Below are positions 1 to 41,296 of a DNA stretch of 41,296 bases, piece by piece. A program made the position numbers and the translations under genes. This DNA is from Melioribacter sp. (GTDB lineage Bacteria > Bacteroidota > Ignavibacteria > Ignavibacteriales > Melioribacteraceae). Position 1 is the stretch's first letter; each line of letters starts with the position of its first letter. The notes beneath the pieces were generated by a model that had not been told where the DNA came from, did not search any database, and worked only from the letters and a program-made list of their open reading frames with translations. The stretch covers positions 1-41,296 of the forward strand of contig VEPI01000102.1 in NCBI GenBank assembly GCA_012026935.1, given 5' to 3'.

Positions 1-813
1 ATGTCCCGCTTCAAACTATATATAGAATACGAAGGCACGCGTTACAGCGGCTGGCAAATGCAGAAGCAGAGCAAAACCGTTCAAGGCAAATTGCTTGAGA
101 TTGCTGAAAAAATATTCAAAGGTGAACGGATTGAAATTTACGGTGCGGGCAGAACGGATGCCGGAGTCCATGCGCTTTGCCAGGTTGCTCATCTTGAAGC
201 AAAGACCATTCTGGCGCCGGAAATTATTCGAATGAAATTCAACGACGAACTTCCGTCGGACATAAACTAAATCGAAGTTGAAAAAGCAAATTCTAAATTC
301 CACGCGCGGCACGATGCAAAAAGCAGAAGCTACATTTATCAAATCTCTAGAAGAAGAACCGCATTCGGTAAACCGTTTGTCTGGTGGATTAAAGACAACT
401 TGAATTTTGAAAAAATGAATAACGCATCAAAATTTTTTGTAGGGATGCATGATTACAAATCTTTTTCCGATAAAGACAATGAAGAGAAATCAACAAAAGT
501 CTTGATAGAAAAAATCCAAATGAAGGAAGACGGCGATTTAATTTTAATTCGCATAATCGGCTCACATTTTTTATGGAAACAAGTCCGCAGAATGATTGGA
601 GTACTTGTAGAAATAGGAAGAGGCAATATCACGGAAAAAGATTTAAAATATTTTCTTGAACACAATTCACCTACTCCCGCAAAGTACACAGCCCCACCGT
701 CAGGGCTATTTCTAGAGAGAGTAACTTACGAAGCAGAAAAACATAATGATAATTTTGGTGCCACAATTAATATTAATTCTTTTCAGAGATCACGATCAAG
801 AATAAGATCATGA
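1..813 (+). pseudogene. truA: tRNA pseudouridine(38-40) synthase TruA, interrupted by an in-frame TAA
   Basis: TruA converts uridines 38-40 of the tRNA anticodon arm to pseudouridine. The N-terminal part has the catalytic motif GAGRTDAGVHA with the nucleophile Asp at residue 53. Codon 90 (268-270) is TAA, following ELPSDIN; the same frame then continues with IEVEKANSKFHAR and runs to 813 through typical C-terminal TruA sequence (HDYKSF, FLWKQVRRMIG, APPSGLFLERV). The stop thus replaces one residue of an otherwise intact protein of about 270 aa, the usual family length. No frameshift is present. A restart at 400 would lack the catalytic Asp. The gene is either recently inactivated or carries a sequencing/consensus error. 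The end overlaps the next gene by 4 bp (ATGA). The true start could lie before base 1. Confidence 0.9.
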
Positions 814-1709
814 GCAACCCGAAGCCAATCACCGACAACCGATCACCGATCACAAAATACTGGAAGCCGTTTTTTGCGGTCTTTGTCTGGGGCTTGTCGT
901 TTATTGCAACAAAGAATGCGCTGGCAGAAATAAAACCAGAAGTAATTGTTTTCATCCGCCAGATATTAGGAATTTTATTTTTAGCCGCGGTACTTCTTAA
1001 ACAAAAAAGAAAATTTTCTATAAACATCCGCGAACAAAAGTGGATATTCATTCTTGCTGCGATAGCTTGCTTTCATTTATGGATTCAAGTTACCGGACTT
1101 CAATGGACAACGGCATCACACACGGGATGGATAATCGGCACAACGCCGGTTTTTATGGTTATACTTGGCATTATATTTTTCAAGGAAAAAATTTCTTCCT
1201 TACAAACACTTGGAATAATTATTGCCTTTTTAGGATTGATCTTTCTTGTCAGCAAGGGCGATTTAACATCGCTTGATTTTATTAAGAACAAAGGCGACGT
1301 GTTAATAATATCAAGTTCCGTAACGTGGTCTTTCTATTCGATGGTAAATAAAAAAGTAACATTTAATCTATCTCCAGTGTTAACAACATTTTATTTATTT
1401 TTGATTGTTGCAGTTATAATTGCGCCCTTCACAATTAATCAAGAAAACATTTCCGAAGTTCTCCGATTATCGGTCAGCGGATGGGGCTCAATACTGTTTC
1501 TCGGAATTTTTTGTTCCGGAATCGCTTATACTTTGTGGGCACAAGCATTAAACGAGATGAGCGCGACACGGGTAGGCGCATTTCTTTATATCGAACCGTT
1601 TGTAACTTTTTTTGGTGCGTGGTTATTGTTGAACGAACAAATTACCGCGCTAACTTTATTAAGCGGATTAATTATTATTGGCGGAGTAGTTTTGGTAAAC
1701 AGGAAATAA
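810..1709 (+). CDS. DMT-superfamily transporter, EamA family
   Basis: The 299-aa protein is almost entirely hydrophobic, with about ten predicted membrane segments in two repeats, as in EamA (RhaT/YdcZ-like) drug/metabolite exporters. Typical family sequence is visible near the start (KPFFAVFVWGLSFIATKNAL) and in the second repeat (LFLGIFCSGIAYTLWAQALN, then YIEPFVTFFGAWLLLNE). It sits in the inner membrane and probably exports a small metabolite; the substrate cannot be read from the sequence. The ATG overlaps the truA stop in an ATGA junction, so the two are likely translationally coupled. The first ~12 residues are polar and precede the first membrane segment, so a later start is possible but not needed. 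Confidence 0.85.
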   Translation: MSNPKPITDNRSPITKYWKPFFAVFVWGLSFIATKNALAEIKPEVIVFIRQILGILFLAAVLLKQKRKFSINIREQKWIFILAAIACFHLWIQVTGLQWTTASHTGWIIGTTPVFMVILGIIFFKEKISSLQTLGIIIAFLGLIFLVSKGDLTSLDFIKNKGDVLIISSSVTWSFYSMVNKKVTFNLSPVLTTFYLFLIVAVIIAPFTINQENISEVLRLSVSGWGSILFLGIFCSGIAYTLWAQALNEMSATRVGAFLYIEPFVTFFGAWLLLNEQITALTLLSGLIIIGGVVLVNRK

Positions 1710-1777
1710 AACCGGAAACAAACAACTCTTTGTTCAAGTCAAAAAAACATTAATAATTTTTTTCCAGGTTATTCGAT

Positions 1778-2266
1778 CTATTCGTAAGTTCTTTCTTTGC
1801 CCGAAGAACAATTGATCTCGATCAATTCCTCTGTATTAACAGTGTGTAAAGAGAGAACGACCAAATCCTTATCGCCCGGAAAAAATTCATGCGGCACTCC
1901 GCGATTAATTACATAAAGAGTCTCGGAATTTGATGGATCGAAATATTGAAGCGAAATTTTAATTCCACCAAATTCACAATCTCCTAATCCATCAATAACG
2001 GCTGTGTATTGTGTGCTGTTGGGATGATAATGTGCATGTGAAGGAGTGTTTTTTCTTAGTACGAACAACCACGCAGATTTGAATTCGGTTTCGAGATCTT
2101 GTTCGTTAAAATGTTCATTCAAAGTTTTCCAGACAAATTGTTCCGAAGAATTCAGCAATTCTTTTTGAAGTTCAATAATAGATGATTTTACGCTCACGTT
2201 TTTTGCCAGCCGGCAGAGGATATCTGATGCACAACTAATGTTATTTTTCGGCATTGAGCAGTACAT
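1778..2266 (-). CDS. Cupin-domain protein of unknown function
   Basis: A 162-aa soluble protein. The second half has cupin features: PSHAHYHPNSTQYTAVIDG (an HxHxHP-type metal-site motif followed by the Q and G of cupin motif 1) and about 40 residues later VINRGVPHEFFPG (the His of motif 2). The N-terminal ~65 residues are helical-looking and not recognised. It is likely a metal-binding single-domain cupin; no substrate can be assigned. It stands alone on the minus strand, convergent with the EamA gene (gap about 70 bp) and divergent from the amidohydrolase gene. The start at 2266 is uncertain: an in-frame Met a few codons later (MPKN) is equally possible. Confidence 0.65.
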   Translation of the reverse strand: MYCSMPKNNISCASDILCRLAKNVSVKSSIIELQKELLNSSEQFVWKTLNEHFNEQDLETEFKSAWLFVLRKNTPSHAHYHPNSTQYTAVIDGLGDCEFGGIKISLQYFDPSNSETLYVINRGVPHEFFPGDKDLVVLSLHTVNTEELIEINCSSGKERTYE

Positions 2267-2361
2267 TTATTTTAGAGTTTAGAAAAGACTTTATTTTATA
2301 TTTCAGTTAATAAAAACTAAATCAATATTTTTATCTTTGCAAGTAAACAATCGGTGTTACA

Positions 2362-4092
2362 ATGAAGAAAATTAAATCAATAATAAAGTTGTCATCTCTT
2401 TTCTGTTTAGTAATTTTATATCAAAGTTGTGGAGAAAAAGAAGTGGTAAAAAATCCGGCAGACTTAGTTTTGATAAACGGAGTTGTTGCAACAATTGAAA
2501 ACGATAATGCTTCAGCAGAAGCAGTTGCAATTAAAAGCGGAAAAATCTTTGCTGTAGGTTCAACAAGCGAGATTGAAAAATTTATAGGCGACTCAACCCG
2601 CGTTATAGATCTCAAGGGAAAATTTGTTATGCCGGGATTTAATGATAGTCATGCTCATTTTCTCGGGATCGGCAATTCGAAAATGATATTAGATTTACAC
2701 CAAGCAAAAAACTGGGACGAGGTTATAGAAATAGTTGCTAAAGCCGCGGAGACAGCAAGACCGGGCGAATGGATTATTGGACGAGGCTGGCATCAGGAGA
2801 AATTTAATCCGAAACCGATGCCGAATGTAAACGGCTATCCGATACATAATGAATTAAGCAAAGCAACTCCACGAAATCCCGTAATGCTGACACATGCAAG
2901 CGGACACGCTGTGTTTGCAAATGCTAAAGCGATGCAAGTTGCAAACGTAAATAGAAACACGCCGGATCCAACAGGAGGAAAGATCGAGCGCGACTCGCTG
3001 GGGAATCCAATAGGGATTTTTGAAGAGAACGCTGAAAACCTAATAAGAAAATATTATGATGAATATCTGGCTAAACGTACCCCGCAACAAATTTTAGATA
3101 ATTATGAAAAACAAGTAAATCTTGCATCGGAAGATTGTTTAAGAAAAGGAATTACATCTTGTGCGGATGCGGGAGAAACTTTTGATGTAATTGACATTCT
3201 TAAAAAATTTGCAGATGAAAAAAAACTTGCAGTACGGTTAAATGTAATGATTGGGGATTCTCTTGTAAGTATGAAAAAGAAACTGAAAGATTATTTATTA
3301 ATAGGGTATGCCGATAATCATTTAAATGTGAGATCAGTAAAACAGTATATTGATGGAGCTCTCGGTTCCCGCGGCGCATGGCTGCTTGAACCGTACAGCG
3401 ATCTTCCCGATAATTACGGTTCCAACGTTACTCCATTGAATGAATTGAAAGAAATTTCCGAGTTAGCAATATCAAGCGGATTTCAAATGCGGATTCATGC
3501 AATTGGAGACAGAGGAAACCGCGAGGTTCTAAATATTTACGAAGAAATTTTTAAGGAACATCCCGGCAAAAAAGATCTACGCTGGTGCATTGAGCATGCA
3601 CAACATTTATCAGCTCAAGATATTCCGCGTTTTTCACAACTTGGCGTAATTGCCGCGATGCAAGGCGTTCATTGTACATCAGACGCAGCATTTGTTCCCG
3701 TTAGATTAGGTAATGATAGAGCGGCAGAGGGAGCGTATGTTTGGAAAAAATTAATCAATAGCGGTGCAACTATTTGCAACGGAACAGACGCACCGGTTGA
3801 AGACGTTGATCCTATTAAATGTTTTTATTCTTCGGTTACAAGAAAAAGTGCCGATGGAAAAGTTTTTTATGGCAATCAAAAAATGTCTCGACCCGAAGCG
3901 CTAAAATCTTATACAATCAACGGCGCTTACGCATCTTTTGAAGAAAACGTGAAGGGAACGATAACTGTTGGCAAGTATGCTGATCTTGTTGTGCTTTCGA
4001 ATGATTTACTTAACTGCAGCGACGAAGAAATTCTAAATACAAATGTTTTATACACAATTATTGACGGAAAAATAGTTTATGAAAAAAAATAA
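2362..4092 (+). CDS. YtcJ-type amidohydrolase (amidohydrolase family 3), predicted lipoprotein
   Basis: A 576-aa metal-dependent hydrolase of the amidohydrolase superfamily. The N-terminus is a lipoprotein signal with a candidate lipidated Cys at residue 23 (LYQSC), placing it on the membrane facing the periplasm. Family features are in order: an N-terminal beta-sandwich (DLVLINGVVATIE), the metal motif FNDSHAHF (His97 and His99), HAIGDRG, a later EHAQHL, the C-terminal GTDAPVED with the catalytic Asp, and the closing GKYADLVVLS. The family cleaves C-N bonds in amides or cyclic amides; the substrate here is unknown. It overlaps the downstream deacetylase gene by 14 bp, so the two exported hydrolases are probably co-translated. 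Confidence 0.85.
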   Translation: MKKIKSIIKLSSLFCLVILYQSCGEKEVVKNPADLVLINGVVATIENDNASAEAVAIKSGKIFAVGSTSEIEKFIGDSTRVIDLKGKFVMPGFNDSHAHFLGIGNSKMILDLHQAKNWDEVIEIVAKAAETARPGEWIIGRGWHQEKFNPKPMPNVNGYPIHNELSKATPRNPVMLTHASGHAVFANAKAMQVANVNRNTPDPTGGKIERDSLGNPIGIFEENAENLIRKYYDEYLAKRTPQQILDNYEKQVNLASEDCLRKGITSCADAGETFDVIDILKKFADEKKLAVRLNVMIGDSLVSMKKKLKDYLLIGYADNHLNVRSVKQYIDGALGSRGAWLLEPYSDLPDNYGSNVTPLNELKEISELAISSGFQMRIHAIGDRGNREVLNIYEEIFKEHPGKKDLRWCIEHAQHLSAQDIPRFSQLGVIAAMQGVHCTSDAAFVPVRLGNDRAAEGAYVWKKLINSGATICNGTDAPVEDVDPIKCFYSSVTRKSADGKVFYGNQKMSRPEALKSYTINGAYASFEENVKGTITVGKYADLVVLSNDLLNCSDEEILNTNVLYTIIDGKIVYEKK

Positions 4093-5044
4093 ACGCCTGT
4101 TTTTAATTTTTGGACTTATATTCTTTTCCATTCTCTCCTGCGTTTTACCCCAGGATCAAAAATCGAAGATTGCAGTTACTATTGATGATCTCCCTCTTCA
4201 GCGTATTGATCATTTTGAAAACAATAAACTTCGAAAAATTTTTGATAAGCTTGTAAAGAACATCAAATCGCAACGTATACCTATAATTGGGTTTGTAAAC
4301 GAAATGAAACTACAAGTCAAGGGTGAATATGATATTCGAAGAATTGTTCTTTTAAAAAAATGGATAAATGCCGGATTAGATCTAGGCAACCATACATTCT
4401 CACATCCAAGCTTGCACGATCTTTCAATAGAAAAATTTGAAGAAGAGATTTTAAAAGGAGAAAAAATAACCCGGGAGCTTTTAAATCAAAATAAAAAAGA
4501 ACTGAAATATTTTCGCCATCCGTATTTACAAACCGGAAGATCGCTCGAAGCAAAAAATACGATTGAACAATTTCTTTCGGACCACAAGTACACCGTAGCG
4601 CCCGTTACAATAGATAATGCCGATTGGATTTTTGCAAGCGCTTACGATAAAGCAATTGACTCGAACAAAACTGAGGTTATGAAACAGATAGGAACAGAAT
4701 ATATTAATTACATGAAAAGCAAAATAGAATATTGGCAAGGTCAATCAATTGCTCTTTTCGGAAGAAACATCAATCACGTTTTGTTAATTCATGCCAACAC
4801 ATTAAATGCGGAATATTTTCCCGAACTTTGTAAAATGATACGATCAATGAATTATAAATTTGTTTCATTAGACGAAGCACTGCATGATGAAGCTTACAAG
4901 TCGAACGACACGTTTATAGGCAACGGCGGAATTTCCTGGATTCACAGATGGGCAATTACACAGGGCAAGAAGAAAGATTTCTTCGGGGAGGAACCGCAAG
5001 TTCCTAAATTTATTATGAGATATTCCGGAATAAACTCTGAGTGA
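4079..5044 (+). CDS. Polysaccharide deacetylase family protein (NodB fold), predicted lipoprotein
   Basis: A 321-aa protein with a lipoprotein signal (ILSC, Cys21) and a carbohydrate-esterase-4/NodB-type domain. Motif 1 is TIDD (Asp36-Asp37), motif 2 is NHTFSHPSLHD (metal-binding His105 and His109) and motif 3 is YFRHPYLQ (RHPY, near 146-149). A late HVLLIHANTLNAEYF probably supplies the C-terminal catalytic His. CE4 enzymes remove acetyl groups from N-acetylated sugars such as peptidoglycan or chitin-like polymers; the target here is not evident. The start ATG lies inside the last codons of the amidohydrolase gene (14-bp overlap, different frame), which argues for coupled translation. Confidence 0.85.
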   Translation: MKKNKRLFLIFGLIFFSILSCVLPQDQKSKIAVTIDDLPLQRIDHFENNKLRKIFDKLVKNIKSQRIPIIGFVNEMKLQVKGEYDIRRIVLLKKWINAGLDLGNHTFSHPSLHDLSIEKFEEEILKGEKITRELLNQNKKELKYFRHPYLQTGRSLEAKNTIEQFLSDHKYTVAPVTIDNADWIFASAYDKAIDSNKTEVMKQIGTEYINYMKSKIEYWQGQSIALFGRNINHVLLIHANTLNAEYFPELCKMIRSMNYKFVSLDEALHDEAYKSNDTFIGNGGISWIHRWAITQGKKKDFFGEEPQVPKFIMRYSGINSE

Positions 5045-5126
5045 AGTTTAAAGAACAAAAGCAGGATAAACCCAAATCGGTTGCAATTTATTTAATCTGA
5101 GTTTACCCAATTTCTGTTCAAGAAAA

Positions 5127-6656
5127 TTAATCTGCACTGCGGGGATTTAATTCTTCATAACCGTGAACACCCATTTCAGGCATATCCAAACCTTCGATTT
5201 CGTCTTTTGCTTTAACGCGGATTCCAAAAAATTTGTCCTGTATTTTGAAGAATGCATACATTGTTGCAAAAACAAAAATAATACAAGCAGCAGTTCCAAT
5301 TAATTGAGCAACCAACTGACCCGCATCACCATAGAATAATCCTTTAACAGTACCGGCAACACCGTTCCATCCATCGCCGTATGTCCCGTCAGCAAATAAT
5401 CCGAGAGCAATTATACCCCAGGCGCCGTTAACACCGTGAACGGCAACAGCGCCGACAGGATCGTCAACTTTTATTTTTTGATCAATAAAAAAAACGGCAA
5501 TAATTACCAACACGCCGGCAACAGCGCCAATAAAAAATGCAGCATAGGAATTAACAAAAGCACATGGTGCGGTAATTGCAACTAAACCGGCAAGCATCCC
5601 ATTGGCCATCATACTTGGATCTGGTTTCTTAAATTTCCAAATCATGTACAATGTTGCAAACAACGCGCCAGATGCCGACGCAATCATTGTATTAGTTGCA
5701 ACGATTGCTATTCGTAAATCATTTCCTGATAATGTTGAGCCGGGGTTAAATCCGAACCAACCAAAAGCTAAAATGAACGTTCCGATTATAGCCATCGGAA
5801 TATTGTGTCCTGGTATTGCATTAACAGAGCCGTCTTTATTGTATTTACCAATTCTTGGTCCCAATACAAGTGAGCCTGCTAATGCGGCAACACCACCAAC
5901 CATGTGAACGACAGAAGAACCGGCAAAATCAACATGCCCGTGTCCCAAACCAAAATTAACACCGAGAGTTGCCAGCCAGCCTCCGCCCCAAACCCAATTA
6001 CCAAATAATGGATAGACAAACATTGAAATAAAAAATGCGTAGAATATAAAAGCAGTAAATTTCCATCTTTCGGCCATAGCACCGGTTGGAATTGTAGCTG
6101 TTGTGTCCATGAATACCATTTGGAATAAAAATAATGTGAATACACCGACATCATAAACGGAATTGTTTAGGAAAAATCCCCTTGTTCCGAATAAACCAAA
6201 GCCTTTTCCAAAAAGAGTAATGGCGAATTCGTTATCTAATCCAGGCGTTCCACCTAAAGCGGCTACCGCACCAACACCGCCGAACATTATTGCAAAACCA
6301 CAAATGTAAAAACCGATTACACCAAGAGCATAAACAAGAAAATTCATACCCATAGTATGAGCAACATTTTTAGCACGCGTAAAACCGGTTTCCACCATTG
6401 CGAAACCGGCCTGCATAAACATTACCAAAAAACCGGTGAGTAAAGTCCACATAATATTTGTAGCAATTTTATTATGCCCAACGGCATCGGAAATTTCAGT
6501 TAGAGTCGGTTCACCGGGCTTTGCCGACGACACATCTTTAGCAGTTCCGGTTTTTGTTCCCGCCGGATCAGCTTGAGCATAAGAATTTGTCGGAACAAAC
6601 GAAATTACTGTGATAAAAAAAACCATCACAATTAATAATAAATATTTTATCTTCAT
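5127..6656 (-). CDS. amt: Ammonium transporter Amt
   Basis: A 509-aa inner-membrane ammonium channel. A cleavable signal peptide (to about SYAQA, residue 28) precedes the Amt core, as in many long Amt proteins. Recognisable blocks are TLLTGFLVMFMQAGFAMVET, the GWxxFNPG block (FGWFGFNPGS) and the conserved VAVHGVNGAWG containing one of the twin His. Eleven or so membrane segments are predicted. The C-terminal tail ends in VHGYEELNPRSAD, resembling the PII-interacting cytoplasmic tail of other Amt proteins. It is the last gene of a glnK - porin - amt operon (41 bp after the porin), the standard pairing with a PII regulator that blocks the channel when nitrogen is abundant. Confidence 0.95.
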   Translation of the reverse strand: MKIKYLLLIVMVFFITVISFVPTNSYAQADPAGTKTGTAKDVSSAKPGEPTLTEISDAVGHNKIATNIMWTLLTGFLVMFMQAGFAMVETGFTRAKNVAHTMGMNFLVYALGVIGFYICGFAIMFGGVGAVAALGGTPGLDNEFAITLFGKGFGLFGTRGFFLNNSVYDVGVFTLFLFQMVFMDTTATIPTGAMAERWKFTAFIFYAFFISMFVYPLFGNWVWGGGWLATLGVNFGLGHGHVDFAGSSVVHMVGGVAALAGSLVLGPRIGKYNKDGSVNAIPGHNIPMAIIGTFILAFGWFGFNPGSTLSGNDLRIAIVATNTMIASASGALFATLYMIWKFKKPDPSMMANGMLAGLVAITAPCAFVNSYAAFFIGAVAGVLVIIAVFFIDQKIKVDDPVGAVAVHGVNGAWGIIALGLFADGTYGDGWNGVAGTVKGLFYGDAGQLVAQLIGTAACIIFVFATMYAFFKIQDKFFGIRVKAKDEIEGLDMPEMGVHGYEELNPRSAD

Positions 6657-6697
6657 AAATTTTTCTCCTAGAATTTTTTAATAGACTTAAATGATAT

Positions 6698-7390
6698 TTA
6701 AAAAGTAAAACTTGCGCCAAATACCAAGTAAGTAATGTCCAACGCCGGGTTGGCTATATAAGACACATTGATTGGAATTGAGAATTTATCCGTGATAGCA
6801 ATAGATTTAGCTGCAGTGATATTTAGGTTAATCAAATTTGCTTTGTTGGTTACGTAGTAAGCGCTTTTCGAGGGCACAAAACCTGCAGCAAGTGTAATAG
6901 TTGCATCATAAACCGAAAATGGGTAGCCAATCTGAATGTATGATGAATTATCCACATCGTTGTGAATGTTTAGGTATAGCGCTAAAGAAATTGGGAATTT
7001 TTCCGGACCAGAATAAGTCACTCCGGCTTCCATTGTATGTGCCCCGCCGTTTTTTTCAAAGTCGGAAAATTTTATTCCGGCAGAAGGGTAATAATAATCC
7101 GTAAAAAGCAACGTAAAATTACCGGCACTTACGATTGAAAAAGCATATGAAGCGTATAAATCATTCTCGGCATATGTTGTAGTAGTTGTTGGGAACGCAT
7201 ATGATCCCCACGCGCCAATAGAAAAACCACCGACGGTAAAGGCTAAACTTGGTTGAAATGCAGGCGCGTTTCCAAAATCTAACCCTCTCCAATTGTATCT
7301 GCTATATATATCAGCACCGAATTTTAATTGTGCGAAAGAATTAAAAGTGGTAAAAACAATCACCACGAGTATTAGAATGTTTTTTTTCAT
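6698..7390 (-). CDS. TorF-family putative porin (Gcw_chp-like outer-membrane beta-barrel)
   Basis: A 230-aa exported protein with a signal peptide ending near FNSFAQ (residue 21). The mature part is alternating-hydrophobic beta-strand sequence ending in Phe (FGASFTF), the typical outer-membrane barrel C-terminus. The start of the mature protein (FGADIYSRYNWRGLDFGNAPAFQ) fits the TorF/Gcw_chp family, in which a conserved YxWRG block follows the first strand. It lies between glnK and amt with gaps of 31 and 41 bp, so it is probably made under nitrogen limitation. I infer a role in outer-membrane passage of ammonium or another small nitrogen source; this has no direct support in the sequence. 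Confidence 0.75.
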   Translation of the reverse strand: MKKNILILVVIVFTTFNSFAQLKFGADIYSRYNWRGLDFGNAPAFQPSLAFTVGGFSIGAWGSYAFPTTTTTYAENDLYASYAFSIVSAGNFTLLFTDYYYPSAGIKFSDFEKNGGAHTMEAGVTYSGPEKFPISLALYLNIHNDVDNSSYIQIGYPFSVYDATITLAAGFVPSKSAYYVTNKANLINLNITAAKSIAITDKFSIPINVSYIANPALDITYLVFGASFTF

Positions 7391-7421
7391 TTATATATTC
7401 TCCTATATAGTTTTTAAATTT

Positions 7422-7763
<342 letters not shown>

Positions 7764-7829
7764 TTACCTCACTGGATATATTTAGTTGATATAATGTTTT
7801 ATCTTTAATTATTTAGGTTATTTAAAAAC

Positions 7830-7858
7830 ATTATATTAATTAATTAGGTATTTGTCAA
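7830..7858 (-). promoter_or_regulatory. Consensus sigma-70 promoter of the glnK-porin-amt operon
   Basis: On the minus strand, TTGACA (7858-7853) is followed by exactly 17 bp and then TATAAT (7835-7830), a 12/12 match to the bacterial housekeeping promoter. Transcription would begin near 7823, giving a leader of about 60 nt before glnK. No sigma-54 type element (GG-N10-GC) was seen in the region, although sigma-54 is common for glnK-amt in other phyla. Confidence 0.75.
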
Positions 7859-7860
7859 GT

Positions 7861-8094
7861 GCGCATTAACGGCTTTTTTTGATCATCTGCATGACGATTT
7901 CAACATCTTTCTTTTTGTTTACAAAGAATTGAGTTAGAAGCTTTGTATGCTTTTAGAAATGAAATCTTTATTGAACTCCTATAGGTGGAATTACTAAACA
8001 CGTCTTTATATCTTAACCATCGAGAGTTAAAAATTTATTGAAACTCTTTCATGCATTTAAGATGTTTATCAAATATGTATATATAGATTGACGA
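7861..8094. other. Intergenic region between glnK and ispH with no recognised feature
   Basis: This is the remainder of the longest gene-free stretch of the window (334 bp between the divergent glnK and ispH starts). It is AT-rich. I see no open frame with a ribosome site, no strong hairpin with a T-run and no tRNA-like fold. It should carry the ispH promoter, but I could not identify a convincing -35/-10 pair. Confidence 0.5.
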
Positions 8095-9318
8095 ATGAAA
8101 AAATTTGAAATACCGGACTTTTACCGAAGTAAAATTATCTCTAAATTAAAAGAGCACCGTAAAAACGAAGATCCGCGGAAAAAGGATTTCTCACCCACAA
8201 CACTTGATTTCGGCCCGATTAAATTTCTTATAGCGCGCCACTTTGGATTTTGTTACGGAGTTGAAAATGCAATTGAGATCGCCTATAAGACAGTAGAAGA
8301 GAACCCCGGGAGAAGAATTTTTCTGCTAAACGAAATGATTCACAACCCGTTTGTAAATTTGGACCTACAAAGTCGCGGCATTAAATTTATTATGGACGCT
8401 TATGGCAATCAGTTCGTTGAATGGAATGAAATAAATTCAAACGATATAGTTATTATTCCTGCTTTTGGAACAACTATTGAAATTGAAACACTCTTAAAAG
8501 AGAAAGGGGTTGATATAGCCAAGCACAACACAACATGCCCTTTCGTTGAAAAGGTTTGGAATAAAGCAGACGAATTGGGAAAAGAAAAATTTACTGTAAT
8601 TATTCACGGCAAAGCAAAACACGAAGAAACACATGCGACATTTTCTCACAGTAGCCAAACAACACCCTCTTTAATTATTCGTAACATTGATGAGGCAGTA
8701 GTTGTTTCTAAAACCATACTCGGTGAAACAAACAAATCAGAATTTTACAAATATTTTGAAGGAAAGCATTCGTCAAATTTCGATGCGGCAAAAGATCTAG
8801 AAAGAATCGGCGTAGTTAACCAAACAACGATGTTGGCGACGGAAACACAAGCTATAGCCGATCTTTTACGTGAGACGATGATTAAAAAATACGGCGTGGA
8901 AAATTTGAAAGAACATTTCGCCGATACGAGGGACACACTATGTTATGCAACGAATGACAATCAAAATGCTACAATTGGATTGAAACAAGAATATGCTGAT
9001 CTGGCAATTGTTGTCGGCGGATACAACAGTTCTAATACTTCTCATCTTGTAGAGCTGCTGGAAGAAAAATTTACTACATACTTTATCTCCGGGGCCGAAA
9101 AAATTATTTCAGAAAAAATTATAAGTCATTTTGATATTCACACACGGAAAGAAAAAACAACAGAGAATTATCTTCCCAGCAAATCTAAAATTACAATAGC
9201 GATTACAAGCGGCGCATCATGTCCGGATTCAGTTGTGGATGATGTACTGAATAAATTACTTTCCTATTACGGAGAAACGAAAAACCCCGAAGAAATTCTT
9301 AAATCGTTACAACCCTAA
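8095..9318 (+). CDS. ispH: 4-hydroxy-3-methylbut-2-enyl diphosphate reductase, long form
   Basis: IspH (LytB) is the last enzyme of the MEP isoprenoid pathway; it reductively dehydroxylates HMBPP to IPP and DMAPP with a [4Fe-4S] cluster. The three cluster Cys are visible: Cys53 in HFGFCYGVENAI, Cys148 in NTTCPFVEKVW and Cys283 in DTLCYATNDNQNA. Substrate-site elements EMIHNPFV, HGKAKHEE and the late ITSGASCPDSVVDDV are also present. At 407 aa it is about 90 residues longer than the E. coli enzyme, matching the long cyanobacterial/plant-like class, with an N-terminal extension of about 40 residues and an insertion between Cys148 and Cys283. No Shine-Dalgarno site is evident before the ATG. Confidence 0.93.
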   Translation: MKKFEIPDFYRSKIISKLKEHRKNEDPRKKDFSPTTLDFGPIKFLIARHFGFCYGVENAIEIAYKTVEENPGRRIFLLNEMIHNPFVNLDLQSRGIKFIMDAYGNQFVEWNEINSNDIVIIPAFGTTIEIETLLKEKGVDIAKHNTTCPFVEKVWNKADELGKEKFTVIIHGKAKHEETHATFSHSSQTTPSLIIRNIDEAVVVSKTILGETNKSEFYKYFEGKHSSNFDAAKDLERIGVVNQTTMLATETQAIADLLRETMIKKYGVENLKEHFADTRDTLCYATNDNQNATIGLKQEYADLAIVVGGYNSSNTSHLVELLEEKFTTYFISGAEKIISEKIISHFDIHTRKEKTTENYLPSKSKITIAITSGASCPDSVVDDVLNKLLSYYGETKNPEEILKSLQP

Positions 9319-9320
9319 TC

Positions 9321-10589
9321 TTACACTAAATCGGCAAGTGAACTATACTCCGGATCAAATAAACGGCGGTAAATTCTCATCGCATGAGAATCCGTAGAAC
9401 CGGAGATATAATCGCAGATCATTCTAGCGCGGTTAATTTTATTTTTTTCGTTACATAAAAGACGGTGGTTGAAATCAGGCAACAGCTTGGTATCGTTGAG
9501 CGAGTGAACATAATTTTCTTCAAAGCGGTTGAACAAATTTTCAATCATCTGCTTTCCCTTGAATTCAATCTGATGCAGCTGTGAAGAATTAAAAACCAGA
9601 TCCGAAGAGATTCTTTTGTAAATCTGAACACGCTCGAAAATATTTTTTTCTATCACAAGGAGATATCTATAGCGGTTGGTGAAGTTGTCAAGAAAAGTAT
9701 TTCGTTTTATCAAACCGCAAGCTTTTACAAACTCACCTATCTGTGCGCCGAATTTCTTTTTGAAATTCCCGATCTTGATCCATTCTATAATTTCATCAAT
9801 AATATTTTTTTGAATATCGTTTAACCGGTTTGATTCCCGCCAGCGCGAAAGTTTTTGAATATTTATAAAACCGCCGGAAATGCTGTCAACCAAATCGTTA
9901 ATTGCGTAAGCCGTATCGTCTGCCCAATCCATTATTTGACATTCGATACTTTGAAATTTGTTAAGTCCTGCTGGAGAAGAAACATCTTTAGAAACTTTTT
10001 TGCCGCCAAAAACAAAATCTATAATTCTTTTCTGTTCATTGTAGATAAAATGATTTTCCGGATTTTTGAATTGTTTATAGAGCGCTTTGTATTTTAGAAT
10101 ACCGTCAATAAACGCACGCGTCGGATTCATTCCTCGGTAATGATCATCATCCCGGTAAAAAATTTCCGTTGCCATTCTTAGCGTTTGTGCGTTGCCTTCA
10201 AAGCCGCCGTATTTTTTCATCAGCTCGTTAAGAGTGCGCTCGCCCGCATGACCGAATGGAGGATTACCGAGATCATGTGCGAGACAGATTGATTCAACCA
10301 AATCCTCATCAATAAAATAATCTTCATTCAAGAAATCTTTTTCTTTTGCAAGAAGAAAGCTGCAAATAGCTCTTCCAATTTGTGCAACTTCTATGGAATG
10401 AGTTAGCCGCGTGCGGTAAAAGTCATATTCACCCGGCAAAAAAACCTGTGTCTTGCCTTGAAGCCGGCGGAATTCCGATGAATGAATAATCCGGTCACGG
10501 TCAATCTGAAACGGCGAACGGTAATCACTTTCGCGGGGACTCGGTTTGAGCCGCTCGAAATCAAAATCGGTATAAAATTTGTTTTTCAT
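9321..10589 (-). CDS. dgt: Deoxyguanosinetriphosphate triphosphohydrolase-like protein (HD domain)
   Basis: A 422-aa dNTP triphosphohydrolase of the HD superfamily, which removes triphosphate from deoxynucleotides and helps set dNTP pools. The start contains the family sequence RDRIIHSSEFRRLQGKTQVF. The HD metal site is visible: His64 in RLTHSIEVAQIGRAI, His105-Asp106 in AHDLGNPPFGHAGE, and the later Asp in DWADDTAYAINDLVDS. Length fits the dgt family. It is convergent with ispH (2 bp between stops) and divergent from the CDF transporter gene, with an 84-bp region between the two starts that must carry both promoters. Substrate preference among dNTPs cannot be told from sequence. Confidence 0.9.
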   Translation of the reverse strand: MKNKFYTDFDFERLKPSPRESDYRSPFQIDRDRIIHSSEFRRLQGKTQVFLPGEYDFYRTRLTHSIEVAQIGRAICSFLLAKEKDFLNEDYFIDEDLVESICLAHDLGNPPFGHAGERTLNELMKKYGGFEGNAQTLRMATEIFYRDDDHYRGMNPTRAFIDGILKYKALYKQFKNPENHFIYNEQKRIIDFVFGGKKVSKDVSSPAGLNKFQSIECQIMDWADDTAYAINDLVDSISGGFINIQKLSRWRESNRLNDIQKNIIDEIIEWIKIGNFKKKFGAQIGEFVKACGLIKRNTFLDNFTNRYRYLLVIEKNIFERVQIYKRISSDLVFNSSQLHQIEFKGKQMIENLFNRFEENYVHSLNDTKLLPDFNHRLLCNEKNKINRARMICDYISGSTDSHAMRIYRRLFDPEYSSLADLV

Positions 10590-10673
10590 CTTCTTGATTC
10601 ACATTTTTGTGAAGCGATACTTTAATTTAAGAAATTATTGCATGTCTAACGATATGCGGGATAGAATAAAATT

Positions 10674-11582
10674 TTGGAACACGATCATAATCATCATCAC
10701 GGATTGAACACAACGTCCGGCAGACTGATAATTACAATGCTGCTGAATTTTGTGATTACGATTGCTCAAATTATCGGCGGGGTAATTTCCGGAAGTCTTG
10801 CGCTGATATCCGACGCACTCCATAATTTTAGCGACGGAATAGCAGTAATTCTTTCATACATAGCAATTAAATTAAAACAAAAAGACAATTCTCACCGCCA
10901 TACTTTTGGATTAAAGCGTGCGGAAATTCTTGCTGCTGTAATTAACTCCGCCGTGCTGATCATAATTTATTTTTTTCTTTTCTACGAAGCCATCTCAAGA
11001 TTTTTAGAACCACACAAGATTGAAGCAGTAACGATGACAATTGTTGCTTTTATCGGTCTTGTGGCAAATATTATTGGGACTCTTCTTCTTAAACGCGATT
11101 CTAAAGACAGTATAAACATCCGCTCGTCTTATGTTCATTTGCTCGGAGATTCTGTTTCGTCGGTAGCGGTTATTTTGGGCGGAATTGCAATTGCCCTTTG
11201 GAATGTTGTATGGATTGATCCGCTTCTTACTGTTCTGATCGGGATATATATTATTAAAGAAAGTTACGATATACTTGGCGAAGCAATTCATGTTTTAATG
11301 GAGGGCGCGCCGGCGGATCTTTCTCTGAATGAAATTAAAATTGCGGTTGAAAAATTTTCTGAAGTGGACGACATTCACCACATTCATATATGGACGGTTG
11401 GTGATAATGATATTCATCTGGAAGCGCACGTAAACGTAAACGATATGAAAATAAGCGAGAGCGATAAACTGAGAGAGAAAATCGAACAGCTCCTCGAATC
11501 AAAATTCGGAATACATCACATCACTCTTCAATTTGAATGCAATCAATGTTTGGAAGAAGGATTGTTGGGGAAGCACAAATAA
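10674..11582 (+). CDS. Cation diffusion facilitator (CDF) metal exporter, CzcD/ZitB-like
   Basis: A 302-aa CDF transporter, exchanging cytoplasmic Zn2+ or similar divalent metal for protons. It opens with a His-rich stretch (HDHNHHHG), then six membrane segments with the metal-site sequences SLALISDALHNFSDG and, in the fifth helix, HLLGDSVSSVAVILGG. The C-terminal domain has HHIHIWTVGDNDIHLEAHV, typical for the cytoplasmic metal-sensing fold. The start is TTG at 10674: an in-frame TAG at 10662-10664 blocks any earlier start, and the next ATG would remove the His-rich segment and part of the first helix. No clear Shine-Dalgarno site precedes it. Zn is the likely metal from the HxxxD sites, but Co or Cd are possible. 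Confidence 0.9.
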   Translation: MEHDHNHHHGLNTTSGRLIITMLLNFVITIAQIIGGVISGSLALISDALHNFSDGIAVILSYIAIKLKQKDNSHRHTFGLKRAEILAAVINSAVLIIIYFFLFYEAISRFLEPHKIEAVTMTIVAFIGLVANIIGTLLLKRDSKDSINIRSSYVHLLGDSVSSVAVILGGIAIALWNVVWIDPLLTVLIGIYIIKESYDILGEAIHVLMEGAPADLSLNEIKIAVEKFSEVDDIHHIHIWTVGDNDIHLEAHVNVNDMKISESDKLREKIEQLLESKFGIHHITLQFECNQCLEEGLLGKHK

Positions 11583-11584
11583 AA

Positions 11585-11613
11585 TTGAAAATTGCGAATT
11601 GATAATTTTTCAA
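11585..11613. terminator. Possible hairpin between convergent CDF and kdpE genes
   Basis: TTGAAAATT (11585-11593) can pair with AATTTTTCAA (11604-11613) with a single bulged T, giving an AT-rich stem just after the CDF stop codon and about 45 bp from the kdpE stop. It could act as a weak terminator in either direction. The stem has almost no GC, so this is tentative. Confidence 0.25.
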
Positions 11614-11657
11614 ATTATCCCCCACGTTTAATAATTATGATATCCAGACTTTTAGAA

Positions 11658-12350
11658 TTAATTATTTAATAACTTCATTCTGTATCCAACACCCGATTCA
11701 GTAACAATATATTTTGGGTGGGAAGCATCATCTTCGATTTTTTTTCTTATCTGCGCTATGAATACACGAAGGTATTGCGAATCTTCCGTATGCGAAGGAC
11801 CCCAAACTTCTTTTAGAACATAATTATGAGTTAATACCTTATCAATATTTTTAAATAATAAAAAGAGAAGAAGATATTCCGTGTTCGTTAACTTAAGCTC
11901 ATTACTTTTTTTATACACCACTCTTTTAACAAAATCAATTTTTAAATCCCCGTTGATTACGAACGATTCGCTTTCAACTTGCTGAGTTCTGCGAATGTTA
12001 GCCCGGATTCTTGCAAGAAGTTCGGAAGAATTGAACGGTTTTGTTACATAATCATCGGCCCCTAAGTCCAACGCCGTAACAATATCTTCCTCTGTATTTC
12101 TAACGGACAAAATCATTACAGGCAGGGAACTCCAGGCTCTTATTTCCCGAAGTACGCTAAGACCGTCCTGATCCGGTAAACCTAAATCCAGCATGATAAG
12201 ACTTGGACGGGAAGTAGCAGCTTGCACAATTCCGTCTTTACCGTTTGCAGCTTCGATAACTTTATAGTCGGCAGATTCAAGAGTAATGCGTAAAATTCTT
12301 CTGATTTGAGATTCATCATCAATGATCAATATTACATGTTTTTTACTCAT
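11658..12350 (-). CDS. kdpE: Response regulator KdpE
   Basis: A 230-aa OmpR-family regulator: a receiver domain (acidic pocket Asp11-Asp12, phospho-acceptor Asp55 in MLDLGLPDQDG, Lys in DDYVTKPF) and a C-terminal winged-helix DNA-binding domain with LTNTEYLLLFLLFKNIDKVL and the recognition region HTEDSQYLRVFIAQIRKKIE. It is phosphorylated by KdpD and activates kdp transcription when K+ is low or turgor falls. It is the last gene of the operon, 13 bp after kdpD, so the sensor pair is co-transcribed with its own target pump. This position, plus the sequence, makes the KdpE assignment secure. Confidence 0.95.
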   Translation of the reverse strand: MSKKHVILIIDDESQIRRILRITLESADYKVIEAANGKDGIVQAATSRPSLIMLDLGLPDQDGLSVLREIRAWSSLPVMILSVRNTEEDIVTALDLGADDYVTKPFNSSELLARIRANIRRTQQVESESFVINGDLKIDFVKRVVYKKSNELKLTNTEYLLLFLLFKNIDKVLTHNYVLKEVWGPSHTEDSQYLRVFIAQIRKKIEDDASHPKYIVTESGVGYRMKLLNN

Positions 12351-12363
12351 ATTTTTTTTGATC

Positions 12364-15009
12364 TTAATTTTGCATTGGAATATTTATGATAAATACAGCT
12401 CCGCCTTCTTTTCGATTCTTCGCAGTTATGCTGCCGGAATGTGCCTCTATAAATCCTTTTGCGATTGATAGACCCAAACCAGTGCCTCCGGTTTTTGTCC
12501 CAGGTATTCTGTAAAATTTATCAAATAATTTCCCGAGCGTCTCTTCAGCAAATCCGGGACCGTTATCAGAGACTTCAATTTTACAAACATTTTTTTCTTC
12601 TTTGACGCTAATCGTGATTGTGCTTTTTTCAGGAGTATAAATTAATGAATTATGTAAAACATTTATCAATGCTTGTTCAAGCAGTCCGAAGTCGAACTTA
12701 AATAGATGAATATTCTCTTGAATTTCGGTTTTAACGGAGTGATTAACTAACTCGCTGCTTAATCTTTTTAAGACATTTTCAATTAAATCTGTGATTTCAT
12801 ACCAGTCTAATTTTAATCTCATCTGTCCGGATTCCAATCGTGTCATATCAAGCAGATTCTCTACTAAGCGGTTTAGCCTCTCTGCAGCAATATTAATTTC
12901 GCGGGTTAGATTATTTCTAACAGCCGCACTGTTAGAAATTGATTCATCCACCAGCGAACTAATTGCACCGATAATAGTTGTTATAGGAGTTTTTAATTCG
13001 TGGGAAATAGAATTGAATAATGTTTTATAAAGTTTTTCCGATTCCGAAAGAACCAAAGCATTTTTAGCAAATTCGTTTAGCTGCTCTCTTTCTAAGTTAA
13101 TTGTAATTTGATTTATAAATGCTTCAAGAAGAATTTCCTGTTCAAGATGCAACGGTTGATCATTGGTAAATTTTAATCCGATTACTCCAATTTTTCTAGA
13201 ACCGATAAGTGGAATGAATTGAGCATCAGAGATGGGAAGTGTGTTAGTAAATTTGCCGGCTTTCTGTCCGTCTAAGAAACACCAATTTGCTATGTGCCAT
13301 TCAGTATCGGCTAATGTAAACGTGCTGGACGAGTGTGGTTTTGGAGAAAGTTTTTTTTCGTTGATTGGAAAAATAATAACCGACTCAGCATCAAATACTT
13401 TTTTAATATTCTTAATGCTTATATCTACAAGATCGTTTAAACTTCGGCCTTGAGCTAATTCTTTAAGCAGGTTGTAAAGAGCATTTGTACGGGTTTCTCT
13501 TATGGTTAGTAATTTTTGCTGTGTTCTTAATCTTGAAGTTAATACACCCGAAACTGTTGCAACAATAAAGAAGATAAACAGCATTAGCACATCTTCAATT
13601 TTATCTATATGCATTGTATACTGCGGCGGAATAAAATAATAATCCCAACTTAGCGAGCTTATTAATGCTGCTAGAATCATGGGTCCCCTGCCAAGATTTA
13701 GAAGAGGCATTAATGAAATTACCAAAAGCAAAATTAACGAAACGGCTTGATAACCGATTTGAGCCGTTAAGGAATAACAGATCAAAAGCACAAAACAGAT
13801 TATCAAGGAAGATATTAGATATTGATATTTGCCGGATTGAAATTTTGAAATTAGATTTTGTAAGACAGAAAAAACATCTGGTCTTTCGCCCCCGACAACA
13901 TAAATATCAATTTCCCCGCTCTCTTTTAATAACCGCTCTATCACCTTCGATTTTCTGAATGCTCTTGATTTGCCAACGATTATCTGTGTAATATTATTTT
14001 CTGTGGCAATTCTTGTTAATGCGTTAACAATATCTATATCGTTGGTCGTAATAATTTCTGCGCCCAACTCTTTCGCTAATTCAAAATTCTTTTTTAAAGA
14101 CTCCTTGTTCTCTTCCGAAGTTTTTAAATCCGTTTCTACATAAACCGCAATCCATGATGCTTCCATTGTATATGCTAACCGGCGCGTCCATCTAATTAAT
14201 TTTGCAGAATAAGGACTTGGACTAATTGCCACCATTAATCTTTGTCCGGATTTCCATGTACTCGTAATATTTTTCTCAACCATATAATCGCGCAGCTGGT
14301 AATCAACCCTTTCTGCGGTTAACCGAAGGGCCATTTCTCGGAGAGCCGTTAAATTACCTTTACGAAAGAAATTTTGAATTGCTTGTTGGGATTTTTCGGA
14401 TGTGTATACCTTACCCTCACTTAGTCTTTGAAGAAGTTCATCTGGTGTAATATCAACTAATTCAATTTCATCGGCATTGGCAAATATTGAATCTGGAACC
14501 GTTTCTTTAATTTGAGCTCCGGTTATTTGATAAACGGTTTCTGCACGGCTTTCAAGATGCTGAACATTCAAAGTTGTATATACATCAATCCCGTTGTTAA
14601 GCAGTTCAATTATATCCTGAAAGCGTTTTACATGTCTTGAACCGGGTATATTTGTGTGGGCAAGTTCATCCACTAAGACCAGCTGCGGTTTTCGTAATAG
14701 AATTGCATCAAGATCCATTTCGTAAAATTTCGCATCTCGATAAACAATTTCTTTTAATGGTACATTTTCCAATCCCTCAACAAGTTTTTCCGTTTCTTTG
14801 CGCCTATGGGTTTCAACATATCCAACCACTACATCAATCTTATCTCTTTTGGATTTATGTGCAGACTCAAGCAAAGAATAAGTTTTTCCAACCCCCGCAC
14901 ACATTCCAAAAAATATTTTTAGCTTTCCTCTTTTTTCTTTCTCTTCTTCTTTTTGAATTGAGTTTAAGAGTTTTAGGGGGTCGGGACGTTTTTCTTCATT
15001 TAAGCTCAT
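12364..15009 (-). CDS. kdpD: Osmosensitive K+ channel sensor histidine kinase KdpD
   Basis: An 881-aa full-length KdpD, near the E. coli length. In order: N-terminal KdpD domain with the Walker A-type GMCAGVGKT (residues 35-43) and LVDELAHTN; a universal-stress-protein-like domain (about 250-370) ending near IYVVGG; four membrane segments (DUF4118, about 395-490); a GAF-like region; the HisKA dimerisation helix with phospho-His670 (SISHELKTPITTIIG); and a HATPase domain with EQALINVLHNSL, SDNGPGF and GTGLGLSIAKG. It senses K+ limitation and controls KdpE. Its start overlaps the end of kdpC by 4 bp (ATGA), indicating coupling. Confidence 0.95.
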   Translation of the reverse strand: MSLNEEKRPDPLKLLNSIQKEEEKEKRGKLKIFFGMCAGVGKTYSLLESAHKSKRDKIDVVVGYVETHRRKETEKLVEGLENVPLKEIVYRDAKFYEMDLDAILLRKPQLVLVDELAHTNIPGSRHVKRFQDIIELLNNGIDVYTTLNVQHLESRAETVYQITGAQIKETVPDSIFANADEIELVDITPDELLQRLSEGKVYTSEKSQQAIQNFFRKGNLTALREMALRLTAERVDYQLRDYMVEKNITSTWKSGQRLMVAISPSPYSAKLIRWTRRLAYTMEASWIAVYVETDLKTSEENKESLKKNFELAKELGAEIITTNDIDIVNALTRIATENNITQIIVGKSRAFRKSKVIERLLKESGEIDIYVVGGERPDVFSVLQNLISKFQSGKYQYLISSLIICFVLLICYSLTAQIGYQAVSLILLLVISLMPLLNLGRGPMILAALISSLSWDYYFIPPQYTMHIDKIEDVLMLFIFFIVATVSGVLTSRLRTQQKLLTIRETRTNALYNLLKELAQGRSLNDLVDISIKNIKKVFDAESVIIFPINEKKLSPKPHSSSTFTLADTEWHIANWCFLDGQKAGKFTNTLPISDAQFIPLIGSRKIGVIGLKFTNDQPLHLEQEILLEAFINQITINLEREQLNEFAKNALVLSESEKLYKTLFNSISHELKTPITTIIGAISSLVDESISNSAAVRNNLTREINIAAERLNRLVENLLDMTRLESGQMRLKLDWYEITDLIENVLKRLSSELVNHSVKTEIQENIHLFKFDFGLLEQALINVLHNSLIYTPEKSTITISVKEEKNVCKIEVSDNGPGFAEETLGKLFDKFYRIPGTKTGGTGLGLSIAKGFIEAHSGSITAKNRKEGGAVFIINIPMQN

Positions 15010-15581
15010 TTTATTTTATCTAACTCCAGATTTAACATTAATACATTTATTCTATACTCTCCTAAAAAGCCAATCTGCGGTTTTTCGATAAAAGCCGTAA
15101 TTAATTTAATCAATTCCTCTTTTTGTGTTTTATTGAACATTCGTGAATTTGAAATACGGTTCACTTGTAGAAAAGCAGATTGAGGTGATATATGAGGATC
15201 AACGCCGCTTCCGGACGCAAACAACATTTCATTGGGAATCATTTTTGTCTTTTGAATGAAGTTGCTTCTAGTAAAAATTCCTTTTCTTTCTTCATATAAC
15301 TGTTTCAATTTTGCACTTGTTGGAGATAAGTTACTTGCGCCCGATGGGTTTGGATTATAATCTATGGCAGAAGGCCTGGACCAAAAATATTTGTCGGAAT
15401 TAAATTTTTGTCCAATTAATTTAGAGCCAATAATTTTCCCGCCTACTTTGATTATACTACCCTCAGCTTGATTGGGAAAAATTAATTGTGAAATTCCGTA
15501 AATAAATAACGGGTAAATTATTCCTACCAATAAAGCCATTATCAGAAAAATTTTTAAAGAGACTATAATATTTTTTTTCAT
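15006..15581 (-). CDS. kdpC: Potassium-transporting ATPase subunit KdpC
   Basis: A 191-aa single-membrane-span subunit of the KdpFABC K+ pump. It has an N-terminal membrane helix (about residues 8-32), then FNSDKYFWSRPSAIDYNPNP and NLSPTSAKL, the conserved KdpC block, followed by GSGVDPHISPQSAFLQVNRI and the closing RINVLMLNLELD. KdpC stabilises the KdpA-KdpB interaction and raises ATP affinity. It starts 15 bp after the kdpB stop and overlaps kdpD by 4 bp. Confidence 0.95.
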   Translation of the reverse strand: MKKNIIVSLKIFLIMALLVGIIYPLFIYGISQLIFPNQAEGSIIKVGGKIIGSKLIGQKFNSDKYFWSRPSAIDYNPNPSGASNLSPTSAKLKQLYEERKGIFTRSNFIQKTKMIPNEMLFASGSGVDPHISPQSAFLQVNRISNSRMFNKTQKEELIKLITAFIEKPQIGFLGEYRINVLMLNLELDKIK

Positions 15582-15596
15582 GGTGTCTCTAATGTT

Positions 15597-17705
15597 TTAT
15601 ACTAATCCAAGTGAAGTTAAAATAACGTCAATTATTTTTATCCCGATGAAAGGAACAATTAATCCGCCTAAGCCATAAATAATAATATTGCGTTTAAGTA
15701 TTTCAGCAGCCCCTTCCGGCCGATATTTTACACCTCTCAACGCAAGGGGAATTAGTAAAATGATTATTATAGCATTAAAAATTACCGCGCTAAGAATAGC
15801 ACTTTGAGGTGTAGAAAGATTCATTACATTTAAAACGGAAAGAGGTCCTTTGCCTTTATTGATTGCATAAAGAGAAGTTGCAATTGCCGGTATTATTGCA
15901 AAATATTTTGCAACATCATTTGCAATACTAAACGTTGTCAATGATCCGCGCGTCATTAATAATTGTTTACCAATTTCAACAACCTCTATAAGTTTAGTGG
16001 GATTACTATCCAGGTCAATCATATTTCCCGCTTCGCGTGCTGCTTGTGTTCCGCTGTTCATTGCAATTCCGACATCTGATTGAGCAAGGGCAGGTGCATC
16101 GTTGGTCCCATCACCTATCATACCCACCATTCTTCCGGATGCTTGTTCTTCTCGAATGGTTCTTAGTTTGTCTTCAGGCTTAGCTTGTGCAATAAAACTA
16201 TCTACTCCGGCTTCGGCAGCAATTGCTGTTGCAGTTAACGGATTATCGCCGGTAATCATAACCGTTTTGATTCCCATCTTTCTAAGTTGGGCGAACCTTT
16301 CGTTGATTCCGCCTTTTACTACATCTTTTAATTGAACAACCCCAAGAACATTTTTGTTTTCAACAACTAATAATGGGGTTCCACCCGCCAACGCAATATC
16401 AACTCCAATCATCTGTGTAAAATTTAGATCGGTTATAGTATCAATGTTTTTTAAATTTTCAGAAGACAAATATTTTTTTATTGCATCAATCGAACCTTTT
16501 CTAATAATTCGTTCCGGTGAACCGTTATGCGAAAGAATATTTACCCCGCTCATCTGCGATTGAGCACTAAACGGAACAAAGTGTGCATTTAGCTCATGAA
16601 TATTTCTAGCACGAATATCAAATTTTTCTTTTGCAAGAATTACTATTGACCTTCCTTCCGGCGTTTCATCTGCAAGCGACGCTAATTGTGCAGCATCAGC
16701 TAAATATTTTTCACTAAATCCCGGAGCCGGAATAAATTCAGTTGCCATTCTATTACCAAGTGTTATTGTTCCTGTTTTATCGAGAAGAAGAACATCAATA
16801 TCGCCCGCTGCTTCAACAGCTCTTCCGCTCATTGCAATAACATTATGGCTAAGCAACCGATCCATACCGCTTATGCCGATAGCGCTTAACAACCCGCCAA
16901 TAGTGGTGGGTATAAGACAAACTAAAAGAGAAACGAGAATTGGTATTGAAACATTTTCACTATGTGAAAAGGCGCCGGTCTGATTGTACTCAAAAAATAT
17001 TCTAAACGTTACTACAACAAGGAGAAAAATAATAGATAGTCCGGAGAGGAGTATAGAAAGCGCAATCTCGTTCGGAGTTTTTTTCCTTTTAGCACTTTCA
17101 ACTAATCCAATCATGCGGTCTAAATACGTATCTCCGGGATTTGCAGTTATTTTGATAATAATTTTATCGCTGATAACTTTTGTTCCGCCCGTTACAGCAT
17201 TTCTGTCGCCCCCGCTTTCACGAATTACCGGCGCAGACTCCCCGGTTATTGCAGATTCATCAACACTGGCTATACCTTCAACAACTTCGCCGTCAGCAGG
17301 AATAAAATCACCAGCTTCGCAAATTACAAGATCGTCCAAACGCAATTCAACAGCAGAGACTTTTTCTTCTTTATTACTAATAATTTTGCGCGCAATTGTT
17401 TGTGTCCTCTGCTTTCGAAGATTTTCCGATTGAGCTTTTCCTCTTCCCTCGGCAACAGCCTCCGCAAAATTTGCAAATAATACGGTGAACCACAGCCAAA
17501 TAACGATTTGAAAATTAAACGAGGAAAAATTTCCATTAATCATATTGACTACAAATAAAGCAGATGTAAGTGCAGCACCTACGGCGACCAGAAATATCAC
17601 AGGATTTTTCAATAATAATTTAGGATTTAGTTTGATGAATGAATCAATTACGGCTTGAACAACAATTTTTCTATCGAATAATTTTCTTTTTTTTCTGATA
17701 TCCAT
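15597..17705 (-). CDS. kdpB: Potassium-transporting P-type ATPase subunit KdpB
   Basis: A 702-aa P-type ATPase, the energising subunit of the Kdp pump. The phosphorylated Asp309 is in [16 protein letters not shown]. The actuator TGES motif (residues 154-157, in [10 protein letters not shown]) is present; the Ser of this motif is the inhibitory phosphorylation site known in E. coli KdpB, so the same control is possible here. The nucleotide domain has [22 protein letters not shown] and the hinge [18 protein letters not shown]. The unwound membrane motif [13 protein letters not shown] is intact. The gene is 21 bp after kdpA and 15 bp before kdpC. Confidence 0.97.
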
Positions 17706-17726
17706 GAGCTTAATCTTTTGAATTAA

Positions 17727-19421
17727 TTAAAAAGTAATGCCGCTGTTCATTAATAAATGTTCGAGTAATGGCCCGAGCGACAATGCGGGGAAAAAAGTAA
17801 GCGCACCAACAATAAAAATTACCCCGAGTAAGAGAAATGCGAAAAGAAAATTGTCCGTTTGTAATGTTCCTTTTGAAGTTGGTGTAATATTTTTCTTTAC
17901 AAGATTACCTGCGATAGCCAAGCAAGGAATGATTACGCCAAACCTTCCTATGAGCATTCCCAAAGCCATCATTAAATTAAAAAAAACAGTATTGGTATTT
18001 AGTCCCGCAAAAGCGCTGCCGTTATTTCCGGCGGCGGACGAAAAAGCATAAAGTATTTCGGAAAAACCGTGCGGACCATTATTTGCCAAGCTTGATAAAC
18101 CGGCATTCGTTTTCAGAGCAAAAGCAGAGAAGAGAAGAATAACAGTATTCGGCAGCAGAATAGCTACTATTGCCCATTTGATTTCAAACGCATCTATTTT
18201 TTTCCCGAGGTATTCCGGCGTACGTCCAATCATTAATCCTGAAATAAAAACCGTGATTAGTATAAACAGCAGCATTCCGTATAATCCTGATCCAACTCCG
18301 CCGAAAATTATTTCCCCAAGTTGTATGTTGAACATTGCAACCAGTCCCGTTAACGGCGATAAGCTGCTATGCATTGCATTTACTGATCCATTTGAAGCGG
18401 CTGTAGTTGCGGTGGACCAAATGACGCTGTTAAGAATACCAAATCGCGTTTCTTTCCCTTCCATCAGTCCGCTCGTTTGAAAAACAGCATTGTTCGAATA
18501 TTCCGAGTAAGCCGATACCAATAAACCCAAGACAAATACAAACATCATCACAAAAAATATTATCCATGCTTGTTTCTTTGAGCCGATAAGTTTTCCATAA
18601 GTAAAAACTAACGAGGCGGGAATAAGAAGTATTGAGAACATCTGTAGAAAATTTGAAAGAGGAGTTGGATTTTCAAAAGGGAAAGCACTGTTTGTATTAA
18701 AAAATCCTCCGCCGTTTGTCCCGAGTTGTTTTATTGCTATTTGAGATGCGGCAGGACCCATCGGAATTATTTGTTTGTATCCTTCCAAGGTTGTTATTTC
18801 CGTATAAGAAGAAAATGATTGTACAACACCCTGGCTGACCAGTACAATTGCAAATATGACTGAGAGCGGCATCAGCAAATAAAGAGTTGAACGAACCAAA
18901 TCAACCCAAAAATTTCCCAAACTGTTTCCTTTACGAACTACCAATCCTCTTGTCAATGCAAGCAATACCGTAATGCCGGTTGCCGCACTAACAAAATTCT
19001 GAACCGTTAAACCAATCATCTGCACAAAGTAGCTTAGAGTAGTTTCACCGGCATATGACTGCCAATTGGTGTTAGTAACAAAACTAACAGCAGTATTAAT
19101 TGCTAATGAAAGCTCTACGTTTGATAATCTTTGCGGATTTAACGGAAGTGTTGATTGAATTAGCTGAATAACAGTTAGTGTTATTATTCCTAACAAACTG
19201 AAAATTAGAATTGAAAACGTATATCTCTTCCAATCCATTTCTTCAAATGGATTAACACCGGCTGATTTATAAATAAAAGATTCAACACGTCCAAAGACCG
19301 GAGTTAAGATATTTTTCTTCCCGGACAGTAATTTTGCAATGTAACCGCCAAATAATGGCGCAACAATAATTAATCCAATAATAAAAATTACAACCTGAAT
19401 TATTTCATTAAATGGAATCAT
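17727..19421 (-). CDS. kdpA: Potassium-transporting ATPase subunit KdpA (K+-binding channel-like subunit)
   Basis: A 564-aa membrane protein with about ten predicted helices, homologous to K+ channel-like transporters (SKT superfamily). Family blocks are seen: FVTNTNWQSYAGETTLSYF (first pore loop), IKQLGTNGGGFFNTNSAFPF (second), and later MEGKETRFGILNSVIWSTAT and SSAAGNNGSAFAGLN, the third and fourth pore regions. It selects K+ and passes it toward KdpB. It follows kdpF directly (18 bp between kdpF stop and kdpA ATG). Length matches the E. coli protein (557 aa). Confidence 0.97.
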   Translation of the reverse strand: MIPFNEIIQVVIFIIGLIIVAPLFGGYIAKLLSGKKNILTPVFGRVESFIYKSAGVNPFEEMDWKRYTFSILIFSLLGIITLTVIQLIQSTLPLNPQRLSNVELSLAINTAVSFVTNTNWQSYAGETTLSYFVQMIGLTVQNFVSAATGITVLLALTRGLVVRKGNSLGNFWVDLVRSTLYLLMPLSVIFAIVLVSQGVVQSFSSYTEITTLEGYKQIIPMGPAASQIAIKQLGTNGGGFFNTNSAFPFENPTPLSNFLQMFSILLIPASLVFTYGKLIGSKKQAWIIFFVMMFVFVLGLLVSAYSEYSNNAVFQTSGLMEGKETRFGILNSVIWSTATTAASNGSVNAMHSSLSPLTGLVAMFNIQLGEIIFGGVGSGLYGMLLFILITVFISGLMIGRTPEYLGKKIDAFEIKWAIVAILLPNTVILLFSAFALKTNAGLSSLANNGPHGFSEILYAFSSAAGNNGSAFAGLNTNTVFFNLMMALGMLIGRFGVIIPCLAIAGNLVKKNITPTSKGTLQTDNFLFAFLLLGVIFIVGALTFFPALSLGPLLEHLLMNSGITF

Positions 19422-19439
19422 GTTTAATTACCTAATCAA

Positions 19440-19535
19440 TTAAAATTTTTCCGGCTTCATTAATGTGTAAATAAGATACATTAAAATTGCGAACGCAATA
19501 AAAAGAGAAACTACTATCTCTAAAGAACTTTCCAT
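19440..19535 (-). CDS. kdpF: KdpF, small membrane subunit of the K+-transporting ATPase
   Basis: A 31-aa single-helix protein directly before kdpA. The C-terminal YLIYTLMKPEKF closely mirrors the end of E. coli KdpF (YLVYALINAEAF, from memory), and the rest is a hydrophobic helix after MESSLE. A GGAG ribosome site lies 6 nt before the ATG. KdpF sits at the KdpA-KdpB interface and stabilises the complex. The gene is easily missed because of its size; position, length and C-terminal motif together make the call firm. Confidence 0.88.
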   Translation of the reverse strand: MESSLEIVVSLFIAFAILMYLIYTLMKPEKF

Positions 19536-19553
19536 TTTATCTCCAAATTATTA

Positions 19554-19634
19554 TTAGCGCCACCATGCTTTATAATACGAATTCATCATATAATACTCAG
19601 CTATAACAACATTATCAACAATAATTAGATTCAT
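19554..19634 (-). CDS. Possible 26-aa small ORF just before kdpF
   Basis: An ATG at 19634 preceded by purine-rich GAAGAGAGAA opens a 26-codon frame that stops 18 bp before the kdpF ATG, so its end abuts the kdpF ribosome site. The product begins MNLIIVDNVVIAEYY and ends KAWWR; it is Tyr-rich with a terminal Trp pair. I know no family for it. Candidate roles are a small Kdp accessory peptide, a leader peptide controlling kdpF-kdpA translation, or chance. Correct spacing within the operon is the only support. Confidence 0.3.
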   Translation of the reverse strand: MNLIIVDNVVIAEYYMMNSYYKAWWR

Positions 19635-19647
19635 TTCTCTCTTCAGG

Positions 19648-19923
19648 TTATTGCTTAACTAATACATTTCTTATGACAATAAATAAAAAATAGATCACCA
19701 AAAGAATAATAATTGTAACAGCAGGAATAAATAAAACCAGATAAGCAAATGAAAATAGAAACGGTGGTATATTTTTAATATTGTCAGGCAAGTCAGTAAA
19801 ACAAGACACGTATTTATACGGCTGTATATAAGTAGATACCGCAGAAACAACAACCCATATTCCATAAGCCACGGGTATTAATTTCAATTTATTTTTGATG
19901 AAAAAATGCTTGAAATCAATCAT
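19648..19923 (-). CDS. Small membrane protein of unknown function upstream of kdpF
   Basis: A 91-aa protein with two strongly hydrophobic segments (about residues 15-32 and 53-85, the second long enough for a long or kinked helix) and basic residues at the N-terminus (KHFFIKNKLK), predicting an inner-membrane protein. I do not recognise the family. It lies on the same strand about 110 bp upstream of kdpF and could be the first gene of the kdp transcript. No clear Shine-Dalgarno site precedes the ATG. Being membrane-encoded beside a K+ pump suggests, but does not show, a related role. Confidence 0.5.
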   Translation of the reverse strand: MIDFKHFFIKNKLKLIPVAYGIWVVVSAVSTYIQPYKYVSCFTDLPDNIKNIPPFLFSFAYLVLFIPAVTIIILLVIYFLFIVIRNVLVKQ

Positions 19924-20128
19924 GGGCTTTTTTACTAAAACTTGTAAATATTAGATTCATCTCAATATTCTTTTTTGCTGGTGTAATATTAACGCAAGAG
20001 TTATAAAACTGTTGTAAATAGGTGAGTGAAAAGCATTAAGAAAATGTAAAGAAGAAGTGTTTAGCTGTGATTTTTCATGTAATGTTTTTGGAAAGACGAC
20101 AAATAAATATTAATGACAAACAAAACAA

Positions 20129-20563
20129 TTATTTTTTATTGGTCAGAGTTTTAAACGCCACCGCATACATCTGAATCTGCTTCATCATTGCGCCTAAACC
20201 GTTCTTGCGCGTTGGGGAAAGGTGATTATCAATTCCAATTTTTTTTATAAACTCAGGCTGCGAAGAAAGAATTTCATCCGGAGTGTGATTGGAGTAAATT
20301 CTAATCAGCAAAGCAATCAATCCTTTTACTATTGAAGCATCGCTGTCGGCTTCAAACATTATTTTTCCATCAACGAGTTTTGCATTAATCCACGCTTGAC
20401 TTTGACAGCCGCTAAGTTTGTATTTCTCTGTTCTAATAGAAGGATCAAGCGGAGAAAGAGTCTTCCCTAAACCGATGATGTATTTATACTTTTCATCCCA
20501 ATCAACGAACTGTTCGAACTCTTTTACGATTATATTTTGTACTTCTTGTATTGTCATTATCAT
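20129..20563 (-). CDS. sufE: SufE-family Fe-S cluster assembly sulfur acceptor
   Basis: A 144-aa SufE-fold protein, accepting persulfide sulfur from the cysteine desulfurase SufS for Fe-S cluster building. The active-site Cys is Cys53 in YKLSGCQSQAWI, the family signature; FEADSDASIVKGLIALLIRIY and the C-terminal LSPTRKNGLGAMMKQI also match. No sufS, sufB, sufC or sufD is in the window. It follows the DUF3078 gene by 10 bp and is probably in the same transcript. The start may be Met1 or Met3. Confidence 0.92.
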   Translation of the reverse strand: MIMTIQEVQNIIVKEFEQFVDWDEKYKYIIGLGKTLSPLDPSIRTEKYKLSGCQSQAWINAKLVDGKIMFEADSDASIVKGLIALLIRIYSNHTPDEILSSQPEFIKKIGIDNHLSPTRKNGLGAMMKQIQMYAVAFKTLTNKK

Positions 20564-20573
20564 TCACGTTCAA

Positions 20574-21407
20574 TTATAATATGTTATAAACAATCCCAAT
20601 TTGTAAACCCTCTTTTACCTGTGTGTACGGAGTTTGCGCAACCTCATAAACAACATTGTATATAAAGTTAACGTTAATATACTTAGTAATTTTTGCAATA
20701 ATATTATTTTCAAAGCGAACATCCCAAACATCAAGACTTTTGAACTGGGAGAACAATCTTAATTTTCCTAGATAAGCTATGTTATCATCAATTTTATAAT
20801 TTACATCCGAGACCGACTCAATGCCGGTTTCGAATCTGAATGCCTTCACCATGTTTACGGGGTCGGAATATTGTCTGAATTTATTTGTGAATATTTCTTG
20901 AAAACCAATTCCGAAACGAGTTATAATATTAGAATATTTGTCGTAAGTAAAACCGATTGTCTGCGTTACATATCCGGGGTCGAATAAATTTGCAATCTCA
21001 ATTTCAGGATCAACTTTGTAATTAAATCCCCTTGCAACTTGCGATCTAATCGAGTTTGAAATAAAAGGACTAACCGCCCAGCCGAGATCATACGAAGCAA
21101 CGGTTTCAATATAAAGATCATTATCGGTAGTTCGGTAAGTTCCTTCGCCTATTTTAGATCTCCCGTAAGCAGAACGTATTTCGTTTTTGAAGATCCACGG
21201 CGAGCCGTAATAATCATAATGAAAATCACCCGATAAAGTCCAAGAGACTGAATTATCACCGCCCTTCACCCAATTTGTAAACGCAATTTGATTGACTCCC
21301 AACCCAACAATAAATGTAGGAAGCCATTTATCTTTTAGCGAATCGGGAATCTGTCCGAAAGCCATCGTCGTAATAAACAAAAGCGGAATCACAATTATCT
21401 TTTTCAA
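20574..21407 (-). CDS. DUF3078 family predicted outer-membrane beta-barrel protein
   Basis: A 277-aa exported protein with a signal peptide ending at TMAFGQ (about residue 19). The mature N-terminal region VGLGVNQIAFTNWVKGGDNS matches the DUF3078 signature (an N-W-x-K-G-G-x-N-S block), common in Bacteroidota and relatives. The remainder alternates aromatic and polar residues as in an outer-membrane barrel. Function is unknown. It heads a two-gene unit with sufE (10-bp gap), probably chance adjacency. Confidence 0.75.
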   Translation of the reverse strand: MKKIIVIPLLFITTMAFGQIPDSLKDKWLPTFIVGLGVNQIAFTNWVKGGDNSVSWTLSGDFHYDYYGSPWIFKNEIRSAYGRSKIGEGTYRTTDNDLYIETVASYDLGWAVSPFISNSIRSQVARGFNYKVDPEIEIANLFDPGYVTQTIGFTYDKYSNIITRFGIGFQEIFTNKFRQYSDPVNMVKAFRFETGIESVSDVNYKIDDNIAYLGKLRLFSQFKSLDVWDVRFENNIIAKITKYINVNFIYNVVYEVAQTPYTQVKEGLQIGIVYNIL

Positions 21408-21566
21408 TTCAGTTCCATATAGTTTGATTTTGCTGCCGTAAAAGTAAAAAATATTTATTTGTTTAGTTCATAGGTAATAGATTAAAAATAAATGGAGAGC
21501 TTTTTTGTAACAAAGGAGAATCATTTTATATATTCACATATTATCTTCAAACAAGAAAGACAATCC

Positions 21567-21911
21567 ATGAAAAAAGAGAAATTAATTATTCCCGCAATGC
21601 TTATTGTTGTTATACTTGTGATGTACTTTTCATACTTTAGCCCGAAAAATGAGCTTGGTTTGTTCTCGGACTTTGATACCAACAGCAACGCCAACAAGGA
21701 AATTTTAGTTAAAGTTCTACCCGAAAAAGGATTTGTTAAAGACAACTCGGGCGGTACAACTTTTTATGTTGAAGATCGTTCGGGAAAACAAGTTGTAGTA
21801 TCCGGACCCTTGAATATGCCTGCCGGAATTGAAACAGCAAGCCATATTACCTTGAGTGGTCATTACAACGGGGATTCATTTCATGCACACGAAATTAAAA
21901 TTGAAAACTAG
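21567..21911 (+). CDS. Small membrane-anchored OB-fold protein, CcmE-like
   Basis: A protein of 114 aa when started at the ATG at 21567, which directly precedes a signal-anchor helix ([20 protein letters not shown]). The soluble part ([21 protein letters not shown], then [20 protein letters not shown], ending [12 protein letters not shown]) has the strand pattern of the CcmE/OB-fold family, and ends with a FHAHEI that recalls the CcmE region near the haem-binding HDExY, but that exact motif is absent. It is therefore not called a haem chaperone. An upstream in-frame ATG at 21492 would add 25 residues but lacks a ribosome site. It lies 23 bp before uvrB. Confidence 0.6.
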
Positions 21912-21934
21912 AACTAAGAAGCAAATTTGAAACG

Positions 21935-23950
21935 ATGAAACAATTTGAATTAGTCTCAAACTATCAGCCGGCGGGCGATCAGCCGAAAGCAATTGCAGAA
22001 TTGCTGGAAGGACTGAAGCGCGGCGCCAAGCATCAGGTTCTTCTCGGTGTTACCGGAAGCGGTAAAACTTATACGATGAGCAACATCATAAAAGAATATA
22101 ACCGCCCTACGCTTATAGTCTCTCACAATAAAACTCTTGCCGCACAGCTCTACTCGGAATTCAAATCATTTTTTCCGAACAATGCGGTAGAATTTTTTAT
22201 CAGTTATTACGATTACTATCAACCGGAAGCATACGTTGTTAAGAGGGACCTTTACATTGAGAAAGATTTTTCAGTGAACGAAGAAATTGACAGACTGCGT
22301 CTTAAAGCAACAACTGCATTAATCGAAGGAAGGAATGATATAATTATTGTTGCAAGCGTTAGTTGTATTTATGGAATCGGCGCGCCGGATCAGTATGCAA
22401 AACAAATTGTATTTTTAAAGAAGCGACAATCCATAGAACGCAAAAAACTTTTGCGCAGTTTGATAGATATCTATTACACAAGAAATGATGCAGATTTTAC
22501 ACGCGGGACTTTCCGTGCACGCGGGGATGTAGTTGAAGTAATTCCTGCGTATCAATATGAAGAAGCAGTTAGGATAGAATTCTGGGGAGACGAAATAGAA
22601 AGACTTTCAATAATTGATTCGATAACCGGAGACGTCATTAAAGAAGTTGAATCAATTCCTATATATCCCGCAAAATATTTTGTTACCACAAGAGATCAAG
22701 TTAATAAAGCAATAGTTTCAATCGAAGAAGAACTTAGGGAGAGATTAAAATATTACTGGTCGCAGGAAAAATATGTTGAGGCACAACGGCTTGAGCAACG
22801 CACAAAGTTTGATATTGAAATGATGCGAGAGATCGGTTACTGTTCCGGCATCGAAAATTATTCCCGTCACATGGATGGAAGACCGCCAGGTTCGCGCCCG
22901 TCGTGTTTGTTCGATTATTTTCCGAAAGACTATCTATTAATAGTAGATGAGTCCCACGTTACCATTCCGCAAATACGCGGAATGTATAACGGCGACAGAT
23001 CACGAAAGGAAGTTTTGGTCGAATACGGTTTCCGTCTTCCATCTGCAATGGATAACCGTCCGCTGAAATTTGAAGAGTATGATGAGCTGACAAACCAAGT
23101 TATTTATGTAAGTGCTACTCCTGCGGATTATGAATTTACGCGAAGCGACGGAACATTTGTTGAACAGGTAATTCGTCCGACAGGTTTGCTGGATCCGGAA
23201 ATTGAAATCCGTCCCGTGAAAGGACAGATTGATGATCTGATTGGTGAAATAAGAAAACGTGTTGCGCTTAAAGAAAGGATACTTGTAACAACACTTACAA
23301 AAAAAATGGCGGAAGACTTAACAGATTATCTCGATAAGTTGAAAATAAAAGTCCGCTACATTCACAGCGAAGTGGAAGCGCTTGAGCGTGTTGAAATTAT
23401 CCGCGATCTGCGCGTTGGTGATTTTGATGTTCTGGTTGGTGTTAATTTGCTGAGAGAAGGATTGGATTTGCCGGAAGTTTCGCTCGTTGCGATTATTGAT
23501 GCGGATAAAGAAGGATTTTTACGGAGCGAACGTTCTTTGATGCAAACGGCAGGAAGAACCGCCCGTAATGTTAACGGCAGAGTAATTATGTATGCGGATA
23601 AAGTTACCGAGTCAATGCGTAAGACAATAGAAGAAACAAACAGGCGAAGAAAACTTCAAACCGAGTATAACATTGCAAATGATATTACACCGACAACAAT
23701 TTACAAGAGTGTTGAAGAGATAATGAATGCAACATCTATTGCCGATGTACGCAAGCGAGATCTCGAAAAAGAAGAAGCCACCTTTTTGAAAGTTGCCGAA
23801 CCGGTTATTAAATATATGTCAAACGATCAGCGAAAAGAATTGCTTGATCAAATGACGGAAGAGATGCTTGCCGCTGCAAAAGATTTGGAATTTGAGCGGG
23901 CAGCAAATTTGCGCGATGAAATTGAGAAGATGAAGAAATTAATTAAGTGA
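21935..23950 (+). CDS. uvrB: Excinuclease ABC subunit B
   Basis: A 671-aa UvrB, the damage-verification helicase of nucleotide excision repair that receives DNA from UvrA and recruits UvrC. The Walker A motif is GVTGSGKT, and the adjacent [25 protein letters not shown] is typical. The beta-hairpin that inserts into DNA contains [12 protein letters not shown]. Helicase motifs [40 protein letters not shown] and QTAGRTARN are intact. The C-terminal UVR motif ([20 protein letters not shown]) binds UvrC. A hairpin terminator lies 65 bp downstream. Confidence 0.97.
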
Positions 23951-24014
23951 TGTTAACCTGAAAGATTAAATGTGAAAAGATAACGGAGGAAATGAGAAAG
24001 ATAATTATATTATC

Positions 24015-24044
24015 AGCGCCCTAAAATTAGAGCGCTTATTTTTT
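24015..24044 (+). terminator. Rho-independent terminator after uvrB
   Basis: AGCGCCCTA (24015-24023) pairs with TAGAGCGCT (24028-24036), a 9-bp stem with one C-A mismatch and an AAAT loop, followed by TATTTTTT (24037-24044). The GC core and T-run fit an intrinsic terminator of the uvrB transcript. Confidence 0.75.
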
Positions 24045-24051
24045 GAAATAA

Positions 24052-24744
24052 TTATTTTAGAAATGAGTCGAACACCTGAAGCAGATAATCATTTTTCGGG
24101 CGGTCTGCGGTTGTTTGACTAACATATTTGAATTTTAGAATTCCGTTTTTATCAAGCAAATATAACGAAGGAATATCCTGCTCAACTTTTGAACCGTTCC
24201 ATTCGGTTGTAAATATTCCCAACGATTTTGAAACTGTTCTTGCAGAATCAATAAGTATCGGGAATGGAGTCGGCACCTCGTCTTTTGTAAATTCATATTT
24301 ATTCACAAAAAAGTTTTTCGCAAATGCCGCTCTGCGATTGCTTTGTTCGGAATTATCTTTAGGGATTTTCATCTGTTCAATAGCTGCCATTTGATCAGGA
24401 AGTGCATCAATCCAATTGTGAATTGTTTTTTCACTGAAAGAAATGACGTACAGAAATTCAAGATTATATTTTTCTTTGGCTTTTTTTGCGAGAGCCATCA
24501 ATTCGGCGTATTGATAATTGCAAATTGAACACCATCTCCCTTCCGCCGCAAAAACGCGCGGGAAAACTACTAGCACATTCTTTCCCTTAAAATCTGAAAG
24601 AGAAACAATCTTGCCGTCGTATGTCGGCAGAGTAAAATTATTCATCGGTTGATTTAATATTGCAGGTTGTATCTGTGCGATTGATGAAAGTGTTGTTAAC
24701 AACATAATAACAGCGATATATTTTATTTCTTGTAAATGTTGCAT
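24052..24744 (-). CDS. Exported redoxin-domain (AhpC/TSA-like) protein
   Basis: A 230-aa protein with an N-terminal signal sequence ending about SSIAQ (residue 24). The thioredoxin fold begins with MNNFTLPTYDGKIVSLSDFKGKN, a typical redoxin opening. The active region FAAEGRWCSICNYQYAEL places a CxxC pair (Cys72 and Cys75, WCSIC) where peroxiredoxins have the peroxidatic Cys, so thiol-disulfide exchange or peroxide reduction in the periplasm is likely. The C-terminal PSLYLLDKNGILKFKYVSQ matches the family's terminal strand. It is convergent with uvrB across the terminator. Confidence 0.8.
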   Translation of the reverse strand: MQHLQEIKYIAVIMLLTTLSSIAQIQPAILNQPMNNFTLPTYDGKIVSLSDFKGKNVLVVFPRVFAAEGRWCSICNYQYAELMALAKKAKEKYNLEFLYVISFSEKTIHNWIDALPDQMAAIEQMKIPKDNSEQSNRRAAFAKNFFVNKYEFTKDEVPTPFPILIDSARTVSKSLGIFTTEWNGSKVEQDIPSLYLLDKNGILKFKYVSQTTADRPKNDYLLQVFDSFLK

Positions 24745-24889
24745 TGTACCTCTCTTGGTTGATTTATCTTCGCTAAATATATATAAAATTACTTTTCATA
24801 ATCAGTTGTTGTAGAAGACGGAAAAAGAGAATTTTCTTGCCTGTTCCATTCGACGTAATTAATTTGTAAATAACAAAAGGGTTTAAATT

Positions 24890-25546
24890 ATGTTCATTGG
24901 ACATTTTGGAGTTGGTTTAGCCGCGAAAAAAGTAGACAGCAGACCTTCTCTTGGGACATTATTCATAGCATCACAGTTTATTGATCTACTCTGGCCAATT
25001 TTTTTATTATTAGGAATAGAGAAAGTTCAGATTGAACCCGGCAATACCGCCGTTACGCCGCTTAATTTTATTTCGTATCCATACTCTCATAGTTTGTTTG
25101 GAGTACTTATCTGGGCAATTTTATTGGCCGCAGTATATTACTCGTTGAAGAAAAATTTTAGAACGTCCCTTTTGCTGGGATTACTTGTACTAAGCCACTG
25201 GATACTTGATCTTTTCACTCACCGACCCGACCTGCAGTTGCTTCCTTGGAGCGATTTTAAAGTTGGTCTCGGGTTATGGAATTCGGTTACACTTACAATA
25301 ATTGTTGAAGGATTAATTTTTATTCTTGGCGCATATTTTTATTTGAGCGCGACAAGATCTGAAAATAAAAAAGGTAGTTATAGTCTCTGGAGCTTGTTGA
25401 TCTTTTTAACTTTGATTTATATAATGAACATTGTCGGCACCCCGCCACCCGATATAAATGCAATAGCAATAGCTGGGTTGTTCCAATGGCTTATTGTAGC
25501 GTGGGGCTATTGGATTGATAGAAATAGAAGCACAGTTTTGAACTAA
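24890..25546 (+). CDS. YdjM-like membrane-bound metal-dependent hydrolase family protein
   Basis: A 218-aa membrane protein with about six hydrophobic segments. The N-terminal MFIGHFGVGLAAKK, the central YPYSHSLFGVLIWA and LVLSHWILDLFTHRPD carry the conserved His/Asp residues of the YdjM family (PF04307), thought to be membrane-bound metal hydrolases. No substrate or role is known to me. It is a single gene with about 145 bp upstream and 80 bp before the peptidase gene. Confidence 0.6.
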   Translation: MFIGHFGVGLAAKKVDSRPSLGTLFIASQFIDLLWPIFLLLGIEKVQIEPGNTAVTPLNFISYPYSHSLFGVLIWAILLAAVYYSLKKNFRTSLLLGLLVLSHWILDLFTHRPDLQLLPWSDFKVGLGLWNSVTLTIIVEGLIFILGAYFYLSATRSENKKGSYSLWSLLIFLTLIYIMNIVGTPPPDINAIAIAGLFQWLIVAWGYWIDRNRSTVLN

Positions 25547-25626
25547 TAAAGGTAATGATCAGCCCAGTTGCTTTTTAGAATTTGTTAAGATAAGTTTAAT
25601 TGCAATTCAAAATAGGAGCGTAAAAA

Positions 25627-26625
25627 GTGTGTGTACAAAAAGGGATTAATCCCAAAATCTTTTTTTTGCTTATTCTATTTTTCATTTCGCAAACAGCCTT
25701 ACCGCAAACAACCAAATACGGGCTTGTAATTCACGGAGGAGCCGGGACAATTCTGAAATCAAATATGACTCCCGAAAAAGAAGCGGAGTACATTTCTAAA
25801 CTTAATGAAGCATTACAAACCGGTTACAAAATATTGGAGAAGGGCGGTTCCTCTTTAGATGCTGTGGTGGCAGTTATAAATATTATGGAAGATTCTCCGC
25901 TGTTCAATGCGGGCAAAGGTGCCGTGTTGACGGAGAAAGGTGTTGCAGAATTAGATGCTTCTATTATGGATGGGAAAACGTTAAAAGCAGGAGCAATTGC
26001 AGGAATCAAACATGTAAAAAATCCAATTACACTTGCGAGATTGGTAATGGATAAATCACCACACGTTATGATGATTGGAGAAGGTGCGGAAGAATTTGCA
26101 AAAGAGAATTACATAGAAATGGTTGATAACAATTATTTCATTACGCCGAATAGATGGAAGCAATATCAAAAAATGAAAGAAGCACAGGACAAAAAAGTAA
26201 AAGAAGAAAAACATGGCACGGTTGGATGTGTTGCTCTGGATAAAAACGGGAATCTTGCCGCTGGAACATCTACAGGAGGTATGATGATGAAAAAATTCGG
26301 ACGTGTTGGCGATTCACCCATAATCGGCGCCGGAACGTTTGCAGATAATAATACGTGCGCGGTTTCAGGAACAGGATACGGTGAATATTTTATTAGATTA
26401 AATATCGCACGGGATATTTCCGATTTAATGGCGTATAAAAATTTATCACTAAGCGATGCCGCTAATGAAGTAATAATGAATAAACTTCCGAAGTTAGGCG
26501 GCGACGGCGGAATTATAGCGATTGATAAAAACGGAAACATTGCAATGCCGTTCAATACGGAAGGAATGTACAGAGGATACTTGATGAACGGAGAACAACC
26601 GGTTATTAAAATCTATAAAGAATAA
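25627..26625 (+). CDS. iaaA: Isoaspartyl peptidase / plant-type L-asparaginase, exported
   Basis: A 332-aa Ntn-hydrolase precursor. It cleaves itself to expose the catalytic Thr, here Thr198 in EKHGTVGCVALD, and hydrolyses beta-aspartyl dipeptides and asparagine. Supporting sequence: GLVIHGGAGTI, PLFNAGKGAVLT (glycine loop), GTSTGGMMMKKFGRVGDSPI and the AVSGTGYGEYFIR block. The start is GTG at 25627, with AGGAG 9 nt upstream and no better alternative, giving a signal peptide ending near LPQ (residue 27), so the enzyme is probably periplasmic. The precursor length is normal. Confidence 0.9.
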   Translation: MCVQKGINPKIFFLLILFFISQTALPQTTKYGLVIHGGAGTILKSNMTPEKEAEYISKLNEALQTGYKILEKGGSSLDAVVAVINIMEDSPLFNAGKGAVLTEKGVAELDASIMDGKTLKAGAIAGIKHVKNPITLARLVMDKSPHVMMIGEGAEEFAKENYIEMVDNNYFITPNRWKQYQKMKEAQDKKVKEEKHGTVGCVALDKNGNLAAGTSTGGMMMKKFGRVGDSPIIGAGTFADNNTCAVSGTGYGEYFIRLNIARDISDLMAYKNLSLSDAANEVIMNKLPKLGGDGGIIAIDKNGNIAMPFNTEGMYRGYLMNGEQPVIKIYKE

Positions 26626-26723
26626 AATTTGAAACACGATCTGCAAATTACAACTCTTGATTTTTACGTTGCCGGTAATTAGTAAATCGAAAATCTCAAA
26701 TCGCAATTCAAAAAGGAGATGCA

Positions 26724-27143
26724 ATGGCTCTTCATGGTGAAGTTAACTATTTGGCAATTTTGTTATGCGGGGTAATTGCAATGTTGCTTGGCTCGTTTTG
26801 GTATAGTCCGTTTCTTTTTGGAAAAATTTGGCTGGAATCGCTGGACAAATCGGAAGAAGATCTAAAAAAGGATTTTAAACCATTTAAAACTTACGGACTT
26901 TCATTTATCAGCCACTTAGTTATGGCCTTTGGTCTTGCACAAATAATGACCTTTATGGACGCTTATTCGGTTCCGGAAGGCATTAGAGTTGCATTTTTAT
27001 GCTGGGTAGGATTCACAGTTGCGCCAATGTTGGTAAACTCTCTTTTTGAAGGAAAAAAAATAAAACTGCTTGGTGTTGATACAGGTTATCATTTAATAGT
27101 TATGCTTGTATTCGGAACAATTCTTGGGGCGTGGCCCGTTTAG
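26724..27143 (+). CDS. DUF1761 family membrane protein
   Basis: A 139-aa protein with four hydrophobic segments. The start NYLAILLCGVIAMLLGSFWYSPFLFGKIWL and the later MVNS-type segment (VGFTVAPMLVNSLFEGK) followed by GYHLIVMLVFGTILGAW match the DUF1761 pattern. Its function is unknown. The ATG follows an AAAAGGAGA ribosome site, which supports the start. About 100 bp lie upstream and 78 bp before the HAD gene. Confidence 0.75.
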   Translation: MALHGEVNYLAILLCGVIAMLLGSFWYSPFLFGKIWLESLDKSEEDLKKDFKPFKTYGLSFISHLVMAFGLAQIMTFMDAYSVPEGIRVAFLCWVGFTVAPMLVNSLFEGKKIKLLGVDTGYHLIVMLVFGTILGAWPV

Positions 27144-27221
27144 AAATTTTTCTTCTCAAGAGTGTTATAATTATTATTTTTCCTCAGAAATATTTTTCTA
27201 ACCGATGACAGAAAATTATAT

Positions 27222-27878
27222 ATGAACATTAATCTTGTCGTGTTTGATTTGGACGGGACACTCGTTTCCTCCCACAAAACAATTTATTATGCAACTCTTC
27301 GTGCACTTAAAGAAATAAATATATTTCCGAAGATGCCAGAGGAAGATTTTTACAAAACAATAGGGATGCATTTTGAAGAAATCTTTGCCCGGTTTGGTTT
27401 TAGTGTACCCGATTTCGAAAAATTTATTGGAATTTATATATCAATATATTTTGATTATATAAAATTATCTGAAGCTTATCCTGGAGTAAACTCGATCCTA
27501 ACTAAATTGCAAAAAAGAAACATCAAAACAGCACTGCTTACAACAAAAGGACAAGATCATGCCGAGAGAATTCTTAAGCATTTTAATCTGATTGATCAGA
27601 TTGATTATGTTATGGGCAGGAGACCGGGAATTGCCCACAAACCATCTGCCGAACCGCTGATCAAGATATGTAATGATTTAAATATAGACGTTACATCATC
27701 GTTGATGATTGGTGATACCGAACTGGATGTTCAATGCGGAAAAAATGCCGGAGCCAAAACATGTGCCGTAACCTACGGATATAGAGCTGCAGAAGATTTG
27801 GAAAAAGAATTCCCCGATTTTATGATTGACAATATTCTTGACGTAGATTATATAGTTAGTGGTGAGAATAAAATTTGA
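27222..27878 (+). CDS. HAD-superfamily hydrolase, phosphoglycolate phosphatase-like
   Basis: A 218-aa HAD phosphatase. Motif I is VVFDLDGTLVSS (Asp9 nucleophile, Asp11 acid), motif II is TALLTTKG, motif III Lys lies in IAHKPSAEPL, and motif IV is MIGDTELDVQCGKNAGA. The length and alpha-helical cap position are those of the Gph/PgmB subfamily. The substrate is not determinable. It starts a co-directional run: the enoyl-CoA hydratase begins 11 bp later and the sigma factor gene 1 bp after that. Confidence 0.85.
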   Translation: MNINLVVFDLDGTLVSSHKTIYYATLRALKEINIFPKMPEEDFYKTIGMHFEEIFARFGFSVPDFEKFIGIYISIYFDYIKLSEAYPGVNSILTKLQKRNIKTALLTTKGQDHAERILKHFNLIDQIDYVMGRRPGIAHKPSAEPLIKICNDLNIDVTSSLMIGDTELDVQCGKNAGAKTCAVTYGYRAAEDLEKEFPDFMIDNILDVDYIVSGENKI

Positions 27879-27889
27879 GGAGATAAGCC

Positions 27890-28651
27890 ATGGATAAGAA
27901 CGGAAAAGTTACAACAAGCATAATAAATGGAATTGCCACAATTAATTTCATGCATCCCAAAAGCAATTCTCTGCCCGCAAAAATGCTGAAGGAAATCACC
28001 GAGGTGATCAATAAATTTGCAGAAGACAAACACGCACACGTTATAATAATCCGCAGTGAAGGGGAAAAAGCCTTTTGCGCCGGAGCCTCTTTTGATGAAT
28101 TACTTGAGATAAAAGATTTTAAAGGCGGAAAAGAATTTTTTATGGGCTTTGTAAGATTAATAAATGCTATGCGCAAGTGTCCCAAATTTATTATTGCGCG
28201 AGTGCAGGGAAAAGCGGTTGGAGGCGGACTTGGAATTGCAGCTGCCGCAGATTATACAATCGCCTCAAGCGAAGCTTCCGTAAAGCTAAGTGAATTATTA
28301 TTGGGCATTGGGCCATTTGTTGTTGGTCCGGCGATTGAAAGAAAAATTGGAAAGACCGCTTTTATTACAATGTCTATTGATGCAGAATGGCATGATTCAT
28401 TTTGGGCGAAGCAAAGCGGGCTCTACACAAAAGTTTTTGCAAATAATCACGATCTTGATGAAGCTGTTTCTGCACTTGCAAAAAAGATTGCAAGCTGTAA
28501 CCTCGAAGCAATCTCCCAGATGAAAAAAGTTTTTTGGGAAGGGACAGAAAATTGGGACCAACTTTTAGAACAGCGCGCAGAAATAAGCGGAAAATTAATC
28601 TTAAGCGACTTCACAAAAAATTATATTAAAGCTTTTAAGAGCAAACTATAA
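27890..28651 (+). CDS. Enoyl-CoA hydratase/isomerase family protein
   Basis: A 253-aa crotonase-fold protein. The oxyanion-hole segments are seen as KAFCAGASFDEL and VQGKAVGGGLGIAAAADYTIAS; the following SVKLSELLLGIGPF is where catalytic Glu residues of the crotonase family occur, and a Glu is present in KLSEL. The C-terminus ends in a helical region. It could act as hydratase, isomerase or another crotonase; the reaction cannot be fixed from sequence. A GAGGAGA ribosome site supports the ATG. It may share a transcript with the HAD gene before it and the sigma factor after it. Confidence 0.85.
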   Translation: MDKNGKVTTSIINGIATINFMHPKSNSLPAKMLKEITEVINKFAEDKHAHVIIIRSEGEKAFCAGASFDELLEIKDFKGGKEFFMGFVRLINAMRKCPKFIIARVQGKAVGGGLGIAAAADYTIASSEASVKLSELLLGIGPFVVGPAIERKIGKTAFITMSIDAEWHDSFWAKQSGLYTKVFANNHDLDEAVSALAKKIASCNLEAISQMKKVFWEGTENWDQLLEQRAEISGKLILSDFTKNYIKAFKSKL

Positions 28652-28652
28652 A

Positions 28653-29222
28653 TTGAATAGCGGGAAAAATACACTTAATCCAAAATTATGGATTAAAACT
28701 TATGCCGATCAGCTTTTCCGATTTGCTTCTATGCGGATTAACGATAAAGAAACTGCAAAAGATTTGGTGCAGGAAACTTTTCTATCCGCACTAAAAAATG
28801 TTGATACATTTAAAGGTGAGGTTTCGGAAAAGAATTGGCTTTATACGATTCTTAAAAACAAAATCATTGATCATTACAGAAAGAAAGCATCTTTATTGAT
28901 TTCACAAAGTGAAACCTCTGGCAATGAAAATGAATATTTTAATGAGGAAAACCACTGGCTTCAAAACAAAGTCCCCCAAGAATGGCAAATTGATTATAAC
29001 TCAACTTATGATTCGAATGAATTTTTAGAAATACTTCAACAATGTATGAAACGTCTTTCCGAGCTTTTAAATATGGTTTTCTCAATGAAGTATCTTGACG
29101 AAAAAGAATCAGACGAAATATGTAAGGAATTAAAGATAACTACGTCTAACTACTGGGTAATCTTGCATCGTTCAAAATTACAATTGCGGGATTGCATTGA
29201 AAAAAAATGGTTTATAAAATGA
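28653..29222 (+). CDS. ECF RNA polymerase sigma factor of the KCG-peptide cluster
   Basis: A 189-aa group-4 (ECF) sigma factor. Region 2 includes LFRFASMRINDKETAKDLVQETFLSALKN (a -10 recognition helix of standard shape), followed by WLYTILKNKIIDHYRKK. Region 4 has SELLNMVFSMKYLDEKESDEICKELKITTSNYWVILHRSKLQLR, the -35 recognition helix-turn-helix. The first start codon in the open frame is TTG at 28653. It overlaps a small zinc-type anti-sigma gene by 4 bp and is followed by the precursor-peptide cluster, the usual arrangement where an ECF factor drives the neighbouring genes. It is 1 bp after the hydratase gene stop, so read-through from that gene is possible. Confidence 0.85.
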   Translation: MNSGKNTLNPKLWIKTYADQLFRFASMRINDKETAKDLVQETFLSALKNVDTFKGEVSEKNWLYTILKNKIIDHYRKKASLLISQSETSGNENEYFNEENHWLQNKVPQEWQIDYNSTYDSNEFLEILQQCMKRLSELLNMVFSMKYLDEKESDEICKELKITTSNYWVILHRSKLQLRDCIEKKWFIK

Positions 29223-29476
29223 AATCGTCTAAATTATTTATTACATGCAGCGAAGCAACAATGTTTTCTATTAAAAGAGAGGAAACCAATCTGTCTTTTT
29301 CAGAAAGAATAAAATTGTTTATTCATCTGCTGATATGTGAATTCTGCCGATTATTTGACCGCCAGCATAAATTTATATCTTTACAAATAAAGAAATTACA
29401 CACCCACGAAACACTTACTGATATTGAAAAAGATCAGATGCAACATCTTATCGAATCCGCCGCTAATCGAAAATAA
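29219..29476 (+). CDS. Small ZAS-type (HxxxCxxC) anti-sigma factor, no membrane segment
   Basis: An 85-aa protein starting at an ATG that overlaps the sigma stop (ATGA); an in-frame ATG at 29207 is an alternative. It contains His36-x3-Cys40-x2-Cys43 (HLLICEFC), the zinc-binding signature of ZAS anti-sigma factors, and an additional Cys10 (FITCSEA) that could be the fourth ligand. No hydrophobic segment is long enough for a membrane anchor, so it should be cytoplasmic. The known mechanism of this family is sequestration of the ECF factor and release when the zinc/thiol site is oxidised or displaced by metal; the direct sensor here is unproven. Weakly conserved sequences like this are often unannotated. 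Confidence 0.72.
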   Translation: MKSSKLFITCSEATMFSIKREETNLSFSERIKLFIHLLICEFCRLFDRQHKFISLQIKKLHTHETLTDIEKDQMQHLIESAANRK

Positions 29477-29488
29477 TTATTAATTGAG

Positions 29489-29514
29489 TGTAAGGTAATT
29501 TTGGTCGCCACGTC
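29489..29514 (+). promoter_or_regulatory. Candidate ECF-type promoter before the KCG peptide gene
   Basis: TGTAAG (29489-29494), 16 bp, then CGTC (29511-29514). This resembles ECF promoters with a TGTAAC/TGAAAC-like -35 and a CGTC/CGTA -10 (for example the B. subtilis SigW/SigX/SigM classes). Transcription would begin near 29520, about 40 bp before the peptide gene. It fits a model in which the sigma factor two genes upstream drives the peptide. It rests on pattern only; no second copy of this exact element was found to strengthen it. Confidence 0.45.
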
Positions 29515-29519
29515 TTTAT

Positions 29520-29560
29520 GAGTGTCAATCAATTATTAATCATTAATTATGAGGGCACTC
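29520..29560 (+). promoter_or_regulatory. Possible 5'-leader hairpin overlapping the KCG peptide ribosome site
   Basis: GAGTGTC (29520-29526) can pair with GGCACTC (29554-29560) through 7 pairs including one U-G, closing a loop of 27 nt that is rich in AT. The 3' arm covers part of the GAGGG Shine-Dalgarno (29551-29555) and ends 1 nt before the ATG at 29562. It could modulate translation of the precursor. The stem is short, so the effect is uncertain. Confidence 0.35.
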
Positions 29561-29561
29561 A

Positions 29562-29993
29562 ATGCAAAATCAATATAAGAACACAAAACGAATTCTTTTA
29601 ACAGGCTCAATTTTAGCGGGAGCTATTTTTGGAACCGGTGCGCCAAAAGCGATTAGCGCAGAGAATCTGTTTAATTATAACGGACTTGGTTCAGGCTCGG
29701 AGCTTAGAACATCATTACTTAACACTTCTCCAAACCGCAATTTGGAAATGAAATGCGGAAACAAAAGTGATGGCAAAGATTCAAAACCGAATGACTCTAA
29801 AACAAAAGACGCAAAATGCGGCGATAAAAAAATGAGTGATTCCAAAGCGAAAGACGGGAAATGCGGAGATAAAAAAATGAGCGATGCTAAAGGTCCAAAA
29901 GCGGCGGATTCCAAGGCTAAAGACGGAAAATGCGGTGAAGGTAAGTGCGGTGATAAGAAGAAAGAATCAAAACCAGCAGATTCAAAAAAATAA
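29562..29993 (+). CDS. HvfA/bufferin-like secreted precursor peptide with five KCG motifs
   Basis: A 143-aa exported peptide. A signal peptide (about residues 9-33, ending ISA) precedes a leader-like block, NLFNYNGLGSGSELRTSLL (35-53), similar in shape to the LGxGxELR block seen in EGKCG-type precursors of other bacteria. The rest is a Lys/Asp/Ser-rich chain with five Cys, each in a KCG motif: Cys65, Cys86, Cys101, Cys124, Cys129. Only one site is a true EGKCG (Glu126-Gly130); the others are EMKCG, DAKCG, DGKCG and DGKCG. In H. influenzae HvfA, EGKCG cysteines are converted by the DUF692/DUF2063 enzyme pair to copper-binding oxazolone/thioamide groups. Here the same enzymes follow directly. 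The metal and chemistry are inferred, not shown. Confidence 0.8.
   Translation: MQNQYKNTKRILLTGSILAGAIFGTGAPKAISAENLFNYNGLGSGSELRTSLLNTSPNRNLEMKCGNKSDGKDSKPNDSKTKDAKCGDKKMSDSKAKDGKCGDKKMSDAKGPKAADSKAKDGKCGEGKCGDKKKESKPADSKK
29793..29882 (+). repeat. Two tandem 45-bp repeats within the KCG peptide gene, with a degenerate third copy downstream
   Basis: Codons 78-92 and 93-107 encode two 15-residue units of the form DSK(T/A)KD(A/G)KCGDKKMS. A third, diverged copy begins at codon 116 (29907) as DSKAKDGKCGEGKCGDKK, which carries two KCG motifs. The DNA units differ at several third positions, so the duplication is not very recent. The repeat spreads Cys residues 15 to 23 residues apart, except for the last pair, which is 5 apart. 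Confidence 0.85.
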
Positions 29994-30009
29994 ATCCGGA
30001 AAAATTATC

Positions 30010-30035
30010 CTGCCCGTTAATTATTAAACGGGCAG
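30010..30035 (+). terminator. Intra-operon hairpin between precursor and DUF692 gene (possible attenuator)
   Basis: CTGCCCGTT (30010-30018) pairs perfectly with AACGGGCAG (30027-30035) over 9 bp with an 8-nt AT loop. It is followed by ATTATTATAT rather than an uninterrupted T-run, so it should act as a partial terminator or as a 3' stabiliser of the precursor mRNA. Its position, after the small abundant precursor and before the enzyme genes, fits a device that makes more precursor than enzyme. Confidence 0.6.
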
Positions 30036-30063
30036 ATTATTATATCGGTAAAAAGGAATTAAT

Positions 30064-30906
30064 ATGGAAAGAAATAAACATGTTGGAATTGGTTTCAGAA
30101 AAGATTTTGCGGAAGAATTTTTGGAAGGCAAAGATTTAACCCCCGCTTTTCTTGAGGTAGCCCCGGAAAACTGGATGGAAATTGGCGGTTACTGGAAAAA
30201 AGTTTTTAATAAAGTTGCAGAACAATATCCCATTTATTCTCACGGTCTTTCTCTTTCCATCGGTAGTCCCGAAGAACTGGATTGGAATTTTTTAAAAAGA
30301 GTGAAAAGTTTTTTGCAAGAGTATAAAATTAAAATTTATTCCGAACATCTAAGTTATTCGAAATGCGATAACGCACATCTTTATGATCTTTTGCCGATTC
30401 CTTTCCGGTGGGATGCCGTTAAACATATTTCGGAACGGATAAAATCCGTACAAGAATTTTTAGAAAGAAAAATCGCAATAGAAATAGTTTCGTATTACAC
30501 TCCTGTTGCAGCAGAGATGAGCGAAGTTGAGTTTATCAGCTCAATTGTAAAAGAAGCAGATTGTAATTTACTGTTGGATGTAAATAACGTTTACGTTAAT
30601 GCGTTTAATCATCAATACGATGCAAAAGATTTTATTGAAAATTTACCGCTTGCAAAGGTTGAGTACATTCACATGGCCGGACACGAACAAGTTGCGCAGG
30701 ATCTTATAATTGATACTCATGGTGAACCAATAATTGATCCGGTGTATGATCTCTTTGATTTTACGGTTCGAAAACTTTCCAACACTGTCCCGGTTTTATT
30801 AGAAAGAGATTTTAACATTCCGGAATTGAAAGAGTTACAATATGAATTAAACAGACTTGAAAACATCTGCAAAAAGGCATGGCATTATGAACACATACTT
30901 GCATAA
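30064..30906 (+). CDS. DUF692 family multinuclear iron oxidative enzyme (MNIO), MbnB/HvfB/BufB-like
   Basis: A 280-aa TIM-barrel enzyme of the DUF692 (MNIO) family, which uses two or three iron ions to rearrange Cys residues in peptides. Conserved segments: VGIGFRKDF at the start, FLEVAPENWM, IYSHGLSLSIG (His60), IYSEHLSYS (Glu94/His95), IAIEIVSYY (Glu140), LLLDVNNVYVNAFNH (Asp172, Asn175, His183), YIHMAGH (His203, His207), IIDTHGEPI (Asp217, His219) and LLERDFNIP (Glu247, Asp249). These include all the usual metal-ligand blocks, so the enzyme looks active. An AAGGA ribosome site precedes the ATG. The gene overlaps the DUF2063 partner by 20 bp. The likely substrate is the KCG peptide encoded upstream. 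Confidence 0.92.
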   Translation: MERNKHVGIGFRKDFAEEFLEGKDLTPAFLEVAPENWMEIGGYWKKVFNKVAEQYPIYSHGLSLSIGSPEELDWNFLKRVKSFLQEYKIKIYSEHLSYSKCDNAHLYDLLPIPFRWDAVKHISERIKSVQEFLERKIAIEIVSYYTPVAAEMSEVEFISSIVKEADCNLLLDVNNVYVNAFNHQYDAKDFIENLPLAKVEYIHMAGHEQVAQDLIIDTHGEPIIDPVYDLFDFTVRKLSNTVPVLLERDFNIPELKELQYELNRLENICKKAWHYEHILA

Positions 30907-31645
30907 TTACACACATACACAACAAGGCCGGTTAGCCAATTACTGTAGAACGGGCGAATTAATTTCTATTGATGGATTAACAGAAAACCGCGTACACTAT
31001 TATAGAGATCTGGTTTATAATGTTGTTGATGACACGCTTCAATCGGCATTTCCTTTAACATTTGATTTATTATCGGAAGACGAGTGGAACGAAATTGTTC
31101 ATTATTTTTTCAGCACACACAAATGCCGGTCAAATTCCATTTGGAAAATGCCGCACGAATTTTATTTGTTCGTTGATGGAAATGATCTGGATATAAAAAA
31201 GAAATATAATTTTATTGAAGAGCTGCTTCTTTTTGAATGGACAGAAATAGAAATTTATATGATGCCGGATGTTCAATACCCGGAATTTAAATCTAACGGA
31301 GGATGGCTAAGCGAAATAATAACAGTTAATCCCGAACACAAAATTTTGCAATTAAGTTGGCCTGTTCATCTTAAAAATCCCGGCAACATTACTGTTGATA
31401 ATAAAAACGAATATTACGTTTTAATATTTCGAGAGAAAGAAAGCGGGAAGGTACAATTTATAAACTTGTCGGTTTACTTTGCATGGCTTATAGAAAAAAT
31501 CGAAATCGAAAAGAAACCGCTTGTTAAAATATTAAAGGAAGCAGAATCTTTATTCGGGATCGAAGCGAAAAAGCTTTTCGAAAACACAATTCCATTTTTA
31601 GAAGAATTAAACAGTAAACAATTTATACTTGGATTTAGAAAATGA
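30887..31645 (+). CDS. DUF2063 family MNIO partner protein (HvfC/BufC-like)
   Basis: A 252-aa protein of the DUF2063 family, the partner that binds the precursor leader and presents it to the DUF692 enzyme. The N-terminus (LANYCRTGELISIDGLTENRVHYYRDLVYNVVDDTLQSAFP) has the typical opening of the family with a helical domain; the C-terminal half is beta-rich and resembles the peptide-recognition part. I choose the ATG at 30887, which overlaps the MNIO stop (30906) by 20 bp; an in-frame ATG at 30857 would add ten residues that look like read-through of the other frame. It overlaps the DoxX gene by 4 bp. Confidence 0.8.
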   Translation: MNTYLHNYTHTQQGRLANYCRTGELISIDGLTENRVHYYRDLVYNVVDDTLQSAFPLTFDLLSEDEWNEIVHYFFSTHKCRSNSIWKMPHEFYLFVDGNDLDIKKKYNFIEELLLFEWTEIEIYMMPDVQYPEFKSNGGWLSEIITVNPEHKILQLSWPVHLKNPGNITVDNKNEYYVLIFREKESGKVQFINLSVYFAWLIEKIEIEKKPLVKILKEAESLFGIEAKKLFENTIPFLEELNSKQFILGFRK

Positions 31646-32085
31646 TTACAAAAATATTTCATAAATATAACTTTGCAGTAAAGTTATTAAATAGACTTAA
31701 GAGCTTGCCTTTTTTATTCTTTCGCTTAGTGCTTGCTTACGGTTTTTACACAACAGCTGTCGCGAAATGGTCTAACATTGGAAACGTTGCAGAATGGTTT
31801 GGTTCGCTTGGAATTCCCGCACCGACTTTTAACGCTTATCTTGCTGCATCAACAGAAACTGCAGGTGTCGTTTTATTAACAATAGGATTAGCAACAAGAT
31901 TTATTTCAATTCCGTTAATGATTACAATGATAGTTGCAATTGTAACTGTTCATCTGCCAAATGGATTTGAAGCCGGGAATAATGGATTTGAAATCCCGCT
32001 TTATTATTTTCTTATGTTGTTAGCTCTGCTAATTAATGGAGCAGGCAAAATCAGTGTTGATAATTATATTTCCAAGAAGGTCTAA
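31642..32085 (+). CDS. DoxX family membrane protein of the KCG-peptide operon
   Basis: A 147-aa protein with four predicted membrane helices. FFRLVLAYGFYTTAVAKWSNIGNVAEWFGSLGIPAPTFNAYLAAS and the later FISIPLMITMIVAIVTVHLPNGFEAG with a terminal LALLINGAGKISVD fit the DoxX/DoxD fold. DoxX-like genes regularly close HvfABC or bufferin clusters (HvfD), where they are thought to act in quinone-linked redox steps or thiol homeostasis; this is knowledge of the family, not shown here. The ATGA overlap with DUF2063 puts it in the same operon; no strong terminator follows. Confidence 0.85.
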   Translation: MITKIFHKYNFAVKLLNRLKSLPFLFFRLVLAYGFYTTAVAKWSNIGNVAEWFGSLGIPAPTFNAYLAASTETAGVVLLTIGLATRFISIPLMITMIVAIVTVHLPNGFEAGNNGFEIPLYYFLMLLALLINGAGKISVDNYISKKV

Positions 32086-32271
32086 ATAATATTTAAAGAC
32101 GTATTATTTGAATCACTACAATATAAACATGCCGGATTTAATGTAATAATCCCTTATAAAGTCACGTAATCAAGAATAAATTATTACTCCATGTAAAGTT
32201 GAGCTTCTCATTTCTTTTTTCGATTTTCCCTAAGCAAGAACAGAAGGCATCTAAATTTTATGGAGCAGTTT

Positions 32272-32799
32272 ATGCAAAGCAGAATATCTAAAATACTGCT
32301 AATCGTGATCTTGGTGGGAGTGTCGAACAATTTCTTTGGTCAAAGCGCAAAGAGTGATTGGAGTTCTTTTCAATTTTTGATTGGTGAGTGGGTTGGAGAA
32401 GGAAGCGGTGCGTCTGGAGAAGGGTCCGGTAATATCACTTTTTATTTTGCTTTGCAGGATCAAATTCTGGTTAGAAAAAATCATACCGAGTATCCCGCAA
32501 CGGCAAGTAAATCGGCATTTACTCATGACGACGTATTGATACATTATCACGAGAACAATTTGGTGCGTGCAATCTATTTTGATAATGAAGGACACGTGAT
32601 TCATTATACAGTAAATTTTTCTCAAGACTCAAGTGCACTTGTCCTAACGAGCGATGTAATTCCGTCGGCGCCAAGATTTCGGTTCACTTATACAAAGCTT
32701 GATAACGAGAGACTAAAAGTTTCATTTGAAATTGCGTCTCCGGGTAAACCGGAGGAATTTTCAAAATATTTAGATGGGGTTGTTAAGAAAAAAATATAA
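32272..32799 (+). CDS. Exported small beta-barrel-like protein of unknown function
   Basis: A 175-aa exported protein. The start at 32272 is preferred because GGAG lies 6 nt before it; an in-frame ATG at 32260 adds four residues. The signal peptide ends near NNFFGQ (about residue 24). The mature chain opens with FQFLIGEWVGEGSG and continues with LQDQILVRKNHTEYP, then IYFDNEGHVIHY and FRFTYTKLDNERLKVSFEI. This pattern is like nitrobindin/lipocalin-type beta-barrels or DUF1579-like proteins that open with an LxGxWxGxG motif. Ligand unknown. It comes 186 bp after the DoxX gene and is probably not part of that operon. Confidence 0.55.
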   Translation: MQSRISKILLIVILVGVSNNFFGQSAKSDWSSFQFLIGEWVGEGSGASGEGSGNITFYFALQDQILVRKNHTEYPATASKSAFTHDDVLIHYHENNLVRAIYFDNEGHVIHYTVNFSQDSSALVLTSDVIPSAPRFRFTYTKLDNERLKVSFEIASPGKPEEFSKYLDGVVKKKI

Positions 32800-32804
32800 A
32801 CCGA

Positions 32805-33134
32805 ATGCACTCCGATCTTAAATATCATCATCTTGGAATTCCAACAAAGGAAAAACATGACGGAGAAACTTATCTAGAAGAATTTAAAGTTTATGTCTCC
32901 GGCTATGATACAAGTCCGTTTAAAATAGAATGGATGCGCTTTGAAAAAGATTCGCCGACACCGGAACTTGTAAAAACAATTCCGCATGTTGCATTCGAAG
33001 TTGATGATCTGTTGAAAGCGATCGAAGGGAAAGAAATTTTGATTGAACCAAACAGCCCATCACCCGGCGTAACTGTTGCTTTTGTTGTTGATAACGGCGC
33101 ACCGATTGAGTTTATACAATTATCAAAAAAGTGA
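32805..33134 (+). CDS. VOC (glyoxalase-like) superfamily protein
   Basis: A 109-aa protein with a vicinal-oxygen-chelate-type fold pattern: HHLGIPT near the start (metal-ligand-type position), PHVAFEVDDLLKAIEGKEI in the middle, and VAFVVDNGAPIEFIQLSKK at the end, giving the beta-alpha-beta-beta-beta modules of the family. No specific activity can be assigned. It begins 5 bp after the previous stop, so the two genes are probably co-transcribed. An alternative frame overlaps its end but belongs to the next gene's upstream extension. Confidence 0.7.
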   Translation: MHSDLKYHHLGIPTKEKHDGETYLEEFKVYVSGYDTSPFKIEWMRFEKDSPTPELVKTIPHVAFEVDDLLKAIEGKEILIEPNSPSPGVTVAFVVDNGAPIEFIQLSKK

Positions 33135-33144
33135 TCTCCGTATT

Positions 33145-34653
33145 ATGACACATCAATTACCTCCAAGCCCAACAAATAGAAAAAACCTTGAGTTGGTCTT
33201 GCTGGCATTTTTTATAATCGTTGCTTCTGCAATTCGCCTTCACACAAATTTTAGCACAGAGTTTATGCCCGGCAATAACGGCGCATATTATCTGGTTCAG
33301 GCCCGGTCATTGTTGGAAAATGGTCGCCTTCAGTTTGTAGAATTTCCTTTACTGTTTTGGTTAGAAGCGGGACTTGCCTGGACATTTTTTCATTTTGGTT
33401 TTGGCAATATAGATTCTTCGGTTGATCTTGCATCGCGGCTTTTCGATTCAATCATTCCTGTTTTATCAATTATACCAGCTTATGCATTAACCAAAAGAAT
33501 TTTGGGTAATCGAAAAAAATATTTTTTATCAGCCCTCATTTCGGCACTATCCGTTTTATATTTTTCACCACTTATGCTGATCTCAGATTTTCAAAAAAAT
33601 GCACTTGGTGTTTTATGGCTATTCTGTTTGATGTATTGGCTTTACCGGAGTTTCGAGGACTCAAGCAGAAGAAATCTTTTGATGACTTTTTTATTTTTAC
33701 TTCTTACCGGAATAACTCACTATGGCTGCATTTCGGTTGCGGTAACCCTTGTTCTTCTAAATTTAATTTTGAAATACGAGTTGAGCTACACACTTAAAAG
33801 ATTTTTTAAAGTTGTTTCCGGTATAATTATAATAGTTGCAGTATGTATTGGTGTCATTTATATAACAAGTCCGTTTCGAGTTAGGGTTTTCATTGATATA
33901 CCGCTGGAAATATTCCGTAACCCGATAATCTTTTTTATTCTTCAGCACAAACCGGTTATTTCACCGCTTGATATGATTAATATTTTATTAGTGAATTTTA
34001 TCGCCATTATTTCTTTGATTTTGTTTATTAAAAATTTCGCGGCACAGGAAATAAAAACCCGTCCGTTTATTTTGGGTTGTATAATTCTAGCGTTCTTTTT
34101 GGCTTCCCCTTTTCTTGGAATAGACGCAGCCCAGCGCTTATACTTTATGAGCTATCTGCCCGTTATACCGTTACTTCCTTTTATCTACAAGAATATTTCT
34201 GCATCAGCCGCAAAATATTTTTTGACATCAGTCATTTTGTTGGTAATAATTTTTTCGATTTTTGTAGTTGTTGGCAAGGGTGCACAATCTAATATGAATG
34301 GAAAACTTTACACGGAGCTGGAGGAAATAAAAAAAGTGATTCCCGCAAACAACAAATCAATTATTGTTGCCCGGCACGGAATGGAATTCTGGTCGGCTTG
34401 GATTTTCCGGACGGACGTTACCCGCCAAGAGTCATTGAATGAAAATTATTGGAGGGTTTACGCAAATGTTTTATTCCTTCAACAGAAAAAAGATAAATCC
34501 TCATTCGGTCCCGCCGGGATGGTGGGCAAACCATTTCCCGAACCTACGTTGCCGGAATTTTCAAAAATGATTTTTACTGGTAATTATTTCGATTTGTATA
34601 AATCGCCGGTTCCGCCAAAGAAATTTTCGATCTTTAATGAGAAGAGACCATAA
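33145..34653 (+). CDS. Polytopic membrane protein, GT-C-type glycosyltransferase-like
   Basis: A 502-aa membrane protein with about ten hydrophobic segments. The first periplasmic loop after the first helix contains ...TEFMPGNNGAYYLVQARSLLENG, a DxD/ExD-like loop position typical of GT-C glycosyltransferases of the PMT/ArnT/oligosaccharyltransferase type. Here the acidic residue is in TEFMPG and no clear DxD is seen, so the enzyme call is tentative. The C-terminal soluble part (from about residue 410, LYTELEEIKKVIPANNKSIIV) is like the periplasmic domains of such proteins. I chose ATG 33145 over 33076 because the longer version would overlap the VOC gene by 59 bp. It abuts the beta-lactamase start. 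Confidence 0.55.
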   Translation: MTHQLPPSPTNRKNLELVLLAFFIIVASAIRLHTNFSTEFMPGNNGAYYLVQARSLLENGRLQFVEFPLLFWLEAGLAWTFFHFGFGNIDSSVDLASRLFDSIIPVLSIIPAYALTKRILGNRKKYFLSALISALSVLYFSPLMLISDFQKNALGVLWLFCLMYWLYRSFEDSSRRNLLMTFLFLLLTGITHYGCISVAVTLVLLNLILKYELSYTLKRFFKVVSGIIIIVAVCIGVIYITSPFRVRVFIDIPLEIFRNPIIFFILQHKPVISPLDMINILLVNFIAIISLILFIKNFAAQEIKTRPFILGCIILAFFLASPFLGIDAAQRLYFMSYLPVIPLLPFIYKNISASAAKYFLTSVILLVIIFSIFVVVGKGAQSNMNGKLYTELEEIKKVIPANNKSIIVARHGMEFWSAWIFRTDVTRQESLNENYWRVYANVLFLQQKKDKSSFGPAGMVGKPFPEPTLPEFSKMIFTGNYFDLYKSPVPPKKFSIFNEKRP

Positions 34654-35448
34654 ATGAAGAAAAGTATTTTTTTATCAATAGTAATGATGTCCATAACACT
34701 TTCCGCGCAAAAACATAATACAAATTATGATTCAATTGCTGTTGCAAAAATATTTAACGGTCATACAGGTGCATTCGTAATGTTTAATAAGCAGGCAAAA
34801 AAATATTTCCGTTACAACACTACGCGTTGCGCTGAAAGATTTTTACCGGCATCAACATTCAAAATACCCAATTCACTTATCGGACTGGAAACGAAAGTAA
34901 TTGAAGACGAGAATTATGTTATTAAATGGGACGGTGTAAATCGTTGGAATAAAGAATGGAACCGCGATCATACATTGAGTTCTGCAATCAAATATTCTGT
35001 CGTTCCATATTATCAAGAATTAGCCCGCCGCGTTGGAAGAGAACAATATAAAAAATGGCTGGATGCAATAAGCTACGGAAATCAAGTCATCGGTGAAAAT
35101 ATAGATACATTCTGGCTTGACAATTCACTTAAAATATCTGCAGACGAACAAATTGCTTTTCTAAAACGTTTTTATAATGAAGAGCTTCCTATTTCAAAGC
35201 GGGCAATTAGTATTGTAAAAAAAATAATGCCCGTTGAAAAATATAAACATTCAATCTTAAAATTTAAAACTGGTACCGGCACCAAAGAAGACGGCACTTA
35301 TATCGGGTGGTTAGTCGGATATGTTGAAAAAGAGAAAAATGTTTATTTATTTGCTTTCAATATTGAAGCAAAGACTTTTGAACAAGTCAGAAAACTTAGA
35401 GACGATAAATCTCGTTTGATATTAAAGAAATTAAAAATTATAGAATAA
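34654..35448 (+). CDS. Class D (OXA-type) beta-lactamase
   Basis: A 264-aa exported serine beta-lactamase. Signal peptide ends about LSAQ (residue 19). All class D motifs are present in order: Ser67-Thr-Phe-Lys70 (PASTFKIPNSL; the active Ser and the carboxylated Lys), Ser115-Val-Val117 (KYSVVPYYQE), Tyr141-Gly-Asn143 (SYGNQVIG), Trp154 in DTFWLDN, and Lys205-Thr-Gly207 (FKTGTGTK) followed by WLVGYVE. It should therefore be a functional penicillin-hydrolysing enzyme; the spectrum, including any carbapenem activity, cannot be inferred. It begins immediately after the preceding gene's stop codon, in line with chromosomal rather than cassette context: no integrase, attC site or insertion sequence was seen nearby. 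Confidence 0.9.
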   Translation: MKKSIFLSIVMMSITLSAQKHNTNYDSIAVAKIFNGHTGAFVMFNKQAKKYFRYNTTRCAERFLPASTFKIPNSLIGLETKVIEDENYVIKWDGVNRWNKEWNRDHTLSSAIKYSVVPYYQELARRVGREQYKKWLDAISYGNQVIGENIDTFWLDNSLKISADEQIAFLKRFYNEELPISKRAISIVKKIMPVEKYKHSILKFKTGTGTKEDGTYIGWLVGYVEKEKNVYLFAFNIEAKTFEQVRKLRDDKSRLILKKLKIIE

Positions 35449-35471
35449 ATCATAACTAATAACTTAAAACT

Positions 35472-36284
35472 ATGTCTTTGTTTAGTTTGGTTGAAATCAA
35501 CATCTATCCGGTTAAATCTCTGGGTGGAATATCATTACAGAATTCTGAAGTTACAGACCGGGGATTGAAACACGACCGTCGCTGGTTAATAATTAATGAT
35601 GAAGAGAAATTTATAACACAGCGGACTCATCCTCAGTTATCATTGATTAAGACAAAGATCAACGGCAATAAATTGATATTAGGTCATAAGACTAAGGATA
35701 TTCCTCCGCTCGTAATTCCTATTCATCATGAGAGTGTTGAAACTGTTATAGTTAGTATCTGGCAAGACCTGGTTGAAGCGCGTATCGTTGGAAAATATGC
35801 TGACGAATGGTTGAGCGATGCATTAGGCGTTAAATGCAGATTGGTTTATATGCACGATGAAACACAGCGGTGGGTGGACCGCGCTTATGCAGCCGATAAC
35901 GAAATAGTAAGTTTTGCCGATGCATATCCGTTTATGATGATCGGCCAATCTTCTTTGGATGATTTGAATAATAGGCTTAAGGAAAAATTGCCGATGAACA
36001 GGTTTAGGCCGAATTTTGTTTTCAAAGGAGGAGACCCTTTTGATGAAGACAAATGGAAGAAGATCAAAATTGGGAATGTAGTTTTTTCTTTAGTAAAACC
36101 GTGTTCGCGATGCGTAACAACAACAGTAAATCAAGACACCGCAGAAAAAAACGAAGAGCCCTTAAAAACATTGTCTACTTATAGAAGTGTTAATAATAAA
36201 ATTTATTTTGGACAGAATCTTTTACACGAAGAAAACGGTATAGTAAAAGTAGGTGATGAAATAGAAATATTGGAGTTTAAATAA
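35472..36284 (+). CDS. MOSC domain-containing protein, YcbX-like
   Basis: A 270-aa protein with an N-terminal MOSC-N beta-barrel (LVEINIYPVKSLGGISLQNSEV, then LKHDRRWLIINDEEKFITQRTHPQLSLI) and a C-terminal MOSC domain (FRPNFVFKGGDPFDEDKW, then VKPCSRCVTTTVNQDT with the conserved Cys of the CxRC type). Relatives bind molybdenum cofactor and reduce N-hydroxylated bases and similar compounds. Molybdenum dependence is inferred from the family. The next gene begins right at its stop, so they are co-transcribed. Confidence 0.85.
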   Translation: MSLFSLVEINIYPVKSLGGISLQNSEVTDRGLKHDRRWLIINDEEKFITQRTHPQLSLIKTKINGNKLILGHKTKDIPPLVIPIHHESVETVIVSIWQDLVEARIVGKYADEWLSDALGVKCRLVYMHDETQRWVDRAYAADNEIVSFADAYPFMMIGQSSLDDLNNRLKEKLPMNRFRPNFVFKGGDPFDEDKWKKIKIGNVVFSLVKPCSRCVTTTVNQDTAEKNEEPLKTLSTYRSVNNKIYFGQNLLHEENGIVKVGDEIEILEFK

Positions 36285-36809
36285 ATGCCTACAATTTATG
36301 ATCTGCTAACAGGCAACGATCTCCGCTCGATCGGTAAATCGAATGAGGTTGTTCAGCTTGTAACAAGTGACCCGGTTTTATTTGATGAAGTTTTTAACGG
36401 AATTTTTCACAGCGATAAAGTTGTGCGCGCAAGATGTGCCGATGCCGTTGAAAAAGTTGCAGTAAGATTTCCAAAAATGATTCAGAAGAAAAAATCCATA
36501 ATTCTAAAGAACTTAGGTAAGTTTGAACAGAAAGAAGTTGTATGGCACATCGCTTTAATGATCGGTTATTTGAAACTTACGCCAAAAGAATTAGTAAAAA
36601 CATTTAACTCATTATATAAATGGTTGAACACATCGGACAGCATAATAGTAAAAGTTGCGTGCATGCAATCGCTTGCAACACACGCAATGAAAAATAAAAA
36701 ACTTCTTAAAAGTGTGCGCGATGAAATAGAAAAACAAATGCTAACCGGCGCACCGGCAATTAAAGCAAGAGGAAGACATCTTCTCGCAGACTTCGACAAA
36801 ATTCTATGA
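36285..36809 (+). CDS. HEAT-repeat-like helical protein of unknown function
   Basis: A 174-aa all-helical soluble protein. Paired helices with a repeating pattern of V/A-R/K-A-R-C-A-D-A-V-E-K-V-A and the later VKVACMQSLATHAM and AIKARGRHLLADF resemble HEAT/armadillo repeats. No catalytic motif is present. It starts directly after the MOSC stop and overlaps the esterase by 4 bp, so it belongs to that run. A protein-binding role is the most that can be said. Confidence 0.6.
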   Translation: MPTIYDLLTGNDLRSIGKSNEVVQLVTSDPVLFDEVFNGIFHSDKVVRARCADAVEKVAVRFPKMIQKKKSIILKNLGKFEQKEVVWHIALMIGYLKLTPKELVKTFNSLYKWLNTSDSIIVKVACMQSLATHAMKNKKLLKSVRDEIEKQMLTGAPAIKARGRHLLADFDKIL

Positions 36810-37456
36810 GCTTAACCGCAAAAAACATTTTAATTCAGAAAACCGCACGATATTTTCTAATTGGAAAACCCTCGGAAAAAATTAAATCTGCTTTAATAGT
36901 TCTGCACGGATACGGGCAGCTTGCGGAAGATTTTATCAAATATTTTGAGCCGATAAAAAATGAAACCACATTAATTATTGCACCCGAAGCATTAAACAGA
37001 TTTTATATTAAAGGATTCAGCGGTAAAGTCGGCTCTACCTGGATGACCAAAGAAGACCGCGAAAACGAAATTAAAGATTATGTTAATTATCTTGACGCTG
37101 TTTATGATGATGTTATTAAATTCGGTTTATTGTCAAAAACGAAAATAACGGTTCTTGGATTTTCGCAGGGAACCGTTACAGCGTGCAGGTGGCTATCAAA
37201 AGGCAAATCAAAAGTGAACCGGTTAATACTTTGGGGCGGGGGAATTCCCCCCGATGTTGACCTTGAAACATCAAATGAATTATTTAATTCGTTACAGCTT
37301 ACTATTGTTGTCGGAGATAAAGACGAGTTTATTTTACCAGAACAAATTGAAAAAGAGGAACTGCGTTTAAGGAAAAATAATATTAAATATTCCTTGCTCC
37401 TTTTTGAAGGGAAACATATTATTAAAAAAGAGATACTTTTAAAATTATTTTCATAA
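36806..37456 (+). CDS. Alpha/beta hydrolase, phospholipase/carboxylesterase-like
   Basis: A 216-aa serine hydrolase. The nucleophile elbow is GFSQGT (Ser120), the oxyanion region is IVLHGYGQLAEDF, the acid Asp is in VVGDKDEFI (Asp171 or Asp173), and the base His is His204 in FEGKHIIKKE. It resembles the phospholipase/carboxylesterase class by size and order. The start ATG overlaps the previous stop (ATGA). Substrate unknown. Confidence 0.8.
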   Translation: MSLTAKNILIQKTARYFLIGKPSEKIKSALIVLHGYGQLAEDFIKYFEPIKNETTLIIAPEALNRFYIKGFSGKVGSTWMTKEDRENEIKDYVNYLDAVYDDVIKFGLLSKTKITVLGFSQGTVTACRWLSKGKSKVNRLILWGGGIPPDVDLETSNELFNSLQLTIVVGDKDEFILPEQIEKEELRLRKNNIKYSLLLFEGKHIIKKEILLKLFS

Positions 37457-37465
37457 AGGTAAAAA

Positions 37466-37837
37466 ATGGCAAACGTTTTAAACTGGTTTGAAATACCCGC
37501 ACTCGATCTTGAGAGGGCTATAAAATTTTATTCCGATATTTTTTCTTATCCGTCAATGTACAAGATGGACCTTGGTGGTTTACAAATGGCAGTATTTCCG
37601 ATGGAAGGAAACGGTGTAGGCGGATCTCTCTGTCAACATGAATCTTATAAACCGTCTCCGGAGGGATCGCTCGTATATCTGAATGCAAATCCGGATCTGA
37701 GCGTACCGCTTTCTAAAGTAGAAACAGCGGGCGGAAAAGTTTTAATGCAGAAGAAACAAATTTCTCCTGAGATCGGGTTCATGGCTTTATTTATTGATAG
37801 TGAAGGAAATAGAGTGGCTCTTCATTCGAATAAATAA
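37466..37837 (+). CDS. VOC family protein (glyoxalase/bleomycin-resistance-like)
   Basis: A 123-aa glyoxalase-fold protein. It opens with VLNWFEIPALDLERAIKFYSDIF, the common start of family members, continues with GGLQMAVFPMEGNGVGGSLC and ends FMALFIDSEGNRVALHSNK, which carries the C-terminal metal-site position. Such proteins form small metalloenzymes or binding proteins. It is 9 bp after the esterase. AAAGGT precedes the ATG. Confidence 0.8.
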   Translation: MANVLNWFEIPALDLERAIKFYSDIFSYPSMYKMDLGGLQMAVFPMEGNGVGGSLCQHESYKPSPEGSLVYLNANPDLSVPLSKVETAGGKVLMQKKQISPEIGFMALFIDSEGNRVALHSNK

Positions 37838-37854
37838 GTTTAGCAAATAATGTA

Positions 37855-37876
37855 GAGACGATGAGCTCATCGTCTC
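37855..37876. repeat. Perfect 22-bp palindrome between convergent genes
   Basis: The two arms GAGACGATGAG and CTCATCGTCTC form an exact 22-bp inverted repeat with no loop, 17 bp after the VOC stop and 14 bp before the TPR-gene stop. Preceding bases (TGTA) and the GAGACG/CGTCTC ends resemble a family of interspersed short palindromes I recall in several phyla. It could also serve as a bidirectional terminator, but no T-run follows on either strand. Confidence 0.7.
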
Positions 37877-37889
37877 GGCAGAAGATAAT

Positions 37890-39329
37890 TTATAAATTGT
37901 ATTTCTTCTCTAAGTCTTTTGCTCTGTAAGTGAGACGGTCATTATCCAGATCATCAATAATATCCAGCAAAGCTTTCACTTTTGATTTATCAACAGTTTG
38001 TCTGGAATAAATTTCTATTAATCCTTTTACGGCAGAATTTTTGTCGCGATTATCTTCTGCATTAATTGAGCGATTATAATATTGTTCGGCTTTATCGAAA
38101 ACATTTTTCTCAAAATAAAATGCACCAAGCAATAAATTGAATTGATCTTCGAATCCTTTTGCTTTATTAAAACCCGGTTTTGATTTAATTAAAATTTCGA
38201 TGTCAGCTATAGATTTATCAGCCGCGATTTGAACGGAAAGAGAGTGAAGCCATTTACTTTCTTTCTCATTGTTCTTAGTAACCGCAAATAATTCTTTATA
38301 CCTTTCATTTAATGACGCTTCATATTTTTTTACTTTAGAATTATCTCCCGTTAACCAACTGTTATAAACTATAATATAGCGAGAGGCTGCCCCGCCGCCG
38401 CGGTACAGTTTTTTTTCATTCTCCAACGCTTTCTCACCGAATTGAATGGCCAATTCTGAATTACCTTTGAGATCATTAAAACGGGACCTGGCATAGTAAT
38501 CAATAAGATTTTGCTTGTCGTTCTTAATTAATGATTCCACTTTTTTTAGATCACCGATGTTCATTAATATTTGGCAGTAAGCATTAAGTGTCCGTTTGTT
38601 TTTCGGAAACCGGTTTAAGAAAGTTTCAAAGTAATTTAAAGAGGCATATTCATTTCCTTCGAGACTGGCATAAACTTCAATCAATGTTAAAGCAGACTGT
38701 CCGAATGCCAACCTTCCTTTTTCATAAGCGGTATGAAGTTGAGACAACCCCTTTTCTCTGTTGCCGGAGAAACCCAAAATACCTGCTACAAAACTTGTAA
38801 TTCCGCTTAAGCGGTCGGCGTAATAATTTAGCATTCCCATCACCAAATACGCGTCATAAAATTGTGGATCGGCTTTTAAAATATCTTCCATAATATTTTT
38901 TGATTTCAACCCGCTTCTAAATGCGCTCCACCACGATCCGTCTATTCCGTAAATGCGCCCGAGATATGCGTAGATAGTTCCGTAATAAAATTTGTTTTCT
39001 GTGTTTAGTTTGTCTTCATCAAATTTGTCAATGATACTTTCGCAATAGCCAATTATTTCTTTGTTAAGAATTTTTCTGCCCTCGTCACGTTTGTCCGGAT
39101 CAAGTTCCGCCACCCGCTGATAGTATTCTAGAATCTTTGTATTAATTAAATAGTAATAGTACTTAGGTGAGTTGGGATTAAGATTGATCTGTTCTTGAGA
39201 TAATTTTTTAGCTTGATCGAATTCCTCGTTAAAAGTGTGAGAGATTATTTGCAGATCAATCTGAGTCGGTTCATAAGGTTTGGCCGTGAGCAGGGTACTT
39301 AAGAAAAAAAGAAGCAGTAACTTTTTCAT
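37890..39329 (-). CDS. Exported TPR-like repeat protein
   Basis: A 479-aa protein with a signal peptide (MKKLLLLFFLSTLLTAKP, cleavage near residue 16). Helical repeats occur throughout, for example QAKKLSQEQINLNPNSPKYYY near the start, DAYLVMGMLNYYADRL in the middle, and AEQYYNRSINAEDNRDKNSA late; spacing of about 34 residues and A/G/L/Y placement fit tetratricopeptide repeats. It is probably a periplasmic scaffold. It is convergent with the VOC gene over the palindrome and starts divergent from the second sigma factor operon (186-bp gap). Confidence 0.75.
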   Translation of the reverse strand: MKKLLLLFFLSTLLTAKPYEPTQIDLQIISHTFNEEFDQAKKLSQEQINLNPNSPKYYYYLINTKILEYYQRVAELDPDKRDEGRKILNKEIIGYCESIIDKFDEDKLNTENKFYYGTIYAYLGRIYGIDGSWWSAFRSGLKSKNIMEDILKADPQFYDAYLVMGMLNYYADRLSGITSFVAGILGFSGNREKGLSQLHTAYEKGRLAFGQSALTLIEVYASLEGNEYASLNYFETFLNRFPKNKRTLNAYCQILMNIGDLKKVESLIKNDKQNLIDYYARSRFNDLKGNSELAIQFGEKALENEKKLYRGGGAASRYIIVYNSWLTGDNSKVKKYEASLNERYKELFAVTKNNEKESKWLHSLSVQIAADKSIADIEILIKSKPGFNKAKGFEDQFNLLLGAFYFEKNVFDKAEQYYNRSINAEDNRDKNSAVKGLIEIYSRQTVDKSKVKALLDIIDDLDNDRLTYRAKDLEKKYNL

Positions 39330-39515
39330 AAAATCTTCACAATAGATTATTGTAAACGTCTAATTATAGAAATCAAAATAATCAAAGTTAGCAAAGGAAT
39401 CTCAACTGAAACTGCTTTTATGTTCAAAAAACAAAACACTGCAAAACGGAACTTTTATTTCTTTATACAATAAAATTTGTAGTATTACGTTTACTGAATT
39501 AGAAAACAGAGTTTT

Positions 39516-40061
39516 ATGAGCGCAACCCGCGAGCAAACTTTAATTGAAAATTGCCGGAACGGAGAAACCGCCGCTTTCGGACCGTTAATTAAAATTTATA
39601 GGAAACAATTGTTCTCTTATTTACTTAAGCTTTGCGGTAACAGAGAAGATGCTGAAGATTTGTTTCAAGAGACGTTAATTAAAAGTTGGAAGGGAATAAA
39701 TAAATATTCCGAACTGCAAAAATTTTCTTCATGGTTGTTTACTATAGCGCATAATACGGCAATGGATAAATTGAGAAAACGGAACAAAGAAAACATGATA
39801 ACAGAAACGGAACCCGATGAATTGAGTCACACAAACGATCCACATAAAGAATTGATAGGAAAAGAAATTAAGAATAAAATTCAAAAAGCGGTGGAGCTTT
39901 TGCCATTCAAACAGAAAGAAGTTTTTTTATTGAGAATTAACAGCGAGATGAGTTTTAAGGAAATTGCACAAGTCACAAATGAACCGTTGAATACGGTGCT
40001 GTCTCATATGCATTACTCGGTAAAAAAAATAAAAAGATTATTATGGAGTGAAAATGAGTAA
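39516..40061 (+). CDS. ECF RNA polymerase sigma factor (second pair)
   Basis: A 181-aa group-4 sigma factor. Region 2 is seen in LFSYLLKLCGNREDAEDLFQETLIKSWKG followed by FSSWLFTIAHNTAMDKLRKRN; region 4 is KAVELLPFKQKEVFLLRINSEMSFKEIAQVTNEPLNTVLSHMHY, closing with SVKKIKRLLW. It overlaps a zf-HC2 anti-sigma gene by 8 bp at its 3' end. Its sequence differs from the KCG-cluster sigma factor (region 4 HTH in particular), so the two likely recognise different promoters. I see no clear ECF promoter upstream. Confidence 0.9.
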   Translation: MSATREQTLIENCRNGETAAFGPLIKIYRKQLFSYLLKLCGNREDAEDLFQETLIKSWKGINKYSELQKFSSWLFTIAHNTAMDKLRKRNKENMITETEPDELSHTNDPHKELIGKEIKNKIQKAVELLPFKQKEVFLLRINSEMSFKEIAQVTNEPLNTVLSHMHYSVKKIKRLLWSENE

Positions 40062-40611
40062 CGATGAAAATATGATCTGTAAAGAATTTGAAAGAGAAGT
40101 TTACCTTTATTTAGACAACAACTTATCAACAGATCGAAAAGAATATTGGAAACAACACATGGCTGACTGCAAAATATGCAGTTCTTTAATTAGTGAAATT
40201 GAAATTGTTTTAGATCAAGCACGTGAAGAACTAACAGAAAATTTACCAGATGCAAAGTTCGAAACAATGATTGAGAATGCAGTTCAAAAAAAGAGATTTA
40301 AAATTGCAGAATGGTTCTTTCCGCATGGAACAGTAAAAGAAAAATTTGCATTCTCGCTAAAACTTGCCGTTGTAGGAATATTGGCAACAATAGCGGTTAT
40401 AATTTCATTAACCACAAATCAACCCAACACTGTTAAAACAATCTCAAACGAATTACTGGATTGGGAAGGAAAGAAAGTTATCACCCAAATCAACGAAATA
40501 AAAAATACAATAAACTTGATTCACGAGGATGAATGGGATAAACAAATCATGATCCTTAATAACAAAATGCAATCGCTGGAAAAAAATGCCGATAAATATT
40601 CATTCAATTGA
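40054..40611 (+). CDS. Membrane-anchored zf-HC2-type anti-sigma factor
   Basis: A 185-aa protein. ATG 40054 is chosen because GGAG (40045-40048) lies 5 nt before it; a GTG at 40048 is the alternative. The N-terminal zinc motif is His35-x3-Cys39-x2-Cys42 (HMADCKIC), with Cys9 as a possible fourth ligand. A single membrane helix (about residues 105-127, FAFSLKLAVVGILATIAVIIS) follows, then a C-terminal region with a coiled-coil-like pattern outside. It should hold the preceding ECF factor at the membrane and release it upon an envelope signal. Confidence 0.82.
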   Translation: MSNDENMICKEFEREVYLYLDNNLSTDRKEYWKQHMADCKICSSLISEIEIVLDQAREELTENLPDAKFETMIENAVQKKRFKIAEWFFPHGTVKEKFAFSLKLAVVGILATIAVIISLTTNQPNTVKTISNELLDWEGKKVITQINEIKNTINLIHEDEWDKQIMILNNKMQSLEKNADKYSFN

Positions 40612-40621
40612 AAAAGGAAAG

Positions 40622-41095
40622 ATGAAAAAAATAATTTTAATATTTATTGTTCTCTTAACCGCACAACTGAAAGCACAGGATAAGAAAGAAAATATAGTTC
40701 TATTCTATTTTGGAGCCACAAGCTGCGGGCCGTGCAACGAAACCGTAACAATAAATAATATAAAAAAAATCAAAAATGAATTTTCAAAAGTATATCAAGA
40801 GTACAACATAAAATATGTTATGGTTTGTCTTGATCGGGATATTAAAGAGGGATTGGAGTTTATCGGCAAGTACGGCTACTGGGATGAAATTTCAATCGGA
40901 AGCCATTATAATAATGAACTTGTAATGAGTTATTTGGACAAAACAAAAATTCCCGGCGTTCCTCATATTATTATTTTTCACGATGAATATGAAAAACCAT
41001 CCACTCCCGTAATAAAGACAAGACAGGCATTGGTAGATTTAGTAGGGTCGGGGCAAATAGATGATTGGGTTAAAAATAAATACAGTTTAAAATGA
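40622..41095 (+). CDS. Exported thioredoxin-like protein with CGPC motif
   Basis: A 157-aa thioredoxin-fold protein with a signal peptide ending near LKAQ (residue 19). The redox motif is Cys35-Gly-Pro-Cys38 in GATSCGPCNET, and the cis-Pro loop is in TKIPGVPHIIIF. It should act as a thiol-disulfide protein in the periplasm. The ATG follows AAAGGAAAG, so I prefer this start to the in-frame upstream one at 40586. It is 10 bp after the anti-sigma stop, suggesting shared transcription and a role in the same envelope or redox response. Confidence 0.8.
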   Translation: MKKIILIFIVLLTAQLKAQDKKENIVLFYFGATSCGPCNETVTINNIKKIKNEFSKVYQEYNIKYVMVCLDRDIKEGLEFIGKYGYWDEISIGSHYNNELVMSYLDKTKIPGVPHIIIFHDEYEKPSTPVIKTRQALVDLVGSGQIDDWVKNKYSLK

Positions 41096-41141
41096 AAAAT
41101 CAGAGAAGTCAGAAATTCAATTACAAGTAAGGAGAAACAAA

Positions 41142-41296
41142 ATGAAAAAGTTAACAGGAATTTTAATGTTCACATTACTTGCGCTTCCGTTTGTAAAGAC
41201 ATTACCGCAAGAGACGAAGAGCAGCAGCGGAACGTTAGCACAAGTCTATACTGATTTAGCGCAGACTTATTATGTTCAGGGCGGTGAACTGTCAAA
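41142..41296 (+). CDS. Exported protein of unknown function, 3' end beyond the window
   Basis: The ATG at 41142 follows AAGGAG with good spacing and opens a frame that runs out of the window after 51 codons. It starts with a signal peptide (KLTGILMFTLLALPFVKTLPQ) and continues ETKSSSGTLAQVYTDLAQTYYVQGG. Its membership of the sigma factor/thioredoxin transcript is likely, with 46 bp between the genes. The fold cannot be named from the visible part. Confidence 0.6.
   Translation, partial: MKKLTGILMFTLLALPFVKTLPQETKSSSGTLAQVYTDLAQTYYVQGGELS

Follow-up and report, generated by a model that had tools for sequence, protein, structure and literature searches.

An ECF sigma factor, its zinc-type anti-sigma factor and an oxazolin/captophorin-type peptide cluster as the probable core of an oxidative-stress regulon in Melioribacter

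ECF-controlled clusters made of the parts considered here are already published, namely the NMB2140-2145 operon of Neisseria and the RpoE2 system of H. influenzae. The neisserial sigma-E operon (NMB2140-NMB2145 / NGO1948-NGO1943) includes the anti-sigma factor MseR (PMC2893595, PMC3240639) and its product is gonophorin (PMC13097082). Control of msrA/B and of the DoxX cluster has been described both for neisserial sigma-E (PMC2893595, PMC3240639) and for RpoE2, whose regulon of msrAB and the DoxX cluster is induced by hypochlorite (PMC7907618, PMC13419390). In C. glutamicum sigH-rshA, a sigma-dependent promoter within the sigma gene has been shown experimentally to serve the anti-sigma gene alone (PMC3489674). 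No description of such a system in Ignavibacteriota or Bacteroidota was found in the literature searched, which covered few subscription papers, and the sequence-only reading of this DNA likewise knew of none in the lineage.

The locus lies at positions 28653-32085 of the window, i.e. the whole stretch of 41,296 nucleotides that was analysed, and has the following features:

28653-29222, + strand: ECF sigma factor of the TIGR02943 family, TTG start (Sigma70_r2, Sigma70_r4_2, TIGR02943, identity to gonococcal Ecf)
29122-29147, + strand: proposed internal sigma-dependent promoter GTAAGG-N15-CGTCT, within the sigma gene (perfect site, conservation, third-base constraint, co-variation)
29219-29476, + strand: zinc-type (ZAS) anti-sigma factor, 85 aa, C10...H36xxxC40xxC43 (antisigmaE score, conserved residues, MseR spacing)
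29490-29515, + strand: predicted sigma-dependent promoter of the peptide operon, GTAAGGTAATTTTGGTCGCCACGTCT (de novo dyad, shuffles, neisserial sigma-E consensus)
29562-29993, + strand: HvfA-like precursor, 143 aa, with signal sequence, LGSGSELR (residues 42-49) and five KCG (inspection; HvfA and KCGExKCG models below cut-off)
30064-30906, + strand: MNIO (DUF692) peptide maturase, HvfB type (PF05114, HvfB, 3bww, metal-site residues, tree)
30887-31645, + strand: DUF2063 partner protein, HvfC-like (PF09836 and PF22106 above cut-off, HvfC below)
31642-32085, + strand: DoxX membrane protein, HvfX type (PF07681, HvfX)

Six tightly spaced genes had been read from the letters, and their order and overlaps were borne out by the reading frames, all open at these coordinates, and by profile matches; the anti-sigma gene overlaps the sigma gene by 4 bp, the DUF2063 gene the MNIO gene by 20 bp and the DoxX gene the DUF2063 gene by 4 bp. 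The cluster is not a chance assembly, since dozens of loci in Bacteroidota and Ignavibacteriota show the identical gene order. Upstream, an enoyl-CoA hydratase gene has its stop 1 bp before the sigma start; this gene and a HAD gene are not conserved neighbours, being present in 4 and 2 loci, respectively. In the closest relative a peroxiredoxin-like gene is found within the operon.

All six components and the promoter consensus are shared with the neisserial sigma-E operon, whose regulon also includes msrA/B as is predicted here, although in Neisseria msrAB is one gene whereas msrA and msrB are separate in the Melioribacter genome. The order differs too: the neisserial operon has DoxX first, the sigma gene last and a single promoter before DoxX. 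Here the sigma gene comes first instead of being enclosed in an autoregulated operon, and a search of 48 loci found no sigma-type site 5' of it. The hvfABC-hvfX genes of H. influenzae (oxazolin) likewise combine an HvfB-type MNIO with a partner and DoxX, and RpoE2/HrsE resembles our system in pairing the sigma factor with a small cytoplasmic anti-sigma factor; in contrast to the window, however, the H. influenzae sigma genes lie away from the hvf genes and adjoin msrAB and a transporter gene (PMC7907618, PMC13419390).

The sequence-only reading had likened the set to both HvfABCD and bufferin clusters and had proposed placing the DUF692 protein by MNIO subfamily models and by a tree. The enzyme is an MNIO (PF05114, E=1.4e-98) that matches structure 3bww (E=4e-73) with conserved metal-site residues; it exceeded the cut-off of the NCBIfam HvfB model (NF003818; 386.4 bits against 360) and fell below that of BufB (277.1 against 310). 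In the tree it groups with the Neisseria and Moraxella EGKCG-type enzymes, on a side separated from the Buf1 enzymes at 100/100. The DoxX protein (PF07681, E=5e-18) scored above the HvfX cut-off (NF050144; 130.1 bits against 80), whereas the DUF2063 protein (PF09836, E=5e-15; NGO1945_C, PF22106, above cut-off) gave 121.9 bits with the HvfC equivalog model, whose cut-off is 142, and returned no solved-structure match by sequence. Enzymes of HvfB and HvfX type place the cluster, on sequence grounds, in the oxazolin/captophorin (EGKCG-type) kind and not among bufferin clusters. The HvfABCD half of the likeness therefore stands on the two cut-offs and the tree; bufferin membership was rejected on the BufB score, the Buf1 split and the lack of both a DUF2282 precursor and an NrsF anti-sigma factor.

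The Cys-repeat peptide with its signal peptide and five KCG is seen directly in the sequence, and by inspection it has the Sec-type N-terminus and repeated xGKCG characteristic of oxazolin/captophorin precursors. It has no Pfam match, DUF2282 (Buf1) included, and stayed below the HvfA equivalog (NF050188; 25.3 against 95) and KCGExKCG domain (18.2 against 19.5) cut-offs, so that by these scores it is HvfA-like and is not filed as HvfA. The precursors have in common a motif, LG[ST][GA]xxxR, that is covered by no family model, is absent from the neisserial precursor and is counted as new.

The sigma factor (Sigma70_r2, 6.6e-17; Sigma70_r4_2, 4.7e-8) marginally exceeded the TIGR02943 cut-off (163.1 bits against 162.2) and is 37.6% identical to gonococcal Ecf. 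Its overlapping partner scored just under the antisigmaE cut-off of NCBIfam (44.8 bits against 50); among 53 relatives, conservation of at least 97% is confined to C10, H36, C40 and C43, a spacing identical to C4/H30/C34/C37 of MseR. These features indicate a small cytoplasmic anti-sigma factor of zinc type, Cx25HxxxCxxC, with predicted zinc binding.

A de novo dyad search recovered GTAAGG-N15-CGTCT, the neisserial sigma-E consensus, 5' of the peptide gene, the -10 element ending 46 bp before the start; the motif occurred in 33 of 71 upstream regions and in 8 of 1420 shuffles. This conserved promoter, together with the co-occurrence of ECF and MNIO (ECF in all 9 MNIO-positive Ignavibacteria genomes and in none of the 15 MNIO-negative ones), supports the earlier proposal of a dedicated sigma factor. 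Genome-wide pattern searches found four perfect sites in 3.18 Mb, upstream of the peptide gene, of msrA and of msrB and inside the sigma gene, against 2 matches of the reversed pattern. Both msr products are predicted to be secreted and are the sole MsrA and MsrB of the genome; GTAAG...CGTCT thus lies on the cluster and on msrA/B, as in neisserial sigma-E/RpoE2-type systems. Since msrA and msrB have this promoter upstream as well, the claim of a self-contained set is not supported; the set is instead the probable core of a larger regulon. Base composition predicts about 0.7 perfect sites per genome and reversed-pattern controls gave 0-4 per genome, so that the msr sites might be fortuitous, with the sigma factor governing its own cluster only. 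This we regard as highly improbable: the only two sites outside the cluster stand directly 5' of the sole msrA and the sole msrB, and sites recur at similar distances before secreted msr genes in relatives (msrB in G002, G011 and G041; msrA in G041) and in several Bacteroidota. The link to msr is partial, because many cluster-positive genomes have no recognisable site at msrA/msrB. In cluster-negative genomes perfect sites are intragenic or without a nearby gene, except for one 5' of msrA in G004, a genome without the sigma and MNIO genes, which looks like a relic of loss. A pattern whose spacer was one base out (GTAA-N16-CGTCT; 13 scattered matches, under the reversed control) was dropped, and no claim is made on 14 one-mismatch matches in the Melioribacter genome, fewer than in the reversed control. 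The regulon appears, from these sites, to be an oxidative-repair regulon of a kind also present in Neisseria and to reach beyond 28653-32085.

The fourth site lies within the sigma gene, about 70 bp 5' of the anti-sigma start; 45 of 49 related sigma genes carry it, against none of 49 control stretches. It codes for conserved region 4.2 residues at a near-constant distance from the gene end, and the gonococcal sigma gene lacks it, all of which would suit a coding or RNA-level constraint, for instance one from coupled translation of the overlapping sigma and anti-sigma genes. We consider that explanation rather unlikely: the four codons whose third bases are set by the site are the top four of 186 columns for constraint, the spacer between the motif positions varies freely, and the site equals the peptide promoter in both halves and in spacing, reading GTCAGG wherever the latter does (the same five loci). 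The experimental precedent of sigH-rshA also favours a promoter, although that system has another sigma lineage, another promoter sequence and no MNIO cluster. The internal site is thus most likely, judging from its conservation, a sigma-dependent promoter for the anti-sigma gene. We further think it likely that in Bacteroidota and Ignavibacteriota codons of the DNA-reading domain double as a promoter of their own sigma factor, braking it via the anti-sigma factor, and that a shift in the preference of the sigma factor from GTAAGG to GTCAGG carried the embedded site along, Lys becoming Gln. The Lys/Gln switch, checked for repeated origin, is restricted to one clade and therefore counts as one event.

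Taken together, the oxazolin/captophorin-type cluster is very probably the core of an oxidative-stress regulon. How it is induced and transcribed, and how the peptide is modified and binds metal, we infer as follows. In unstressed cells the small zinc-bound anti-sigma factor would sequester the ECF sigma factor until, by analogy with MseR, HrsE and RsrA, its zinc cysteines were oxidised or attacked by metal and the sigma factor came free. Free sigma would read GTAAGG-N15-CGTCT and switch on three targets: the peptide-MNIO-DUF2063-DoxX operon, from the promoter at 29490; msrA and msrB, at other loci of the genome; and, as negative feedback, the anti-sigma gene, from the promoter within the sigma coding sequence. 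HvfB with HvfC would oxidise the KCG cysteines, most likely to 5-thiooxazoles as in oxazolin, fontiphorin and gonophorin; the peptide, exported through its Sec signal, would bind copper(I), and secreted MsrA and MsrB would mend oxidised methionines.

Alternatively, the cluster could serve copper or heavy-metal detoxification of the bufferin sort, its sigma factor answering mainly to excess metal, as with Caulobacter SigF, and the msr link being secondary. Captophorins are copper-binding products that copper, gold or oxidants induce, one Buf1 cluster sits inside a mer locus, and the Buf1 cluster of Burkholderia glumae L259 has nearly the same order of ECF, anti-sigma, precursor, MNIO, DUF2063 and DoxX genes (PMC12452194). 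That cluster, however, has NrsF in place of the zinc anti-sigma factor, a DUF2282 precursor and an MNIO of a separate clade, and the conserved co-targets here encode methionine sulfoxide reductases rather than metal exporters; detoxification thus seems quite unlikely as the main role, though the inducer could be a metal instead of an oxidant. The metal- or thiol-stress function first proposed is best narrowed towards oxidative stress, with a product that probably binds copper.

What is new here is the peptide promoter with its predicted msr regulon, the site inside the sigma gene and the precursor motif. The proposed embedded promoter is a compact form of feedback, and synonymous codons reveal the constraint on it; a defined regulon also becomes available for testing in cultivable Chitinophaga. 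Since sigma factor, promoter and msrA/msrB targets have been kept from Neisseria to Ignavibacteria, our findings argue that the old function of these systems is to protect the envelope from oxidation, along with copper.

Profiles (Pfam, NCBIfam) confirmed the families of the cluster genes, and the six genes that the sequence-only reading had claimed were present as it placed them, overlapping by 4, 20 and 4 bp; the signal peptide and five KCG motifs of its peptide were likewise recovered, the former as a signal-like N-terminus:

28653-29222, ECF sigma factor, TTG start
29219-29476, anti-sigma factor
29562-29993, KCG peptide with signal-like N-terminus and five KCG
30064-30906, MNIO enzyme
30887-31645, DUF2063 protein
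31642-32085, DoxX protein

The assembly (3.18 Mb, 99.95% complete) carries one MNIO gene, and its nearest named relatives are Ignavibacteriales metagenome bins. The order ECF, anti-sigma, peptide, MNIO, DUF2063 and often DoxX is recurrent among 80 named loci from Bacteroidota, Ignavibacteriota, a few Chlamydiota and Bdellovibrionota, and comparison of 24 Ignavibacteria genomes revealed the ECF gene in 9/9 MNIO-positive and 0/15 MNIO-negative genomes. Closely similar MNIO clusters in Bdellovibrionota and Chlamydiota bins (L077, L088, L089) have no linked sigma gene. In the closest relative (G011, locus L011) the DUF2063 frame contains an in-frame stop at about 6438, either an assembly error or a decaying gene. 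An 11.3 kb plasmid of Moraxella sp. DOX410 (L255) encodes DoxX, a KCG peptide, MNIO, a DUF2063 protein and an ECF sigma, as well as a zinc-type anti-sigma that is not annotated; an IS4 transposase separates its MNIO and DUF2063 genes. The 2.17 Mb N. gonorrhoeae record NZ_CP119142.1 (L185), filed as a plasmid in PLSDB, looks chromosomal in size and content.

The resemblance to both HvfABCD and bufferin clusters proposed earlier held for the former only, the MNIO enzyme passing the NCBIfam HvfB model (386, cut-off 360) and failing BufB (277, cut-off 310). A tree that also included six Buf1 enzymes and EGKCG-type enzymes of Neisseria and Moraxella puts it on the EGKCG side (split 100/100), a placement that favours the proposed assignment to a peptide-modifying clade. 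The enzyme also matched structure 3bww (E=4e-73), a diiron MNIO 72% identical to HvfB (2026 preprint). Candidate metal-site residues H60, H95, E140, D172, N174, H203, D217, H219 and E247 are conserved across 86 relatives; as we read the alignment with 3bww, the HvfB counterparts of N174, D217 and H219 are N175, D242 and H244, each essential in HvfB (2026 preprint). DoxX passed HvfX (130, cut-off 80), and the DUF2063 protein passed both Pfam domains and scored below the HvfC cut-off (122 versus 142). The peptide matched no Pfam family, and HvfA models only in its KCG part, below their cut-offs. Bacteroidota and Ignavibacteriota precursors have a common layout of signal sequence, LG[ST][GA]xxxR and KCG repeats, with L42, G43 and R49 invariant in ten diverse members; the gonococcal and Moraxella precursors examined lack the LG[ST][GA]xxxR motif, and it is a guess that it could serve as a recognition or processing signal.

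An unbiased spaced-pair count over 71 regions upstream of KCG-peptide genes ranked TGTAA-N17-CGTCT and GTAAG-N16-CGTCT highest (14 loci; shuffled maximum 4), and the scored motif occurred in 33/71 regions versus 8/1420 shuffles. In the window the site is GTAAGGTAATTTTGGTCGCCACGTCT at 29490-29515, with 46 bp between its -10 element and the start of the peptide gene. This is the same element as the neisserial sigma-E consensus (GTMAGBWTT, 12-13 nt, CGTCTAAH; PMC2893595), although the outer bases differ. Perfect GTAAGG-N15-CGTCT sites number four in the genome, versus two for the reversed pattern:

29122, inside the sigma gene
29490, upstream of the peptide
C96:11803, upstream of secreted MsrA
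C116:7650, upstream of secreted MsrB

The 29122 site spans region 4.2 codons TGT AAG GAA ... ACG TCT. With at least 10 of its 11 bases matched it recurs in 45/49 sigma genes, where the coding sequence almost always ends 72 bp further on; control stretches from elsewhere in the gene (0/49) and the regions upstream of the gene (0/48) lack it, as does the gonococcal sigma gene. When the commonest third base in 186 codon columns was compared with expectation under the codon use of each individual locus, the four largest excesses were AAG (z 10.4), NCG (10.4), TGT (6.9) and TCT (6.8), against a median of 0.9, exactly the four third bases fixed by the motif. In five loci a CAG codon turns the internal site into GTCAGG; their peptide promoters also read GTCAGG and their recognition helix has WQ instead of WV, a change counted as one event because these loci form one clade. 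L061 and L027 have unusual -10 forms common to internal site and peptide promoter. These sequence patterns are most simply read as a promoter of the anti-sigma gene that depends on the sigma factor. In the Flavobacteriales loci L014-L017, L033 and L044 the peptide gene has little space in front of it and no promoter could be recognised there; their whole operon may depend on the internal site, whose -10 half is weaker in these loci. An anti-sigma promoter within the sigma gene is already a known design, since one inside sigH of C. glutamicum was demonstrated experimentally (PMC3489674); the literature searched contained no report of one for this lineage.

Among 53 relatives of the anti-sigma only C10, H36, C40 and C43 are kept at 97% or more. 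They are spaced as Cys4, His30, Cys34 and Cys37 of neisserial MseR, whose cysteines are important or essential (PMC2893595), which fits a cytoplasmic, redox-sensitive, predicted zinc anti-sigma.

The secreted MsrA and MsrB genes behind perfect sites are the sole msrA and msrB of the genome. Elsewhere, msrB of G002, G011 and G041 and msrA of G041 likewise have a perfect site upstream, and the G055 msr site matches 10/11 bases. Allowing the -35 and -10 variants found at their own peptide genes, cluster-bearing Bacteroidota have the element before secreted msrA in six genomes and before msrB in four (10 or 11/11 bases, similar distances), and cytoplasmic-type msrA copies there have none. The sigma-msr link is partial, because msr genes of further cluster-positive genomes lack the element. 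Only one cluster-negative genome has a perfect msr-upstream site, at msrA (G004:C5:9326-9351, L120); this genome, of the same genus, lacks sigma and MNIO, and the site therefore appears to be a remnant left after loss of the cluster. At G055:C19:13658 (L135) a perfect site is located 107 bp upstream of a gene encoding a DsbD N-terminal domain, a possible further regulon member. An EamA-family transporter gene near msrB of the window's own genome (L109, 3659-4567) has no perfect site; RpoE2 of H. influenzae also controls a DMT-type (EamA-like) transporter encoded close to msrAB.

Neisseria sigma-E (PMC2893595, PMC3240639) and H. influenzae RpoE2 (PMC7907618, PMC13419390) control msrA/B and the DoxX cluster, and this sharing of targets points towards oxidative envelope damage. 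An oxidative inducing signal is suggested by the type of anti-sigma, by the msr targets and by the work on Haemophilus and Neisseria. In the closest relative (L011, about 6577-7220) the DUF2063 and DoxX genes flank a gene for a secreted peroxiredoxin-like protein (FRGGWCPYC), which agrees with an oxidative role. By analogy with oxazolin, fontiphorin and gonophorin (PMC13097082, PMC13419390), the peptide product would involve 5-thiooxazole and copper. Excerpts of the landscape paper (PMC12452194) place EGKCG-type precursors mostly in Pseudomonadota, describe their clusters as precursor, MNIO, DUF2063 and DoxX, and report sigma and NrsF genes in Buf1, not Buf2, clusters. The window system is made of known parts; what is new is its distinct precursor family, the sigma gene placed first, the site inside that gene and a predicted regulon that extends across phyla.
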